NCBI GenBank assembly: GCA_016218045.1
Contig: JACRFB010000013.1
Span: forward strand, 124,001 to 188,000
DNA length: 64,000 nucleotides
Source of the DNA: Ignavibacteriota bacterium
GTDB lineage: Bacteria > Bacteroidota > Ignavibacteria > SZUA-365
Direction: 5' to 3'
The translations under genes were made by a program, and so were the position numbers. How positions within the stretch are numbered: position 1 is the stretch's first letter; every line of letters starts with the position of its first letter. Under the pieces are notes generated by a model. The model ran no database searches and had not been told where the DNA came from. It worked only from the letters and a program-made list of their open reading frames with translations. Positions 1 to 64,000 of the stretch are shown one piece after another.

Positions 1-1
1 A

Positions 2-268
2 TCCATTCGTGGAGGCAAGTATGTGTGGGTGTACGATCCTGGCTCCGACGGCCTGATGTACTACGCGCATCTACGAGAAGTTTCCTGTGTGATTGGGCAA
101 TTCGTTGGACCGGGTGATCTGCTCGGTACTGTTGGACGAACTGGAAAAAATGCTTTTCCGCACAGATCTCCGACACATCTGCATTTGATGTTTCTTGCGA
201 TGAACAACGGTCACCCACGACCAGAGGATATTTTCGCCGATCTCAAAAAGGCGATGCTCGCACGTTGA
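2..268 (+). CDS. M23 family metallopeptidase, C-terminal fragment (5' end outside window)
   Basis: The reading frame is open from the window edge to a TGA at 266-268, so only the last 88 residues are visible. They carry the end of a LytM/lysostaphin-type M23 domain: a YYAHLR strand, the turn GTVGRTGKNA, and THLHLMF, whose HLH supplies a zinc ligand and a catalytic histidine. The family cleaves peptide cross-links in murein, or acts as a degenerate activator of other murein hydrolases. The N-terminal half of the active site lies outside, so activity cannot be judged. The internal ATG at 23 is not a credible start because the domain is already under way. Confidence 0.85.
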   Translation, partial: SIRGGKYVWVYDPGSDGLMYYAHLREVSCVIGQFVGPGDLLGTVGRTGKNAFPHRSPTHLHLMFLAMNNGHPRPEDIFADLKKAMLAR

Positions 269-356
269 TTCGCCACAACGCGGCCTACTCGCACTGTCCG
301 ACAACACCGACCGACAGACTACTGCAGACACGCTCAACACACACAGAGAACTCAGC

Positions 357-995
357 ATGAACCGGCGACAGTTTTTCCGATTCGGGTTGTCCGGACTCAA
401 AGAATCGGTCAAGAAATCCGCTCCGGAAATAGTGCGGCCCGCACTGGGCGTTTTGCCATTTGACGTGACTATCCTCACAGATAAACCCGAAGTTGCGGAG
501 ACGGTCGCCGGCGAATTACTCCGAGAACATTTTGGTGAGCGGATGATTCGTCTCAAACAAAGCGTGTTATCTGGAGTCTACCCCGGTGGCGTGTTGCTTC
601 ATGAACGGAACATTCTCCGATCGCACTACGATGGCGTCTCCCTCTTTCATGGCGCACTCGGGCTTCTGGAAAGGGAGCTTGGTCTTCCCGCGATGCAAAA
701 CAATCCTACCTTGATCCGTTTTACGAATATCATGCCTCCGATGAGTAGAAGTGTCGAGGTGTTCCGCAGAGAGGAGATGTTGCTTGCACTCCCACTATCG
801 GAAAACGGGAACTTCGATATCGAGGGCGAATGCGGTACGCTGCGGTTGACAGTGCATGCGGGCTCCTTTCGGATCTCCGATGCACAGTGCAGACATAAAA
901 CCTGTATAGCACATCCCCCGATAATCACCCCGGGACAACGGATCACGTGCGTACCGAATGCAATAACCGCAATTGTTGGTGCACATTTGGGATAA
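357..995 (+). CDS. Exported Tat-like protein with C-terminal NusG domain II-like fold
   Basis: 212 residues. The N-terminus reads MNRRQFFRFG, a twin-arginine-type start, but no long hydrophobic stretch follows, so export is uncertain. Residues about 154-205 match the NusG domain II-like family: a basic beta segment, then three cysteines (Cys178, Cys183, Cys198) in the usual places and the closing CVPNAITAIV strand. Known members are small membrane-anchored or redox-associated proteins of unknown role. Residues 30-150 are not recognised. The gene starts 88 bases after the M23 peptidase and may be cotranscribed with it. The cysteine arrangement suggests metal or Fe-S binding, which is inference. 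Confidence 0.65.
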   Translation: MNRRQFFRFGLSGLKESVKKSAPEIVRPALGVLPFDVTILTDKPEVAETVAGELLREHFGERMIRLKQSVLSGVYPGGVLLHERNILRSHYDGVSLFHGALGLLERELGLPAMQNNPTLIRFTNIMPPMSRSVEVFRREEMLLALPLSENGNFDIEGECGTLRLTVHAGSFRISDAQCRHKTCIAHPPIITPGQRITCVPNAITAIVGAHLG

Positions 996-1128
996 TTGAT
1001 CCTGACATCTTTTTTTAATCCTGTGTATCTTGCGCAGTTTCTTGGAGAGTCACGATGGCATCGTGCGGACCGCACTGCCGGGTTGGAGTGTTTCATCACA
1101 CTTGTTCAACGTCCCGCGAAATACCCCC

Positions 1129-2580
1129 ATGCTGAGAAGGCCGCTTCCTCTCGCAATTCTCTTTTTCTGTGCGACGCAGTGTACGTTCGCGCAGTATGAT
1201 GCCGACCATCCTGAGGATTCGGTCTATGCATCACCCGGTAGAATCGGGCTTGGTCTTCGCTTCGGTGCTGTGCGTTTTATCGGTGATGTCAAAGACAGGT
1301 CTGACTTCGAAGGAACAAGCACTCCTTTCCACCTCGGTGCCGATGTATTGCTCCATTACCGGTTGTGGCAAGCCGTCCAGGGAACAAACGCCATGCGGAT
1401 CGGCCTCGAAGCGGCCGCTGGATTCCGCGCGTTGGGTGCGTCGCACCGGACCTACGAGTTTCGCACCGATGTGTATCCGGTCAGCGGATCTGCAACCATC
1501 GAGTTTTACTCCATGGCAGCACTCCGGCCGTTTGTATCCGTTGGCATCGGTGCATTGCCGTACCGCATGAAGGAGGTTAGAAACATCCTTACTGGGGAGA
1601 GGGCGAAGGATGCCACCGGGACAAGCTCGGGTGTGGCATTCTGGGTACCACTGCGGATCGGTCTTCGATACACGATTTCACCGAGAATTGACGTGCTTGG
1701 AACAATTGAACGATCGGTCACCCTGACGGATCGTCTCGACGGTATTGCGAGCAGCAGTCTGGATTGGATGAACGACAATTTCGATTTTTTCTCCGTCGGC
1801 GTGGCGTGGTATTTCCTGAGCTCAAATAACACCGACCCATATGGCGACAACATCTATACTCAGCCGGTAGTGGTCGCCGTCGATCCGGCGCGTGATAGCG
1901 ATTCCGACGGGCTCCGAGACCTGGAGGAAATCACGGAATACAAGACCGATCCCTATAATGCGGATAGTGACGGAGACGGGTTGCGGGATGGCGAAGAAAT
2001 CGTAACGCACAAAACGCGGCCTTTGTTGGCTGATACGGATGGTGACGGGGTGCCCGATGGCCGCGAAATAATGTTGAAACTTCAGCCGCTCGCTCGTGAC
2101 AGCGATGGGGACGGAATATCTGACGGTACGGACGACTGCCCCGACCAGCCAGAAACCGTCAACGGCTACAAAGATGCCGATGGATGCCCAGACGAGGTCG
2201 AGCGTGGCGAGCTTCTCTTCCAACGACTCGGTGATATCATGATCCTCGAGAATGTGGAGTTTGAAAGCGGGAAAGCCGTCCTACTCAAGGAATCACTCCC
2301 AACACTGGATAAAGTAGCCAAGAATCTGTTGGATAATCCGAAGGTCAATATCGAAATTCGGGGCCATACAGACTCAACGGGAGATTTCGAAAAGAACATT
2401 CTCCTTTCCGCTCAACGGGCCGAATCAGTCAAAGCGTACATCGTCTCTCGGGGGGTTGATGAACGTAGGATAGAAACTCAAGGATTTGGCCCCTCTCAAC
2501 CCGTGGCGCCGAATTCTACCGTTGAGGGACGTCAGCGAAACCGCCGGATCGAATTTCGGATTACCCGCTTCGACGACTAA
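1129..2580 (+). CDS. OmpA family outer-membrane protein with thrombospondin type 3-like repeats
   Basis: 483 residues from the ATG at 1129, chosen because it opens a clean signal peptide ending in FAQ. A TTG further upstream at 1030 would bury that signal. Residues about 25-245 are a predicted beta-barrel. Residues 250-355 hold repeated Asp-rich loops of the DSDGDGLRDGEE type, which bind calcium in thrombospondin type 3 repeats. Residues 365-480 are an OmpA domain with IEIRGHTDSTG and RNRRIEFR, the peptidoglycan-binding motif. It should tie the outer membrane to murein. A TATCTTG box at 1026-1032 may be its -7 element. The barrel part is duplicated in the next gene. Confidence 0.88.
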   Translation: MLRRPLPLAILFFCATQCTFAQYDADHPEDSVYASPGRIGLGLRFGAVRFIGDVKDRSDFEGTSTPFHLGADVLLHYRLWQAVQGTNAMRIGLEAAAGFRALGASHRTYEFRTDVYPVSGSATIEFYSMAALRPFVSVGIGALPYRMKEVRNILTGERAKDATGTSSGVAFWVPLRIGLRYTISPRIDVLGTIERSVTLTDRLDGIASSSLDWMNDNFDFFSVGVAWYFLSSNNTDPYGDNIYTQPVVVAVDPARDSDSDGLRDLEEITEYKTDPYNADSDGDGLRDGEEIVTHKTRPLLADTDGDGVPDGREIMLKLQPLARDSDGDGISDGTDDCPDQPETVNGYKDADGCPDEVERGELLFQRLGDIMILENVEFESGKAVLLKESLPTLDKVAKNLLDNPKVNIEIRGHTDSTGDFEKNILLSAQRAESVKAYIVSRGVDERRIETQGFGPSQPVAPNSTVEGRQRNRRIEFRITRFDD

Positions 2581-2751
2581 ACGCAAGGTCCGAGTCCAAA
2601 CCCTCGGGAATGAATCGAAATCCTTGCTGTTTTTGCGCAAACGGAGATCCGTCTTGCAATAATGGCATTGGCGTGCGAGTCGGTTTGTAATTGTAACATG
2701 GGAACAACTTAGAACTTCGGTGCGTATAATGGATGAGGTACGTTTTTTGCA

Positions 2752-2779
2752 TTGACGACGTACCTCTGCCGTATATTTC
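2752..2779 (+). promoter_or_regulatory. Putative promoter, FCB type, for the barrel paralog
   Basis: TTG at 2752-2754 and TATATTTC at 2772-2779 are separated by 17 bases, resembling the TTG / TAnnTTTG promoter of Bacteroidota. It lies 23 bases before the start codon at 2803, and a GGAGGAG ribosome site sits in between at 2790-2796. Assigned by eye; no transcript start is known. Confidence 0.45.
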
Positions 2780-2802
2780 CTGAAAAACCGGAGGAGTCAT
2801 CA

Positions 2803-3642
2803 ATGCGCACCGTGTCGGTACTTGTTATCGCCGTAATTTTTTATGGTTTCCTTCTTACCAGCGGGTATTCCCAGAATATTGTTGAAAAAAGAACAACGCC
2901 CTTCGAGGGGTTACCGTTTGCCGGGGAATATTACGGACTTCGAATAGGAACAGTGCGTTTTGTGGGCGATGTAAAAAATGTGACCGAATTTCAGGGCTCT
3001 TCAACGCCGTTTCACGGTGCGTTCGATGCGTGGTATCGAAAGGCGCTTATAGCTTTCGGTGTCGAATCCCAATACCTCGTGAGTGATCTTGAACTCTCGG
3101 CGGGGTATCGATTCCTGCACGGAGAACACTCTCTGTATGAGTTCAGAACTTTCGCATTTCCTCTAAGCGCGTCGGTGACAGGAGAGTTGTTACTTCATAG
3201 AAGTATACGTCCGTTTATCTCGCTTGGAGCAGGGCTGGTTCCCTACGATTTGAAGATAGTCGATATCGATCCATCCATACTTGCTTCACGCATGGTCAGC
3301 GGATCGGAGATGGGTGTTGGAATCTGGTTCCCAATCAGATGCGGCATCCATATCGCTGTAAGTGATGCAGCCGATCTCTCTGTCTCCCTGGAACGATCGA
3401 TCACCCTAACGGACCGGATGGATGGCATTATTTCAAACGGTCTGGATTGGATGAACGATAACTTTCAAACAATCTCTGTGGGAATCGCCGTGCATTTAAG
3501 TCCGGCACCCAACTCCATTGTGCTCGATATGTCTGACCCACCAAGTGAGATTGATGGCAATTCGACCGTGGCGGATGGAGAGGGTGGAAAGGAAGATGCC
3601 GATCCGGAGTCCGACGAGGATGGTCGAGACAGCGGAAAATGA
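2803..3642 (+). CDS. Outer-membrane beta-barrel protein, paralog of the upstream OmpA barrel
   Basis: 279 residues from the ATG at 2803, set by a strong GGAGGAG site 7 bases upstream. A signal peptide ends near GYSQ. The barrel follows the upstream OmpA protein closely: VRFVGDVKN and SSTPFH match VRFIGDVKD and TSTPFH, and the stretch LERSITLTDRMDG with LDWMNDNF is nearly identical. The calcium repeats and the OmpA domain are missing. In their place is a short, very acidic tail (residues about 245-279, many Asp/Glu). The pair looks like a tandem duplication in which this copy has no murein anchor. Substrate or partner is unknown. Confidence 0.72.
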   Translation: MRTVSVLVIAVIFYGFLLTSGYSQNIVEKRTTPFEGLPFAGEYYGLRIGTVRFVGDVKNVTEFQGSSTPFHGAFDAWYRKALIAFGVESQYLVSDLELSAGYRFLHGEHSLYEFRTFAFPLSASVTGELLLHRSIRPFISLGAGLVPYDLKIVDIDPSILASRMVSGSEMGVGIWFPIRCGIHIAVSDAADLSVSLERSITLTDRMDGIISNGLDWMNDNFQTISVGIAVHLSPAPNSIVLDMSDPPSEIDGNSTVADGEGGKEDADPESDEDGRDSGK

Positions 3643-3674
3643 CCGGTGCATCACATGAGCCAAGCGAGAATTCA

Positions 3675-4037
3675 TCAGAGCAATGCGGCCCACTCGTCCT
3701 CTTGAAAACCAACGGTCACAAGTTTTGACGATCGCACGATCGGTCGTTTTATGAGCATAGGATCTGCCAGGAGCGCTTCTATTATCTGCGGTCCTGAAAG
3801 TGAGGCGGCTTTCGCGCTCCATCCGCCATCGCGATACGATGCGCCTGAAGTGTTCAACATTTTTTTTGGGTGAGAGACGGATGCGAGGGCGCTTTGCAGA
3901 AGACTCTGTGACGGAGGAGTTTCGCGCAGATTCCTGAATTCGAATTCCACGCCGTGCTCGATCATCCAAGCAATCGTTTTTTTCACAGTGCCGCAGGTGG
4001 GAATGCCCCAAATCTCTACAGAGTTTTTTTTCGCCAT
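3675..4037 (-). CDS. ArsC/Spx family protein
   Basis: 120 residues with the thioredoxin-like fold of the arsenate reductase/Spx/YffB family: N-terminal WGIPTCGTVKK with the reactive Cys15, then the family's central RNLRETPPS segment and the RPIVRSSKLVTVGF strand near residue 100. The CxxC of redox-sensing Spx is absent (Cys15 is followed by Gly-Thr), so a YffB-like or glutathione/glutaredoxin-dependent reductase is more likely than a transcription factor. It is convergent with the barrel paralog (32 bases apart) and lies downstream of the exonuclease gene on the same strand. Confidence 0.8.
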   Translation of the reverse strand: MAKKNSVEIWGIPTCGTVKKTIAWMIEHGVEFEFRNLRETPPSQSLLQSALASVSHPKKMLNTSGASYRDGGWSAKAASLSGPQIIEALLADPMLIKRPIVRSSKLVTVGFQEDEWAALL

Positions 4038-4089
4038 GACTGCTTCCTCTTGTTTCGCGGGTTGTACTTCAGCGGGTGATACTTCCGAC

Positions 4090-4884
4090 TCAGTGTGCTT
4101 TTTTAGCGGGGAGTCGTCCGGCCAGAGCTTCGCGTAGAACCCTTTTCAGAGAATCTGGGAAATTTTCCTTAATCACCCACTCGAGGTAACGCGGATCCTT
4201 GTGAAGGATGTCACGCAGTTCACTCCCTCGATACTTACCAAAGGTGAGTACGGCACGATCACCATCCCAGACTATTTTCCCATCCGAGTCAATCCACGAT
4301 GGGTCCTTAGGATGTACTTCGGCTTCAAGTTCCGGGATGGTCGTAGGTAGATCGTCGTATCGTCGCAACTGGGATTCAAACACCTCGATGGTGGCCTGAA
4401 CGTCGGCCAGAGCGCCATGCGCGCCGTCATGCTGTTTCCCGCAATAGTAGCGGTACGCTGCGGTGAGATCTCTCGGTTCGCGTGTATGAAAAATCGTCTG
4501 AACGTCCACTACATGTACCGATTCCGTGTCGAAGGAAATCCCGACCCGCTCAAATTCCTGCGCAAGCAGCGGAAGGTCGAATCGGCGGACATTGTATCCG
4601 GAAAAATCGCAGCCGCGAAGAAAATCTCGGATAGTCGGAGCAAGTGCGCGGAATGTGGGCTCAAAAACGACATCCTCGTCCGATATTCCGTGGACCGCTG
4701 TTGAAGAGGCCGGTATGGGGATCTCGGGGTTGACACGAGAGAGAAACGATTTCGCTTTTCCACCGGGGAGTAGCTTTATGATGGCGATCTCAACAATACG
4801 ATCGTTCATCACGGACGTACCCGTTGTTTCCAGATCAAAGAAAGCCAGCGGCCGCGAGAGCGCGAGAGTGTGCGTGTGTGTCAT
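4090..4884 (-). CDS. 3'-5' exonuclease, DNA polymerase III epsilon-like, with extra C-terminal domain
   Basis: 264 residues. Exo motif I is FFDLETTG (Asp17, Glu19), motif II lies in SGYNVRRFDLPLL near residue 100, and motif III is HGALADVQAT near residue 165, all intact, so the DEDDh nuclease should be active. Residues about 205-255 form a second small domain with FGKYRGSELRDI and DPRYLEWVI. This domain is found at the end of many stand-alone exonucleases of the ExoX or dnaQ-like class and its role is unclear. It is therefore probably an accessory DNA repair or proofreading nuclease rather than the replicative epsilon subunit. Confidence 0.88.
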   Translation of the reverse strand: MTHTHTLALSRPLAFFDLETTGTSVMNDRIVEIAIIKLLPGGKAKSFLSRVNPEIPIPASSTAVHGISDEDVVFEPTFRALAPTIRDFLRGCDFSGYNVRRFDLPLLAQEFERVGISFDTESVHVVDVQTIFHTREPRDLTAAYRYYCGKQHDGAHGALADVQATIEVFESQLRRYDDLPTTIPELEAEVHPKDPSWIDSDGKIVWDGDRAVLTFGKYRGSELRDILHKDPRYLEWVIKENFPDSLKRVLREALAGRLPAKKAH

Positions 4885-5026
4885 ACGGTGGTGATTTGAA
4901 TCTAAAAGGTACGGAATAGAATGCGGATGGAAAAAGGCGTCATTAGCGTGGTAACGTGCCGGGATGCGGATTCCGTATTACTCGCCGAGGGACTATCTTA
5001 GTTCCGCACAACATGAGGCGCAAGCA

Positions 5027-5683
5027 ATGTCCATTATCACCGTCGAGCGCGCGGTCCTTAAGAAAAACGACGAGATCGCCGCGGAAAACCGCGCGTACTT
5101 CCGCGGGAATGGGACGTTTGTCGTCAACCTGCTTAGCGGTGCGGGCTCTGGAAAAACGAGTATTCTTGAACGCAGCATAGACGTTTTAAAGAGTCGATTA
5201 CGTCTCGCGATAATCGAGGGAGATGTCCAAACGGACAACGACGCACGGCGAATTGCAGCGCACGATGTGCCCGTAGCGCAAATTATCACAAATGGTTTGT
5301 GCCACCTGGAGGCAAATCTTGTCCAGAACGCGTTGCACAGCTTACCGGAAAAACTAGAGCTCTGTATCATCGAGAACGTTGGAAACCTCGTCTGTCCAGC
5401 CAGCTATGATCTGGGTGAGGACGTCAAGGTAACGGTCTTGAGTACTACGGAGGGCGACGACAAGCCATTAAAATATCCGGCCATGTTCCGGCGCTCCGAT
5501 GTGCTCATCGTAAATAAAATGGACCTCCTCCCGTATGTGCGCTTCGATACAGACGCGTGTATCGCTTATGCGCACAGCATAAATCCGGCACTCACAATTT
5601 TCCGTACGTCGTGTACGACAGGTGAAGGTATCGATGATTGGTGCGTCTGGTTGCTCGAGGCGGCACAAAACCGCAGAGTGTAA
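5027..5683 (+). CDS. hypB: Hydrogenase nickel incorporation GTPase HypB
   Basis: 218 residues from the ATG at 5027. The G-domain is complete: P-loop GAGSGKTS at 38-45, EGDVQTDNDA, GLCHLEA with the metal-binding Cys-His pair, ENVGNLVCPASYDLGE, TEGDDKPLKYP and the guanine-specificity NKMD. HypB loads nickel into NiFe hydrogenases with HypA, using GTP hydrolysis for release. There is no histidine-rich nickel-storage stretch at the N-terminus. No hypA, hydrogenase subunit or other hyp gene adjoins it; hypE lies about 56 kb away. A weak GAGGCG is the only ribosome site seen. Confidence 0.95.
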   Translation: MSIITVERAVLKKNDEIAAENRAYFRGNGTFVVNLLSGAGSGKTSILERSIDVLKSRLRLAIIEGDVQTDNDARRIAAHDVPVAQIITNGLCHLEANLVQNALHSLPEKLELCIIENVGNLVCPASYDLGEDVKVTVLSTTEGDDKPLKYPAMFRRSDVLIVNKMDLLPYVRFDTDACIAYAHSINPALTIFRTSCTTGEGIDDWCVWLLEAAQNRRV

Positions 5684-5770
5684 ACCACGATGAGTGTCGT
5701 CAAACTTCGTTATACACGGATTGGATAAATCCTACTTAGAAACTGTGTCAGAATATCTGGAGGAAAACCC

Positions 5771-6952
5771 GTGGACATGATCAAAGAAAAACTCGCTCAG
5801 GCGGTTGAGATTCTCAAAGAGAAAAAAATTGATGCGTGGCTCACCTTCGTGCGCGAAAGCGCCACGATGCCCGATCCCATGATCGATATCGTGATTGGGC
5901 AGCATGCAACATGGCAGACGGCATGGATCATTACCCGCAAGGGCGAAACAATTTGTATCGCCGGCAGTCTGGATGTTGAAGCGATTAAGGACAAAGGTCT
6001 GTTTCAGGAAGTAATCCCGTACGTGCAGGGCATAGGTCCGCAGCTTCTTCGTGTCCTTGATTTTCTCAAGCCAAAAAAAATCGCAGTCAATTTCTCGATG
6101 GATTCTGTTGTCGCCGACGGTTTGACACACGGCATGTACTTACAGCTCATGAAACATCTGGAAGGGACCAAATACTCGGAGCGGATCGTCTCGGCGCAAG
6201 AAATTGTATCGGCCCTGCGCGGAAGAAAAGCTCCGGCGGAGATCGCGAACATCAAGAAAGCGATCTCACTTACACTCGACATCTACAACAAGGTTACCGG
6301 ATTTCTTCGCATCGGGAAAACCGAACAGGATGTGGCGCAGTTCATTCTGAAGCAGGTCAAGGCGTTGGGTGTAGACCTGGCATGGGGGGCCGATCACTGC
6401 CCGGCTGTATTCACCGGTCCGGAACACGCAGGAGCACACTTTGGGCCGACTGCTCGAAAGATCGAAGGCGGGCACGTTCTGAACATCGATTTCGGTATCA
6501 AGGTGAACGGTTACTGTTCCGATCTTCAGCGTACGTGGTACATTAGAAAAAAAGGGGAGAAGCAACCGCCAAAGGAGGTGCTGCGCGGCTTCGCCGTCAT
6601 ACGTGATTCCATTCGACACGCGGCCGAGTACCTTGCACCCGGAGTCGTTTCATGGAAGGTGGATGATGTGGCGAGGTCATTCATAGTGAAGAACGGATAC
6701 CCGGAATATCCACACGCGCTGGGACATCAGGTGGGTCGCGCAGCGCATGATGGTGGTGTTGGGCTCCTGCCTCGTTGGGAACGCTACGGCAAACTGCCGT
6801 TCGGACGTATCGAAGAGGGGCAGGTGTTCACCATCGAGCCGCGTTTGCCGATAGAAGGATATGGTGTTGCCACCGTGGAAGAAATAGTGTGGGTCACCAG
6901 TACCGCAACAGTGTTTCTCTCCAAGCCGCAGACTGCTCTTTGGGTTGTCTGA
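5771..6952 (+). CDS. M24 family metallopeptidase (Xaa-Pro aminopeptidase-like)
   Basis: 393 residues. The GTG at 5771 is preferred over the ATG two codons later because GGAGG at 5759-5763 sits 7 bases before it. An N-terminal creatinase-like domain (about 1-150) precedes the pita-bread domain. Metal-ligand motifs are visible: LNIDFGIKVNGYCSDLQRT (two Asp), HALGHQVGRAAHD (His), and FTIEPRL plus VEEIV (two Glu). It should remove N-terminal residues next to proline, or act on peptides with similar geometry, in the cytoplasm, as no signal peptide is seen. Confidence 0.9.
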   Translation: MDMIKEKLAQAVEILKEKKIDAWLTFVRESATMPDPMIDIVIGQHATWQTAWIITRKGETICIAGSLDVEAIKDKGLFQEVIPYVQGIGPQLLRVLDFLKPKKIAVNFSMDSVVADGLTHGMYLQLMKHLEGTKYSERIVSAQEIVSALRGRKAPAEIANIKKAISLTLDIYNKVTGFLRIGKTEQDVAQFILKQVKALGVDLAWGADHCPAVFTGPEHAGAHFGPTARKIEGGHVLNIDFGIKVNGYCSDLQRTWYIRKKGEKQPPKEVLRGFAVIRDSIRHAAEYLAPGVVSWKVDDVARSFIVKNGYPEYPHALGHQVGRAAHDGGVGLLPRWERYGKLPFGRIEEGQVFTIEPRLPIEGYGVATVEEIVWVTSTATVFLSKPQTALWVV

Positions 6953-7001
6953 TCGCTGAAGGGTTGTACTTGCGGATCTTTTTCGTGAACCACGCGTGCC
7001 G

Positions 7002-7009
7002 TATCTTTG
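7002..7009 (+). promoter_or_regulatory. TAnnTTTG-type -7 box upstream of the FKBP gene
   Basis: TATCTTTG at 7002-7009 is a perfect match to the FCB-group -7 consensus TAnnTTTG. No clear -33 TTG at normal spacing was found, so this is a tentative promoter giving a leader of about 95 bases before the start at 7110. Confidence 0.35.
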
Positions 7010-7109
7010 TTGCTTGCGTATCGTGCTGACGCACGGTTCCGAGACGCTGCGGGCTGAGAGAATCATCGAACGCGCGTTTCATCAACACTTGAACAACAAC
7101 GAGGATTGT

Positions 7110-7802
7110 ATGCGTATCGCTCTTTTCCTTCTTCTGGCAGCGGCCTTAGCCGTGCCTGAAGTGCTCGCCCAGAAACCCGTCGAATTAAAAACCCGCCGCG
7201 ACAGCGTGAGCTACGCCATCGGAATGAATATCGGACAGAACTTCAAGCTGCAGTCGATCGACGTAGATCTGACCATACTCTCAGCCGCGATGGAAGCTGT
7301 GATCAAAGGCGGACAGACGGCAATGACCGAAGATCAGGCGGGCCAGTGCGTCATGTCGTACCAGCAGGAAATGATGGCGAAACAGGAAGCAGAACGAAAA
7401 ATATCCGGAGCGAAAAACAAAGCTGAGGGTGATTCGTTCCTGGCTGAAAACAAGAAGAAAGACGGAGTGAAAACCACCGAAAGCGGCCTTCAGTACAAGG
7501 TCCTCGTGGAAGGCACGGGTCCCAAGCCCACAGCGAGCGACAAGGTAAAGACGCATTACAGTGGAAAACTCATCGACGGAACCGAATTCGACAGTTCCTA
7601 TAAAAGAGGCGAACCCGCCGTTTTCCCGGTCACAGGCGTGATCAAGGGATGGACCGAAGCGCTGCAGATGATGACCGTTGGCTCCAAGTGGCAGCTCTTC
7701 ATCCCGTCCGAGCTTGCATATGGTGAGCGCGGAGCAGGGCAGACCATCGGACCAAACGCGGCCCTGGTCTTCGACATCGAGCTACTCGGAATTGAGAAAT
7801 AA
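7110..7802 (+). CDS. Exported FKBP-type peptidyl-prolyl cis-trans isomerase
   Basis: 230 residues from the ATG at 7110, after a GAGGA site. A signal peptide ends near VLAQ. Residues about 27-110 match the dimerising FKBP N-terminal domain (VSYAIGMNIGQNF), and 125-228 are the catalytic FKBP domain (LIDGTEFDSSY, GVIKGWTEALQMM, PSELAYGERGAG, LVFDIELL). The aromatic pocket residues appear present. This is the FkpA/Mip architecture, a periplasmic folding helper. A terminator follows, so it is probably a single-gene unit. Confidence 0.93.
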   Translation: MRIALFLLLAAALAVPEVLAQKPVELKTRRDSVSYAIGMNIGQNFKLQSIDVDLTILSAAMEAVIKGGQTAMTEDQAGQCVMSYQQEMMAKQEAERKISGAKNKAEGDSFLAENKKKDGVKTTESGLQYKVLVEGTGPKPTASDKVKTHYSGKLIDGTEFDSSYKRGEPAVFPVTGVIKGWTEALQMMTVGSKWQLFIPSELAYGERGAGQTIGPNAALVFDIELLGIEK

Positions 7803-7823
7803 TCCGAGTCACAGAGTGGCTAT

Positions 7824-7850
7824 AAGGCCGGGCACGCACCCGGCCTTTTT
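7824..7850 (+). terminator. Rho-independent terminator after the FKBP gene
   Basis: A 9-bp perfect stem (AAGGCCGGG / CCCGGCCTT) with a 6-base loop is followed by a T run. It starts 22 bases after the stop codon. Confidence 0.9.
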
Positions 7851-7871
7851 ATTTACCTCACAGAACGGGTA

Positions 7872-8822
7872 TTATCTGAACGTGTGCCGTCCGATTCGTC
7901 CGTGATACACCAGACCGCTGGACTCATCCCGGGTTTCGAGAAGGTCGTCCGCTATGAGCGCGTGCAAGAGAGGCAGCAGGTCGTCCGCTGAATATCCAGT
8001 GACATCCGTGAGCTCAGAAATTGTGCAAGGGCGCACTTGCAGGGTCGACAGCACTAGATTCCGTACCTCCGAGTCATGCTCCGACATCGAGGCGCCGGGT
8101 CGACGCGATGCCACAATTTCCACTCGTTCCCCGAGTGATCTCGCAATCTCTTCAAGCCGACGCGTACCCACAGGCGCTATCCATGAAACTGCTCCCGGTC
8201 GATCCAGGGTGTTCAACTGCACGCGCTCATATCGGAGCGTTTGAAGCAGTGCGCGGAACAGTTCAATCTCGTGCGTTGTATCGTTGAGTCCCGGGACAAG
8301 AAAAATCTCCAACCAAATTTTCCCCGGGAACGAATCACAAAAAACCCGAAGCCCGTCAATGAGCGCGGTCGATGTCATTCCGGGAACGGGTCTGTTCACA
8401 TGTCTGAAAACCGTTTCGGAGACAGCATCGAGAGAGGGAATCACGAGATCGGCCTGCAGAAGTGCGTCGCGCACTTCGCGGAGATGCAGCAGGCTGCTGT
8501 TCGTAATAACAGTAACACGGTACGCGGGAAATTCTTCCTTCAGAAAAGAAACCACCGTACCGAGTCCCGTATGGAGAGTCGGTTCACCGGATCCGGAAAA
8601 GGTGATGGAATCCAGGCGTGGTGCCTTCAAAAGAAATGCTCGCAGCTCCGAAATCACTTCCGCAGTGGGCGTATACTCCCGACGGGCCGCAGTCAGAGCA
8701 CCCGTTTTTCCGCACTCACAATAGACGCAATTAAAAGAGCAGCTTTTATCGGGTGTAAGATCGACGCCGAGTGAAACACCCAGGCGTCTGCTGGGTACTG
8801 GACCAAAGAGATATCGATACAT
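7872..8822 (-). CDS. Radical SAM protein with C-terminal winged-helix-like domain
   Basis: 316 residues. The start FGPVPSRRLGVSLG and the cluster motif CSFNCVYC (Cys28, Cys32, Cys35) place it in the COG0731-type radical SAM group, which binds a 4Fe-4S cluster and cleaves S-adenosylmethionine. SGSGEPTLH follows, as in other radical SAM barrels. Residues about 245-305 look like a small helix-rich domain (STLQVRPCTISELTDVTG, then LLHALIADDLLETRD), similar to a winged helix. No substrate can be named. No neighbouring gene suggests a target; the gene is followed by the FKBP terminator region on the opposite strand. Confidence 0.8.
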   Translation of the reverse strand: MYRYLFGPVPSRRLGVSLGVDLTPDKSCSFNCVYCECGKTGALTAARREYTPTAEVISELRAFLLKAPRLDSITFSGSGEPTLHTGLGTVVSFLKEEFPAYRVTVITNSSLLHLREVRDALLQADLVIPSLDAVSETVFRHVNRPVPGMTSTALIDGLRVFCDSFPGKIWLEIFLVPGLNDTTHEIELFRALLQTLRYERVQLNTLDRPGAVSWIAPVGTRRLEEIARSLGERVEIVASRRPGASMSEHDSEVRNLVLSTLQVRPCTISELTDVTGYSADDLLPLLHALIADDLLETRDESSGLVYHGRIGRHTFR

Positions 8823-8932
8823 GGCATGGAAAAGTACATCAACGGCTTGGAATGCGAAAATCGTATTCCGCGGGCTTTGTCACGAAATAGCCCGGGGTTT
8901 TTCCACACACACCAAGGGTGTAGATTCGTGTT

Positions 8933-9775
8933 ATGAGACCCACCCAGAAAAAACTACCGCACGAACGGCCAATCATTCTCGTATCAAACGACGACGGATA
9001 CGACTCGCCGGGAATTTATGCACTTGTCATGGCGATGCGTCCACTCGGAGATGTTGTAGTAGCAGCCCCAGCCACACAACAAAGCGCTGTGGGACATGCA
9101 ATCACCATGCAAATGCCACTGCGTGCGAGGGAGATACGAAGGGGGATGTATTTCCGCGGATGGGCGGTTGAAGGAACTCCCGCCGACAGCGTCAAACTTG
9201 GCGCGACAACACTCCTGCCGCGGCTGCCCGACCTTGTTGTTTCGGGTATCAACCACGGGATGAACACTTCGATCAATATCATTTATTCCGGAACCGTGTC
9301 GGCCGCAACCGAGGGAGCAATTCTTGGAATCCCTTCGATTGCCTTTTCCCTGGCGACGCACGCACTCGATGCCGATTTACGTGGAGCCTCGAGGCATGCA
9401 CGTGTTATCGCTTCAACGGTGCTCAAAAATGGATTACCGCGAGGCACACTTCTGAATGTGAACGTACCCAACATTCCCGCAAACGAAATTCGCGGTATCA
9501 AGGTCACACGTCAAGGGCGCTCGTGGTGGGACGATGGCTTTGAGTCCCGGTCAGATCCGAACGGGCGCACATATTACTGGCTGTTCGGGAGTTATGTGTG
9601 GGATTCGGATTCCGATGCAGACGATGTCGCCCTACGAAACGGTTTTGTATCGGTTACACCGCTTCACTACAGTCTCACCGACGAAACCCTTTTACGCGAA
9701 TTACAGGAATGGAAATTCACGAAACGGCCTCACCGCGAAGGTGTCGCGCGCACACTTCGGGGGAAGAAGGGTTGA
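8933..9775 (+). CDS. surE: 5'-nucleotidase SurE
   Basis: 280 residues. The metal site SNDDG (Asn19, Asp20, Asp21), the NH motif VVSGINHGMN and SGTVSAATEGAILGIPSIAFS are all diagnostic for SurE, a nucleoside monophosphate phosphatase with exopolyphosphatase activity. The protein is cytoplasmic. TAGATTCG lies just before the ATG, so the transcript may have a very short leader. The last 59 bases overlap the convergent galT gene on the other strand. Confidence 0.95.
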   Translation: MRPTQKKLPHERPIILVSNDDGYDSPGIYALVMAMRPLGDVVVAAPATQQSAVGHAITMQMPLRAREIRRGMYFRGWAVEGTPADSVKLGATTLLPRLPDLVVSGINHGMNTSINIIYSGTVSAATEGAILGIPSIAFSLATHALDADLRGASRHARVIASTVLKNGLPRGTLLNVNVPNIPANEIRGIKVTRQGRSWWDDGFESRSDPNGRTYYWLFGSYVWDSDSDADDVALRNGFVSVTPLHYSLTDETLLRELQEWKFTKRPHREGVARTLRGKKG

Positions 9776-10715
9776 TGTAAATACCGCTTCCTATTTCAAA
9801 ACCCGCGGGCGTGGTGATCTTTGGAATAAGGACAAGGTACCAATGCAGATACCGAACGTCCTCGTCACTGATTGGTGAGGATCGAATCACGAAATTGTAA
9901 CTAGGATCCGCCAGCAGGTCTCGAATCCGGGCGGTCGCATGCTGTAGTATCTCTGCAAGCGAAGCTATTTCCGTATCGGTGATCAACGTGAAGCTTGCTG
10001 CGTGTCGCTTCGGAAGAATGCGCACCTCGTACGGTGAACGCGAGGCAAAGGGACAGTATGATACAAAGTGATCGTTTTCTTCTATAATTCGATACTCCTG
10101 ACGAAGCTCCTCGGCAAGCATATCACAATAGACGCATGATCCGAACGAGTCGAGATGCAGTGCCGCGAGATGAATCGGATCACGCAGGTGTGGTGGGATG
10201 ATGGGTGAGGCGATAATCTGAGAATGCGGATGCGAGAGAGATGTGCCGGCTCCGGGTCCGTGATTCCTGAAAACAATCACCATGGAAATATCGGGCATCG
10301 ATCCGATGTCTTGCGACCGCTCGCGGTAGGATCGAAGCACGTCGACGACCCCTTCGGGTGGAAGGGAGGAAAACGAGAGATTGTGCAGGGGTGATTCGAT
10401 GACAACCTCGGCGACCCCATGATTACCTGCCGTCAAAAATAAACCCGCCTGGTGTCGGAGTACCGCGCTTCCAGGATCGAGCGCTGAGTACTTGTTCCTG
10501 ATCACCCTCAGCGACCAGGCGTTCTCCGTACCATAGCGAAGCATTTCCGCGCCAGTTTCAGTTTCATTCCCCGGACAAAAAGGGCAGGTTGGATCGTAGG
10601 TGCTTCTTGCGGGAATATCGGATTTTTGTGTCCGATAATCGGACGGGCGTTTTGCACGCTCCGGCGCAATGATCACCCATTCTTTTGTGACGAAGTTCTG
10701 TCGGAATTCGGGCAT
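9717..10715 (-). CDS. galT: Galactose-1-phosphate uridylyltransferase (GalT family)
   Basis: 332 residues from the ATG at 10715, chosen because GGAGGG lies just upstream. Zinc cysteines CPFC (44-47), NHGPGAGTSL and the nucleophile motif SHPHSQ (161-166, with the UMP-carrying histidine) identify a HIT-superfamily GalT. It exchanges UDP-glucose and galactose-1-phosphate in the Leloir pathway; a closely related ADP-glucose phosphorylase activity cannot be excluded. No galK or galE is next to it. The 3' end overlaps surE by 59 bases. A long hairpin separates it from mutB upstream. Confidence 0.88.
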   Translation of the reverse strand: MPEFRQNFVTKEWVIIAPERAKRPSDYRTQKSDIPARSTYDPTCPFCPGNETETGAEMLRYGTENAWSLRVIRNKYSALDPGSAVLRHQAGLFLTAGNHGVAEVVIESPLHNLSFSSLPPEGVVDVLRSYRERSQDIGSMPDISMVIVFRNHGPGAGTSLSHPHSQIIASPIIPPHLRDPIHLAALHLDSFGSCVYCDMLAEELRQEYRIIEENDHFVSYCPFASRSPYEVRILPKRHAASFTLITDTEIASLAEILQHATARIRDLLADPSYNFVIRSSPISDEDVRYLHWYLVLIPKITTPAGFEIGSGIYINPSSPEVCARHLRGEAVS

Positions 10716-10747
10716 GGGAACCCTCCTTCGATGTCTTGGCTGGTTCT

Positions 10748-10790
10748 CGTACCCGCGGGATGCCCGGACCACCCGGGTCCCGCGGGTACG
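10748..10790. repeat. 13-bp perfect inverted repeat between mutB and galT
   Basis: CGTACCCGCGGGA at 10748-10760 is exactly complementary to TCCCGCGGGTACG at 10778-10790, with a 17-base centre that can pair further (CCCGG / CCGGG). It lies 8 bases after the mutB stop and 33 bases before the galT start. There is no T run on the transcribed strand, so it is not a standard terminator; mRNA stabiliser or attenuator are options. Confidence 0.75.
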
Positions 10791-10797
10791 ACCCTCG

Positions 10798-12978
10798 TCA
10801 TCGCATGAGGACTTCCAGAATCTTTCTCGCAGCGCGGGCGATCACAGTGCCCGGACCAAAAATCGCAGCAGCGCCGGCGTCGTACAGGAAGGAATAATCG
10901 GGTGCGGGAATAACACCGCCGACAACAACCAGAATATCTTCTCGCCCAAGTGTCTTGAGTTCCGAGATCAGCGCGGGGACGAGTGTTTTATGTCCCGCAG
11001 CGAGACTCGACACACCCACAACGTGCACGTCATTTTCCGCAGCCTGTTGCGCGGCCTCCGCGGGTGTTTGGAATAAGGGACCGATATCGACATCGAAGCC
11101 CAAATCGGCGAAGGCCGTTGAAATAACCTTCGCGCCGCGATCGTGTCCATCCTGCCCGAGCTTTGCGATCATAATCCTGGGACGTCGTCCTTCGGCGGTG
11201 GCAAACTCGTCCGCAAGCGTTCGTGCAGCTATAAAATCGGCATCTGTACCTGCCTCGCTTGAATAGACGCCGGAAATCGAGCGGATCTCCGCCTTATGAC
11301 GCCCAAACACCGACTCCATTGCGTCGGACATTTCACCAAGCGTTGCACGTGCACGCCCTGCGACCACACACGCCTCGAGCAGGTTTCCGTCCCCGGAAGC
11401 CGCGTGCGCAAGAGCATCCAGCGCGTGTCGCACCTCATCGTTGTTTCGATGCGACCGTAATTCTGCGAGTCGGGCGATTTGCGCGTCACGCACCGCTGAA
11501 TTATCCACTTCAAGAATTGGGATGGATTCTTCCTGCTGCAGTTGGTATGCGTTTACACCGACAATGATGTCCTTGCCCGCATCGATGCGCGCCTGCTTGC
11601 GTGCCGCGGCTTCTTCTATTCGCATTTTGGGAAGCCCTGATTCAATGGCACGCGTCATTCCTCCAAGATCCTCCACCTCCCGAATCAACTCCCACCCGCG
11701 CCGCGCGAGTTTCCCTGTCAGGTATTCGACATAATAGGATCCACCCCAGGGATCGACTTCCCTGCAGATGCCCGTTTCGTCCTGCAGGAACAACTGCGTG
11801 TTTCGTGCGATGCGGGCGGAGAAATCCGTTGGGAGAGCGATGGCCTCATCAAGTGCGTTTGTGTGCAGGGACTGCGTTCCGCCAAAGGCGGCTGCAAGCG
11901 CTTCAACGCAGGTGCGCACGACGTTGTTGAACGGGTCTTGTTCGGTAAGACTCCAGCCCGAAGTCTGGCTGTGCGTCCGAAGCGACATCGATTTTGGATT
12001 CTTCGGCTCGAATTGTTTCACGAGTTTCGCCCACAGCATTCGTGCGGCACGCATCTTGGCGATCTCCATGAAGAAGTTCATCCCAACACCCCAGAAGAAC
12101 GACAGTCGCGGTGCGAACTGATCGATACTCAGGCCGGCGTTCAGGCCGGCCCGAATGTACTCGAGTCCATCAGCGAGTGTGTATGCCATCTCGATATCAG
12201 CCGTGGCACCGGCTTCCTGCATATGGTAACCCGAGATAGAGATGGAGTTGAATTTCGGCATGCGTTTGGCAGTGAAGGCGATCACGTCCGACACAATGCG
12301 CATCGACGGTCCTGGAGGATAGATGTAGGTGTTTCGCACCATGAATTCCTTCAGGATATCGTTCTGGATCGTACCGCTCAATTTCTCCATCTGGACGCCC
12401 TGCTCCTCAGCAGCCACTATGTAGAGGGCCATGATGGGAAGCACGGCGCCGTTCATGGTCATCGAGACGGACATACGATCGAGAGGGATCCTGTCGAAGA
12501 GGATCCGCATATCGAGGATGGAATCGATCGCAACACCCGCCTTCCCTACATCGCCAAGAACGCGCGGATTATCGGAATCATACCCACGATGTGTTGCAAG
12601 ATCGAATGCTATCGAAAGACCCTTCTGACCTGCTGCGAGATTTCTGCGGTAGAACGCGTTTGATTCCTCGGCGGTTGAAAATCCGGCGTACTGGCGGACC
12701 GTCCACGGACGCACAACATACATCGTCGAGTACGGCCCCCGCAGGAACGGAGGAATACCAGAGAGAAAGTCGAGATGATCAAAACCCCTGATATCGGCTT
12801 TTGTGAAAAGTGGTCGGACTGGTATCTGCTCGGGTGTTCTCCAAATCAACTCTTCAGGATGATCTTGTCCGAATTCCATCGCCTCTGATCGATCGCGCGA
12901 AGATTCAGACGCACTGTTTGGCGGCTCGCCGAGAAACTCGTCGAATCCGTAAGGGATGGTGGTGAAGTCAGTTTTCAT
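10798..12978 (-). CDS. mutB: Methylmalonyl-CoA mutase large subunit
   Basis: 726 residues. Residues about 45-560 form the substrate-binding TIM barrel ([54 protein letters not shown]). The C-terminal domain binds coenzyme B12 through DGHDRGAK at 610-617, whose histidine replaces the lower axial ligand, plus SSLAAGH and GGVIP. With MutA it interconverts methylmalonyl-CoA and succinyl-CoA, for propionate use or production. It overlaps mutA by 11 bases, so the two are translationally coupled. No meaB chaperone or epimerase gene adjoins it. Confidence 0.97.
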
Positions 12979-15040
12979 TGGAACCCCCGTCGCGATCGGT
13001 GATATCTAGCGCTGAAAGAAGCGCGTTCAATTCGTGCAAGAGATCCGCGCGCACATGAATAAATCCATTCACCCCGGCTTGTTCAAGTTTTTCCACATCG
13101 GCTTTGGGATTACCTGCAACGAGAAAGACGGGTGATACACCTGTACGACGCACCGTGTCAATAATCGTTGGCACCGTTTGGGAGTACGCGGCATCCTCAC
13201 TGCACGCAACAACGATATCCGCATTCAGCGGCATCGCGTTCTCGAGGGCCTCTTCCACAGAATCACAGCCCGGCCCCTCGGTAATCTGGAATCCTGCAAC
13301 GCCGAGGAAACCAGCGCTAAAGGTGGCTCGTGCACTGCGCCAGACTGGCGGCCCGTACAACAGAAGATACACTCGAGGTTTTCGTCCCGCGCTCTCAACA
13401 CGCAGGCGAATATCCTCTATATCCTTCGCAATCCTCTCGTGTCGGAGGTGAACCTCTATTGGCGAGGATGCTTCCTCTGGATACATGCAGTGAACAACCT
13501 GCAAAGCCGTAGCTCCCGTGTTGAACACTGCGGCCACGTCGCGAATAAACGATCTTCCCGCTTTCTTAGCGCTGGTCCGCAGAGCAGATGATATCTCCGA
13601 CGGGAGGGGTTCGGAGTGTGGGCGTTTCTCGGATTGTGGTTGTTGAGGAGGAACACATGTTTCGCCAAGATTCGGGTACTGATTCGTTCCGACGAGCACG
13701 GTTCGGCGTGATGCGACCGCGGCGACACTTGTTGCGTGAGCCAATACAATCCTACGCTGCAGCGCTCCGCTGCGAACGACACTCAGCCATCCACCATCCG
13801 CTTCGAGTTGCTGAAACTCAAGCCATGCCGCTCTAGCCAACTCTTCCGTTCTCTTTTCAATGGAGTACGACCCACCCGCCGGATCTACAACGCCGTGAAG
13901 GTGTGATTCGTGCATGAGTAGCAGGTTGGTATTGCGCGCAATTCTCCGAGCGAGGCCGGTCCGTTCTCCAATGACTTCGTCAAAGGGTCTCACCGAGATG
14001 GAGTTTGCGCCGGCGATGGCACCAGCCATCGCTGCAAGCGTCGCTCGAAGAATATTCACATGGCGGTCATACATCGTCATTTCTCGGCTCGACGACTCCA
14101 CGTGCAGGTTCATTGCAAACGCGTTGTGGATTTGTCCGACTGTGTGTTTTACAATCTTCGCCCACAGCATGCGAACGGCGCGCAGCTTTGCAACCTCTTC
14201 CAGTAACATGCTCCCCACGGGGAAGGAGAATTGAACCGACTGTGCAACGAGTTGTGGATCCACTCCGCGTGCCTCGCACTCGCGTAAACACTGCAGCGCA
14301 CCGCCCAGAGTGGCGGCAATCTCCAGTACCGGTCCCGCACCTGCGTTGTGATATATCGAGCCAGAAACGACGAACGAACGAAATCCAGGCAACGCGTCGT
14401 TCATCCCGACAACGGTGCTCGCAAGTGCATCGAAACTTCTCTCGATACTGATCCTCCGCGTTTTTTCCGACAACAGCGACGAGCACGGGTCGAGCTTCAA
14501 AACGCCTGAAAAACGCGAGGCGTCGAGTCCTCGCTGATGAAGCGCTTCGAAGGCCAGCGCACCAAATACAGGCGTCATGATACCTGCGTCCAACACGATC
14601 CCGGCGCCGGAAGAAACAAATGGATCCAGAATTTCAGCCAACTCGGCGGGTGTGCCCGGGTGGTTTTGTTCACTAAACAGAAATTCATACTCCGCCGGAT
14701 GCAGATCGTCCTGCTCCAGAGCGCTGCAAGCAGCCGTCACTTCGTCGCCAGTCGTCAGAGAGGAGCGAACCGCCCAACCGCCAACAGCCTGCCCGTAGCG
14801 GCTTGTACCACGTAAATACGGAGCTTCTCCTGGAATCGTATCGAGATGGCTTATGGTGCTCAGATCGTCCGCTATTGAAAGCGGGGGAACGGTTCTCCCG
14901 TCCGCTGTTTTGGACACGAGCTTCTTTTCGAAATCTGCTCCATCGAGTTCGGCTTCAACGAGTGTGCGCCACTGGTCGGACGTGACGTGCTCGAACTCAT
15001 CGAAGAGGGGAACTTCTTCTTCGGGTTTGTGCTTCTGCAT
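12968..15040 (-). CDS. mutA: Methylmalonyl-CoA mutase small subunit
   Basis: 690 residues. It has the mutase barrel ([56 protein letters not shown]) and a C-terminal Rossmann-like domain, but lacks the DxHxxG cobalamin motif seen in MutB. That is the expected signature of the catalytically silent small subunit in heterodimeric bacterial enzymes. It is the promoter-proximal gene of the mutA-mutB pair. No clear ribosome site was seen; the region before the ATG is A-rich. Confidence 0.95.
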
Positions 15041-15087
15041 TTTTGTGTTTTTTAGGTGCGTGTATGAAACAGCACGAGTATGTGCTG

Positions 15088-15897
15088 TTACGGGATATGG
15101 ACTTTTGTAACGCGCATGTGCGCGGTACCGAGAAAAATCTCCCCGAGCTCTTTGAACCTCTGGGGAACATCCGAGACATAAAAGCTGTAGTTCGGTAGTG
15201 CGGTGGACGGGTTTAGAAGTTCCGATGATTCGAGAACACGGGCTACTTCCTCGGCAGCAGCCTCGCCCGAGTCAACAAGCCTGACACCGGTTCCCGCGGC
15301 TGCGGCAATGACGCCACGTAGAATGGGATAGTGCGTGCAGCCAAGAATAAGAGTGTCGATGCCTTCACGGCGCAGGGGCGCTAGGTATTCCTCGGCAACC
15401 ATTGCGGATATCCTGTGCTCACTCCACCCCTCCTCCGCGAGCGGCACAAAGAGAGGACACGCCCGCGACACGACGTGTGCATTATGTGCCCTGGAGCGGA
15501 TTGCCTTAGGATACGATTCACTTGCCACAGTCGCCAGTGTGCCAATCACTCCTATGCGGCCGTGCTTACTGGACACAATTGCAGCCACTGCTCCGGGTTC
15601 TATCATGCCGATGACCGGTATTTCGAGCCGGTCACGGAGCACATCAAGTGCAACGGCGGATGCAGTATTGCAGGCAACAACAATTACTTTGACGTTGTGA
15701 CTCAGCAGAAAATGTGCGTCTTCTAACGCGTACTGCCGAACAACTTCGGCGGATTTGTTTCCATACGGGACCCTGGCTGTATCACCAAAATAGGTGATGC
15801 TCTCATGCGGCAAACGCTTCATAAGCGCCCGAACCACAGTCAGGCCTCCAATACCGGAGTCGAATACGCCTATACTTCTTTGATCTCGAGGTGTCAT
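15088..15897 (-). CDS. murI: Glutamate racemase
   Basis: 269 residues. Both catalytic cysteines are present in their usual settings: VVACNTASA and LGCTHYPIL. The N-terminal GVFDSGIGGLTV and YFGDTARVPYG are also typical. It makes D-glutamate for peptidoglycan. The ATG overlaps the glnD stop codon (ATGA at 15894-15897), so the two genes are likely cotranscribed and coupled. It ends 47 bases before mutA starts. Confidence 0.96.
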   Translation of the reverse strand: MTPRDQRSIGVFDSGIGGLTVVRALMKRLPHESITYFGDTARVPYGNKSAEVVRQYALEDAHFLLSHNVKVIVVACNTASAVALDVLRDRLEIPVIGMIEPGAVAAIVSSKHGRIGVIGTLATVASESYPKAIRSRAHNAHVVSRACPLFVPLAEEGWSEHRISAMVAEEYLAPLRREGIDTLILGCTHYPILRGVIAAAAGTGVRLVDSGEAAAEEVARVLESSELLNPSTALPNYSFYVSDVPQRFKELGEIFLGTAHMRVTKVHIP

Positions 15898-18347
15898 ACG
15901 CGGGTGACCGGACCAGACTCCGGCATTGTCAGCAGGCGAATCTGTTCGAGCAGTGCCGCTCGAAGCTCCTGCTGGCGGGGTGCGTCGTCGATGGGCATGC
16001 CGTCGACATCTGCAACGTAAAATGAATCCACGACTCCATCAACCCGTGTTGCAATCTTTGCGTGGTGGATGTTAAGCCGAAAGGAGGAAATGGTCTGAGT
16101 GAGACGGTATAAGAGACCGAGTGTGTCGGGAGCGAAGACGTCTACTATCGTTTGCGCTGTTCCGGTGTCCGTTACATGCTGATGATAGGTTACCGCGGTA
16201 TGGGCGGTGGTAATCGTTGACTTCCTGAGTATCCTTTTCCATTTACTACGATGCTGCCTGAAGAGTTCTTCGGTGTTGGCACGCAGGGTTAAGACACGTG
16301 CGGTTTGTTCTTCAATCACCGCCCGCTGCTCGGAACGCAAGGGGCCGTGATGAATGAGATCAACAACTTTAAAGACATCCACAACCGTTCCGTCTGGTCG
16401 TGTCCGTATTCTCGCATCTATCACGGATGCATCCGCTGCAAGAAGTACGGCGGCGATTCTGGAGAGCAGATACGGAGCATCCTGGCAAACAAAAACCGCC
16501 TCTGAATAGGAGGATTGTTCCCTGAATACAACCACGCCAGCCGACCCGTGATATACCTGATCTATTGCAGCTTGTACATCCGGCTGATTCTCACGCGAAC
16601 CGTCTATATCGTATGTCCACTCCTCTCCAAACACGGAACCTGAAGACAGGGCGGACCCCACGCGCGAGTCAATCTTTTCCTGCAACAGGCGTTCCGACTC
16701 GTCCAGGCCGAGCAGAATACACTCTTCCGTTTTGCTGTACAGCTCTTGCAGAACCTCGTTTTTCCAATCGGTCCATACATTCGGATTTAACGCGGAAAGG
16801 TCTGCATAGGTGAGCAGGTACAGAATATTCAAGCGTCGGATGGAACCGACTGTCCGTGCAAACGGGAGCAGTGTAGCCTTGTCATGATAGTTCCGCCTGA
16901 AGGCAGTCTGTTCCATAAGCAGATGATACCGAACGGCAAAGGCCACATCCTCCGCAATATCGTCACGACCAATTTTTTGGAGCACCTTCCGGGCTGTTTC
17001 AGCCCCGGTAATTTCATGGGTGGCGAGATCCACCGGTTTGGCGATATCGTGGAAGAGTATGGAATAGTACAGGACGGAGGGATCTGGAAAAGAGCGAAAG
17101 AGTGATCCAAGAAATCCGGGCCTATCCACCAATCTTTCGCATTTTTCAAGAGCAATAAGTGTGTGCTCGTCAGCGGTGTAGAAATGATAGATGTTGTGCT
17201 GGAAAAATTGTGCAAGCAGTCCAAATTCGGGAATATAAGACCCCAGTATCCCATAATCGTTCATAATCCGCAGCATCTTACCGACGGTGGACTTCTGTCT
17301 GAGCAGTGTGTCAAACGCCTGGTCGTCTTCGGAGTTGAAAAACAGACCCGAAGCAGACGCTTCGGCAGTGAGAATATCACGCTCCTTGATGCTGGGGAGT
17401 CGGTTATTTGTTGCGCACTCAAGAAAAAATTCCATAACATTCTTCCGAAGAAGCTTCTCGGATACTTTTTCCGATGGAATGTCATCCGAATACGAGGAAT
17501 AGACACGATCGTAGATACCGATCACGGCTTTTGATTGCCTGTAGTATTCCGTCATATATCGCTCAACGGATACCTTTTCGGTCTTCGACCCATAACCCAA
17601 TTTTTCCGCAACGTGCCGCTGAAGATCGTACTCAAGCGTGTCGTGAAGGTGTCCAACTGCCACATGCATTGCGTCGCGCGTGTTTTGAAAAAACATCCAG
17701 GCCTGTATTACTGCCTCGCGTTGTTCCTCTGTCAGGGGCAGGTTGAAAACACTTTCGGGAAAATTTGGACGTAATTCCGCGGGATATCCTTCTTTCTGCC
17801 ATCCCCTCAGAATGGCTGCGTAATACAATGCATGGATATCGCGCAGAGATCCCGCACTGTTTTTGACGTTAGGTTCAAGAAGTTTGCTCGAATCCCCGTG
17901 TATTTCTCTTCTTCCAGAAAAATAATTCCCGGCTGAACGCAAAATTTTGTCCACGCCGAGCGATCTAACCTGACAGAACAGCCCTTCTTTTAATTCCACG
18001 AAAACTCGCTTGTCTCCTCCAAGAAACCGCGCCTCCAAGAGCGTCAACCAGGATCGAATATCTTTGTCCAGCATCATCAGACAATCCGAAGGACTCCGTG
18101 CAACCACGCTCATTCTCGGGATACTGTCCTGTAAAAGTTGAACAACGGAGCGCACTACTTCATCCGGCACGACAAACCCGTCAGATCTGAGGATAAGGAT
18201 GTCCACATCAGAGTAAGTTACCATCTCAGAACGGCCATAACTCCCAAGCGCCAGAAATCCCATCCTATGTGATTCCGGAAACCGGGATATGGCGGCTATC
18301 ACCTTCTTATCGGTGTCGGGCGTTAGTGTTGTCCAGGTCGCGAGCAT
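15894..18347 (-). CDS. glnD: GlnD-like bifunctional uridylyltransferase/uridylyl-removing enzyme
   Basis: 817 residues. The nucleotidyltransferase motif GSYGRSEMVTYSDVD (residues 35-49, metal-binding Asp47 and Asp49) opens the protein. A central HD phosphohydrolase domain carries FHDIAKP, and two C-terminal ACT domains begin with AVFVCQDAPYLLSRIAAVL and IVDVFAPDTLGLLYRLTQ. This is the full GlnD order, which uridylylates PII and reverses it in response to glutamine. It is a little shorter than proteobacterial forms. No PII or glutamine synthetase gene adjoins it, so its protein target is inferred from family only. Confidence 0.88.
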   Translation of the reverse strand: MLATWTTLTPDTDKKVIAAISRFPESHRMGFLALGSYGRSEMVTYSDVDILILRSDGFVVPDEVVRSVVQLLQDSIPRMSVVARSPSDCLMMLDKDIRSWLTLLEARFLGGDKRVFVELKEGLFCQVRSLGVDKILRSAGNYFSGRREIHGDSSKLLEPNVKNSAGSLRDIHALYYAAILRGWQKEGYPAELRPNFPESVFNLPLTEEQREAVIQAWMFFQNTRDAMHVAVGHLHDTLEYDLQRHVAEKLGYGSKTEKVSVERYMTEYYRQSKAVIGIYDRVYSSYSDDIPSEKVSEKLLRKNVMEFFLECATNNRLPSIKERDILTAEASASGLFFNSEDDQAFDTLLRQKSTVGKMLRIMNDYGILGSYIPEFGLLAQFFQHNIYHFYTADEHTLIALEKCERLVDRPGFLGSLFRSFPDPSVLYYSILFHDIAKPVDLATHEITGAETARKVLQKIGRDDIAEDVAFAVRYHLLMEQTAFRRNYHDKATLLPFARTVGSIRRLNILYLLTYADLSALNPNVWTDWKNEVLQELYSKTEECILLGLDESERLLQEKIDSRVGSALSSGSVFGEEWTYDIDGSRENQPDVQAAIDQVYHGSAGVVVFREQSSYSEAVFVCQDAPYLLSRIAAVLLAADASVIDARIRTRPDGTVVDVFKVVDLIHHGPLRSEQRAVIEEQTARVLTLRANTEELFRQHRSKWKRILRKSTITTAHTAVTYHQHVTDTGTAQTIVDVFAPDTLGLLYRLTQTISSFRLNIHHAKIATRVDGVVDSFYVADVDGMPIDDAPRQQELRAALLEQIRLLTMPESGPVTRV

Positions 18348-18360
18348 AAGTAATGAGTGC

Positions 18361-18622
18361 TACAAGTTTTTACTGTTAAAAATACACCTATTGTTATTGA
18401 AAATGTGGATATGTGGATAACACCACCGTAACCATGAAAACTCGAAAAAATTCAAGGAACTCGGGATTGTTCGCTTAAAGTTACGCTTGATGTGTACAGA
18501 AGATTGCGGTATTGTGGATAAGTACGATTTTTACTCAGGCCGTACGTCCACGTACAAAAAGAAAGAAGGCGCGACTCAGAAGCGCGCCTTTTTGTACACG
18601 GTGTACACGGAGTTATCCACAT
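18361..18622. other. Probable replication origin (oriC) region downstream of dnaA
   Basis: This region between glnD and dnaA combines an AT-rich stretch (18361-18403) with perfect DnaA boxes: TGTGGATAA at 18412-18420 and 18513-18521, TTATCCACA at 18613-18621, and a one-mismatch box TGTGGATAT at 18404-18412. A tandem 9-base repeat TGTACACGG (18593-18601, 18602-18610) abuts the last box. Several DnaA boxes plus an AT-rich unwinding candidate beside dnaA is the classic oriC arrangement. Confidence 0.65.
18566..18593 (-). terminator. Terminator after dnaA, possibly bidirectional
   Basis: The 8-bp stem AAGGCGCG / CGCGCCTT has a 9-base loop. It lies about 40 bases past the dnaA stop. On the minus strand the stem is followed by a pyrimidine run rich in T; on the plus strand it is followed by TTT, so it could act in both directions within the oriC region. 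Confidence 0.7.
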
Positions 18623-18633
18623 TACAACGAACA

Positions 18634-20058
18634 TCATCCCGAAATGTAGGATATCTGTTTTTTGAGGTTGTCTACGTGGCTGCGAAGATTCTCGTCTTCC
18701 TGAAGCAACGATTCTATGGACCGGCAGGCATGAATGATCGTTGTGTGATCCCGACCACCAAAATGGAGTCCGATAGTTTTCAACGATGCCCGGGTGTACG
18801 TCTTTGAAAGATACATTGCCACCTGCCGAGGGAGTACAATTTCCTGCTTCCTCGTTTTTGCCCGCAGCGAGTTCTCGGTGACCTTAAAGTGGTCGGCAAC
18901 TATTTTTTGAATTTGCTCAACAGCCAGATCTTTTTTCTCTGCTGAAATGACGTTTTTCAAGACCTGTTCCGCGAGGGTCAGATCAATCGGTCGCTGTTCG
19001 AGAGTATGGCGAGCGATGAGTCCGATATAACACCCCTCAAGTTCCCGGATATTCGATTTCACATTCGAGGCGACAAACTCGACCACATCCTGTGGGAGTT
19101 CGATATGGTCGTCCTCGGCCTTCTTTCTCAGGATGGCTATACGTGTTTCCAGGTCCGGAGGCTGAATGTCGACAGTGAGACCGCACTGGAAGCGCGAGAT
19201 GAGTCTTTCGTCTAGACCGACAAGATCCTTCGGAGGCCGGTCCGACGAGAGTATTATTTGCTTCTTCAGTTGGTGAAGGGTGTTAAAAGTATGGAAGAAT
19301 GTATCCTGGGTTCTTTCCTTGCCCGAGAAAAACTGAATGTCGTCGACGATGAGTACATCCATGCTTCGGTAGAAGCTTGAGAACTCGATCGATTTGTTCT
19401 TTTCGATGGACTCTACAAAATCGATCGTAAATTTCTCACTCGAGACATAGCACACCTTTTTTCCTACATTTGCGCTTACGATTGCGTTTCCCACCGCCTG
19501 TATAAGGTGCGTTTTGCCAAGCCCCACACCCCCATATAATACGAGTGGGTTAAACGCCGTTTCGCCGGGATTTTTTGCGACATTCAGTGCCGCAGCGCGA
19601 GCGAACTGATTGCCATCCCCGCGGATGAAGTTCTCGAAGGTGAACTTGGGATTGAGGTTGTTTTGAAAAACATCCCTTGGATCGGGCGATTCGCTGCGCA
19701 GCGGTTGGTCTTGTCCTGCACCTTGCGCATCGGATGAAAGAAGCGGGACGGCGTCTGCCGTAGGGACTTTAACGGCGTACTGAAGCCGCGCATCGGCGCC
19801 GACGATAGAGCGAATGGTGTCTTGGAGCAAATCAAAATAGTGCTCCTCAAGCCATTCGTAGAAGTAGGTGCTCGGAACCTCGAGGGTGAGCATCCCCTCC
19901 TCCAGCGAAGTGGGGATAAGCGGTTCGAACCAGGTCTTGTAGGACAACGGTTTCACTTTACCGCGTATTTCATGCAGGCACTGACGCCACACAAACTCCG
20001 GGCTTGTTGTCGTGTATGATTCCATTGTATTCACGTGCTGGGTCCGCGGGTTGTTCAC
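18634..20058 (-). CDS. dnaA: Chromosomal replication initiator DnaA
   Basis: 474 residues from 20058 (ATG at 20025 is an alternative that starts at MESYTTTS, closer to the family N-terminus). Domain I is at about 20-95, a flexible linker runs to 125, and the AAA+ domain carries Walker A GGVGLGKT (176-183), Walker B LIVDDIQFF and sensor LSSDRPPKDL. Domain IV ends with the DNA-binding signature GGRDHTTIIHACRSIE. It melts oriC and loads the replicative helicase. DnaA boxes lie on both sides of the gene, so autoregulation is likely. Confidence 0.97.
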   Translation of the reverse strand: MNNPRTQHVNTMESYTTTSPEFVWRQCLHEIRGKVKPLSYKTWFEPLIPTSLEEGMLTLEVPSTYFYEWLEEHYFDLLQDTIRSIVGADARLQYAVKVPTADAVPLLSSDAQGAGQDQPLRSESPDPRDVFQNNLNPKFTFENFIRGDGNQFARAAALNVAKNPGETAFNPLVLYGGVGLGKTHLIQAVGNAIVSANVGKKVCYVSSEKFTIDFVESIEKNKSIEFSSFYRSMDVLIVDDIQFFSGKERTQDTFFHTFNTLHQLKKQIILSSDRPPKDLVGLDERLISRFQCGLTVDIQPPDLETRIAILRKKAEDDHIELPQDVVEFVASNVKSNIRELEGCYIGLIARHTLEQRPIDLTLAEQVLKNVISAEKKDLAVEQIQKIVADHFKVTENSLRAKTRKQEIVLPRQVAMYLSKTYTRASLKTIGLHFGGRDHTTIIHACRSIESLLQEDENLRSHVDNLKKQISYISG

Positions 20059-20538
20059 AATTGGAAAGATGCAGAAATAGGCGAGAATTGTATTGCACCA
20101 GGATCCAGCCGCGCTCGGTAAGTCAAAAAAAATAACCGAGAGTTATATCGAGATGCGCAAAACACGGCTGTTTTTAATAGACTTGACTGTTTGCTGCCAA
20201 AAACATCCTCCGAGGTTCTCCCGGCAAATCGGAGACTGCGTCGGGTGGGTGCGTTTGTGACCGGGGCGTTGTCCACACGTTATCCACAGGCGAAATGGCT
20301 GCGGTGTGCTTGAGCATTATAGACGCCCACGGGCGGATTTTCAACCCCGTAGGCGTGGGGTGCGCGACTTGATTTTTACGAAGTCATACTCGATAAACGA
20401 TTTACAAACATCCGTGGGACGAAATATTTTTTTCTTGTCAAAACGGAGTGTTTCGGCGAACCGGACGGGCGTTCGACTTGATTTTGATCCTTCCACCGTT
20501 TACAATGTTGCGAACGGTACTCTACCAGAAACTCGAAA
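20059..20538. other. 480-base intergenic region upstream of dnaA with two DnaA boxes
   Basis: No gene is supported here. It separates divergent dnaA and an exported-protein gene. TTGTCCACA at 20269-20277 and TTATCCACA at 20280-20288 lie two bases apart, so bound DnaA could repress dnaA or belong to a split origin. A sigma-70-type promoter for the rightward gene lies at 20478-20506. Short open frames present lack a ribosome site or any recognisable protein sequence. Confidence 0.6.
20478..20506 (+). promoter_or_regulatory. Promoter TTGATT-N17-TACAAT
   Basis: TTGATT at 20478-20483, 17-base spacer, TACAAT at 20501-20506: a good match to the general bacterial housekeeping consensus. Transcription would begin near 20513, about 26 bases before the ATG at 20539. 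Confidence 0.55.
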
Positions 20539-21042
20539 ATGAAAAAGCATATTTCGCTCCTTTTTATCCTCCTCTCTGTATCGGCGCACGCGCAATTCCG
20601 CGGCCAGGAGCCCCGCACGCCCTCTGTTGAGGAACATCAGATACAGAGATCCTCTTCTTCCGTGTTTGGGTTTTTTGATCCGTCCCGTTTCTCGATGTCG
20701 CACAGTGTGTCGATGGGATATCTGAGCATGGGCCGGGAGGGGTTGGGTTACTCCGCATATACGAACAGCATGAAGTATCAGATTTCGGATCCGCTCTCCG
20801 TCCGTGCTGATATCACGATGATGTATTCGCCGGTCGGCTCTCTCTCAGCGAAGCTGAACAACACCTTCAGCGGCATTTTCCTTGAACGTGCACGCATCGA
20901 TTATAGACCGTCAAAAGAGTTCGGCGTGTCCCTGCAGTTTCAACAGATGCCGGCATACTCCTCCCCGTGGAACAACGCATTCGGGTATGACGGCCTGGGA
21001 TACCGCCGCGCCATATCAGATCCGTGGGACGAGAGCCGCTGA
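20539..21042 (+). CDS. Exported protein of unknown function
   Basis: 167 residues. A signal peptide (MKKHISLLFILLSVSAHAQ) is clear. The mature part is rich in Ser, Met, Tyr and Gly with alternating strands (SMSHSVSMGYLSMGREGLGY, VRADITMMYSPVG), which suggests a small beta-rich outer-membrane or surface protein. No family is recognised. It is expressed from its own promoter and closed by a terminator at 21073-21098. It lies next to dnaA, but nothing links it to replication. Confidence 0.7.
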   Translation: MKKHISLLFILLSVSAHAQFRGQEPRTPSVEEHQIQRSSSSVFGFFDPSRFSMSHSVSMGYLSMGREGLGYSAYTNSMKYQISDPLSVRADITMMYSPVGSLSAKLNNTFSGIFLERARIDYRPSKEFGVSLQFQQMPAYSSPWNNAFGYDGLGYRRAISDPWDESR

Positions 21043-21072
21043 CGCCTCAAGCCAAAGTTAGAAGCCATGCTG

Positions 21073-21098
21073 ACCGGGCACATTGTGTCCGGTTTTTT
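21073..21098 (+). terminator. Rho-independent terminator after the exported-protein gene
   Basis: A 9-bp stem with one G-T pair and a 3-base loop is followed by six T. The in-frame ATG at 21067 lies just ahead of it, so that ATG is not the start of the next gene. Confidence 0.85.
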
Positions 21099-21111
21099 GT
21101 ATTTTGCAGTG

Positions 21112-21585
21112 ATGACTAGGAACAATAACAGAGAGAGACGTCTTAATCCGGGAAACATGCTGCTGAATTTCGCGATCGTTCTCCTGGCAGCGATTGTTGT
21201 TTTTCTCCTCTACTCCTTCGTCAACACAACAATGGTGAATACCCCCGTCGACAATCAGGCCGATTCGAGGGGGATGACGACATCGGGAGAGGTGATTCAG
21301 TTGGATGTGTTGAACGGCTGCGGCGTGCAGGGAGTGGCGCAGGACTTCACTGATTTTCTGCGCAAACGGAAATTCGATGTCGTCCAATCGTCAAACTACA
21401 CATCGTTTGATGTCGTGGAATCGCTGGTCATCGATCGGGTTGGGAACAGGGCTACCGCGAGCAAGGTTGCTCACGCTCTGGGGATCGACGTCAAAAACGT
21501 CGTGACACAGATAAACCCCGATTACTATCTGCATGTTTCTGTCGTCATCGGCAGGGATTATCAGGAATTGAAACCGTACAAATAA
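21112..21585 (+). CDS. Membrane-anchored protein with LytR C-terminal domain
   Basis: 157 residues from the ATG at 21112; the earlier in-frame ATG lies ahead of the terminator hairpin. A single membrane segment (about residues 17-37) is followed by a LytR-C domain: IQLDVLNGCGVQGVAQDFTDFLRKR and a C-terminal strand VVIGRDYQ. In Gram-positives this domain accompanies cell-wall ligases; stand-alone versions are common in FCB bacteria and unexplained. It starts the unit with rsfS and argS; the gap to rsfS is 13 bases. Confidence 0.75.
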   Translation: MTRNNNRERRLNPGNMLLNFAIVLLAAIVVFLLYSFVNTTMVNTPVDNQADSRGMTTSGEVIQLDVLNGCGVQGVAQDFTDFLRKRKFDVVQSSNYTSFDVVESLVIDRVGNRATASKVAHALGIDVKNVVTQINPDYYLHVSVVIGRDYQELKPYK

Positions 21586-21598
21586 TACAGGACTCGCT

Positions 21599-21982
21599 TT
21601 GACTTCACACGAAACCGCCCGTGCCGCCGCCGCATTTGCGCTCGAAAAAAAGGCGCACGATGTCGCCATCCTTGAACTGGGCTCACTTTCGGATGTAACG
21701 GACTACTTTGTCGTCTGTACGGGTGACACCGACACGCATGTGAAAGCGATTGCAGACCACGTTGACGATCAACTGCGAATAGCCGGGAGTCCGGTGTGGC
21801 GACGCGAGGGCCTGCAGACACTCCAGTGGGTGCTACTCGACTGCGTGGATGTTGTCGTGCATGTATTCCAGCCGCGTGTCCGCGAATACTACGACATAGA
21901 GCGCTTATGGGGAGACGCGCCAATTGAAAAGATCACTGACGCACCGGACGGCACGGTTGTCACCGTGGAGCAGGAACGATGA
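21599..21982 (+). CDS. rsfS: Ribosomal silencing factor RsfS
   Basis: 127 residues from a TTG at 21599, with ACAGGA a few bases upstream; no ATG fits. Family motifs DVAILELGSLSDVTDYFVVCTGDT and DVVVHVFQPRVREYYDIERLWGDAP are complete. RsfS binds ribosomal protein uL14 and blocks subunit joining during slow growth. It overlaps argS by 4 bases (ATGA), so its rare start codon could also limit argS coupling. Confidence 0.93.
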   Translation: MTSHETARAAAAFALEKKAHDVAILELGSLSDVTDYFVVCTGDTDTHVKAIADHVDDQLRIAGSPVWRREGLQTLQWVLLDCVDVVVHVFQPRVREYYDIERLWGDAPIEKITDAPDGTVVTVEQER

Positions 21983-23610
21983 AAGAGTATCTCGAAGCAC
22001 GGCTTCGTGACGCCGCTCGCTCGGCGGGATACGACATCGGGGATGTCGATGTTCAGTTTGAGCGCCCCAAACAGGCGGGGCACGGCGATCTTGCGAGCAA
22101 CCTCGCCATGCTTCTCGCAAAAGTGGCCAAGAAGAACCCACGAGAGCTGGCAGCGCACCTTGTTGACGCTCTCGTACTCGATGAACGGCGGATCAGCAGT
22201 GTGGAAATTGCCGGACCGGGCTTCATCAATTTTAGATTTTCGGAATACTACCTCGACGATCAACTCGCGAACATACTCGAGAGAGGACCGCTGTTCGGAA
22301 GAACTTCCATGCACAGCGGGAAGAAGGCAAACGTCGAGTGGGTCAGCGCGAATCCTACCGGACCGCTTCATGCCGGGCACGGGCGACAGGTTTGCCTCGG
22401 CGCCACCCTTTGTTCTATTCTCGAGCATGCCGGCTGGGATGTGACCCGCGAATACTACTTCAACAACGCAGGCAACCAGATGAACAATCTGGGCCGCTCC
22501 GTCCGCGCGAGATATCTGGAGAAATGCGGAGAGGATGTCGCGGCGGATGAAATTCAGTATGCGGGCGAATACATCGCGGGTATCGCGGAACTTGTGTATG
22601 AGGAGCACGGTGACGGAAAAAAGGATGCGCCGATCGAGTATTTCCGTAAAGCCGGTGAGGAGTGGTGTTTCACACATATCAAGCGCACGCTCTCCGCGTT
22701 GAACGTTCACCACGACGTCTTCTTCAACGAGGACTCACTTTACCGAGACGGGAAAATTCAAGAGGTGATCGACGAACTGCGCGCGCGCGACCTGGTATAC
22801 GATCATGAGGGAGCGCTGTGGTTGCGAACCACAAAATTCGGCGCGGACAAAGACCGGGTTGTCGTAAAAAGCACGGGCGAGCCCACGTATCGTCTCCCTG
22901 ATATCGCGTATCACCGGGACAAAATATCGCGTGGATACGACAAGGTTATCGATATCTTTGGCGCGGATCACATCGCAACAATTCCAGATGTTCTTGCAGG
23001 CGTCGAATCGCTGGGATTACCTGTGAATCATGTGGATGTTATTATCCACCAGATGGTGAGCTTTGTGAACGAAGGTGAAGCCGTCAAGATGAGCAAGCGC
23101 TCGGGGAACGTGTACTATCTCGATGATCTTATTCGCGACGTCGGCGCGGATGCCGTCAGGTACTTCTTTGTGATGCGCGGCGCAAACGCGCACCTGGAAT
23201 TCGATGTTCAATTGGCTCGAGAGCAGAGCGAGAATAATCCCGTGTATTACCTGCAGTACGCACATGCGCGTATCGCAAGCATCCTCCGCTTCGCGGAATC
23301 AGAAGGTCGCGATCTGACAGCAATTCCCGATCTCTCACGATTGAGACATCCCGCTGAATTAACGCTGATAAAGGCGTTGTCGGGTCTTCCGGAAATAATC
23401 ACCCTATCCGCTTCAACATACGAGACGCAGCACATCTGCACGTACCTGCACAGTGTCGCCGGTGAGTTTCACCGCTTCTATCACGAGTGCAGGGTTGTGA
23501 CCGAAGACGAAGCGCTCACCGCGGCGCGACTCGCCCTCTGCCGCGCAACAAAACAGGTGCTCGCGAACGGCTTCGTCATACTCGGCATCAGCGCTCCCGA
23601 GCGGATGTAG
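21979..23610 (+). CDS. argS: Arginyl-tRNA synthetase
   Basis: 543 residues. The N-terminal Add-1 domain (1-90) includes QAGHGDLASNLAM. The class I catalytic domain has HAGH (131-134) as the HIGH motif and KMSKR near residue 373. A DALR anticodon-binding domain with PVYYLQYAHARI ends the protein. It charges tRNA-Arg. The gene is last in its unit and ends 4 bases before the convergent barrel gene. Confidence 0.97.
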   Translation: MKEYLEARLRDAARSAGYDIGDVDVQFERPKQAGHGDLASNLAMLLAKVAKKNPRELAAHLVDALVLDERRISSVEIAGPGFINFRFSEYYLDDQLANILERGPLFGRTSMHSGKKANVEWVSANPTGPLHAGHGRQVCLGATLCSILEHAGWDVTREYYFNNAGNQMNNLGRSVRARYLEKCGEDVAADEIQYAGEYIAGIAELVYEEHGDGKKDAPIEYFRKAGEEWCFTHIKRTLSALNVHHDVFFNEDSLYRDGKIQEVIDELRARDLVYDHEGALWLRTTKFGADKDRVVVKSTGEPTYRLPDIAYHRDKISRGYDKVIDIFGADHIATIPDVLAGVESLGLPVNHVDVIIHQMVSFVNEGEAVKMSKRSGNVYYLDDLIRDVGADAVRYFFVMRGANAHLEFDVQLAREQSENNPVYYLQYAHARIASILRFAESEGRDLTAIPDLSRLRHPAELTLIKALSGLPEIITLSASTYETQHICTYLHSVAGEFHRFYHECRVVTEDEALTAARLALCRATKQVLANGFVILGISAPERM

Positions 23611-23614
23611 AGTA

Positions 23615-24343
23615 TCAGAAGTGGAATGACACGCCGGCGCTGTAGACATTCCCGTTGACGTTCACGCGAGAACGGAATGGCCGTTGGTCGAGCGGGTAGT
23701 GCACACCGTTTGATAGAACAGACGGCTGCTCGAAGACGTTCGAGGGTGTTATCAGAGGATCTCTGAAACGGAATTCCATCTGGATCGAGAGTGACGGAAA
23801 CACAAAGTACTCCATTCCAAAAACGGTGAGAATGTTGAACGCCGGTACGGAGCGAGTTGCCGCTGATGCGATTCCGGCGACCTCGTATCTGCGTGAACCC
23901 AGATACAGTCCCCCTCCTCCTCCAAGAAAAATTTGAAACCGCTCGCCGGTAAACGGTAGGATAAAAAGCACCGCACCCTCGATGGCGTACATGTTGAAGC
24001 CATCGGTGAAAGTAGTGGCATTGTAGTCCCGGGTCGCTGTTTGTGTTTCCAGATACTCCGCGCTCAATTGGATTCGGGTTGAGCGGGACAATTGGTACGA
24101 ATAGGCCAGCCTGCCACTGAAGACGAAGCCGAAATCAATCGCGCTGTTGCGTTCGATCTCATCGTTGGAAAACGGGGAGGTGTACAGACGTGCGCTCGCG
24201 ACCCCATTCACAAAAGCACAAATAGATTGGGGGCGATCCTGCCCATGCGTTGCTGCAAGAGACAGGAATAAAAGAGGTACCCCCCGGAGGAGGGCCGAGA
24301 AGCCTCTCCTGCGGGGGGTGCGATATGGAGTAGAACGTCGCAT
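23615..24343 (-). CDS. Outer-membrane beta-barrel protein, unknown function
   Basis: 242 residues. A signal peptide ends near ATHGQ, and the protein closes with VSFHF, an aromatic end recognised by the barrel-assembly machine. Strands alternate throughout and a Gly-rich turn (FLGGGGGLYLG) sits mid-way. No substrate can be named. The signal-peptide coding stretch forms a long DNA hairpin at 24279-24319. It follows the PpiD-like gene by 38 bases on the same strand, so it may be in that unit. Confidence 0.68.
   Translation of the reverse strand: MRRSTPYRTPRRRGFSALLRGVPLLFLSLAATHGQDRPQSICAFVNGVASARLYTSPFSNDEIERNSAIDFGFVFSGRLAYSYQLSRSTRIQLSAEYLETQTATRDYNATTFTDGFNMYAIEGAVLFILPFTGERFQIFLGGGGGLYLGSRRYEVAGIASAATRSVPAFNILTVFGMEYFVFPSLSIQMEFRFRDPLITPSNVFEQPSVLSNGVHYPLDQRPFRSRVNVNGNVYSAGVSFHF
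24279..24319. repeat. Imperfect inverted repeat in the barrel gene's signal-peptide region
   Basis: ACCCCCCGGAGGAGGG (24279-24294) pairs with CTCTCCTGCGGGGGGT (24304-24319) with two mismatches and a 9-base loop. It spans codons for the positively charged start of the signal peptide, so it may hold translation down or be a by-product of codon choice. Confidence 0.6.
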
Positions 24344-24380
24344 CGACGCATGCGCCTGAGCGCGGCGGGTCAGTCCGACA

Positions 24381-26486
24381 TCAACGGAAGAACTTGTCGC
24401 GGTTATCCGTGATGCTGACTGTCTCCCTCATTTCATCCAACCACGTCTGGATGAATTCGTTCGAGAGCTGCTGCGCGTTCTCCTGGCGTATCTGATCCTT
24501 CTTAACTTTGAAGGCGGTCTCATCGAACGGGGCCTTGTTGACGACCTGAAGAACGTAGACGCCGCGCATACCACGGAAGGGCTGAGAACGCTCGCCCGGC
24601 TTCAGACGCATGACTGTTCCAATAAAAGCCTCGTCACGGCCGACGGTCTGGGGGCCGGCTGCCGGTGTAAACGTTTCACTAAACTGGACTGTAAGACCAG
24701 GAGTCGATGCGGCTATGTCCTGCAGCGATTTTCCCGGGGCCGCCTTAGAGCGTGCAATTTCCAATGTTTTGCGCATCTGGCGATCGTACACGACCTGAGC
24801 TTTGATCTGTTCTTTGACGTCGTCGAGAGGACGATATCCCTCTGGACGCGTGGCGGAGACCATGGCAACAACATAGCCGTTTGTTGCACGGTGCACGTCA
24901 CTCATCGTCCCGACAGAATTTTCGAATGCAAACTTCATCAGCGAAGGATTTACACCGATGTTCGGGATGTATGATGAGCCACTCTGCTGGGCAAACTCCG
25001 GCGTCTCGAGAACCTGGAGCTTCTGCTTTTGCGCTTCCTGCTCGAAGTTGCTTTCATTCTCGGCGAAGTACTTAAAGGACTCAGCATTTTCCCGAACAGT
25101 ATTTGCGGTGCGTGAACTCGGTTTGACTGAGAGTCGAATTTCCGCGTACTTGATTTCCTGGGAAGAGCGCCCTGTGACCTTGATGACGTGATATCCGTAG
25201 GAGGTTTTCACGGGGCCGACGATTTCGCCGACCTTTGCTTTCAGACACGCATCCTCGAACTCTTTCACCATTCGGCCTTTTCCGAACCAACCGAGAGATC
25301 CCCCGCGTTCTGCGGCGCCCGGTTCTTCAGACAGTCGACCGGCCAATGCCGCAAAGTTCGCACCACCGCGAGCCTCTGCCAACGCCTTGTCGGCTTTGGC
25401 CTTCTGATCCGCGTCATTCTGTCCGCCATCGGTTCGAAACAGAATGTGCGATGCACTCGTAAGGGCTTCTGTTCCTTCACGCTGATCCATGACGCGGAAT
25501 ACCGAGAATCCCGTCTCGTTCGGTAGCGGCCCCACTATGGAACCGACCGCTTTGCCGAAGAGGTCGTCAACGATCCGTGGATCTATCATCTGACGGGTGA
25601 CAAACTGGTCCTGATACTGCTGTTCGGAATTCTTTTTTACAAGCTCGAGGAAATCCTTCCCCTTGTTTGCTTCTTCGATCAGTGCCTGCAGCTCACTGCG
25701 GATGGCAGCGGAGTCGTCGGCCGACGGAACTTCGGAGAAGAGGACATATTTGAGTTGTCTCATCTCCTTCGTTTTGAACTGTTTCTTGTGTTTTTCATAG
25801 AAGGATTTATACTCATCCTCAGTCGGAGCGGATGTATCCTTCTGTGCAAACACGCGGGGATCGAAGAGCACAAAATTCGCCGCGAGCTGTGTGTTTTGGT
25901 CCACGAACTTCGAGCGAAGATCCTGATCCGTCATGAATACAGCCGATGTAAGAACGGCAGTAAGCTTCTGGCGAAGCAGATCGTCCTTGAGCTGTTTTTC
26001 TATTTCCGCAAGAACCGGGAGATTTTCCGCTCCGGGATTTCGCAGAAAGAGTTCATATTGTTCGCGATTGAAACGGCCTGTTGAATCGCGAAAATACCGC
26101 GCCAACATTTCCGGAGGCGCCTCTCCGGTCACCCAGTCAACCACCTCCTTGTCGCTGACGGAGAGACCGAACTGGTCCGCAGCGCGTTTCAGCACGGCCT
26201 GCGTGACAAAATCGTTCCATACCTGTTCGCGAATCGACAACATCGCGTTTTCGTCCAGCTCCTTGCCTTCATTCTGCTGCTTCTGCTGTTCAGCGAGACG
26301 GTCAACAACCTGCTGGAACTCCTGATACGTAATGGCCTGACCATCGATGTTTCCAATTTCAGATGCAGAGCTCTGAAATACCGAGCGGATATCGATATCA
26401 CTCACCACCCAGAACGCGATAAATACAACCGCGAATGCAATGATGAACACGTGCGCATTGTCACGCATTCTTGTCATCATGCCCAT
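24381..26486 (-). CDS. PpiD/SurA-like peptidyl-prolyl isomerase, membrane-anchored
   Basis: 701 residues from the ATG at 26486, which places the membrane anchor (about 11-30) at the N-terminus. A SurA_N-type chaperone region (40-240) with EIGNIDGQAITYQEFQQVVDRL precedes a parvulin rotamase near residues 335-430 (ASHILFR, GSLGWFGKGRMVKEFEDACL, TSYGYHVIKV). This is the PpiD layout: a periplasm-facing chaperone near the Sec translocon. It is the third exported isomerase class in the window. Confidence 0.88.
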   Translation of the reverse strand: MGMMTRMRDNAHVFIIAFAVVFIAFWVVSDIDIRSVFQSSASEIGNIDGQAITYQEFQQVVDRLAEQQKQQNEGKELDENAMLSIREQVWNDFVTQAVLKRAADQFGLSVSDKEVVDWVTGEAPPEMLARYFRDSTGRFNREQYELFLRNPGAENLPVLAEIEKQLKDDLLRQKLTAVLTSAVFMTDQDLRSKFVDQNTQLAANFVLFDPRVFAQKDTSAPTEDEYKSFYEKHKKQFKTKEMRQLKYVLFSEVPSADDSAAIRSELQALIEEANKGKDFLELVKKNSEQQYQDQFVTRQMIDPRIVDDLFGKAVGSIVGPLPNETGFSVFRVMDQREGTEALTSASHILFRTDGGQNDADQKAKADKALAEARGGANFAALAGRLSEEPGAAERGGSLGWFGKGRMVKEFEDACLKAKVGEIVGPVKTSYGYHVIKVTGRSSQEIKYAEIRLSVKPSSRTANTVRENAESFKYFAENESNFEQEAQKQKLQVLETPEFAQQSGSSYIPNIGVNPSLMKFAFENSVGTMSDVHRATNGYVVAMVSATRPEGYRPLDDVKEQIKAQVVYDRQMRKTLEIARSKAAPGKSLQDIAASTPGLTVQFSETFTPAAGPQTVGRDEAFIGTVMRLKPGERSQPFRGMRGVYVLQVVNKAPFDETAFKVKKDQIRQENAQQLSNEFIQTWLDEMRETVSITDNRDKFFR

Positions 26487-26569
26487 ACTCGAGTTTCTCC
26501 GTATAATCCAAAGAGGTACAAAGTAGCCGCTAAATATAGTTGGACAAGCGGGATAATCCAAGGGAAACG

Positions 26570-26601
26570 AAAAACGGCGACCCGAAATACGGGCCGCCGT
26601 T
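26570..26601 (-). terminator. Rho-independent terminator after the FadL-like gene
   Basis: 12-position stem with one mismatch (AACGGCGGCCCG / CGGGTCGCCGTT on the minus strand), 5-base loop, then TTTT. It starts 23 bases after the stop codon of the porin gene. Confidence 0.85.
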
Positions 26602-26624
26602 CCAGTATTAGACTGTTTCGGGAT

Positions 26625-28127
26625 TTAGAATCGATACGCGATGGAAAAAATGAGCGACATACGGGTTGTGGCCTCATCGATCCGCAGCGCCGAGTCGGGG
26701 ACATTATTCGTGTCGGGATCCGGGTAGTTCATGCGGTAGGCGCTGAATGAAGAACTCTGTAGTGTGGCATTGATCTGAAAATTGTTTGGTAGGGTATATC
26801 CGAGACCTGCCGCGAAGGTTTTTGTGTCGAAGTCGGTCGCATTCGACGCTTTTGCATCTTCCGAGTACGGGGAGACCGCATTTGAATACCCTCCGCGTAC
26901 CTGGAGACTTGTGCCGGGAACCGTGACCTCCGCACCGATCCGGTAATTTGTAGTTGCCCGGAGTTCACGCTTTAGATCTTTATTCAACCTGTTGAAGGAT
27001 GCGTCTGATCCATCACCAAATTCGATGAGCGAATAATCGGGAAATTCCACATCGGCGCTGATCCGTACAAAAGATACGGGTGTCACGGACGCTCCGAGTC
27101 CGAATACCCAGCCGGTAGAAATATCATACTCACTGTTGCTGGTGGGCAGACCGAATTCTTCCAACCCCGTACCGAAGCGGGCGAGCCCGGTCACATCGTA
27201 CGATTCCGTTACCGTGACGGAATACGGACTTTGGACGGTCACACCAACACGAGCGATATCCTGCACTTTGTACAAGAAGCCAAATTTTGCATTCCATCCA
27301 CCAATGTCCTGGTTCACGAGCTGGTTGATTTCGAGGGATTGGAAATCGGTACGGGCGCGATTTCCATAGCCAACGATTGTCCCGCTGTGGAGATTTCCCG
27401 GATCCGTTTCGAGAAACGTCCGGTCGTACCGGTATGTCCCGGAAAGGACGTTGAGTGTCACGCCCACAAACATGTCGCGCGCAACCTCCATGCTGCCGCC
27501 GAACGACCACTGGCCGAGGTTTCCGCTTTCGAGCACATCCTGTACCTGGTACACGTTTTTGTTGATCGTAATTGCGTTCCACCCGGGAATACCTTGGTCC
27601 TGGTATGTGAACAGGATGGTGTCCTCAAGTCCGAGATTCCACGCCAGGTCGTAGTCGCTGTCGGTGTCATCATACAGCGAGCGCTGGATGGAACTGTAGG
27701 GATTAAAACCGTCCGTGCGGAGGGCGCCGGCATAATTAGCAAGCCGGTTGTATCCAGCCGCCAGAACAAAGCTGCCGCGCTGTACCGGGAAGGGTAGAAC
27801 CATTCCGATCGAGCTGAGATGTGTTGTACTGTTCTCGTACGGGGTGGTTATTCCGAGATACGTTGCATCGTTGTCGACGCTGAGATTTGTGAGACCGATG
27901 GCGAATTCCGATTCCCGGATAAGCCCGAGCCCGGCAGGATTCCAGTGGATCGCCGAAAAATCGTCAGCAACACCTATAAAGGCATTACCCATGGCAGCAG
28001 ACCGTGCACCGGCTGCTTCAGTTGGGCGGGCAATACGAAGTGCGTCTTCAAGGAATTGTGCTTTAACGGTGCCTGTCAATAATAAACCCAAGAAGGCAAT
28101 CTGGAGTACTCTGAACATCGATTTCAT
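26625..28127 (-). CDS. OmpP1/FadL/TodX-family outer-membrane transport protein
   Basis: 500 residues with a signal peptide ending near VKAQ. The N-terminal hatch region RSAAMGNAFIGVADDFSAIHWNPAGLG is diagnostic for the OmpP1/FadL family, which passes hydrophobic compounds such as fatty acids or aromatics across the outer membrane. The remainder alternates strands and ends in IAYRF, with a terminal aromatic. It ends at its own terminator. A plausible route for lipid uptake, but the true substrate is unknown. Confidence 0.88.
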   Translation of the reverse strand: MKSMFRVLQIAFLGLLLTGTVKAQFLEDALRIARPTEAAGARSAAMGNAFIGVADDFSAIHWNPAGLGLIRESEFAIGLTNLSVDNDATYLGITTPYENSTTHLSSIGMVLPFPVQRGSFVLAAGYNRLANYAGALRTDGFNPYSSIQRSLYDDTDSDYDLAWNLGLEDTILFTYQDQGIPGWNAITINKNVYQVQDVLESGNLGQWSFGGSMEVARDMFVGVTLNVLSGTYRYDRTFLETDPGNLHSGTIVGYGNRARTDFQSLEINQLVNQDIGGWNAKFGFLYKVQDIARVGVTVQSPYSVTVTESYDVTGLARFGTGLEEFGLPTSNSEYDISTGWVFGLGASVTPVSFVRISADVEFPDYSLIEFGDGSDASFNRLNKDLKRELRATTNYRIGAEVTVPGTSLQVRGGYSNAVSPYSEDAKASNATDFDTKTFAAGLGYTLPNNFQINATLQSSSFSAYRMNYPDPDTNNVPDSALRIDEATTRMSLIFSIAYRF

Positions 28128-28223
28128 TTCTACACCTGTTAGCGGAGAGTGTCGCTACCTTCGTAATGAGTATAGTTGGTTGGTGGTCTGGTACGGGCGT
28201 GAGTTCGGCAGGATTCCAGAGAA

Positions 28224-29168
28224 TTACCGCGTTCTGCTTCTACCGGAGGAGCCACCTGAAGATGAACCGCCTGATGAAGACCCACCCGATGACGATCCGC
28301 CTGACGACCTGCTGCCACCCGAGTCGCCTCGAGGTGATGAGCTGGGAGGTGGTGAGTACGATTCCCTCTCCCTCGAGCGGGTGTCGGATGGTGGTGAATA
28401 GGTCGACCTGTCTCTTGAGCGCCCCTCTGTGGGTGACGTTGAGGTCGAACGATCACGGGAACGACCATCAGATGGAGGTGGCGAAACGGAGCGGTCCCTC
28501 GACCGCGAATCCGATGGGATGGAATACGTGGAGCGGTCGCGTGAACTGCTATTCGGACCTGTCGGATTCATTGTGGATCTGTCGCGTGTGCGCGTCGAAA
28601 TTCGATCATAGGCATCCGAGCTGCGGCTTCGTGTGGCGCTGCGTACTGCTCCAGATTCGCCTGAGCCGGAAAATCCCCTGGTAGTCCCATAGCTCCGAAC
28701 ACGCGAATCAAAACTGCGCGTGTTACCGAAAGTTCTTGGGCGCCCGTCATTGTACACGACATACGGCCTATTCGAGTACCAGTGGTGCGGACCATAGTAA
28801 TAGCCCGAGTAGTACATCGGATAACCGTACAGGCCGCCATAGTACGGGGAGTACCACGGATCCCAGTACGTGCCCCACGGTGAGTACCAATCGCACCACG
28901 GATCATAGTAGAACGACCACATGTAGCTCCACCGAGTCGGGTAGTAGTAGTTGAAGTACGTGCTTGACCGAGGGTGGCCGTAGTAGTAGTTGTTAATCAC
29001 CGTGCCATCGGAATCGGTCTCCGTTTCGGCGTAATCGGGGTACTCGACCCGGCGATAATCGCCACGATCATCGTCACGGACCACAAGCTGCGTGTAACAA
29101 CCGGTCACACCGAATGAGACGACCACAAGGCCAAGGAAGGTCGCTACAAGTAAGATTCGCCGTTTCAT
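28224..29168 (-). CDS. Tyr/Trp-rich lipoprotein with Arg-Ser-Asp repeat tail
   Basis: 314 residues from the ATG at 29168, with AGAGGT upstream. The lipobox is FGVTGC (Cys24). Residues about 50-140 are exceptionally rich in Tyr and Trp (YYYPTRWSYMWSFYYDPW). Residues 145-290 are repetitive, with units of the kind RSRDRSTYSPPSD, repeated about five times. The end is a GSSSGGSSS-like tail, and the DNA there is a short tandem repeat. Nothing comparable is recognised in a family with known function. The tail is unfolded and strongly charged, so it may contact surface sugars, nucleic acid or peptidoglycan. Confident as a gene; function unknown. Confidence 0.7.
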   Translation of the reverse strand: MKRRILLVATFLGLVVVSFGVTGCYTQLVVRDDDRGDYRRVEYPDYAETETDSDGTVINNYYYGHPRSSTYFNYYYPTRWSYMWSFYYDPWCDWYSPWGTYWDPWYSPYYGGLYGYPMYYSGYYYGPHHWYSNRPYVVYNDGRPRTFGNTRSFDSRVRSYGTTRGFSGSGESGAVRSATRSRSSDAYDRISTRTRDRSTMNPTGPNSSSRDRSTYSIPSDSRSRDRSVSPPPSDGRSRDRSTSTSPTEGRSRDRSTYSPPSDTRSRERESYSPPPSSSPRGDSGGSRSSGGSSSGGSSSGGSSSGGSSGRSRTR

Positions 29169-29333
29169 GACATACCTCTGCAAGTTGTACTCTCAATTCA
29201 TCGTCCAAAAATCATACCGATCTGTCAGCAACCGAAGAAGTCCGAAATTGACCCCAGATGCGGAATCGTAACCCACGGTCGAGGAAGGCACCGACCAAAC
29301 GAGTAGACAGTGCTTCCACAATTCCACACACTG

Positions 29334-30116
29334 TCATATGTACCGGACGTACTGTATCTTCAGTTCCCGTATCGACGAAGGGTAATACACGTTGGTTTCA
29401 AGAAGGTTTTTGACAACAAGGTCGATGTTAAATCCGATCTTTGTTGCAATCCTGATTCCCAGATTCAGGTTTCCATTCCAAAATCCCTTCGCATCCTTAT
29501 CGTTGTCGAAACAAAAGTTGTATTCGCCGAGCACCGACACAATGGGTCCGATCGTTTTTTCAGCACCCACATAGAGGTTGGGGCTGTAATCCTTGTCGGC
29601 TCGTTCGAGTGTGTAATTCAAACCGCCGTGAAAACTGACCGAGCCCATGAATGAGTAATTTTTACTTGCGCAAACAAATAATCCCGGGCTCTTGATGGAA
29701 TACTGTTTCTCGGTTTTAATGTAGCCGTCACGTCCCTGCGTGTCGAAACCTGCGACGATGGCAGGATAGATGTCATTCTCCTCAAAGACACGGTACCGGA
29801 GCATGATTCCCGGAAGAGAGTTCCACTTGATGGAGCCGGATCCAATGACGTTTGTACCGCCGAAGGAGATTCCTACGTTGAGGTTTTTCCTCAGTCCGTA
29901 CACAAAACTCGCCAAAAGACCTCCGTTCGGGTAGAGATTCCCTTCGATGGACCCGGAAGTCGTTGGGAGTATGCCCGCCATGGATCCGTCGATGAGGAAC
30001 AGCGGATCGATGTCGGCGGTTTCGCCGGCAGCTCGCTGGGCATGGGTTTCATCCGGCACAACCGCACACAGGAGTAACAGCGCGGCGCACAGTTGAACAA
30101 TTAGACGCCGTGGCAC
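29334..30116 (-). CDS. Outer-membrane beta-barrel protein, unknown function
   Basis: 260 residues from a GTG at 30116, giving a signal peptide ending near ETHAQ. The mature part alternates short strands and turns (GLLASFVYGLRKNLNVGISF, LGEYNFCFDND) and closes with IQYVRYI. It looks like a small barrel protein of the type common in Ignavibacteria/Bacteroidota, with no recognised ligand. It starts 7 bases after the RsbW-like gene ends, so the two are probably cotranscribed. Confidence 0.65.
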   Translation of the reverse strand: MPRRLIVQLCAALLLLCAVVPDETHAQRAAGETADIDPLFLIDGSMAGILPTTSGSIEGNLYPNGGLLASFVYGLRKNLNVGISFGGTNVIGSGSIKWNSLPGIMLRYRVFEENDIYPAIVAGFDTQGRDGYIKTEKQYSIKSPGLFVCASKNYSFMGSVSFHGGLNYTLERADKDYSPNLYVGAEKTIGPIVSVLGEYNFCFDNDKDAKGFWNGNLNLGIRIATKIGFNIDLVVKNLLETNVYYPSSIRELKIQYVRYI

Positions 30117-30123
30117 GGGTTAC

Positions 30124-30561
30124 TTACTGGGCCTGAAGATTCACACTCAACACAAGGGCCATGCCGGCATCGTTACGCCGGTATTCCACTTTGTCCATCA
30201 TCGCTTCAATGATGAGGATGCCACGCCCACCTTCCTTCAGGAGGTTCTGTTCCGCACGCGGGTCTGGAATATCTTCCGGTGCGAAACCCGGTCCTTCGTC
30301 GCGCACGATAAACTCTACGTGGTCATCGAAACAGTTACAGCTCAGATCAACGTACTTGGCGGGATCCGCCTTGTTTCCGTGTATGATCCCGTTGTTTACG
30401 GCCTCTGTAACAGAGATCATGATACGATCAAGGATCGATGACTCGAAACGCACTTCTTCGTGTATCTGAAGGAGAAAATCTTCGATGAGCCGGATGTTGC
30501 TCCGGATGCTGGATATCCTGATTGATTTCGTCAGTGGCACACGGTTCCGATTCTGGGGCAT
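30124..30561 (-). CDS. RsbW-like serine kinase/anti-sigma ATPase
   Basis: 145 residues of a GHKL ATPase. The N-box motif SVTEAVNNGIIHGNK, the G1 box VRDEGPGF and the G2 box GGRGILIIEAMMDKVEY are all present. Family members such as RsbW and SpoIIAB bind a sigma factor or phosphorylate an antagonist. No antagonist, phosphatase or sigma factor lies beside it. It sits downstream of the 629-residue barrel-like gene, so the partner is unknown. Confidence 0.85.
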   Translation of the reverse strand: MPQNRNRVPLTKSIRISSIRSNIRLIEDFLLQIHEEVRFESSILDRIMISVTEAVNNGIIHGNKADPAKYVDLSCNCFDDHVEFIVRDEGPGFAPEDIPDPRAEQNLLKEGGRGILIIEAMMDKVEYRRNDAGMALVLSVNLQAQ

Positions 30562-30601
30562 GGATGAACAGTGGTTTCACCATCAAGTTAGAAAATCCCG
30601 G

Positions 30602-32491
30602 CTACAGATTCCACACCAGACGCATGGAAAGGTTTGGCGTGGCCTTGGCGGCGGTTCCGAGCGCCGACATAACCTGATACCACCCGTCCGCATGAATGCT
30701 CGTCCGATTTGTGAGTTGAATCATCGCGCGGAACAATGGGCCATAGTGAATCAAACGTGCCTCCTCCCCGAGTTCGAGACCACGATAGCGATACCGGATT
30801 TGTCGGAACACCCTGAACCCGGCACTGACGACGCCCGATTCGGTATCGTGCACAAGCGCGAGCACGCATGCGTACTCATCGACGCGGACAAGCGGTCGCA
30901 CCGTGAAAGCCGCCCATCGAAATTCCCCCTGTTCGTACGACCGAGCGAACAATTCAAAACTCAACGCGCTGGTGATGCCTAACCTGAGCGAGCTGGAGTC
31001 GGAGAAAGAAACCTGCCGCAAAGAAAAACTACGAAGTGACGGAATGAGCGACTCGAAGTCATAGATGGTGTAGTTGGCAGTAACCTCTCCGCGATTGCGG
31101 CTCACGAAATGTGAACCAATACGATACTCCACCTCGGGCGAGAGTCGCAGCACCCGATTCCATGTGTTGTTCGCACTTCGCTCACCTGATACAAAAACCG
31201 TATGGCGTAACTGGGCATCGATTCCGAGAGAGGCAAGGAGCCAAGGAGAAAACCGGTGAGACCATCGGCCGGCAGCGAGCAGAAACAGCTCGTCGCGATC
31301 GTCGTGGTTCGAGAGACTCGGAGTGTTGTACACGAGTTTCACTGCAGATGCTGCCAGGGAGAGCGTATCGTTTATGCCAAGTCGCTGAGAGATGGAGGCA
31401 GCGATCTGTGTTTGCGAGATCGTGTTGTTCTTTTGCTCTTCGAGCCGGACCTGTCGGGCATATGTGATATCGCTGATTTCGGATGGTCGTTCAAGAGAGT
31501 GGTATTCGTTCCGTTCGTTTACATCAAGCCGCATATCAGCCGACGTTCCGTCGAACCGAAGGCGCAATGCTGCGGAGCCGTTGAGTCGGAACTCTTCAAT
31601 GTCGGTGTTAAATCCTGGAGCTGTTGATTGCACTGTCCCCGCCTGCCTTTTCCCAATGCTGCGCTGAGAAGCATCCACGGCCGCCGCCAGCATGATACCG
31701 CGTGAGATGGCGTATTCGAGTCGGTCGTTGAGAAAAATCGAAAACTCTGTCCGGCTTTCCATCGGATGCACAGAAATTGAATCGGAGAGCGGAAGATAGA
31801 AATCGCGGTGCGTGCGACGAACTCCAATGTTTCCCGTGTTGCGGGCTGATTCCGCAAAGACAGATGACAGGTCTCCCGAAAGGCGATATTCCTGTTGGGT
31901 GCGAGGCGAGAAGTCTTCTCCAGAGGCGTAGACCTCGCCCGACGCAAAACTGTCTCCGAATCGCAGACCACGAACGAGTACGCTGCCCCCCCAGGACGGA
32001 CCCTGATCGAGGACGCCTTGCTGGTTTTCGAAGCCGTATCCTATAAAGGGCGCGACAGTCAATTCTGAAAACGGCTTCCAGGAAAGTCCTCCTTGTGCCT
32101 TGTAATTCGACAAATCGTTCAGACCGGGGGAGCGATTGTCGGTAAACAGGTATGATGAAAAACGGCCGAACGATTCGATGCCTCTCATCGCATCGACTGA
32201 GACGTCGAGGCGGAAAGAGTGTTCGTCTTTGACATGATCACGATCGGATCTCTGCAGCGTGCGCTGTGATCGGTCCGCGATACTGCTTCGCCACGACGGT
32301 CCGCCAAACTCGTACCGTGCGGACCCATCCCACGAAAAAGTGTTCACGATACGTTCAAAACCCAGTCGCACAAACCGCTGCTGTGGCAGAGAATCCACCG
32401 CTGTATTTTGCGCCGCCGCTCTGTGACCGAAGATGCACGCGGAGGCGTACAGGACGGCGCACACAGTATGCACCGAGCCGCGGCGCATCAC
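30602..32491 (-). CDS. Large exported beta-rich protein, probable outer-membrane barrel
   Basis: 629 residues with a signal peptide ending near HRAAAQ. The mature part is a long run of alternating strands with charged turns (SARYEFGG, RVDEYACVLALVHD) and ends with LSMRLVWNL. No known domain is recognised. The ATG overlaps the stop of the ABC ATPase gene by 4 bases (ATGA), so the two are translationally coupled. A role in export with the ABC ATPase is possible, but the usual permease is missing. Confidence 0.6.
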   Translation of the reverse strand: MMRRGSVHTVCAVLYASACIFGHRAAAQNTAVDSLPQQRFVRLGFERIVNTFSWDGSARYEFGGPSWRSSIADRSQRTLQRSDRDHVKDEHSFRLDVSVDAMRGIESFGRFSSYLFTDNRSPGLNDLSNYKAQGGLSWKPFSELTVAPFIGYGFENQQGVLDQGPSWGGSVLVRGLRFGDSFASGEVYASGEDFSPRTQQEYRLSGDLSSVFAESARNTGNIGVRRTHRDFYLPLSDSISVHPMESRTEFSIFLNDRLEYAISRGIMLAAAVDASQRSIGKRQAGTVQSTAPGFNTDIEEFRLNGSAALRLRFDGTSADMRLDVNERNEYHSLERPSEISDITYARQVRLEEQKNNTISQTQIAASISQRLGINDTLSLAASAVKLVYNTPSLSNHDDRDELFLLAAGRWSHRFSPWLLASLGIDAQLRHTVFVSGERSANNTWNRVLRLSPEVEYRIGSHFVSRNRGEVTANYTIYDFESLIPSLRSFSLRQVSFSDSSSLRLGITSALSFELFARSYEQGEFRWAAFTVRPLVRVDEYACVLALVHDTESGVVSAGFRVFRQIRYRYRGLELGEEARLIHYGPLFRAMIQLTNRTSIHADGWYQVMSALGTAAKATPNLSMRLVWNL

Positions 32492-33261
32492 CCTCCCGCG
32501 GCTGCGAGATTGTCGAGAAGTCGAACCGTCTTTTCCTCAACCTCCTCGGATTCAGTCAGGATTCCGAAGGCCTCTTCCAGTGTATCCTGCTGTGTCAGCT
32601 CGCGCAGTTGCTCAATGTTTCCTTGGGCGACGATGGTGCCATTCTTGAGGATAATGATACGATGGCAGACACGTTCAACGATATCGAGGAGGTGGGAGCA
32701 ATACAGGATAGTCCCTCCGCGCCGCGCGAGGTGGTGGATCAACTCCTTGAAAAGAACCGTTGAATGTGCATCAAGTCCATCGAGCGGTTCATCAAAAAAA
32801 TACACCGGGGGATTATGCAGGAGTGCTGTGGCGATAATCACCTTCTGGCGCATGCCTTTCGAAAAGGTGGTCATGATTGACGCGGAAGCATCACGCAGGC
32901 CAAAGTACTCGAGAAGAAGAGCGCTGCGCTTGCGTATGAGCCCGTCAGACATCCCGTGCATTCGACCGGCGAACAGCAGATACTCCGAGGGAGTGAGCGA
33001 TTCGAACACGGAGCCCGTTTCAGGAACATAGCCGAGCAGCGGTTTCACCGCATCCGGATCCTTGACCACATCGATGGACCCAACCGTCGCGGAGCCGGAG
33101 TCCGGCTTCAGAATACCGGTTAAAATTTTCACCGTCGTGCTTTTTCCTGCTCCATTCGGGCCGATATAACCACAAATCTCCCCTTTGCGGATCTCAAAGC
33201 TGATTCCGTTGAGAGCGCGTTTGTCCCCGTACGATTTGCCCAGCGAATGAATCGTTATCAT
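32488..33261 (-). CDS. ABC transporter ATP-binding protein
   Basis: 257 residues. Walker A is GPNGAGKST (34-42), the signature helix reads FSKGMRQKV instead of LSGGQ, and Walker B with the D-loop is VYFFDEPLDGLD, followed by LYCSHLLD. These changes are typical of the antibiotic/Na+ exporter-type ATPases that pair with separate permeases. No permease is present nearby; the next gene is an exported barrel-like protein. Active as an ATPase in principle. Confidence 0.88.
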   Translation of the reverse strand: MITIHSLGKSYGDKRALNGISFEIRKGEICGYIGPNGAGKSTTVKILTGILKPDSGSATVGSIDVVKDPDAVKPLLGYVPETGSVFESLTPSEYLLFAGRMHGMSDGLIRKRSALLLEYFGLRDASASIMTTFSKGMRQKVIIATALLHNPPVYFFDEPLDGLDAHSTVLFKELIHHLARRGGTILYCSHLLDIVERVCHRIIILKNGTIVAQGNIEQLRELTQQDTLEEAFGILTESEEVEEKTVRLLDNLAAAGG

Positions 33262-33267
33262 ACACGA

Positions 33268-34281
33268 TCAGAAGAGTTGAAAAATACGCGGGGAAGAGAC
33301 GGCGTTCACCGTGCCCCCAATAGATGTGGCGGTTGCGACCGTCCAATGGTACGCACGCGCCTGATACAAGGAGGGTCCGTCATAGACAATCCTGAGCGTG
33401 TCGGCGCCCGTATACCGCACGCGTGTGGTCCACACGGGAGCGGCGGCGGGAGATTCGGACACGCGTATCTCATATTCAGCCGCACCTGCCACCGCGCGCC
33501 ATTCGAAAACAGGATACGCATCGAGTATCGCGCGATCGGCGGGTGCAAGAAGCGGCGGCTGTGCAGTGACAAGGTCGGAGGCATATTCGGACGGGATGCT
33601 CGTCCGCCCACCCTTGTCCACAGTCACGAGTCGATAGTAGTATGTGATACCGACCGCGACAGCGGTATCCTCGTACATAGTTCCTTCAACGCTGTCGCGG
33701 AGAAAGGCCGCGTCCGGGATGGGGACAGAGTTCTCTGCCCGATAGATCCGATACAAAGTGACATCGAAATCGCGAGGGAGCGGCCAGACGAGTCTGATCC
33801 GGCGCGAGGCGCCATTGTTTTCACCATTCGCGTGAAGGTATGCGGCAGGCTCAGGATCGTTGATATTACGCGAGAGCGCTGAGACGGTGTCGGACGGATC
33901 GCTTCGGTTACCACTTCTGTCGACAGCGCACACGTAGTAGAAGTATGTGGTATCGTATGCGCAGGATGCATCGATCCAGAAGTTGCGCAGCGACGTGTCG
34001 GTGATGGAGAACGGTCCCGTCACCGACACTGCGCGATACACGATGTACTTTTCCAAGTCGTGCTCGGTGTTTCGAAGCCAGCCGATGAAGCTGTACCCGT
34101 CATGCGCACTTTCGACCAGCACCCCTGCGGGCGGAAGCGGCGGGACAGAATCGGGCATGTCGGGAAGAAGTTCGTCGCGTTGACAGGACATAAGGAGGAC
34201 TGCAACAATCGCAGCAAGTACCGCGATCTGTGCGTTCCCGTCCAATACGGAAATCCATCGGCCGATCCGAATATGACTCAT
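33268..34281 (-). CDS. Lipoprotein with fibronectin type III-like domains
   Basis: 337 residues. The signal ends in the lipobox VLLMSC (Cys33). Two or three beta-sandwich domains follow, with the FN3-type YIVYRAVSVTGPF and TYFYYVCAVDRSGNRSDPS, then LYRIYRAENS and TYYYRLVTVDKGGRTS, and a last strand region near 245-337. Such proteins are surface or periplasmic scaffolds. Its stop lies 6 bases before the ABC ATPase start, so they likely share a transcript. Confidence 0.75.
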   Translation of the reverse strand: MSHIRIGRWISVLDGNAQIAVLAAIVAVLLMSCQRDELLPDMPDSVPPLPPAGVLVESAHDGYSFIGWLRNTEHDLEKYIVYRAVSVTGPFSITDTSLRNFWIDASCAYDTTYFYYVCAVDRSGNRSDPSDTVSALSRNINDPEPAAYLHANGENNGASRRIRLVWPLPRDFDVTLYRIYRAENSVPIPDAAFLRDSVEGTMYEDTAVAVGITYYYRLVTVDKGGRTSIPSEYASDLVTAQPPLLAPADRAILDAYPVFEWRAVAGAAEYEIRVSESPAAAPVWTTRVRYTGADTLRIVYDGPSLYQARAYHWTVATATSIGGTVNAVSSPRIFQLF

Positions 34282-34290
34282 AGCAAGAAT

Positions 34291-35718
34291 CTACGGATTC
34301 GACAGCACTTTTCTTGCCGCAGCTCCAAGTGATCCATTGCTGAGGAACACGACAACATCACCCGGGCGTGTTTCTGTGCGCGCGAGTGCGACCATTTCTT
34401 CGGCATCCGCGACCGCGCGCGCGCGTGGACCACGTTTTCGGATATCCGCGAGGAGTCGCTGCACATCCAGAATTTCAGCGGGTGAATATCTCTCGGGCCT
34501 GTTCACGCTGCCGATGACCACTTCATCCGCGGCATCAAACGCCTCGGCCAGCTCCTGCTGGAATATATTCCTCGTCGTCGTGTTGGATCGCGGTTCAAAC
34601 AGCGCCCAAAGTCGTCGTTCAGCGTAGCGGGCTCTGAGCGCGGTGAGTGTTTCACGCACCGCCGTAGGATGGTGGGCGAAATCATCGATGACGATTATGC
34701 CGTTCTGTTCCGCCACAATCTCCATGCGTCGGCGCACCCCGCGGAACGTTTCGAACGCGTGCTGAATTTCGTGCATCGACACGCCGAGACGACGTGCGGC
34801 AGCGACCACCCCAAGCGCATTGCGCACATTAAATGCTCCCGAGAGTGGAATTCGAAACTCCTGTGACGAGAGTTGCGAGACCGTGCGGTGCAGTGCGACG
34901 AAGCGCATACCATCACCATCGTGAGCGACATCGACGGCCCGCCAATCGTTCTGCTCACCGATGCCGAAAAATTCGACCGGTGTATGAGATGTTGAAGCAA
35001 GCGCATGGCACCTCTCGTCGTCACCGTTGAATAGAATCAGCCCGTTTGAGGGTACGAGGGTGACAACCTGCCGGAAAGAGCGGACAACATCGTCGATGGA
35101 GGAAAAAATGTCCGCGTGATCAAACTCGATATTGTTGACGATCAACAGGTCGGGGCGGTAGTGAACGAACTTGGATCGCTTGTCGAAAAACGCCGTATCG
35201 TATTCATCGCCTTCGCTCACAAAAACTCCATCCGTGGCGGCACAGCGGCATCCCTCTCCGAAATTATTCGTGATGCCGCCGATAAGAAATCCCGGACTGT
35301 GCCCGTCGGTCTCCAACACCCAGGCAGCGAGGGACGCGGTGGTCGTTTTTCCGTGGGTTCCGGAAACGACGAGAGAGGTGCGGCCGTGAATAAGCTCGGC
35401 TCCGACAAGCGCCGCAAGAGAGGTGTATGCGAGCTTGTTGTTAAGAATGTTCTCTACTTCGGGATTCCCTCGGCTTATTGCGTTCCCAATCACAAAGAGA
35501 GGGTCCGCATGTAGCTCCTTCGCCCGCTGTATCGCATCGTCGATGTTGCCCGCGGCATACCCGTCCCTGTATTCTATCCCCCGCTCCGAAAGGAACTCGT
35601 TCATTGGAGGGTACACGGCTGCGTCCGATCCGCCGACCGACTCGCCGCGAGCCGCGAGTGCCGCTGCAACGGACGCCATCGCCGTGCCGGCGATTCCCAG
35701 AAAATGGTAGTATCTCAC
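34291..35718 (-). CDS. mpl: Murein tripeptide ligase Mpl-like, UDP-N-acetylmuramate ligase
   Basis: 475 residues from the GTG at 35718, which overlaps the corA stop codon (GTGA) and has AAGGAAG upstream. The Mur ligase ATP site is GTHGKTTT. Mpl-type features are EGDEYDTAFFDKRSKFVHY, NNIEFDHADIF and FEPRSNTTTRNIFQQ, which differ from MurC. Mpl reattaches the recycled L-Ala-gamma-D-Glu-meso-DAP tripeptide to UDP-MurNAc. This suggests that the cell recycles murein. MurC remains an alternative only if no other murC exists in the genome. Confidence 0.85.
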   Translation of the reverse strand: MRYYHFLGIAGTAMASVAAALAARGESVGGSDAAVYPPMNEFLSERGIEYRDGYAAGNIDDAIQRAKELHADPLFVIGNAISRGNPEVENILNNKLAYTSLAALVGAELIHGRTSLVVSGTHGKTTTASLAAWVLETDGHSPGFLIGGITNNFGEGCRCAATDGVFVSEGDEYDTAFFDKRSKFVHYRPDLLIVNNIEFDHADIFSSIDDVVRSFRQVVTLVPSNGLILFNGDDERCHALASTSHTPVEFFGIGEQNDWRAVDVAHDGDGMRFVALHRTVSQLSSQEFRIPLSGAFNVRNALGVVAAARRLGVSMHEIQHAFETFRGVRRRMEIVAEQNGIIVIDDFAHHPTAVRETLTALRARYAERRLWALFEPRSNTTTRNIFQQELAEAFDAADEVVIGSVNRPERYSPAEILDVQRLLADIRKRGPRARAVADAEEMVALARTETRPGDVVVFLSNGSLGAAARKVLSNP

Positions 35719-36782
35719 AACCACTTCTTCCTTCTGAAGTACACGAGCATCCCGGCAGCGACAGCAAGCATCAGCGACCACGCAAACGCATACCCCCACG
35801 GCCATTGGATTTCCGGCATATGCGTGAAATTCATCCCGTACACACCCGCAATAAACGACAAGGGAATAAACACGGTTGTGATGATGGTGAGAACCTTCAT
35901 GATTTCGTTCAGACGATTGCTCATCGACGACATGTAGATTTCGGTCATTGCTGACAACATGTCGCGGTACGTCTCGAGCGTGTCGATCACCTGAACGGTG
36001 TGATCATACACGTCGCGAAGGTACAGTTGGGTTCCCTGAGAGACGAGTGGTGAATCGCCCCGCTGAAGAATCGCAAGAACCTCTCGCATCGGCCAAACCG
36101 ACTTGCGGAGATAAATCAACTCGCGCTTGAGTTTGTGTATTGCGCTGAGAGTGCCAGGCGTGGGAACAGCGAGCAGCTCCTCATCGAGTTCCTCAATTCG
36201 TTCGCCGACCGTTTCGAGAATGATGTAGTAGTTGTCCACCACGGCGTCGAGAAGGGCGTAGCAGAGATGATCTGCTCCATTGGCCCGCACTTTGGACTGC
36301 GGATTCTTCAATCGTTCGCGCACGGTGTCAAAAACATCCCCGGCTGCACCCTCTTGGAAGGAAAGCACATAGTCGCGACCAAGGACGATGCTGACTTGCT
36401 CAGGAAGAATCTCCATGCTTCGCGGATCAATGCGGAGCATTTTCACAACGAGAAAAAGGTAGCTCGTGTAGTCCTCAATTTTGAGTCGTTGGTCTGAATT
36501 GACGATGTCTTCCATTGTCAGCAAATGAAGACCGTACGTCTGACCGAGTCGTTCGAGCAGGGACACCTCGTGAATACCCTCGACATTCGTCCATTCGATT
36601 TTCCCGTCCGTGGCGCCACGCAGTCCACATTCCGCGATGGTAAGCCGACGGCTCTCATAACGGTCTGGATCGTAGGTGATACGTTCCGCGGTACTTGTGG
36701 TCGCGCGCGGATCGCCGACGTAGACAAGAGTGCCGGGCGCGAGTCCCGCCTTCGAGGATTGTTTTTTAATGCGTCGTGCCAT
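35715..36782 (-). CDS. corA: CorA family magnesium/cobalt transporter
   Basis: 355 residues. The signature YGMNF lies at the end of the first of two C-terminal membrane segments, and the acidic loop HMPEIQWPW follows. The large N-terminal part forms the cytoplasmic sensor. The protein ends with RRKKWL, the usual positively charged tail. CorA pentamers conduct Mg2+. The gene overlaps mpl by 4 bases, so the pair is translationally coupled. Confidence 0.93.
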   Translation of the reverse strand: MARRIKKQSSKAGLAPGTLVYVGDPRATTSTAERITYDPDRYESRRLTIAECGLRGATDGKIEWTNVEGIHEVSLLERLGQTYGLHLLTMEDIVNSDQRLKIEDYTSYLFLVVKMLRIDPRSMEILPEQVSIVLGRDYVLSFQEGAAGDVFDTVRERLKNPQSKVRANGADHLCYALLDAVVDNYYIILETVGERIEELDEELLAVPTPGTLSAIHKLKRELIYLRKSVWPMREVLAILQRGDSPLVSQGTQLYLRDVYDHTVQVIDTLETYRDMLSAMTEIYMSSMSNRLNEIMKVLTIITTVFIPLSFIAGVYGMNFTHMPEIQWPWGYAFAWSLMLAVAAGMLVYFRRKKWL

Positions 36783-36958
36783 GGAAATCTGCGAGGTCCT
36801 GAGCGGATGTGAAGTGGGAAACTAGGAAGAGGCCGAACGTATTCAAATTTGGCCTGAAGCCCCGGAACGTACATCCGGACGGCGTCTCACCGTGCAACGG
36901 GGTCGCAAGCACCAGAACCCGGCCTGAGATAATCGTCAACTCCGTGACCGGGGAACGT

Positions 36959-38923
36959 TCAACGCTGGGCCATGCGCCGTTCGAGCGAATCGGCGAGTGT
37001 ATGAGCGCCGCGCCAGCGCGACATACGGTAGTAGCGCACCGCGTCGCGGTATTCACCGAGTTTCTCGGCTGTTATTCCCGCAAGCAGGCACCCGTTTGCA
37101 CCGGGGTCTCCGCGCCGACACGATTCCAAATAGGCCCAGATTGCGGCACGGGGATCGTGGTCCTTGAGCAGGTCACCGAGCGCCCGCCATTCGAGCGCCG
37201 CGTTTGCATCCACGGCGAGACCGCGTCTATACAGCCTAATGGCGGCTGCCGTGTCTTCGCGTGCACGCAAGGCCGCCGCCCAGAAGCAGGCCCGGGCAGA
37301 CGCGGGATGCGTCTGAAGAGCCCAGTCCGATAGCCCTCGGTTCTCAGGAGCTGCCTGACGAACGAGCAGAATATATCTCGAATCCGTAGCAAGCACATTA
37401 TGCCAGGAAGAGTCGCGCCTGAGGGGATCCTTCAGATGGTGGTAGGCAAGACCGCGGAGCCATTCGCCTGTCGCGGGTCCTTCGAAAAGTGGAGGCGGAG
37501 TGCCCGAGAGGACGGCCCGAGCATAACGCAGCGCGTGGAGGTTTGCCCTGAAGATGCCGGCCAGGGGAGAATAGCGGGGAAGGATAACGTCCGCGAGTAG
37601 CAGCGATACAACGACCATTACAAGTACACGATGATGCCGTCGTTTTGTCACGTTCGTACTTTCGAGATGCGTTGCGCCGTGTCTCGCGGCTAAACCGAGA
37701 GTTACCCACGGCACCAGTTGCATCCAGGATCCAGCCGGGATCGCCTCCGTTGCAGAGACCGCAACGAAGGCAACACAGGATCCGAGAATGCCCGCTCTGA
37801 GAAAATCGACGGATGGACCGGTCCGCGACCGGGACAGTGGACGGAGTACCGCAATTGCGATCCAGCCCATCAAAAAGGGAGCCAAGACTCCGATTTCGGT
37901 GATGAGTTGAAGCACCTGGTTGTGCGCGTGCGCCGTCACCAGAGCGACGCCACTGCTGAGTGGGTAGAGCCGAATTACGGCGGCGAACGAATCAGGCCCC
38001 AGCCCTGTGAGCGGAAAATCCCGAATCGCAAACAGGGCACGAGTCCACAACTCCGTTCGGGATGTAAATACTGTTTCGGCGGAAAATCCGGTTGATTTCC
38101 CCGCGAAAATAAAAGCATCCAAAGTGGAATCGGGGCCGACGGCAAACACCAAGCCCATACACGTGAGGATCAGGCCTCCCAGGACGATTCTACCCTCCCT
38201 ACCCCCGAGCCATAATGCAACAGACAATCCGACCGCTGTTGCGATGAGAGCGCTTCGTGATTGCGTTATCAGGGTCACGCTTACAAGGATAAAAGGGAGG
38301 CTCATGAGGCCTGCACCTACAACAGGTTGTCGCCACGCGCCTGTTCGCCACATGTCGAGTGCCCCGAGTGTTGCCATCGGCACACCGACCGCGGTGACGA
38401 GTGCGACATGGCCGGGGGAAAATCCGTCGGACGCAGCGCCGGCGCTCTGGAGCTGTGCGAGAACGGGCGCAAGGAATGAAAATTTCACCGCCTGTTTCAT
38501 CATCAGGACGCCGAATATTCCGCACACCCCGGCGAGGCCTGACGCAGCAATCATCGCTGTACGTGTCGTATTGCGATCGATGCGGGAATGGGCAGCGGGA
38601 GGTTCCGCAAGAACGCAGAACACCGCGATGCAGCACCACTGCACAAGCGCACTTCGGCACACAGTCTCAACCTCGAGGGGCGACGTCACGCATCCGAGGG
38701 GAAGCAGGACGCAGGAATACAGCACCAACGGAGGGTTCACCGGACCACCGGTCGTCGCAACGCCACGTCGTCTGTGACGGGCAATGTAATAGATCAACAA
38801 TCCCGCAGCCGAAATGACGAGGAATACTCCCCCGCTTCCCGGCATCAGAAGGCAGACGGCCGCCAGGAGAAGGGTGATCCGTTCGAACGGGGGACGAAAT
38901 ACGGAAACGATGGATGATACCAT
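36959..38923 (-). CDS. O-antigen ligase/polymerase-like membrane protein with TPR tail
   Basis: 654 residues from the ATG at 38923. About a dozen membrane segments precede the Wzy_C motif: TGLGPDSFAAVIRLYPL and AHAHNQVLQLITEIGVLAPF. The last 150 residues hold TPR-like helices (TAAIRLYRRGLAVDANAALEW, YRDAVRYYRMSRWRG). The Wzy_C class covers WaaL ligases and related glycan transferases, while the TPR tail may dock a partner in the periplasm. The ligase/polymerase choice cannot be made from sequence alone. Confidence 0.8.
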   Translation of the reverse strand: MVSSIVSVFRPPFERITLLLAAVCLLMPGSGGVFLVISAAGLLIYYIARHRRRGVATTGGPVNPPLVLYSCVLLPLGCVTSPLEVETVCRSALVQWCCIAVFCVLAEPPAAHSRIDRNTTRTAMIAASGLAGVCGIFGVLMMKQAVKFSFLAPVLAQLQSAGAASDGFSPGHVALVTAVGVPMATLGALDMWRTGAWRQPVVGAGLMSLPFILVSVTLITQSRSALIATAVGLSVALWLGGREGRIVLGGLILTCMGLVFAVGPDSTLDAFIFAGKSTGFSAETVFTSRTELWTRALFAIRDFPLTGLGPDSFAAVIRLYPLSSGVALVTAHAHNQVLQLITEIGVLAPFLMGWIAIAVLRPLSRSRTGPSVDFLRAGILGSCVAFVAVSATEAIPAGSWMQLVPWVTLGLAARHGATHLESTNVTKRRHHRVLVMVVVSLLLADVILPRYSPLAGIFRANLHALRYARAVLSGTPPPLFEGPATGEWLRGLAYHHLKDPLRRDSSWHNVLATDSRYILLVRQAAPENRGLSDWALQTHPASARACFWAAALRAREDTAAAIRLYRRGLAVDANAALEWRALGDLLKDHDPRAAIWAYLESCRRGDPGANGCLLAGITAEKLGEYRDAVRYYRMSRWRGAHTLADSLERRMAQR

Positions 38924-38965
38924 GAACAATGTGATTCGCTCGAATCTACATACTTCGCAAAAGAA

Positions 38966-38990
38966 AAGCGCCGCTTTACGAGCGGCGCTT
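38966..38990 (-). terminator. Rho-independent terminator after the M16 pair
   Basis: Perfect 10-bp stem AGCGCCGCTT-type (38966-38975 with 38981-38990), 5-base loop, then TTTTCTTTT on the minus strand. It closes the M16 peptidase unit. Confidence 0.88.
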
Positions 38991-39033
38991 CCTGTTCTTC
39001 CTTTCAGTCCCGCACATTTATGGACTGGGTGGG

Positions 39034-40488
39034 TCACTCGTATCCGAGAGCATCCTCGACACTGATAACCTTGACATCGCCCAGTTTCAGAGCTCGCACT
39101 CCATATTCGATTTCCTTGCGGTCACCCACGATGATGATTTCTATTGCGTCCGGGTCGACGTACTGAGCCGCGACACGCCTCACATCGTCGGCAGTAACAG
39201 CCAGGATGGAGGGGACAAAAGTCGAGAAATAGTTGGACGGAAGACCGTGCTCCACCAATTCCTCCACCTCGCCCGCGATCCCACCTACTGTTTCAAAATT
39301 CTGAGGATAGCCATATGCAACATAGTTTTTGGCGCGGAGAATTTCCTCTTCCGATGCCGGTTCTCGAATGGCACGGAGTTCATTCATGAACTCTGCGAGC
39401 GCCTTATCGGTGACAGCAGTCTGGACTCCGGCACCTGCAATAAACGGACCCGGTCCCTTCCGAAACGCAAATGAAGATCGGGCACCGTACGTGTATCCGT
39501 TTTTCTCGCGAAGGTTCTGGTTCAAACGCGAGCTGAACGATCCACCGAGAAGGGTATTCATCACCATCAGTGCATAATAGTCCGGCGTAGCGCGAACCGG
39601 ACCGACGCGCACGATGCGGATTTCGGATTGGGCAGCACCAGGTTTATCGACAATTACAATGCGTCGCTGCTTCACTTGCTGAACAGTAGGCAACGCAGGC
39701 GTCGACCCCGGCCCTTTGGAAAGCTTTCCGAAATACGTTTCAAGGCGGGAGAGCAGAGCCGATGAGGCGACGTCTCCAGCGACGATAATATTCAGATTCG
39801 CCGTGTTGATGTATTGTGCATGGAAAGCGCGAATGTCCTCCACACGCATGGCCGCCAGAGACTTCGGATTTCCGATCCCAGGCCGTCCGTATGGATGAGC
39901 ATCACCATACACACGTCTGTTGCAATACACCGATGCGATGGTCCGCGGCTGGTCCTTCCACTGCTTCATTGCAGTGAGCCGTTCAGCCCGCATACGTTCG
40001 AGCTCCGCAGAAGGAAACGTGGGGCGCAGGGCAATATCCGCGAGGAGGGCAAGGGCGTCATCAAGACGGCTCACGGGCGTAAAGAGCGAAACCGTCGTAG
40101 TGTGGTGCGACGCATCGACCGAGATGCGCGCGCCGAGAAAGTCAATCGCATCGGCGAGATCGAGTGCGGAGCGTGCTCCAGCGCCCTCCATCATCATTGC
40201 CGCTGTCAATGAAGCCAGACCCGGCTTCGAGTCCGGATCGTCTGCCGTTCCGCAACGATACATGAGATGGAGCTCTACAAGCGGTGCACTGTGTCTCTCC
40301 ATCACCGAGACGGGGATCCCGTTTCCGAGGGTGAGCGACTGGAGCGCGGGGAGATTCAAAGGACGGACCGCTCCGATTTTTGGAGGTGCCCCGCGGTCTG
40401 CCACTTGAGCGGCGACGGGGAGCGCAGCCCAAATCACAAGAACGAATGCTAGAGGAATAACAGAATGGTTCAACCTTCGTGTGTACAT
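39034..40488 (-). CDS. M16 peptidase subunit lacking the zinc site
   Basis: 484 residues with a signal peptide ending near VAAQ. The fold matches the M16B family, but the zinc motif HxxEH, expected where GLASLTAAMMMEG stands, is replaced by S-L-T-A-A. The partner motif NGYTYGARSSF, which completes the active chamber in heterodimers, is present. It should therefore act as the non-catalytic half beside the upstream gene. It starts 1 base after that gene ends. Exported, so it probably degrades peptides in the periplasm. Confidence 0.88.
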   Translation of the reverse strand: MYTRRLNHSVIPLAFVLVIWAALPVAAQVADRGAPPKIGAVRPLNLPALQSLTLGNGIPVSVMERHSAPLVELHLMYRCGTADDPDSKPGLASLTAAMMMEGAGARSALDLADAIDFLGARISVDASHHTTTVSLFTPVSRLDDALALLADIALRPTFPSAELERMRAERLTAMKQWKDQPRTIASVYCNRRVYGDAHPYGRPGIGNPKSLAAMRVEDIRAFHAQYINTANLNIIVAGDVASSALLSRLETYFGKLSKGPGSTPALPTVQQVKQRRIVIVDKPGAAQSEIRIVRVGPVRATPDYYALMVMNTLLGGSFSSRLNQNLREKNGYTYGARSSFAFRKGPGPFIAGAGVQTAVTDKALAEFMNELRAIREPASEEEILRAKNYVAYGYPQNFETVGGIAGEVEELVEHGLPSNYFSTFVPSILAVTADDVRRVAAQYVDPDAIEIIIVGDRKEIEYGVRALKLGDVKVISVEDALGYE

Positions 40489-40489
40489 G

Positions 40490-41857
40490 TTATTTCCCTC
40501 CCTGCTTTATTGCGGCAAGCTCTGTTTTTCCCTTCGGGACAATACTCAGCACAACACGTGCATCGTCACGCAACCATGTTCTGGCGGCGGCACTCAGATC
40601 CTCCACGCCAATGGCCTTATAGCGTGCAAGATCCTCGTGGAAATAGTCCGGATTCCCGGTGCGCCAGTAGTAGTGGTTGAGAAGGTCCGCCTTTCCGCCG
40701 AAACCGCCGATTCTCTCGAGGCGGGAAAGGAAGGACACCTCGTATTGGTTGATTGCGCGCTGCAATTCACGTTGTGTTGGGGGTTCCTGTTTCAGCTTTT
40801 CCAGTTCCTCCTGCAGGAGCGACTCGATCTCGGAGAGGGTATGCCCTTCACGCGCGGTCACTGTAATCGTGAAATCGGATCCTAGGGACGCTGAACCCTG
40901 CGTAGCGGAGACATCTTGCGCGACTTGGAGGTCGTACACGAGTTTTTTGTACAGACGAGCGTTTTTTCCACCCGCGAGGATGTTGCTGAGGAGATCCATC
41001 TCCGCATCACCGGGTGAAAAGACTGCGGGTGTAAGCCAGGCGATGTACAGCCGCGGGAGCGACACCTTGTCCTCGAGAACGACTCTCTTCTCTTCAGTCA
41101 GGACCGCCGGCGGGGCATCGATGGGAGGGACGGGTCGGCCCTTCGGAATTCCTCCGAACCATTTTTCGACAAGCACTCGCGTATCGCGTAACGTGATATC
41201 GCCGGCAATGGAGAGCGAGGCGTTATTGGGAGCATAATACAGGCGGAAAAATTCCACGACATCTTCAAACGATGCCGCAGAAAGGTCGGCCATTGAACCG
41301 ATTGTCGGCCAAGAGTACGGATGTTTTGCAGGATACAGATTTTCGGCGAGTGCAAGGGAAGCCATACCATACGGCGCGTTCTCGTAAGATTGCCGGCGTT
41401 CGTTTTTTACCACGTCCCGCTGGCCGTCCACTTTTTCTTTCGTCATCGCGTCAACAAGGAAACCCATTCGATCGGAATCGAGGAAGAGAGGCAGCTCGAG
41501 CGCATTACTCGGTACGTTTTCCCAATAATTCGTCCGATCCGGATTGGTGGAGCCGTTATTGTCGCCGCCCACGGCTTCAAGCCACTCATCGAATTTTCCT
41601 TCAGGCACATTCTTTGAACCCTCGAACATGAGATGTTCAAACAAATGGGCAAAACCTGTGCGTCCGGGTTTCTCGTTGCCGGATCCAACGTTGAAGTGCA
41701 GATTGACTGTGACGACGGGCAGACTATGATCTTCATGCAGGATCACATTGAGTCCGTTCGGCAGAACAAATCGCTGGTACGGAACCGCGATCCGCAAATC
41801 CTGGGCGTGTGCGACCGCGCCGGCGAGCAGGAAGAACAGAAGCAGTCGATGCCTCAT
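40490..41857 (-). CDS. M16 peptidase catalytic subunit
   Basis: 455 residues with a signal peptide ending near AVAHAQ. The zinc site HLFEH appears in GFAHLFEHLMFEGS, and the third ligand Glu lies about 75 residues later in VVKNERRQSYENAPYG. It is the active half of an exported M16B heterodimer like pitrilysin-type YmxG/mitochondrial peptidase pairs. Order (active first, inactive second) matches many bacterial pairs. It could clear leader peptides or small periplasmic peptides. Confidence 0.93.
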   Translation of the reverse strand: MRHRLLLFFLLAGAVAHAQDLRIAVPYQRFVLPNGLNVILHEDHSLPVVTVNLHFNVGSGNEKPGRTGFAHLFEHLMFEGSKNVPEGKFDEWLEAVGGDNNGSTNPDRTNYWENVPSNALELPLFLDSDRMGFLVDAMTKEKVDGQRDVVKNERRQSYENAPYGMASLALAENLYPAKHPYSWPTIGSMADLSAASFEDVVEFFRLYYAPNNASLSIAGDITLRDTRVLVEKWFGGIPKGRPVPPIDAPPAVLTEEKRVVLEDKVSLPRLYIAWLTPAVFSPGDAEMDLLSNILAGGKNARLYKKLVYDLQVAQDVSATQGSASLGSDFTITVTAREGHTLSEIESLLQEELEKLKQEPPTQRELQRAINQYEVSFLSRLERIGGFGGKADLLNHYYWRTGNPDYFHEDLARYKAIGVEDLSAAARTWLRDDARVVLSIVPKGKTELAAIKQGGK

Positions 41858-41961
41858 GGGATACTCCTTTTTTAGGAAGATGGGTGCCGATGCGGTGAGG
41901 TCCGGAAAAGAAACGACTCGTCCGCAGTATTCAAGAAGCGTATTTTATCGTGAGATGTCCG

Positions 41962-44097
41962 TCATCTGGAGGCGCTTTCGATGGTAACGGACAGAATGCG
42001 GTCCCCCACTTCGAGCAGATCCGCAACGTTCATGCCTTCAACAACCTGCCCGAATACCGTATACCTTCCATCGAGATGCGGCGCGGCAGAGTGCATGATA
42101 AAAAATTGTGATCCTTCGGTGTCTTTCCCGGAGGATGCTATACCCAGTATGCCGCGGCTGAATGAGCGCGGACTCCATTCCGATCGCAGAGTGAATGGGG
42201 GGCCGCCCGTACCATCGCCGCGTGGATCACCTCCTTGGACGACGAAGTTGGGCACCACACGGTGGAATGTCAGGCCGTTGTAGAATCCCGCGCGCACGAG
42301 ATCAAGGAATGCCGCGACAGTATAGGGCGCATCGTCTGGATAGAGGACCGCGCGAATGTCGCCCCGAGTGGTGCGAATGCGTACTCGTGATTCTGCAAAA
42401 TCCACGAGCCGTTTCCACCCTCCGCGTGGCGGCTGTGAGCTTCGGGTTGCCTGCGCCGATGCAGGGAAACGTATCCCATGTTGGCGGAACACTTTCTGCA
42501 CTGCAGCACGCACAGCCAAATTCTCGTCACGCATCCAAGGCTCGAGTGTGAGTGCCAGTGTCGAATCCGCCAGTTTCCCGAAAGCATCCACCAGAACAGT
42601 TACGGTTTCGACATCGTCACGAGATGAAAATCTCTTGAGCGCACGCATCACCGGCTTGGCGTACGAGGGCGAAGCACAGAGGGAATCACAGAGCGTTTCC
42701 ACGATCGATTGCACTGCCCCAGAATTCTTCGCACCAGAGCCGTGGAACTCAAGCGCATCGAGAAGGCCGTGTTCGAACATCTCGTCGAGACTGTCGCGTA
42801 ATGCAGGAGAGGATGACCTGTGAATACGCCAGCATGCCGACCACGCACCGACTGCCGCCGATGCACGCAACGCGTCGGTGGAAGAAAGGCTTTCATGCAA
42901 CCAATTGAGGAGGGGGGAGTAATTGCGGGCACCCTTCGAGACCGCGATACCTGCGGACTGCAAAACGGCTGCAGTGAAACGCGGTGTACGCGAGATTCCG
43001 ATCAGCAGCTCGATTGAAAATTCGGGAGTGATACTTGCCAGCGTACGGCACGCCTCGTCGCGAACGTCCGCCGAAGCGCTAGTATCCATGAGCTTCTTCA
43101 CCGCGAGCACGACACGCTGGTCCGTCGAGGGAAGACTCGTGATCGCCTGCATGGCCGCCTTCACAACCTGCGTATGATGATCACGCAGCAATACCATCAG
43201 CGCACGCGTGTCGGCTTTTCGATGCTCCGGCACCGCAGCCATCAGAGCGAGACCGCGTGCAGTGTTCACACGTACGCGCCAATCGGGATCCGTGACACGC
43301 GCGATCACAGAATCGTTGAGCGATGTTGCTCGTGTGCGGCCTGCGGCAATCACCGCGTACATCCTTTCATCCGCGTTTGATGAGGCGAGTCCGTCGCGTA
43401 TGAGGTCGGTTTGCGGCACAAGGAGCGCGCTGTCGGCGATACGCATGAAAGCGAACATGGCCGTGCTGCGTAATTCTTCCGCCGCTTGGTCAGGCCGAGA
43501 CTGTCGAAGATCTGACGCCAGCAGATCGGTTCCACCGCGGGATCTGACACCACGAATTGCAAAGCGTGCAATACAACGGGCACGTGCGCAGCGCGCACGC
43601 AGGTCCGCAACCGGCACCAGTGTGATACTGTCGAGCATCGAAGCCGTCGCACAATTACCAAACGCGTCCCATAGTGCATCCAGAACATTTGGATCCTTTT
43701 CATTGCGGAGATGCGCGAACACGGCTCGTTCATAGGGCGAGCCGGGCTTCATCCGCAGGATTTGCCCCGCGGCAAACGCCGCCGCGCGGCGGATGTTCGG
43801 CTTCCCGGCATCCAGCATTGCGATCACCGCTGTGAGCGCAGTATCCGCCTGAACACTTCCGAGAGCAAGTATTGCACGCTCTTCGGCTGCGTCACCTTTC
43901 CCGATGAATGAGAGCACACGAAACACATCCCGCGCGTCGGCGGCCTCGAGAACATCCCGCACCCTGGGATCTCGAATGGCCAGCGGACGCTGGGCCTCGA
44001 GGCGCGTGGTGGACAGGAGGACCAGACAAAGCAACGTGCCGAGACGAATGCATGTCAGTTCTCGAGATACAATCAGCACTCTGAACGATGAAACCAT
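41962..44097 (-). CDS. Exported HEAT-repeat and cyclophilin fusion protein
   Basis: 711 residues from the ATG at 44097, which gives a signal peptide ending in RLEAQ. Residues about 50-540 are repeated alpha-hairpins of HEAT type (ERAILALGSVQ, DWRVRVNTARGLALMAAV, SADVRDEACRTLASI). Residues 572-711 are a cyclophilin: FHRVVPNFVVQGGDP gives the Arg/Phe/Gln of the active site, and GSQFFIMHSAAPHLDGRYTVFG the second half, where the usual Trp is Leu. It could hold clients on the HEAT solenoid while the isomerase works. An upstream TTG-start version adding 87 residues has no signal and is less likely. Confidence 0.85.
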   Translation of the reverse strand: MVSSFRVLIVSRELTCIRLGTLLCLVLLSTTRLEAQRPLAIRDPRVRDVLEAADARDVFRVLSFIGKGDAAEERAILALGSVQADTALTAVIAMLDAGKPNIRRAAAFAAGQILRMKPGSPYERAVFAHLRNEKDPNVLDALWDAFGNCATASMLDSITLVPVADLRARCARARCIARFAIRGVRSRGGTDLLASDLRQSRPDQAAEELRSTAMFAFMRIADSALLVPQTDLIRDGLASSNADERMYAVIAAGRTRATSLNDSVIARVTDPDWRVRVNTARGLALMAAVPEHRKADTRALMVLLRDHHTQVVKAAMQAITSLPSTDQRVVLAVKKLMDTSASADVRDEACRTLASITPEFSIELLIGISRTPRFTAAVLQSAGIAVSKGARNYSPLLNWLHESLSSTDALRASAAVGAWSACWRIHRSSSPALRDSLDEMFEHGLLDALEFHGSGAKNSGAVQSIVETLCDSLCASPSYAKPVMRALKRFSSRDDVETVTVLVDAFGKLADSTLALTLEPWMRDENLAVRAAVQKVFRQHGIRFPASAQATRSSQPPRGGWKRLVDFAESRVRIRTTRGDIRAVLYPDDAPYTVAAFLDLVRAGFYNGLTFHRVVPNFVVQGGDPRGDGTGGPPFTLRSEWSPRSFSRGILGIASSGKDTEGSQFFIMHSAAPHLDGRYTVFGQVVEGMNVADLLEVGDRILSVTIESASR

Positions 44098-44212
44098 TGT
44101 GTTTTGGATGAAAGGGAGCAGTACGGAGCGGTGCCGGGAGAGTTGCGCGAGAGATGCAGGGAATATACATGGGGGGAGAAGAGGAAGCACGCCTGATGCG
44201 TGTACTCGGACA

Positions 44213-44244
44213 TTGACTGTGTCGGCACTTCGTGTGTATTTTCT
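44213..44244 (+). promoter_or_regulatory. Putative FCB-type promoter for the PAS gene
   Basis: TTG at 44213-44215 and TATTTTCT at 44237-44244 are 21 bases apart, which fits the FCB-type pattern TTG / TAnnTTTG loosely. The start codon lies 55 bases further on. The same 200-base stretch must also hold the promoter of the leftward HEAT-cyclophilin gene. Confidence 0.4.
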
Positions 44245-44299
44245 GAAAATGCGGGAAGGACCCGAATTTCGACAAACAAAGCTGCCGAAAAGGGAAATA

Positions 44300-44917
44300 A
44301 TGAGCGAGCCCAGCCACAACGCGCGGTCCGATGAGGATGCACCCGAGGTCTTGCGCAAAAGGATTCTCGCGCTGACCGACGCGAATCAGAAACTGCAGCG
44401 CCTTCTCGAGGAAGCGGAGCACAATCTTGAGGTGACACGGCGCACACTCGAGGCACGCGTAGCCGAACAGATCGTGATGCAAAACGCATGCAAGGCGAAT
44501 GAGGAGCGTTATCGCACATTGATAAGCAACATACCCGGAGTCGTATACCGCTGCGCCAACGATGCGGCATGGACGATGCTGTTTATGAGCGATCAAATCG
44601 AGGAACTGAGCGGATACCCCGCGTCGGACTTTATCGAGAACGCCGTCAGAACATTTTCCAGCATCATTCACCATGACGACATCATTCTTGTGGTCGATGC
44701 CGTGCAGGCGGGTCTGCGGGAACAACGTGCGTACACCATCGAATACAGGATCAAACACCGCGACGGGTCAATACGCTGGGTGTATGAAAAAGGACGGGGG
44801 GTCTTCGATGCGGGAGGAGAATTTCTTTGGCTGGATGGAGCCATCTTCGATATTACGAGCAGGGTGCCCGATGCGAGGAACAGCCGTTGGCGGCTTGATG
44901 AACGTACGCAGGACTGA
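44300..44917 (+). CDS. PAS domain protein without output domain
   Basis: 205 residues from the ATG at 44300 after AAAAGGGA. A coiled coil (about 20-70, KLQRLLEEAEHNLEVTRRTL) leads to one PAS fold with a C-terminal PAC segment (about 75-190; NIPGVVYRCANDA, RIKHRDGSIRWVYEKGRGVFD, LDGAIFDIT). It ends at a stop codon soon after the PAC, with no kinase, cyclase or DNA-binding part. It could sense a small molecule and act through partner binding. Adjacent to a glycosyltransferase gene 32 bases downstream. Confidence 0.8.
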   Translation: MSEPSHNARSDEDAPEVLRKRILALTDANQKLQRLLEEAEHNLEVTRRTLEARVAEQIVMQNACKANEERYRTLISNIPGVVYRCANDAAWTMLFMSDQIEELSGYPASDFIENAVRTFSSIIHHDDIILVVDAVQAGLREQRAYTIEYRIKHRDGSIRWVYEKGRGVFDAGGEFLWLDGAIFDITSRVPDARNSRWRLDERTQD

Positions 44918-44949
44918 AATCGCATCAATCCCGGAACTTCTCAAACCGA

Positions 44950-46062
44950 ATGAAATCACCGCGGCGAATTCTATACGTTCTATCCACGCTTGAGCGAAGC
45001 GGGCCCGTGCAGATGCTCTCGCAACTGACGGCACATCTCGATCTCGGAACGTACTCTCCGACAATTCTGACTCTCTCGGATGAACCCCCACGGAGCATGA
45101 GGGGCTGGTTCGAAGGCCGCGGCATTCCGGTTGCGTGCCTGTCCCAGTCGCGAGCTGCCTGGTTCTTCACAGGCGGCACCGCCCTCGCGAACGCGATTCG
45201 ATCGTTGGATCCGCACATTGTGCATTCACACGGATTTCGCGCGGACATCGCACTGACGCGTTTCGACACCGGAGCGGCTCATTGCTGCACCATACACAAC
45301 ATTCCCTCTGAAGATTACCCCCGGATGTATGGAGCGTTTCAGGGTGGTCTGATGGCCCGCGCTCATGTACGGGCATTCCGTCGAATCGCCGCACCTGTTG
45401 CGGTGTCAGAATCGATCGGCCGCACAATCGCCGCTGAACACGGGCTGAACGTCCGCGTGATTCAAAACGGCATCAATACGGACGAGTTCACTCCCGCCTC
45501 GAAATCAGAGCGTGCTGCCCTCCGCACATCCCTCGGCTTGCCGGCCGAGGCGTTCGTGTATGTGACCGCTGCGCCGCTCATCACGCGCAAAGATCCGCTC
45601 ACAATCATCGAGGCGTTTCTTCGCCTTCATGAACCCGACACATACCTCGTCGTGCTGGGCGACGGTCCGCTGCGAGGGGAGTGTGAGAGCAGGGCGAGGA
45701 ATGCCGCAATTCGAATGCCTGGATTCAGAGAGGATGTGCGTGAATGGCTGCGTGCGTCCGACGCATACATTTCGGCATCCCTTGCCGAAGGACTGCCCAT
45801 GGCGGTTTTGGAGGCCTTTGCATGCGGCCTCCCCGTCGTCCTCTCCGATATTGGTCCGCATCGCGAGGCCGCCGGATCATCGACTGCCGCCCGTCTGTTT
45901 CGAACATCCGACATTGATTCCTGTGCAGCGGCAATACACGCCGCCATGACCGGTGATTCCGAACAGATTAGAATTGCCGCACGTGATCGAGTGGTCGGAG
46001 AATACAGTGCGGCGCGCATGAGTGCCCGTTATCAGGAACTCTACAATCAGCTAACAACGTAG
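44950..46062 (+). CDS. Glycosyltransferase family 4 protein
   Basis: 370 residues with two Rossmann domains (GT-B). The acceptor domain carries SHGFRADIALTRF, and the donor domain carries RVIQNGINTDEFTPA and EGLPMAVLEAFACGLPVVLSD, with the catalytic E-x7-E motif near residue 280. It transfers a sugar from a nucleotide sugar to a lipid or glycan. Together with the O-antigen ligase and the second GT4 near the right edge, it suggests surface glycan synthesis. It starts 32 bases after the PAS gene. Confidence 0.88.
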   Translation: MKSPRRILYVLSTLERSGPVQMLSQLTAHLDLGTYSPTILTLSDEPPRSMRGWFEGRGIPVACLSQSRAAWFFTGGTALANAIRSLDPHIVHSHGFRADIALTRFDTGAAHCCTIHNIPSEDYPRMYGAFQGGLMARAHVRAFRRIAAPVAVSESIGRTIAAEHGLNVRVIQNGINTDEFTPASKSERAALRTSLGLPAEAFVYVTAAPLITRKDPLTIIEAFLRLHEPDTYLVVLGDGPLRGECESRARNAAIRMPGFREDVREWLRASDAYISASLAEGLPMAVLEAFACGLPVVLSDIGPHREAAGSSTAARLFRTSDIDSCAAAIHAAMTGDSEQIRIAARDRVVGEYSAARMSARYQELYNQLTT

Positions 46063-46092
46063 CCGCCCATCGTCAGCACTGACCAACCACGA

Positions 46093-48219
46093 TCAGTGGG
46101 GACGTTGGCGCAGTGCCACAAACGACGAACGCGCGGCATACCCAAGCGCAGCGGCCAGCAACAGGGCCAGCGCTTTGAAGAGAATGGTGTCGGACAGCGT
46201 GGACCGCATCTCGATGTCAAGGATTAGGTCTTCTGTCCACACGCCCTCACCAATGCCTGCCCGGATTACCAACTGGTAGGACCCCGGGGATAGTCCAGAT
46301 ATAACGATGCGGCCGTCGCTCGATTCATGCCAGACATATTCGAAGCCTTCGAGTCTGTAGATAAAACGCCGTTGACCGGGATTTCGGTATGTAGGAAGCA
46401 GAACATGCACACGAACGACCTCCTCATCGGGCTCCAGGACGAGTGTGCCTGTCTGTTTCGCCTCTCGATCTCCAATGCGTACTTCATGCAAGATGATACG
46501 CGGGACAGTGGAATCGCGCTTTCCAGGAGCCCGCGGCGACAATACAGCAACCCCGTCTGCCGTCGTGATGAACAGTTGTCCTGAGGGTGCGCCATACATG
46601 CCGTTGCGCATGATGGCGGGCGCCGGGAGGTCCTGCGCAGTACCGACTGGAAACATGCCTGTCATTCTGAGGAAAGGCAGCATTGTGACAACGGATTGTT
46701 GATGCCATGAGAGAGATGAGTCGGTCTGCATATACCTCTCCACGTTGGCTTCCGGGAGGGCCGATATTCCGCGCGGTGTGCCGAGGTACAGGGTACCATG
46801 CCGGTCCTGCGTGATGCTGGTGACGTGATCGGCGGCAAGTCCATCGCGGTGGGTAAGATGCAGGATACCGTCAACGCGCAGGGAATAGACTCCGTCGTTC
46901 GATGTTCCGAACCAGGCATTGTTCTGACGATCCACAAACACGGATACAATGTCTATCCCAGAAAACTGTTTCAAGTGGATCACTTCTTCATTGGCCGCAC
47001 GTGAAATGAGGCAGGCGCCATTCGGGGTTGCAACCCACACATCACCGCTGGCGTCTTCCGCGATATGCGACACAAAGTTCGAAGGAAGGCCATCGCGAAT
47101 GGTGAGCATCCGCATCGTGTCACTTTTCCATCGCACGAGACCCTCCGGGGTCCCAATCCAGAATCCGCCGCGCGACGATTCGAGAAGCGCGGTGATCGTA
47201 TCTGATGGAAGGCCTTGTGCTCGTGACAGTGTGGAGGAGCGTTGCTGATCCATAAGCGTAAGGCCCATCCACGACCCGAAGAGCAATTGGTCGGGCCCGC
47301 GCGGGATCACGTGTTGAACTCCGCCGGGGATTCTATCGGTAGAAGCGAAGAGAGAAATACGTCCCGCCTTCCATCGCCACAGGCCCGAGCTGGTGCAGAA
47401 CCACACACTACCATCCGGTCCGAATGCTGAACGCAGCACTGTGCCTGTCTCGAGCGGCAAACCGGCGCCCGGTGCAAACACCTGCGTCCTTCCCGGAGAT
47501 ATGCGGCGTAAACCGCCGGCACCACCACACCATATGCTTCCTTCACGGTCGGCAAGCACGCAATACAGGTCCGTCATGTCGAGTCCATTCATGGGATCAT
47601 AGAGCATTGATTGTGCTGCGTCCTCGCACAACAGCCCTCGATCAGTCGCATACCAGAACCGGCCGCTTCCGTCACGTGCAACGGCTCGCGACGTTCCTGT
47701 AAAAGTTGCGGCAGGCCTGCGTACTGTGAAAACAAGCGAGTCTCTCGATCGAACGACAACCCCGTTCCTGATATCGATGTACCACATCCCAGACTCTGCG
47801 CGCACGTGGATCCGTCCATCGGGAGTTTTTTGAAGAGCATGGATTCGTCCCCGAATGACAGAAGCCTTGGCCGTTGCCCGGGCATCAAGAGAATCCTTCG
47901 CATCGGCTCGAAGGCGAAGAACCTTCATGCCGCTGTCGGTTCCGATATACAACTCCGACCCGGCAGTACAGGCGGCTGTGATCGTCCGTGGAATGGCCGT
48001 GCGGCGGTTCGAGAACGGAACAATATCCATCCCATCGTAGCGGAGTAGTCCTCCGCCCGAAGTACCGATCCAGACAAAACCGCGTGAATCCTGTGCAAGT
48101 GCAAGGACCGACGAGTCGCTCAGGCCGAGTTCGAGCCCGTATCGTTGGAACGGATACCATTGGGCCGCAGCCGACAGTGTGAGTAGCAGCCAGAAAATCG
48201 CAGTAGTTCGATGGATCAT
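46093..48219 (-). CDS. Two-component-type propeller sensor (Reg_prop, Y_Y_Y) without kinase domain
   Basis: 708 residues. A signal peptide (ending near SAAAQ) opens the protein, then repeated propeller blades (SRGFVWIGTSGGGLLRYDG, GSIWCGGAGGLRRI, GGFWIGTPEGLVRWKS) make two seven-blade wheels. A Y_Y_Y-type strand domain near 600-680 (YRLEGFEYVWHESSDGRIV, GSYQLVIRAG) comes before one membrane helix (about 683-700). Only eight residues follow, so there is no histidine kinase, guanylate cyclase or helix-turn-helix. Full-length relatives have one. It may act as a periplasmic ligand sensor for another protein. Confidence 0.82.
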   Translation of the reverse strand: MIHRTTAIFWLLLTLSAAAQWYPFQRYGLELGLSDSSVLALAQDSRGFVWIGTSGGGLLRYDGMDIVPFSNRRTAIPRTITAACTAGSELYIGTDSGMKVLRLRADAKDSLDARATAKASVIRGRIHALQKTPDGRIHVRAESGMWYIDIRNGVVVRSRDSLVFTVRRPAATFTGTSRAVARDGSGRFWYATDRGLLCEDAAQSMLYDPMNGLDMTDLYCVLADREGSIWCGGAGGLRRISPGRTQVFAPGAGLPLETGTVLRSAFGPDGSVWFCTSSGLWRWKAGRISLFASTDRIPGGVQHVIPRGPDQLLFGSWMGLTLMDQQRSSTLSRAQGLPSDTITALLESSRGGFWIGTPEGLVRWKSDTMRMLTIRDGLPSNFVSHIAEDASGDVWVATPNGACLISRAANEEVIHLKQFSGIDIVSVFVDRQNNAWFGTSNDGVYSLRVDGILHLTHRDGLAADHVTSITQDRHGTLYLGTPRGISALPEANVERYMQTDSSLSWHQQSVVTMLPFLRMTGMFPVGTAQDLPAPAIMRNGMYGAPSGQLFITTADGVAVLSPRAPGKRDSTVPRIILHEVRIGDREAKQTGTLVLEPDEEVVRVHVLLPTYRNPGQRRFIYRLEGFEYVWHESSDGRIVISGLSPGSYQLVIRAGIGEGVWTEDLILDIEMRSTLSDTILFKALALLLAAALGYAARSSFVALRQRPH

Positions 48220-48284
48220 TGCAGTTTGGGCGAAAAATGGCAGAGACGCTTCGGGACTCTCAAAGGTGGGCGAAGAGGTACTAG

Positions 48285-48316
48285 AAATAAAACAGGGTCA
48301 CCCGCGGGCGACCCTG
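48285..48316 (-). terminator. Rho-independent terminator after the 210-residue barrel gene
   Basis: 7-bp stem CAGGGTC / GACCCTG extended by CCC/GGG around a GC loop with one mismatch, followed on the minus strand by TTTTATTTC. Confidence 0.75.
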
Positions 48317-48342
48317 CAATCCATAACTGCGAAACGGACAGT

Positions 48343-48975
48343 TTAGAAGAGACCGAATTTCAACGCCAACGATCCAGAAAAATTACTCAAGTCCTTGTTC
48401 GAAAGTCCACCCAATTCTCCAACACCATTTACATAGCGGTAGCTCGCACCAGCCGAGACGCGCATCCAGGTCGTCATATTCACCTCTACATTCACCGCTG
48501 GTTCCGCAACAAACACTGCGTCATGCGTGCGGGAGTGGAAATAGTCCGGATTGTCATCAAACAAATCGTCGTACCAGTCTTCGCGGTAGCGGACGCCGCC
48601 CGCTCCGATAAGGCATTGGACATTGAAGTGCACGAGTTTGGACGGTTCAACGATATACTCGAGCATGAGTCCGCCATATCCGAATTCGACATACAGAGGT
48701 CGGTTTGGCCGTGCGTACAGAGCTTCCGCCTCGGTGCTTGCGCGGACATTATTCACGAGTCCATATCCTCCACCACCGATCATGAACTGGTGATTGATGA
48801 GCCACCCTCCATATCCACCGACGAGTATGCCGAGCTCTCCACGGATGGGTGTAAACTTTACGACAGGGCCGCCGAATCCACCGGAGCTGAATTCTCCGCC
48901 GAACAAGGTTTCCTGCTGTGCAAACGCTGGTACTGCGAGGATCATGAGTGCGAGAAAAGGGACAAGTCGTTTCAT
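48343..48975 (-). CDS. Outer-membrane beta-barrel protein, unknown function
   Basis: 210 residues with a signal peptide ending near AFAQ. Gly-rich turns and alternating strands (ELGILVGGYGGWLINHQF, VEFGYGGLMLEYIV, VEVNMTTWMRVSAGASYRYV) end in SLALKFGLF, with a terminal Phe. No family is recognised. It is a single unit closed by its own terminator at 48285-48316. Confidence 0.7.
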   Translation of the reverse strand: MKRLVPFLALMILAVPAFAQQETLFGGEFSSGGFGGPVVKFTPIRGELGILVGGYGGWLINHQFMIGGGGYGLVNNVRASTEAEALYARPNRPLYVEFGYGGLMLEYIVEPSKLVHFNVQCLIGAGGVRYREDWYDDLFDDNPDYFHSRTHDAVFVAEPAVNVEVNMTTWMRVSAGASYRYVNGVGELGGLSNKDLSNFSGSLALKFGLF

Positions 48976-49224
48976 TGTGCAACAGCGGTTGTGATCGTGC
49001 GTGGATGAATCATGCCCCGCTTACGCTGACGAAGGCGGACTGTTTCACCGTAGGTACTCTTTTCCACACTCGAAACAGAATCATCCATGAATTTCCTTGC
49101 GCTCTGGAGTCGGGAGATTGTACATTCCATGTAAGACGATTTCAGCCCCGTACCTTACGCCATCACCGCGCCGGTTCCAGAGCGCGCGGCATCCCGCAAT
49201 CGCCCTCGAGAAAGGAGCCACGTC

Positions 49225-49662
49225 ATGCATCTGCACAACATACTGCGCGCCAAAGGGTCACACGTTCACTCCGTTGCGCCAGACAAGACGGTCAAAGAAG
49301 CCGTGGAGCTTCTTGTCGAGCATAATATCGGCGCCCTCCTGGTCGTCGAGAACCTTAGCCCGGTCGGCATCATCACCGAACGAGACGTACTCCGATTGTG
49401 CCGTCGGGATGCCTGTCTCGTGAATACGACCCTTGTGTCCGAAATAATGACGCGGGAATTGATTGTCGGCCGATCGGATGACGAGGTCGAACACTCAATG
49501 GCCGTCCTTACAGAGGCCCATATCAGACATCTGCCCGTGCTTGACGGAGAACTCATCGCAGGGATGATCTCGATCGGAGACCTTGTGAAATCGCAATTAC
49601 AGGAAGGCGCAGTTACGATTCATTACTTACGGGATTATATTACCGGAAATCGCGCCTTGTAG
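49225..49662 (+). CDS. CBS domain pair protein
   Basis: 145 residues made of two CBS motifs: DKTVKEAVELLVEHNIGALLVVEN with VGIITERDVLR, and DDEVEHSMAVLTEAHIRHLPVLDG with AGMISIGDLVK. The pair forms a Bateman module that binds an adenine nucleotide. No enzyme domain is attached. AAGGAG at 49212-49217 sets the start. A four-TM gene follows after 30 bases. Confidence 0.9.
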   Translation: MHLHNILRAKGSHVHSVAPDKTVKEAVELLVEHNIGALLVVENLSPVGIITERDVLRLCRRDACLVNTTLVSEIMTRELIVGRSDDEVEHSMAVLTEAHIRHLPVLDGELIAGMISIGDLVKSQLQEGAVTIHYLRDYITGNRAL

Positions 49663-49692
49663 CGGCATCCTCACCCGTCCCTCTATCGACTC

Positions 49693-50154
49693 ATGGCACA
49701 CACAATGCTCCCCTCCGATCCACAGCTCGCCGCGCGACAACTTTCTCTCGTGTATTTTGCCCTGCTGACGGGTCAGATCATATTCGGCGCCGTCGTGTAT
49801 TTCATCATTCCCTCGGGGAGTGTCGACGTGTCGCTTGGGATTCGGACAACTCTGCTCGTGGTCGTGGCCACTGTTGCTCTCGGAGCGATTGCCAGTACAA
49901 GCGTTTTATTTTCTGCGCGCGTGGAACGGATCCGGCAACAGGAAGACATAGGGATGCGGCTCCGCGCGTATATGACATTAAACATCATCAGATACGCGGT
50001 GTACGAGGCACCCACTCTTATCGCACTCGCCGGATATACCATCACGGCATCGCCGCTGTTTCTCGGCATCGCCGTGTTGCTCATTGCCGTGTTCATCACG
50101 CTGAAGCCCAGCTTGTCGCGCATGTCGAACGATCTTGGGATCGCGATCGAGTAA
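49693..50154 (+). CDS. Four-helix membrane protein, unknown function
   Basis: 153 residues with four predicted membrane helices (about 19-37, 48-68, 92-112, 115-133). No domain is recognised. It lies 30 bases after the CBS gene and 36 before the TlpA-like gene, so the three may form one unit. The cytoplasmic tail SLSRMSNDLGIAIE has no catalytic motif. Confidence 0.65.
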   Translation: MAHTMLPSDPQLAARQLSLVYFALLTGQIIFGAVVYFIIPSGSVDVSLGIRTTLLVVVATVALGAIASTSVLFSARVERIRQQEDIGMRLRAYMTLNIIRYAVYEAPTLIALAGYTITASPLFLGIAVLLIAVFITLKPSLSRMSNDLGIAIE

Positions 50155-50190
50155 GCGCGTATTCGGCTGGTCCAGGCATCTAATCTCGCG

Positions 50191-50709
50191 ATGGAGCGTT
50201 CACGACTTTATTTTTCGAACCGGGTGGGATTCATCATCCTGATGATCGCAGCCAATTGGGCATCACCTGCTGATGCGCAGACTGCCGCTCCCCACTTCGC
50301 GCTGGTGTCGCTGGATGATAGCACGCAGCTCATTTCGAAAGAATCGCTGCGGGGAAAGACAGTTCTGCTGGATTTCTGGGCCACGTGGTGCCCGCCCTGC
50401 GTGGAGGAGATCCCTGAGCTGGCTCGTGCGTACGACAAATTCAAACGGCACAACTTCGAAATCGTCAGTCTGTCCTTTGACAAGACCGCCCAGCACGTGC
50501 GGCGCTTCCGAGCCAAACATCACCCGATGCCCTGGCTGCATGCGATGGTGGAACGCGGTTTTGGCGACTATGTGTCGGAGGTCTTCGGTGTCCAGAACAT
50601 TCCCCGGCAGATACTTCTTGATCCCGAAGGGCGCATCATAGCCGAAGACGATGAACTGCGGGGGTCACGACTGGAGCCGACCTTGGAACGGCTCATCACG
50701 GTCAAGTGA
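50191..50709 (+). CDS. Exported TlpA/ResA-like thiol-disulfide oxidoreductase
   Basis: 172 residues. A signal anchor (about 12-30) is followed by a thioredoxin fold of the TlpA/ResA/AhpC-type: the redox site WCPPCVEE, the strand FEIVSLSFDK and the cis-proline loop NIPRQILLDPEGRI. It should reduce disulfides in the periplasm, for instance in cytochrome c maturation or envelope redox repair. Its AhpC-like insert is typical of ResA. Confidence 0.9.
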   Translation: MERSRLYFSNRVGFIILMIAANWASPADAQTAAPHFALVSLDDSTQLISKESLRGKTVLLDFWATWCPPCVEEIPELARAYDKFKRHNFEIVSLSFDKTAQHVRRFRAKHHPMPWLHAMVERGFGDYVSEVFGVQNIPRQILLDPEGRIIAEDDELRGSRLEPTLERLITVK

Positions 50710-50734
50710 GAAGAAATCTCGGTGCTGAGAGAGT

Positions 50735-51679
50735 TCAGCGTTTACGGATCGTAATATCACCGAACTCGTTCAACACGGACAGCTTCCCCGATCCGTTGCC
50801 TACACGGCCTATGAGATCTTCCGGAGTTGGTCCATATCGCGTTTCCCGATTATTGTTGCGGGGCTGGAGCGGATAATCACTCTCCACATCCCCAAAACGC
50901 GTTTTCGCCTCGATGACACCCGTGAAATCACGCACGAGGGACACGGCAGTGCTGCCGTATGAATTCTGTATGCGTCCACCCGGAATATTCTTCGCCGTGA
51001 TGCTGCCCATGCGACCCAGGAGCGACACCGGGCCGCTCGCATCCGATACTTCTATCGCTCCGAACGCATTCGAGATTTCTCCGCCAGGAACATCGTAGGC
51101 GCGGACCTTTCCGTTTTTGCTTTCGACCTTGAATGCGCCTTTGATGGAACCCAGCGTGGTGTTTCCGAAAGAATTCTTCGCCTCCACATTGGCGCACCGT
51201 GTTATCTCTATCGAGCCAAATTGCGCCTGCACCGACACCGAACCTTCAACATCCGCGACGGTGATGCTGCCGAATTTATTTGCGATATCGAGAACGGACC
51301 TTTTGGGAACGGAGACAACGATACTCGCATTCATGGACTGCTTCCCGCTGTTTGAACGGGAGCCGTCCCAATCCACTTCAACGCGAACCTCATTGCGGGA
51401 TCCGTCGATCACAACGTCGACGTCTTCGGCACGTTCTTTTGCATTTTCATAGTCGTCATCCTCGACCGTGATATGCACTTTTACGTCCACAATCGACGAC
51501 TCAGTACCCTTGATTGTAACGGGGCCGAACTTGCTTTCGACGCGCACAGTCGGATTCGCCTGCACCTCGAAATGTTTTTCGACTTTGCGCTCAAATTTCT
51601 GCGCAGACGCGAAGGGAGAAAAGATCAGGGTGATGAGGCAAAGCAGTGGAAAGATGCGGAACATCAATGTCGTGTTCAT
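50735..51679 (-). CDS. Exported DUF4097 family beta-helix-like protein
   Basis: 314 residues with a signal peptide ending near ASAQ. The mature part repeats short strands with the FGSI/FGAI/FGDI pattern (NKFGSITVADVEG, AQFGSIEITRCANV, NAFGAIEVSDASG, FGDVESDYPL), as in the DUF4097 family. Members are predicted beta-solenoids often found beside ECF sigma factors and PspC-like proteins. It lies 18 bases after the anti-sigma-like gene and is probably in its operon. Function unknown; an envelope sensor or adhesin is possible. Confidence 0.85.
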   Translation of the reverse strand: MNTTLMFRIFPLLCLITLIFSPFASAQKFERKVEKHFEVQANPTVRVESKFGPVTIKGTESSIVDVKVHITVEDDDYENAKERAEDVDVVIDGSRNEVRVEVDWDGSRSNSGKQSMNASIVVSVPKRSVLDIANKFGSITVADVEGSVSVQAQFGSIEITRCANVEAKNSFGNTTLGSIKGAFKVESKNGKVRAYDVPGGEISNAFGAIEVSDASGPVSLLGRMGSITAKNIPGGRIQNSYGSTAVSLVRDFTGVIEAKTRFGDVESDYPLQPRNNNRETRYGPTPEDLIGRVGNGSGKLSVLNEFGDITIRKR

Positions 51680-51697
51680 AATGGCGCCTCTATACGG

Positions 51698-52303
51698 CTA
51701 CAGTGATTGATTCTTCGAGGCCATTTCCTGCAATGTGTTCTGCAGGTCGATATAGGCGGTGAGCAGATACTGCTGCACATCGGGGTGGTAGCGGTTCTGT
51801 CCCAATGCAGATTTACACTCGGTGATCGCGGTGTGCAGCGACGCGATTTTTTCCTTCTGCACCGCGACATATTCCGGATCGAGGTTTTTCTCGTTACGCT
51901 CAGCGAGCACCGTGAGTTTTTCTATCGCACGTTCATAAAAAAACATGGCCTGGTCGATGTCGTCGCGTGCCTCTTCCATCAACTGATTCGATTCGAGCGG
52001 AGCGGCGATGTCCTGTTCCGCGACATCGAGGCGGGATGTGAGGAGATACACCGCCGCAGTGAGACCAAGCAGAAGAATCACCGCGTACCCGGCCAGAGCG
52101 ATCCGGGGTCGGGACGCAAACAACAAGCGCAGCCCAAGCCAGCGCGGGGTGTGCGAGGACTCGGTGCCATCCTGCCTCTGCACTTCGCGCAGATCCGTTT
52201 CGATCCGTTTCCACAAGTGTTCGGGCGGATCCACGCGCGGCAACTTCGCGGCTGCGTCATCGATTACTCGATCGAGATCGCTTCTGTTCCAATCGTCTTT
52301 CAT
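51698..52303 (-). CDS. One-membrane-helix anti-sigma-like protein, no zinc motif
   Basis: 201 residues with one membrane helix (about 67-89). The cytoplasmic side starts RSDLDRVIDDAAAKLPRVDPPEHLWKRIETDL, helical and charged. The periplasmic side is a long coiled coil (about 90-195). No cysteine-containing ZAS zinc motif is present. The ATG overlaps the sigma gene stop by 4 bases (ATGA), so synthesis is coupled. Position and layout make it the likely partner of the ECF sigma factor, but this rests on context only. Confidence 0.7.
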   Translation of the reverse strand: MKDDWNRSDLDRVIDDAAAKLPRVDPPEHLWKRIETDLREVQRQDGTESSHTPRWLGLRLLFASRPRIALAGYAVILLLGLTAAVYLLTSRLDVAEQDIAAPLESNQLMEEARDDIDQAMFFYERAIEKLTVLAERNEKNLDPEYVAVQKEKIASLHTAITECKSALGQNRYHPDVQQYLLTAYIDLQNTLQEMASKNQSL

Positions 52304-52902
52304 CCGTGCATCTCCCGCTGTTTGATGCCCAACCTCGACAATCTTTTCTTTAACTCTTCCTTCGCCCGATGATAATGCGACTTCGATGTACCGACAGGGA
52401 TCTTCAGCGTGTCGGCAATCTCGGGGTGTGTGAATCCTTCGGTTGCAAACAGCAGGAACACCGCTCGTTGCAAGGCCGGAAGCGTAGCAATTTCACGCTG
52501 CAAGGTGTCGCGGAGAATGACGTCGACATCAGGGCGGTCCGGATCGGAGGGGTGCATGTGTTCAGAGGCATAATCCGCGTGTTCCTCGAAGTGCCGCTCG
52601 CGGCGCTTGCGGTTGATGCAGGCATTCAGGAGTATACGATAGAGCCAGGTCCCGAATGCGGAATCGCCCTTGAAGCTGTGAATTCCGCGATACATGGCAA
52701 TGAAGGCGTCCTGGACGGAGTCCTCCGCGTCGAATCGGTTGCCATGGAAATTGTATGCGAGCGAGTACATGGGACGTTTAAAGAGTTGGTACACTTGTTC
52801 GAAGGCGGCGATATCGCCCTGCCGGCAACGGTCGAGCACATCGCCGGGCATGTTCGGCAGGGATCGTTTCCCTGTCTCAGTGACAGTGGCAGTCATCGTC
52901 AT
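52300..52902 (-). CDS. ECF RNA polymerase sigma factor
   Basis: 200 residues. Region 2 (about 25-95) carries FEQVYQLFKRPMYSLAYNF and DAEDSVQDAFIAMYRG, and region 4 (142-190) carries LPALQRAVFLLFATEGFTHPEIADTLKIPVGTSKSHYHRA, typical of RpoE-like ECF factors. Its promoter box CGTCTAAT ends only 9 bases before the ATG at 52902; the ATG at 52851 (MPGDVLDRC) is the alternative and fits the family start better. Divergent with the PDZ protein and coupled to the anti-sigma-like gene. Confidence 0.92.
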   Translation of the reverse strand: MTMTATVTETGKRSLPNMPGDVLDRCRQGDIAAFEQVYQLFKRPMYSLAYNFHGNRFDAEDSVQDAFIAMYRGIHSFKGDSAFGTWLYRILLNACINRKRRERHFEEHADYASEHMHPSDPDRPDVDVILRDTLQREIATLPALQRAVFLLFATEGFTHPEIADTLKIPVGTSKSHYHRAKEELKKRLSRLGIKQREMHG

Positions 52903-52910
52903 ACAGGGGA

Positions 52911-52939
52911 TTAGACGTGATAGATGTCAGAACGGTTGC
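52911..52939 (-). promoter_or_regulatory. Putative ECF promoter of the sigma/anti-sigma operon
   Basis: On the minus strand GCAAC (52939-52935) is followed by 17 bases and CGTCTAAT (52917-52910). The -10 box is identical to that of the divergent promoter; the -35 differs from GGAAC at one base. Transcription would begin within a few bases of 52902. Confidence 0.55.
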
Positions 52940-53067
52940 ACAAGAGATCGGTGAATCGCAATGTAGCTTCCCAGGACGAAATCACGCATTCCCGCTGTAG
53001 AGCGCTGCGTGACGGTCGTTCAGTGCACCCGGCGACGGCCCGGCGGACCGTGCTCAGGATGGATGCG

Positions 53068-53095
53068 GGAACAAATGCCGCCATGCAACGTCTAA
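53068..53095 (+). promoter_or_regulatory. Putative ECF promoter of the two-PDZ gene
   Basis: GGAAC at 53068-53072, 16-base spacer, CGTCTAA at 53089-53095. This matches the classical ECF pattern. The PDZ start codon is at 53155, giving a leader of about 55 bases with GAGGAG at 53141-53146. Confidence 0.65.
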
Positions 53096-53154
53096 TGATG
53101 CTTCAGGATAGGCGTATTGACCTTCATCGAACCGTAGCAAGAGGAGACACTACA

Positions 53155-54294
53155 ATGAAAACAATTCTGTTTCTCGCGGCCATATCGCTGTGCCTGGCAG
53201 GATCGGGGGTACAGACGGCATCGGCACAAGTGAAGAAGGAAAAGAAAAAAATCGAAACGATTTCCGCAGCAAAAGGTGCATGGCTCGGAGTCGCGTTAAA
53301 AAGCGTGACAAAGGAACTGAAGGGTGAGGAAGATTTGAAAACGTCGACCGGAGCCTACATCGATGACGTTATCGATGATAGTCCCGCGGCAGAGGCGGGC
53401 TTTCAGGAAGGCGACGTTGTTATTGAATTCGACGGAAAAAAAATTTCCGATGCCGAGGATCTGCAAAAGGCGGTGAAGGATGCCGGAGTCGGGAAAAAAG
53501 TGAATGTGGTCGTTTTCCGGGATGATGAGAAAAAAACCCTGAGTGCGACACTTACCGAGCAGAAAAAGGACGCCTTTGCACTCGCGGACGCGTATCGCGA
53601 GAAATCGCGCCGATACAGCATCACGCTCCCGCCGGGTGCCCCAACGCCTCCCATGCCTCCGCGCGCGATGCACTTCCGCAGCTCCGCGTCTTCAGGCGTG
53701 TACGGGATGAAACTGCTCGAGTTAAACGAACAACTCGGCGCATATTTCGGTACAACGGATGGCAAGGGTGTGCTAGTCACGGAAGTGAAGAAAGAGAGCG
53801 CCGCGGAGAAGGCCGGCTTCAAAGCTGGCGACGTTGTGCTGCGCGCAGGAAAAAAGACCATCGAAGATGCCGGAGATTTCCGCAGTGTTTTCGGCGCCTT
53901 TGACAAGGGTGAAAGCATCCCCTGCGAGGTAATTCGCAAGGGCGAAAAATTGACGCTGAATCTCGAAGCGGCTGGCGAGGAAGAAAAGGATAACATGTTC
54001 TTTTTCCATTCGCCAGGAAGCGGGATCATGCAATGGAACGGCGAGGGTGATGATGACGAGGCATTTGACATTTCGATACCGGATGTGAACATCGATATTC
54101 AGAGAATAGGTGAAGGCGCCGATCTGAAGGAACTGCAGGAGTCGCTCAAGGATTTGGACGTGCGTGTGGAGGAAGAGAGTGACGGCCCCGGTGTGGTGCG
54201 CAAACGCGTCACTGTCACACCCAAGTCCGGCGAAGGCGGTGGTGAAAAACGGATTATCATCCGTACGGAAAAAAAGGACGGCAAAGATATTTAA
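53155..54294 (+). CDS. Exported protein with two PDZ domains, no protease domain
   Basis: 379 residues from the ATG at 53155. A signal peptide ends near TASAQ. PDZ1 spans about 41-136 (AWLGVALKS, AAEAGFQEGDVVIEFDGKKI) and PDZ2 about 183-272 (GVLVTEVKKESAAEKAGFKAGDVVLRAGKKTI). The tail 280-379 is acidic and disordered-looking, then basic. HtrA-family catalytic residues are absent; the PDZ pair could bind exposed C-termini of misfolded outer-membrane proteins, as DegS does. Its promoter suggests control by the adjacent ECF sigma factor. Confidence 0.87.
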   Translation: MKTILFLAAISLCLAGSGVQTASAQVKKEKKKIETISAAKGAWLGVALKSVTKELKGEEDLKTSTGAYIDDVIDDSPAAEAGFQEGDVVIEFDGKKISDAEDLQKAVKDAGVGKKVNVVVFRDDEKKTLSATLTEQKKDAFALADAYREKSRRYSITLPPGAPTPPMPPRAMHFRSSASSGVYGMKLLELNEQLGAYFGTTDGKGVLVTEVKKESAAEKAGFKAGDVVLRAGKKTIEDAGDFRSVFGAFDKGESIPCEVIRKGEKLTLNLEAAGEEEKDNMFFFHSPGSGIMQWNGEGDDDEAFDISIPDVNIDIQRIGEGADLKELQESLKDLDVRVEEESDGPGVVRKRVTVTPKSGEGGGEKRIIIRTEKKDGKDI

Positions 54295-54352
54295 CAGAGT
54301 CCCGCAGTGGAGGCCGCTCTGAAAAAGGTCCGGCAGCAGCAGCAGATACACG

Positions 54353-54378
54353 AAACCCCCTCATGACGAGGGGGTTTT
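54353..54378 (+). terminator. Rho-independent terminator after the two-PDZ gene
   Basis: Perfect 10-bp stem AAACCCCCTC / GAGGGGGTTT with a 5-base loop, then TTTT, 58 bases past the stop. Confidence 0.92.
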
Positions 54379-54489
54379 CATTTTCCGAGTAGAACTTGCT
54401 GTGCGGTTGAGCACAATGCGGCGGAGGGATTACCTCAGAAGGAACGCGCCGCACGATTCGGTCGGGGGACATCGCGAGGAGGGCACGCC

Positions 54490-55122
54490 TTAGTGGGCGT
54501 CACATCCGTCGTCACACTCCTCACCGCGCACATTTTCCCAACCCTCGCGGAACAGGAACACGGTAATAACCAAAGCGGCAAGTGGATCGGCCTGCCAGAA
54601 TCCGAAAAGCGAATGGGCTCCGAGGCCGATCAACAGAGCGAGCGAGAGCCACGCGCATGCAAGCGTTTCCTTGGCATCCGCGAGCAGGGCGCGGCTCCCA
54701 ATTCTCTTTCCTACCTCGCGTTTCTTCTTTGCAAGGACGGGCATGACAATCAGCGAGAGAGCTGCGATGACGATGCCGGGCAGAGAAGTGGCAGGCGCTT
54801 CGTTTACAAGAAGTTTTTCAACGGACTCATACGCTACCCACGCGCCAAGGAGAAGGAAGGAAAGTCCAACGAATCGAACCGCCAGCTTCTCCCTCCTCTC
54901 TGCCTGCTCCGGCGTCAGTGACGCGTGTCCGCGAAGGCGCCAGATGAGGATGCCTGCAGAAAGTGTTTCGACCACACTGTCGATGCCGAATCCGATGAGG
55001 GCGATGCTTGCCGCCGCCGCGCCGAATCCGACGGAAGCGGCCGCCTCGGCGAGATTATACCCCGCGGTGAAATATGAGAGGGAGAGTCCGCGCTGGTGGT
55101 CGTTCATCGGATGTGCATTCAT
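54490..55122 (-). CDS. Short cation transporter, CDF-like
   Basis: 210 residues, about five or six membrane helices. FGIDSVVETLSAGIL and LLADAKETLACAWLSLAL carry the paired acidic residues of the two metal-binding helices of cation diffusion facilitators. The C-terminal cytoplasmic domain of normal CDF proteins (about 80 residues) is missing; the protein ends in a Cys/His-rich GEECDDGCDAH, perhaps a metal contact. Substrate Zn, Co or Cd is inferred from family only. The neighbour is a ferredoxin. Confidence 0.78.
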   Translation of the reverse strand: MNAHPMNDHQRGLSLSYFTAGYNLAEAAASVGFGAAAASIALIGFGIDSVVETLSAGILIWRLRGHASLTPEQAERREKLAVRFVGLSFLLLGAWVAYESVEKLLVNEAPATSLPGIVIAALSLIVMPVLAKKKREVGKRIGSRALLADAKETLACAWLSLALLIGLGAHSLFGFWQADPLAALVITVFLFREGWENVRGEECDDGCDAH

Positions 55123-55123
55123 G

Positions 55124-55162
55124 GAAAAAATATACGCCGGTGCGCGGGGAACGCACCGGCGT
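55124..55162 (-). terminator. Rho-independent terminator after the ferredoxin gene
   Basis: Perfect 11-bp stem ACGCCGGTGCG / CGCACCGGCGT, 7-base loop, then a run of T on the minus strand. It lies 45 bases past the ferredoxin stop and overlaps the start of the transporter gene's upstream region. Confidence 0.85.
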
Positions 55163-55206
55163 CGGGGGGGCCCTCCGTCCGCGATGGACAGAGGACGGGG
55201 TAAAAG

Positions 55207-55437
55207 TCAGTTCAGAATGACTGCGTCAGACGGGCAGGCCGTTTGACACGACGGCGTCTCGCTGTAGCCTTCGCACATCTTGCATAGTTCGTTCACGATG
55301 AACGTGTATTCATCGGACAGGGGAGGATGAGTCTGGCCGTCGATCGTGTAGGATTCGCCCGCCGCGTAAATCGCGTTGTTCGGACATTCGTCGATGCACG
55401 CGTTGCAGTTGATGCAGTCTTCAGTGATTGTCAGCAT
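55207..55437 (-). CDS. 2[4Fe-4S] ferredoxin
   Basis: 76 residues. Cluster one is bound by Cys8, Cys11, Cys14 and Cys18, and cluster two by Cys52, Cys55, Cys64 and Cys68. The spacing of the second set (an 8-residue insert between Cys55 and Cys64) is the FdxN/Chlorobium type, not the plain clostridial one. It is a low-potential electron carrier. It could serve reductive chemistry such as hydrogenase or pyruvate oxidoreductase, but no partner gene lies nearby. Confidence 0.92.
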   Translation of the reverse strand: MLTITEDCINCNACIDECPNNAIYAAGESYTIDGQTHPPLSDEYTFIVNELCKMCEGYSETPSCQTACPSDAVILN

Positions 55438-55729
55438 GAAAGGTACCTGATATTTGTGGGTGCTTCGTGGAGGTTCTACAGTAATGCTGGTGCAAAAGTA
55501 CCGGTCGGAATTATACCGCGCAATAATTGGATCATCTGATGTCGGGAATGTCTGATTACTCCGAATACAGATATCTCGAAATAACTGCGGCGGGACCAGG
55601 AATATTCTTCACTTCTGTAATGGAAAAACTCGATCCAAGAAAATACATGAGGATGAATCATTCCATCGCTTCAATTCTTTTCTGCGCATCGAGTCGGAAT
55701 TTTTTTCGTTTCCGCGGGTTAATCCTCCG
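55438..55729. other. Intergenic region, no gene supported
   Basis: 292 bases between the ferredoxin and a lipoprotein gene, both on the minus strand. A 68-codon frame on the plus strand (55527-55733) has no ribosome site or recognisable protein content. The region is AT-rich for this window; a ferredoxin promoter should lie in it, but I found no convincing one. Confidence 0.45.
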
Positions 55730-56230
55730 TTAAAAATTCGATTCGTCCTTCCAGAGGGTCATTTTCCATGGTTGCAGAGTCGATGAACGGCGCAGGTCGA
55801 GACTCACCCGGCCATCAACGCGGACGATGTCGCTTGGATTGAACGTGACGGTGAGGTTGAATGTGCGTGACACATTGGCGCGCAGAGAGTCGCCGGAGAA
55901 GCCAACGATATTGTTCCAGACGAGGTTGAGGTTTTGTGCATTCTCGAAGAGGCGGGAGGTAATCCGCATATCCTCGTCGCGCCCCCAACTGAGGTCGACA
56001 AGTTTATCGTAGTCGCGGTAGCTGAAGATAAACTCCTGCGCGAGCAATCCGCCGTAGATCGTCGTGTCCTTGAATGTGTATGCGTAGCGGAAATTCTGAA
56101 AGACGCCATCCACCGTCATCTGGTCGGATATCAGTTGTTCGCCCGTTTCGGATCCGGTATCAATCTCCGGTGCAAAGGGATTACAGCCCAGCAACAAGAG
56201 CGAGAAACTGAAACAAACGACAAAAGGCAT
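55730..56230 (-). CDS. Lipoprotein of unknown function
   Basis: 166 residues from the ATG at 56230, which gives a compact lipoprotein signal ending in LLLLGC. A TTG at 56341 overlapping the upstream stop would add 37 residues ahead of the signal and is less likely. The mature part is beta-rich with RTFNLTVTFNPSDIVRVDG and LSWGRDEDMRIT. No family is recognised. It is the last gene of the ybaB-recR unit. Confidence 0.65.
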   Translation of the reverse strand: MPFVVCFSFSLLLLGCNPFAPEIDTGSETGEQLISDQMTVDGVFQNFRYAYTFKDTTIYGGLLAQEFIFSYRDYDKLVDLSWGRDEDMRITSRLFENAQNLNLVWNNIVGFSGDSLRANVSRTFNLTVTFNPSDIVRVDGRVSLDLRRSSTLQPWKMTLWKDESNF

Positions 56231-56337
56231 ACGGAAAATGGATGTGTGCCGAGAGAACGTGTTCACGCGCGTTTCGTCCTTCGTCGATGGACGACGGAGC
56301 AGCAAGCCGGCCTGCGTGATATTGGAAGCGCTGTCTG

Positions 56338-56958
56338 TCAATTCGCGAAACGCCCCTTGAGTTCACTCCAGGAAGGGAGATTCCCCACCGGTGAATCCAT
56401 CCATCGGACAATGCTCCAGATGGACGTGCGGTCCGGCGCCAAGACGAACTGGAGGTTGCCCTGCACGGTCTCTGCCGTTCCACCGATCCCATGGGGAAAG
56501 ACGAGTGTGTAATCGCCCTGATAGACGGCCGAATCGGAGGCGAGGAGGGTAAACCGGCCGTTCAGAGCGAGTGAAGACACTGCGCTCGAGGGTGTGAGAG
56601 CGGCGAGTGCCGCGAAATACGATTTCTCGGACGCGAGCGACCAGTCGGTGAACACTGATGCATACCGTGCAGCGGCAGATGCGGTCGGAAGGAAGGAAAA
56701 CGAACGGCCCGTGCTGAGCGTGTCGGGCATACACCGGATATAGTTGGATTCGTTTCGTTCCGCGATCGCGTTGCGCAGGTTCTCGATGACGATGTCCGGC
56801 GACGTCGGCGGAGTGAAGGTGGCACTGCCCGTGTTCGGCAGCTCGGGATCGCGTGTGTCGAAGAGACCACAGCCGGCCAACATGGCCGCAATGAAAACAC
56901 CCGAGGCGATGCATGTGTATTGCCGGCGAGTGACGGATCTGAGTGCGCGATTGGTCAT
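56338..56958 (-). CDS. Lipoprotein of unknown function
   Basis: 206 residues from the ATG at 56958, with the lipobox AAMLAGC. The ATG overlaps the methyltransferase stop (ATGA). The mature part contains IVIENLRNAIAERNESNYIRCM and QGNLQFVLAPDRTSIWSIVRWMD, reminiscent of small exported NTF2-like folds, but this is weak. Adjacent to a second lipoprotein, so both may act at the outer membrane. Confidence 0.68.
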   Translation of the reverse strand: MTNRALRSVTRRQYTCIASGVFIAAMLAGCGLFDTRDPELPNTGSATFTPPTSPDIVIENLRNAIAERNESNYIRCMPDTLSTGRSFSFLPTASAAARYASVFTDWSLASEKSYFAALAALTPSSAVSSLALNGRFTLLASDSAVYQGDYTLVFPHGIGGTAETVQGNLQFVLAPDRTSIWSIVRWMDSPVGNLPSWSELKGRFAN

Positions 56959-57689
56959 GGGTCCATCCGGGCAAGTAAAATACATCGCGGGGACACACGG
57001 GTAAACGGATTTCCCTGGTAGTCGCCAAATGCGTGCAGCGTGCGGAGCCCCGCGCGCGCGAGCATCGATTCGAGTTCCGATCTTTCGAACAAGCGCACGG
57101 ATTCATGGTAGAGGCGCCGGTCGTTTTCGCGTTCGATGCGGATGTCTTTTTCGATGCGTCCGTCTCTGATCGCACGGTGTTCGCGTACGATACCCCCAGG
57201 GATCGAGCGCGCACTTTCCGGCTGCAGCGATGATCGCACATAGGCAGGATTCAGATAATCGAGCATGTACCAACCATCGGGACGCAGGCAGGCGGCCACT
57301 TCCAGGAATACGGCCGCGTTTTCGTCGTCTTCGATGAAGTAGCCGAACGCCGTGAAGAGTTGTGCGACACCGTCAAAGCACTGGCTGAAAGGGACGTGCC
57401 GCATGTCGGTTCGCACAAGATGGAGTTGTGATCCATAACGCCTTGTTTTCCGATGCGCGACAGCGAGGAGGGTTTGTGACAGGTCGGCTGCGACTACCTC
57501 ATAACCCCTGCGTGCAAATTCAAACGCGTGGCGGCCAGTGCCGCAGGCAAGATCGAGCAGACGCGAGGGCGGGAGCAGTCCTGTCGCCGTTGTGAACAGT
57601 TCAACGGCCTGCCGTGCTTCATCGGCGTCGCGATGGCTGTAGACTTCCAGATACAAGGCATCAGCGAACCAGTTCTTGTACCACGCCAT
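56955..57689 (-). CDS. SAM-dependent methyltransferase
   Basis: 244 residues from the ATG at 57689, 22 bases after recR. Motif I is LDLACGTGRH (45-54), followed by VVAADLSQTLLAVAH and the motif near VRTDMRHVPF. The class I Rossmann fold is clear; the substrate is not. The C-terminal half (YHESVRLFERSELESMLARAGL) is typical of small-molecule methyltransferases. It belongs to the ybaB-recR operon. Confidence 0.88.
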   Translation of the reverse strand: MAWYKNWFADALYLEVYSHRDADEARQAVELFTTATGLLPPSRLLDLACGTGRHAFEFARRGYEVVAADLSQTLLAVAHRKTRRYGSQLHLVRTDMRHVPFSQCFDGVAQLFTAFGYFIEDDENAAVFLEVAACLRPDGWYMLDYLNPAYVRSSLQPESARSIPGGIVREHRAIRDGRIEKDIRIERENDRRLYHESVRLFERSELESMLARAGLRTLHAFGDYQGNPFTRVSPRCILLARMDP

Positions 57690-57711
57690 GGGAGGTGCAA
57701 TCGACCCGTGT

Positions 57712-58311
57712 TCAACCAACGGCGATGCGGCCTTCCAGCGCGCGGCTGATAGTGGCGTTGTCCGCATACTCGAGGTCGGTGCCGATGGGAAGACCGCGGG
57801 CGATGCGCGTGACACGCACATCCAGCGGAGTGAGGAGGCGGGAAAGGTAGAGCGTTGTGGCCTCGCCCTCGACGTTCGGATTCATTGCGAGGATGATTTC
57901 GGTGACACCCGCCCTCGCCCGTCCGAGCAGTTCGTGTATATGGAGGTCGTCGGGGCCGATGCCGTCGAGTGGAGAAAGCCGGCCTCCGAGCACATGGTAG
58001 AGACCCCGAAAATCATTGGTCCGTTCGATGGCGAACACATCGGTCGATTCCTCCACGACACATATCAGAGCAGGATCCCGACGCCCGCTTGTGCAGATGG
58101 CACAAGGATCGGTTTCCGTGATATTGCAGCACACCGAGCAGGTGCGGACATTTTCCTTCACGTCAAGAAGCGCGCGCGCCATCTGTTCGGCTTCCTCGCG
58201 CGAGATCTTGAGAATGTGCAGCGCCAGTCTTTGCGCCGTCTTGCGGCCGATGCCCGGCAGACGTGAGAATTGCGCGATCAGATTGTCGAGAGACGGTGAT
58301 GTGGATAACAT
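57712..58311 (-). CDS. recR: Recombination mediator RecR
   Basis: 199 residues. A helix-hairpin-helix start ([17 protein letters not shown]), a C4 zinc finger (Cys58, Cys61, Cys70, Cys73) and a Toprim domain ([38 protein letters not shown]) are all present. It helps RecF/RecO load RecA at gaps. It follows ybaB by 10 bases, the classic ybaB-recR gene order. Confidence 0.96.
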
Positions 58312-58321
58312 GAGGAAAGAC

Positions 58322-58663
58322 TCAACGGAGGCCGAGGGATCCTAGATCAAGGCCCGGAATGGATGGGAGCATCGAGTTTGTCGCGCTGCCGAGTTCGCGC
58401 GCCGCGAGTTCGCGCGATTGTTCCAGGGCGCGGTTGACCGCGGCAAGGACAAGATCCTCAAGCATGGCTATCTCGTTAGGATTGACCACCCCCGGTTCTA
58501 TCGAGATAGAGAGCAGCTCCTGTTTTCCATTCGCACGCACCTTCACCATTCCGCCGCCCACTTCGGCAGTGACCTCCATGGCGCGGAGTCGCTCGTGCGC
58601 CTCGCCCATGCGCTCCTGCATCTCCTTCACCTTCGCGAGCATTTCGGGGATATTCAAGTTCAT
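58322..58663 (-). CDS. ybaB: YbaB/EbfC family nucleoid-associated protein
   Basis: 113 residues from the ATG at 58663. The dimer core [24 protein letters not shown] and [21 protein letters not shown] match the family, which binds DNA and shapes the nucleoid. The Gly-rich end [10 protein letters not shown] is normal. Upstream of recR, as in most bacteria. Confidence 0.92.
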
Positions 58664-58779
58664 AGTGTTACCTTCATACGGAAACAAACGTGGCTATACC
58701 GCACAATGTACGGGAATAGGCCGAGAGGTTATAGCTCCGCGATCACTTCACCCCAGCTCCGCGTGCGGTTCCGAAAGAT

Positions 58780-60072
58780 TCAGCCGAGGAACAGGTAGAG
58801 AACCAGTCCGAGTCCCGTAAGCAATACCGCCCCGAAGCCGGGAAGTGTATATCGACGAAGCGTCACGGCGCCAAGGGACATAGCGATACCCGCCTTCACA
58901 ATGGTATTCACGGTAATTGCGAGGATGATCGCAATTGCAGCAACCGAATCGGTGACGCTGCCGGCTTTGGACAGATTCGCCATGGACAGGGTGATCGCAT
59001 CAACATCGGTGGTGCCGGCAAGCCCCGCCGCAAGTAGAACGCCATTGTCACCGAGATAGATCTGCGCCGCTTTCGAAACGAACAGGATGGCCGCGAAAAT
59101 CAGACCGAATTTTATCGCCGAGAATAATTCAAAGGGATTCGCAAGCTTTACATCGTCGTAGGTGTGTTTTCGGACGCCGAACAGAAGCAGTACGCTCGAT
59201 GCAATCCCGACCAGGGTTAGAATGGCGACGAAGGGCCAGATGAATTGGAAGAGCTTCTGATTCGTCACGGCGATCATGATCAGTATGCGCGGATACATGA
59301 TGGTGCACGCAAGAACAATGGCAGAGGCAAACGTCTTTCCCAGTTCGGGAGCAACCTTGCTCTTCTGCGAAAAAGAGAGAGTGACCGCCGTGCTCGAGAC
59401 GAGTCCGCCGAGCAATCCCGTCAGTGCGATACCCTTGCGGGAGCCAAAAACCTTGACGAGGATGTAGCCGAAAAAACTGATGCCTGCGATGAGTACCACC
59501 ATGTACCAGATGTGCCGCGGATTGAGTACGTCGAGGGGGCCGAAGGTCTGGTTCGGCAACACCGGGAGAATGATCGCGGTGATGATGGCGAACTTGAGCG
59601 TAGCGTAGAGATCTTCTTCGCTGACGCGTTTGATAAACGCCTCGAGTGGTGATTTCAGCGAGAGGAAGAGGGCCACAATCACTCCCGCCGCGATGGAGAT
59701 TGCATACATCTCCCAGTAGATCAGCGCACCAAGCAGAAAAATGATGACGGCGGATACTTCGCTTGTCGCGCCGTAGAATCCATCTCGCGCCTCGAAGACG
59801 TACGACACGATTACAAGCCCAAAAAACGCCGAGGCCAGAGCTACGAGCACCCAGTGTGAAACGATGTGCCCGATGAGAGCGGAAAGGAAGCCGGCGAGTC
59901 CGATGAGCGGGTAGGTGCGAATGCCGGCAAAGAGTTTGTGACGCTCTTCGAGGGAACGCTCGCGCTCGATGCCGACCAGTGCTCCGACCAGGAGGCTGAT
60001 GCCGGCCTTTTGAAAAAGGACAGTCACATCCGAAAAGTCCGGTTGTGACACGATCTGCGAAATCGAATCCAT
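58780..60072 (-). CDS. DUF4010/MgtC-like membrane protein
   Basis: 430 residues from the ATG at 60072 (60081 is an alternative). It begins with an MgtC-like segment, GALVGIERERSLEERHKLFAGIRTYPLIGL, and continues with the DUF4010 block (GLLGGLVSSTAVTLSFSQKS, GLAGTTDVDAITLSMA). About twelve membrane helices. MgtC relatives affect magnesium homeostasis and ATPase control. Transport is not established. Confidence 0.85.
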   Translation of the reverse strand: MDSISQIVSQPDFSDVTVLFQKAGISLLVGALVGIERERSLEERHKLFAGIRTYPLIGLAGFLSALIGHIVSHWVLVALASAFFGLVIVSYVFEARDGFYGATSEVSAVIIFLLGALIYWEMYAISIAAGVIVALFLSLKSPLEAFIKRVSEEDLYATLKFAIITAIILPVLPNQTFGPLDVLNPRHIWYMVVLIAGISFFGYILVKVFGSRKGIALTGLLGGLVSSTAVTLSFSQKSKVAPELGKTFASAIVLACTIMYPRILIMIAVTNQKLFQFIWPFVAILTLVGIASSVLLLFGVRKHTYDDVKLANPFELFSAIKFGLIFAAILFVSKAAQIYLGDNGVLLAAGLAGTTDVDAITLSMANLSKAGSVTDSVAAIAIILAITVNTIVKAGIAMSLGAVTLRRYTLPGFGAVLLTGLGLVLYLFLG

Positions 60073-60226
60073 GAGGAACATGCCAAACACCCAGAGAAAG
60101 GAGAGGGGAGTGACGGGCGGGAGAGCCCTGGCGCAACATTCGCGCAAGTATACCGAAAAGCGGGACTATGCAACAGGGCTGTGGCGCGTCACCCCACACG
60201 CTTCCGCGAATGATTCGCGGGCTGTG

Positions 60227-60991
60227 TCACACGGCGGCGCGCAGCATATGCTTGCGCACGTGATGGGCCAGAAGGTCGGCATCCGCCGAAGGGAGGGGAT
60301 GACGGGTTGCAGGCAGCACCGCCAACGATCCCGCCGGAAGAGCGCGGAACAGCGCAACCGCCTCGTCGAGAGGTACAAGTTCATCACGATCACCGATACT
60401 GACACATACGGGGACGGTGACGGATGCAAGGGCGTCTTCTGGAAAGTGTCCGGCGAGTCCAAGAATCATGGACGAGGCCGCCCGGCACAGGTCCTGCCAA
60501 TGACCCGTACCCTGAGACGCGTGCAGCGACTCGAGCCGGTCGGCCCAGCGTGGTTGTTTGGCGCGGATGACCTCGGGATCGAGCGCATGGGTGAAAGCAT
60601 TGATGGCCGCATCGGTCCAGTAGAACTTCGTCCCGTGCATGTAGATTGAGAGGATGTTTCCGGGCACCGTGCGTTCAAGTTGCAGCGCGACATATCCGCC
60701 GAGACTATAACCGACGACATGCGCCTGCGTGATACCCTCGGCGTGAAGAACGGCGCGGACATCGTCACACAATCCCTGCACGGAAAAAGCGTCGGGCGGC
60801 GCGATCGACCGGCCGTGCATCCGAAAATCGATACCCACCACGTAATGCGTGTGCGCAAGGCGCTCGGCAAGAGGCGCGAGCTCGGATTGATAGGTGCCGA
60901 GGATGCCGTGGAGCAGCAGGACCGCCGGATCGGTTCGATTGCCGGAGGTGTCGTAGGTGAGCGATCCGTCGAGAGTTTGAAGTATGGGCAT
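60227..60991 (-). CDS. Alpha/beta hydrolase
   Basis: 254 residues. The nucleophile elbow is GYSLGG (Ser96), the oxyanion stretch LLLHGILG lies near residue 27, and DRDELVP plus TRHPLPS supply the acid and histidine. Cytoplasmic by sequence. Substrate unknown; the family spans esterases, dehalogenases and lactonases. It lies on its own between the MgtC-like gene and a divergent exported protein. Confidence 0.88.
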   Translation of the reverse strand: MPILQTLDGSLTYDTSGNRTDPAVLLLHGILGTYQSELAPLAERLAHTHYVVGIDFRMHGRSIAPPDAFSVQGLCDDVRAVLHAEGITQAHVVGYSLGGYVALQLERTVPGNILSIYMHGTKFYWTDAAINAFTHALDPEVIRAKQPRWADRLESLHASQGTGHWQDLCRAASSMILGLAGHFPEDALASVTVPVCVSIGDRDELVPLDEAVALFRALPAGSLAVLPATRHPLPSADADLLAHHVRKHMLRAAV

Positions 60992-61095
60992 GAGGATACA
61001 ATCTCAAGAAAAGGTGATACTGCGCGCGGAATCGACTGTTGCGGGATACTGTGCGGTGTTATGTTACGCCGCATCGTCAAGAAGATCAAGATACC

Positions 61096-61842
61096 ATGTC
61101 GAAAGCCGTCCGTCCCCTTGTTGGACTTTCCATCGCGATCATCCTCTTCGCCTCGGCACGTGCGCAGGATCACCCGCGCACGGTGGGTGAAATAGCCGTT
61201 CCGAGCGGCTGCTCGCGGGCAGCCGTACAGGCGCCCTCGTTCGGTGCATGGCTTCGCGCGCTCCCGCTCAAACGTGACACACAGATCCGCGGCTTTGATG
61301 GATCGACCATACGGAACGGCATCTACTCGGTTCTTGCGGTCGTGGACATGCCCTTGTTGTTCAGACGCGATCTGGAACAATGCGCGGATTTTTGCATGCG
61401 CTTCTGGGCCGAATATCATAAGACCGCAAACATGCTCGACGCCTTATACCTCTTCGAATACAGCGGAAAAAAAACGCGGTTCCGCACCTCCGGGCTGTCG
61501 TACCAAGCCTTCCTGCGCCGCGCGTTCAACGGATCGAATTCCCATTCGCTCAAGAAAGGGTGCAGTGCGGTGGACGACGACAACGCCGCCCCCGGCGATA
61601 TGATCGTGCAGAATGAGCGTGGCGGCATCGGACACGTGTCGATGATTCTCGATGCCTGTGTTTCAGCGAAAGGCGAGAGGTACTATCTGATCGGCTTCGG
61701 TTTCATGCCCGCGCAGGAGTTCCATATCGAAAGGGCGGACGCAGAACACGGGCGCGTCGGTTGGTTTACACTCGACGGATTTGTACGATGGCTTCGAGAG
61801 AACCTGAACGTGGGTGAACCGGTGCTCCGTCGTTTTCCTTAG
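61096..61842 (+). CDS. Exported DUF4846 family protein
   Basis: 248 residues from the ATG at 61096 with a signal peptide ending near ARAQ. The DUF4846 pattern is clear: PSFGAWLRALPLK, LEQCADFCMRFWAEYH, the block APGDMIVQ followed by GHVSMILDACVSAKG, and FMPAQEFHI. The family is common in Bacteroidota and has an NlpC-like look, but function is unknown. Its stop overlaps the convergent hypE end by 4 bases. Confidence 0.86.
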   Translation: MSKAVRPLVGLSIAIILFASARAQDHPRTVGEIAVPSGCSRAAVQAPSFGAWLRALPLKRDTQIRGFDGSTIRNGIYSVLAVVDMPLLFRRDLEQCADFCMRFWAEYHKTANMLDALYLFEYSGKKTRFRTSGLSYQAFLRRAFNGSNSHSLKKGCSAVDDDNAAPGDMIVQNERGGIGHVSMILDACVSAKGERYYLIGFGFMPAQEFHIERADAEHGRVGWFTLDGFVRWLRENLNVGEPVLRRFP

Positions 61843-62894
61843 CAGATCCGCGGGAGCTGTTCGCCCGACAACATATCCACGACTCGGTTCCCCCCGACGG
61901 CCGTCCGCATCACGACGGTCCCGGGGTGTTGTTCCACCACACGCCCGATAATCCGCGCCGCCCGCGCTTCTTTCCTTGAACGCATGTCGTCGAGTACGCG
62001 CTGCGCATCGTGCTCCGGCAGTATCGCGAGGAGTACTCCTTCGTTCGCCACATACAGAGGATCGAGTCCGAGAATTTCACACGCACCGCGTACATCCTCG
62101 CGAATCGGTATCAACGCCTCGTCGATCTGAATACCGACATTCGCGTCGGTGGCGATTTCATTGAGCGCGCTCGACACGCCACCGCGTGTGGGATCGCGAA
62201 GGACGTGTATGTCGGGGCAGATGTCGAGCATCCCCGCCACCAGCGCATTCAGAGGGCGCGTATCGCTTTCAATGACCGATGCGAACGAGAGGCCCTCACG
62301 CACGGACATCACGGCAATGCCGTGTTCGGCGATCATCCCGCTCAGCACGATGACATCACCCGGCACAGCGCGGCGCGGCGAAATGGCAACACCAGGCCGT
62401 ACGACGCCGATGCCCGTCGTGTTGATAAACAGTCCGTCGCCCTTTCCCCGCTCCACCACTTTCGTGTCGCCCGTGACGATAAAGACCCCCGCATTATCCG
62501 CCGCGCGTTTCATCGAGAGCGCCACCCGCCACAGGCTTTCCATCGGGAAACCCTCTTCAATAACGAATGCTGTGGAAAGGTACCGTGGTGCCGCGCCGCA
62601 CATGCTCACATCATTCACCGTACCGTTGACGGCAAGCGCGCCAATATCTCCACCAGGAAAAAACAGCGGCTGCACAACAAACGTGTCGGTGGATATGGCC
62701 CAGCGTGAAAACTCCGAATCGAGGACGGCGCCGTCATGTCCACGATCCGCAAGCGGACTCGCAAAGACCGAAACAAAGAGGCGCTCGATGAGCTGGCGCG
62801 AGAGCCGTCCGCCTCCCCCATGCGCGAGTAAGACGCGAGGATAGTCGGAGAGGGGAATGGGGCAGGCCTGACTGTCGAAGATGGGAGCGTTCAT
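61839..62894 (-). CDS. hypE: Hydrogenase maturation protein HypE
   Basis: 351 residues from the ATG at 62894. The purM-like fold shows VLLAHGGGGRLSRQL, STDTFVVQPLFFPGGDIGALAVNGTVNDVSMCG, and the end LPRIC, whose last cysteine carries the thiocarboxamide/cyanate that becomes the CN ligand of NiFe hydrogenase. HypF would supply the carbamoyl group; no hypF, hypC or hypD is nearby. A second GT4 gene ends 32 bases upstream. Confidence 0.95.
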   Translation of the reverse strand: MNAPIFDSQACPIPLSDYPRVLLAHGGGGRLSRQLIERLFVSVFASPLADRGHDGAVLDSEFSRWAISTDTFVVQPLFFPGGDIGALAVNGTVNDVSMCGAAPRYLSTAFVIEEGFPMESLWRVALSMKRAADNAGVFIVTGDTKVVERGKGDGLFINTTGIGVVRPGVAISPRRAVPGDVIVLSGMIAEHGIAVMSVREGLSFASVIESDTRPLNALVAGMLDICPDIHVLRDPTRGGVSSALNEIATDANVGIQIDEALIPIREDVRGACEILGLDPLYVANEGVLLAILPEHDAQRVLDDMRSRKEARAARIIGRVVEQHPGTVVMRTAVGGNRVVDMLSGEQLPRIC

Positions 62895-62925
62895 ACGGAG
62901 GCGATGTCGGGAATGAAAATGGAAA

Positions 62926-64000
62926 CTAGCGCGCGCCGGTGGATGGAGCGAGCTGCTCATAAATGCGGAGCACGCCATCAACCATGCCGGTCACAGAAAA
63001 CGAATCATACACACGCTGCCGCAGGGCCTGCGACAGTCGTTCGCGCAGAGCGTTGTCGGCGAGTATTCTCCCAATAGCGTCGGCGAGGGCAGGAGCGTTG
63101 CCCGGTTCCACAAGCAGCCCGTGTTCCTCGTGGACGACGAGTTCAGGGATGCCGTCGGTGCATGAGGCGATAACGGGCGTGCCCGCGAGTCCGGCTTCGA
63201 CGAGAAGCATGGGCAGTCCCTCCATGCGAAGAGAAGGCAGGAGGAGCACATCAGCCGCTTCGAGGAGAGGCAGCACATTCGGTTGAGGCGGAAGAAACAC
63301 CGCGGGCACGCCGCACCGCAGGCATGCGTCTCGAAGCAGGTTTTGGTCGGATCCGGTTCCGGCACAAAGAAGAGAGATGCCGCGACGACTTCCATCGGCC
63401 CGCGGACCCGCGTCGGGATGCCGTCGCGCGAGGAGATCCAACGCCGCGGCGAGCACACGTGTCCCTTTTACTTCCGTCAATCTGCCAAGCAACGCAAGCA
63501 CGAACCGGTTCCGCTTTTCGGATACAATAGTCCGATATTCCACGCTCGCGCGCATCGGTGCATCATCACCGACAAACTCCGATCCATTCCGCACGACGGT
63601 AACACGTGTCGCAAGCCCGGGATCGCGCCTGATCAAGCCCTGCCGGACGGCCTCGCTCACGGCGATGATGCGGCGTCCGGGGCAGTGCGGGAGCAGTCCC
63701 GCGGGCGGGATCACGGCGTGAATCGTCTGCACAAGGCGGCCGCGCACGCGGGGTGATGCGAACCACATCTGATTGCCCGAGTAAAAATGATGCGTATGTA
63801 CGATATCAGGCTTCCATTCCGCGACAAGCGCTCGCAGCGCGCGCACCCCCCGCAGAAACCCAGCCATGGAGCGGTTGGTGTGAGCGGTGTCCGCGATCAC
63901 CTGATACGGCACACCCGAGGATTCGAACACTGGGAACGCGTCACCACCCGATGTCGCGACAAGAACCACATCACCTCGTCTCCTCTGTTCTCGCGCGAGC
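62926..64000 (-). CDS. Glycosyltransferase family 4 protein, partial (N-terminus outside window)
   Basis: The frame runs past the right edge; about 358 residues are seen, with LAREQRRRGDVVLVATSGG at the visible start, typical of GT4 N-termini, so perhaps 25-30 residues are missing. The donor domain has EGLPMLLVEAGLAGTPVIASCTDGIPE with the E-x7-E pattern, and RFVLALLGRLTEVKGTRVLA. A GTG at 63969 is not the true start. Sugar donor unknown. Together with the other GT4 and the O-antigen ligase it points to surface glycan assembly. Confidence 0.87.
   Translation of the reverse strand, partial: LAREQRRRGDVVLVATSGGDAFPVFESSGVPYQVIADTAHTNRSMAGFLRGVRALRALVAEWKPDIVHTHHFYSGNQMWFASPRVRGRLVQTIHAVIPPAGLLPHCPGRRIIAVSEAVRQGLIRRDPGLATRVTVVRNGSEFVGDDAPMRASVEYRTIVSEKRNRFVLALLGRLTEVKGTRVLAAALDLLARRHPDAGPRADGSRRGISLLCAGTGSDQNLLRDACLRCGVPAVFLPPQPNVLPLLEAADVLLLPSLRMEGLPMLLVEAGLAGTPVIASCTDGIPELVVHEEHGLLVEPGNAPALADAIGRILADNALRERLSQALRQRVYDSFSVTGMVDGVLRIYEQLAPSTGAR

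Follow-up and report, generated by a model that had tools for sequence, protein, structure and literature searches.

Organization of the locus

We analyzed a stretch of 64,000 nucleotides (hereafter, the window) in which an operon encoding an ECF sigma factor (SigA), an anti-sigma factor and a DUF4097 protein lies divergent from a gene for a secreted protein with two PDZ domains. The intergenic region between them contains two promoter-like sites, P_sig and P_pdz:

50735..51679, minus strand: DUF4097 'toastrack' protein, gene 3 of the SigA operon (PF13349, 1.6e-7; synteny)
51698..52303, minus strand: anti-sigma factor, 201 aa, one probable membrane span (weak match to an anti-sigma model; synteny)
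52300..52902, minus strand: SigA, the neighbouring ECF sigma factor, 200 aa, regions 2 and 4
52910..52940, minus strand: P_sig, putative autoregulatory promoter of SigA, (T)GCAAC-N17-CGTCTAAT
53068..53096, plus strand: P_pdz, putative promoter of the two-PDZ gene, ECF-B/RpoE class, GGAAC-N16-CGTCTAAT
53142..53146, plus strand: Shine-Dalgarno AGGAG of the PDZ gene (from sequence)
53155..54294, plus strand: two-PDZ secreted protein, 379 aa, signal peptide (PDZ_2 in two stretches)

In line with an ECF (group IV) sigma factor, SigA has regions 2 and 4 only (Sigma70_r2 and Sigma70_r4_2) and adjoins an anti-sigma factor whose membrane span was judged from sequence; the two genes overlap by 4 nt. The two-PDZ protein is not an HtrA/DegP protease: in domain and profile searches, HtrA/DegP models matched its PDZ parts only, and the trypsin-like domain is absent.

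The original prediction had placed the same box on both strands between the sigma factor gene and the PDZ gene, with GGAAC 16 bases before it on the plus strand and GCAAC 17 bases before it on the minus strand. Both boxes and both spacers were recovered: on the plus strand, GGAAC (53068-53072) is followed after 16 nt by CGTCTAAT (53089-53096), and on the minus strand, GCAAC (52939-52935) is followed after 17 nt by CGTCTAAT (52917-52910). The octamer by itself is not significant (3 occurrences in the window vs 1.45 expected), and we rejected an argument for significance based on the octamer alone. It is their retention in related genomes that puts both sites far beyond chance, and their reading as ECF promoters looks genuine on that ground. 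The shared box itself is exact in this genome only; the relatives have CGTC in common between the two sides.

Conservation of the SigA promoter

A search of eleven other genomes of the family identified eight further SigA orthologues (51-56% identity) in seven of them. The anti-sigma gene is kept at all eight loci (one of them cut by a contig end), the DUF4097 gene at seven and the divergent PDZ gene at six; with the window counted, SigA adjoins the PDZ gene at 7 family loci. Every orthologue with available upstream DNA (8/8, window counted) carries the SigA-side consensus TGCAACCNTT-N13-CGTC. Expressed as core boxes, this is GCAAC-N17-CGTC at 8/8 loci, with a spacer of always 17 nt, and in the seven loci other than the window CGTC is followed by TGAA, TTAA, TTAT, ATAG, CTAG, AAAG or CAAT. 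A second SigA copy in one genome (L053 in G008) keeps the motif though it has no PDZ neighbour.

Typical features of ECF systems are AAC and CGT boxes, a cognate anti-sigma factor and positive autoregulation (PMC8103513). The conserved AAC/CGT promoter upstream of SigA, present in 8/8 orthologues and even where the PDZ gene is missing, is in line with such an autoregulated operon, and SigA probably activates its own operon via P_sig; to this extent the closed circuit of the original prediction is supported.

Outside the SigA loci, matches to the SigA-side motif with one mismatch were mostly intragenic, and none lay upstream of another sigma factor gene. These matches gave no conserved target, and a wider regulon for the motif was rejected. 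Among 22 ECF loci of the family that were examined, the motif stands upstream of the SigA orthologue only. Beyond the family, no SigA orthologue was detected in a 296-genome sample of the phylum at E <= 1e-35, with up to 10 candidates scored per genome. An Acidobacteria MAG keeps the sigma factor and DUF4097 genes, with no PDZ gene in the stretch examined.

In the window, the SigA -10 box ends 7 nt ahead of the first ATG (52896-52917), with further candidate starts for SigA at the ATGs at 52896 or 52851 and a predicted leader of a few bases. No Shine-Dalgarno sequence was seen for SigA in the window, and most relatives have a GGAG/GGAA-type site at that place; the SigA message may be leaderless, or translation may begin from an ATG further downstream.

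The PDZ promoter belongs to the class found upstream of ECF-B

A genome-wide pattern search, as the original prediction had proposed, was run as GGAAC-N14-18-CGTCTAA, and returned 2 matches in the whole 4.77-Mb genome, with 0 for reversed-pattern controls. The second match, besides P_pdz, lies upstream of a different ECF gene (G000:C63, L058), here called ECF-B. The related pattern GGAACW-N14-16-CGTCTAWW likewise had 2 matches in this genome (PDZ gene and ECF-B), with 0 for controls. Across 16 genomes of the order it had 27 matches vs 9 for reversed controls: sites upstream of ECF-B account for 12, those upstream of the PDZ gene for 11 and one upstream of a DUF4159 gene (G307) for 1, and the other 3 are intragenic. 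One of these ECF-B genes, in G310, is a fragment at a contig end that was identified from its translation. Matches to the PDZ-side pattern with one mismatch showed no excess over reversed controls, many being intragenic, and stricter matches were therefore used for the counts. One-mismatch sites upstream of LolD-like genes occurred in two genomes only (L106, L099), leaving these genes weak candidate targets.

Within the family, GGAAC-N16-CGTCTAA[A/T] precedes the PDZ gene at 7/7 loci that have both genes (window counted), with a spacer of always 16 nt. The wider class GGAAC[A/T]-N15/16-CGTCTA[A/T] is found at 12/12 PDZ orthologues of the order with readable upstream DNA, eight of them in the family and the others in G307, G310, G308 and G309; a copy in G011, cut by a contig end, was excluded. 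This promoter is retained in G010 and G307-G310 although SigA was not found there (no orthologue at E <= 1e-40 in these draft genomes, some of which are 70-80% complete). In the stretches examined of G010, G307 and G310, neither the SigA gene nor the ECF-B gene adjoins the PDZ gene. G003 (L052, about 8980-9140) has near-repeats GGA[A/T]CTTTCCG[G/T]G that take in the PDZ promoter and the DNA ahead of it, and the -35 region there appears several times in tandem.

Each of the 12 family genomes has an ECF-B orthologue, as does G309; the match in G307 is weaker. GGAAC-N16-CGTC[T/A]A stands upstream of 13/13 clear orthologues (one with N17); the weak G307 match is without the motif. In a 149-genome sample of the class, the intergenic sites examined for GGAACW-N14-16-CGTCTAWW were mainly upstream of ECF-B orthologues, and the same-class motif also precedes genes for two-PDZ proteins, in two additional families (L219, L229). 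Other putative targets in this sample, each seen at one or two loci, are small secreted proteins (L210, L212), a UppS-like gene (L232) and MoxR-type ATPases. The last of these sites lie in two genomes of one family (L223 in G254, L231 in G104), and the MoxR-type ATPase genes are possible further members of the ECF-B regulon.

The ECF-B loci have some peculiarities of their own. In family f3 (L187-L190, L195, L196, L235, L236), the ECF-B start codon lies 0-3 nt after the -10 box, mostly with no alternative start codon nearby, which suggests leaderless translation of ECF-B there. In the genome that contains the window, the -10 box and the ECF-B ATG overlap, and translation may actually start at a GTG 10 nt after the box. 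ECF-B is followed in this genome by a gene (L058:4970-6691, minus strand) for a protein of 574 aa, which is much longer than the relatives' anti-sigma factors, has a long C-terminal extension and is without a family match. The ECF-B match in G010 (L133) contains one in-frame TGA, which may reflect a frameshift, an assembly error or an extension past the true stop.

Motif models and recognition residues

The two promoter classes were also compared with position weight models, trained with the scored genome left out; these are small models, and a similar pattern had first drawn attention to several of the ECF-B sites. They separate the SigA-side class cleanly from the PDZ/ECF-B class. Under the ECF-B model, PDZ sites scored 19.3-26.6 bits and ECF-B sites 14.7-26.4, vs -0.1 to 11.8 for SigA-side sites; under the SigA-side model, the latter scored 20.3-24.4 bits and PDZ sites 4.2-12.9. 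When the window was scanned with models that excluded this genome, the ECF-B model placed P_pdz first (23.4 bits vs 18.3 for the next site) and the SigA-side model placed P_sig first (23.3 vs 13.8). The second and third best window sites under the ECF-B model are 2701-2730 and 21119-21146, both on the plus strand, at 18.3 and 18.0 bits.

The sigma factors themselves differ in their recognition helices. The closest solved structure to SigA is B. subtilis SigW and that to ECF-B is E. coli RpoE; the helices read GTSKSxYH[RK]A in SigA, GTVKSR[IL][SA]R in ECF-B and GTVRSRIFR in RpoE. The -35 element of RpoE is GGAACTT, in which R173 and R176 contact G-35 and T169 and S172 contact G-34; that of SigW is TGAAACxTTT, and SigW has a His (H174) at the position of RpoE F175 (PMC6713349). 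SigA has His at the F175 position and no Arg at 173, and ECF-B keeps the Arg at 173. These residues agree with, and do not prove, recognition of GCAACC by SigA and of GGAAC by ECF-B.

Discussion

Judging from motifs and residues, we consider it likely that two ECF promoters of different specificity stand back to back in the intergenic region, P_sig being read by SigA and P_pdz by ECF-B. Because the PDZ promoter is of the same class as that of ECF-B, while SigA's own is of a different one, ECF-B most likely has the PDZ gene in its regulon. An envelope signal would free ECF-B from its membrane anti-sigma factor, and freed ECF-B would transcribe the PDZ gene along with the ECF-B operon. The exported PDZ protein, without a protease domain, would have a periplasmic function, possibly that of a chaperone or adaptor. 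SigA, which is SigW-like, would separately autoactivate the SigA/anti-sigma/DUF4097 operon. The PDZ protein would then be a conserved target of an RpoE-like response, beside which the SigA operon is placed in this family only.

The original prediction went further in having SigA alone activate the PDZ gene as well as its own operon. This closed circuit has in its favor the divergent adjacency kept at 7 family loci and the presence of AAC and CGTC at ECF-like spacing in both sites; its autoregulatory half is supported. SigA as the principal activator of the PDZ gene is not: the -35 differs consistently across orthologues (GCAACC vs GGAAC[A/T]), as do the -10 extension and the spacer (17 vs 16), and the PDZ promoter shares its class with that of ECF-B and persists in genomes where SigA was not found. 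Comparison of the motif classes, of the genes that each of them accompanies and of the leave-genome-out models disfavored the circuit, and as a whole we regard it as highly improbable. A milder version, in which the PDZ promoter is read mainly by ECF-B and usefully by SigA as well, joining two stress responses, is unlikely too. Since AAC and CGTC are common to both classes, cross-recognition between SigA and ECF-B is possible, and SigA may add a minor contribution at the PDZ promoter. That SigA and the PDZ gene stay neighbours within the family favors such a shared target, as does the rank of P_pdz among the top five window sites under the SigA-side model; its 12.7 bits, however, do not exceed what chance sites in the window reach, two other sites scoring 13.8.

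Two further explanations concern the sites themselves. That a third ECF sigma factor reads the SigA-side promoter in a cascade seems very unlikely: a first look found about 20 ECF-like candidates per genome, yet neither the one-mismatch matches outside the SigA loci nor the 22 family ECF loci place the motif before any sigma factor gene other than that of SigA. That the boxes resemble promoters by coincidence is hardly credible; the octamer by itself is common, whereas orientation and spacing are kept in 8 and 12 orthologues within otherwise divergent intergenic DNA.

Our favored reading, two separate promoters read by SigA and ECF-B, leaves the conserved SigA/PDZ adjacency unexplained and gives room for some cross-control; the 7 family loci suggest some functional tie between the two. 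A speculative and distinctly unlikely form of this tie is that the locus is a wiring point between two ECF envelope-stress systems, with the ECF-B-induced PDZ protein acting in the periplasm on SigA signalling, for example on SigA's anti-sigma factor or DUF4097. If true, one response would tune the other, and this would account for the place that the SigA operon took next to the PDZ gene.

A search of the literature available to us found no paper on the sigma/PDZ module. For a bacterial class that has received little study, the analysis predicts, at the level of promoters, an RpoE-like response in which ECF-B controls its own gene and that of a secreted two-PDZ protein lacking a protease domain. 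Adjacency to a sigma factor operon is often read as regulon membership, and this locus offers a clear case of a gene divergent from such an operon that is most likely under another sigma factor.

Comparison with known systems

SigA resembles B. subtilis SigW in the His at the H174 position and in its -35 element, TGCAACCNTT being similar to TGAAACxTTT. It differs from SigW in that the SigA-side -35 has C for A at -34 and a T run shifted by one base, and in its operon partners; its scores against the NCBIfam SigW models, 107-109 bits, lie below the cut-offs of 209-243. ECF-B scores 130-136 bits, below the NCBIfam RpoE cut-off of 236, and is therefore described here as RpoE-like rather than as a filed RpoE member. 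It shares with E. coli RpoE a -35 core GGAAC, which precedes its own gene in 13/13 orthologues, a membrane anti-sigma factor next door and a similar recognition helix; this anti-sigma factor is weakly RseA-like, and extended in the window's genome. The two-PDZ protein is like HtrA/DegP in that its PDZ domains match the models for these proteins, and unlike them in the missing trypsin-like domain. In E. coli, DegP is a PDZ-bearing periplasmic target of RpoE. The predicted ECF-B regulon resembles that of RpoE in having a PDZ-bearing periplasmic protein as a target, which here, unlike in E. coli, combines two PDZ domains with no protease.
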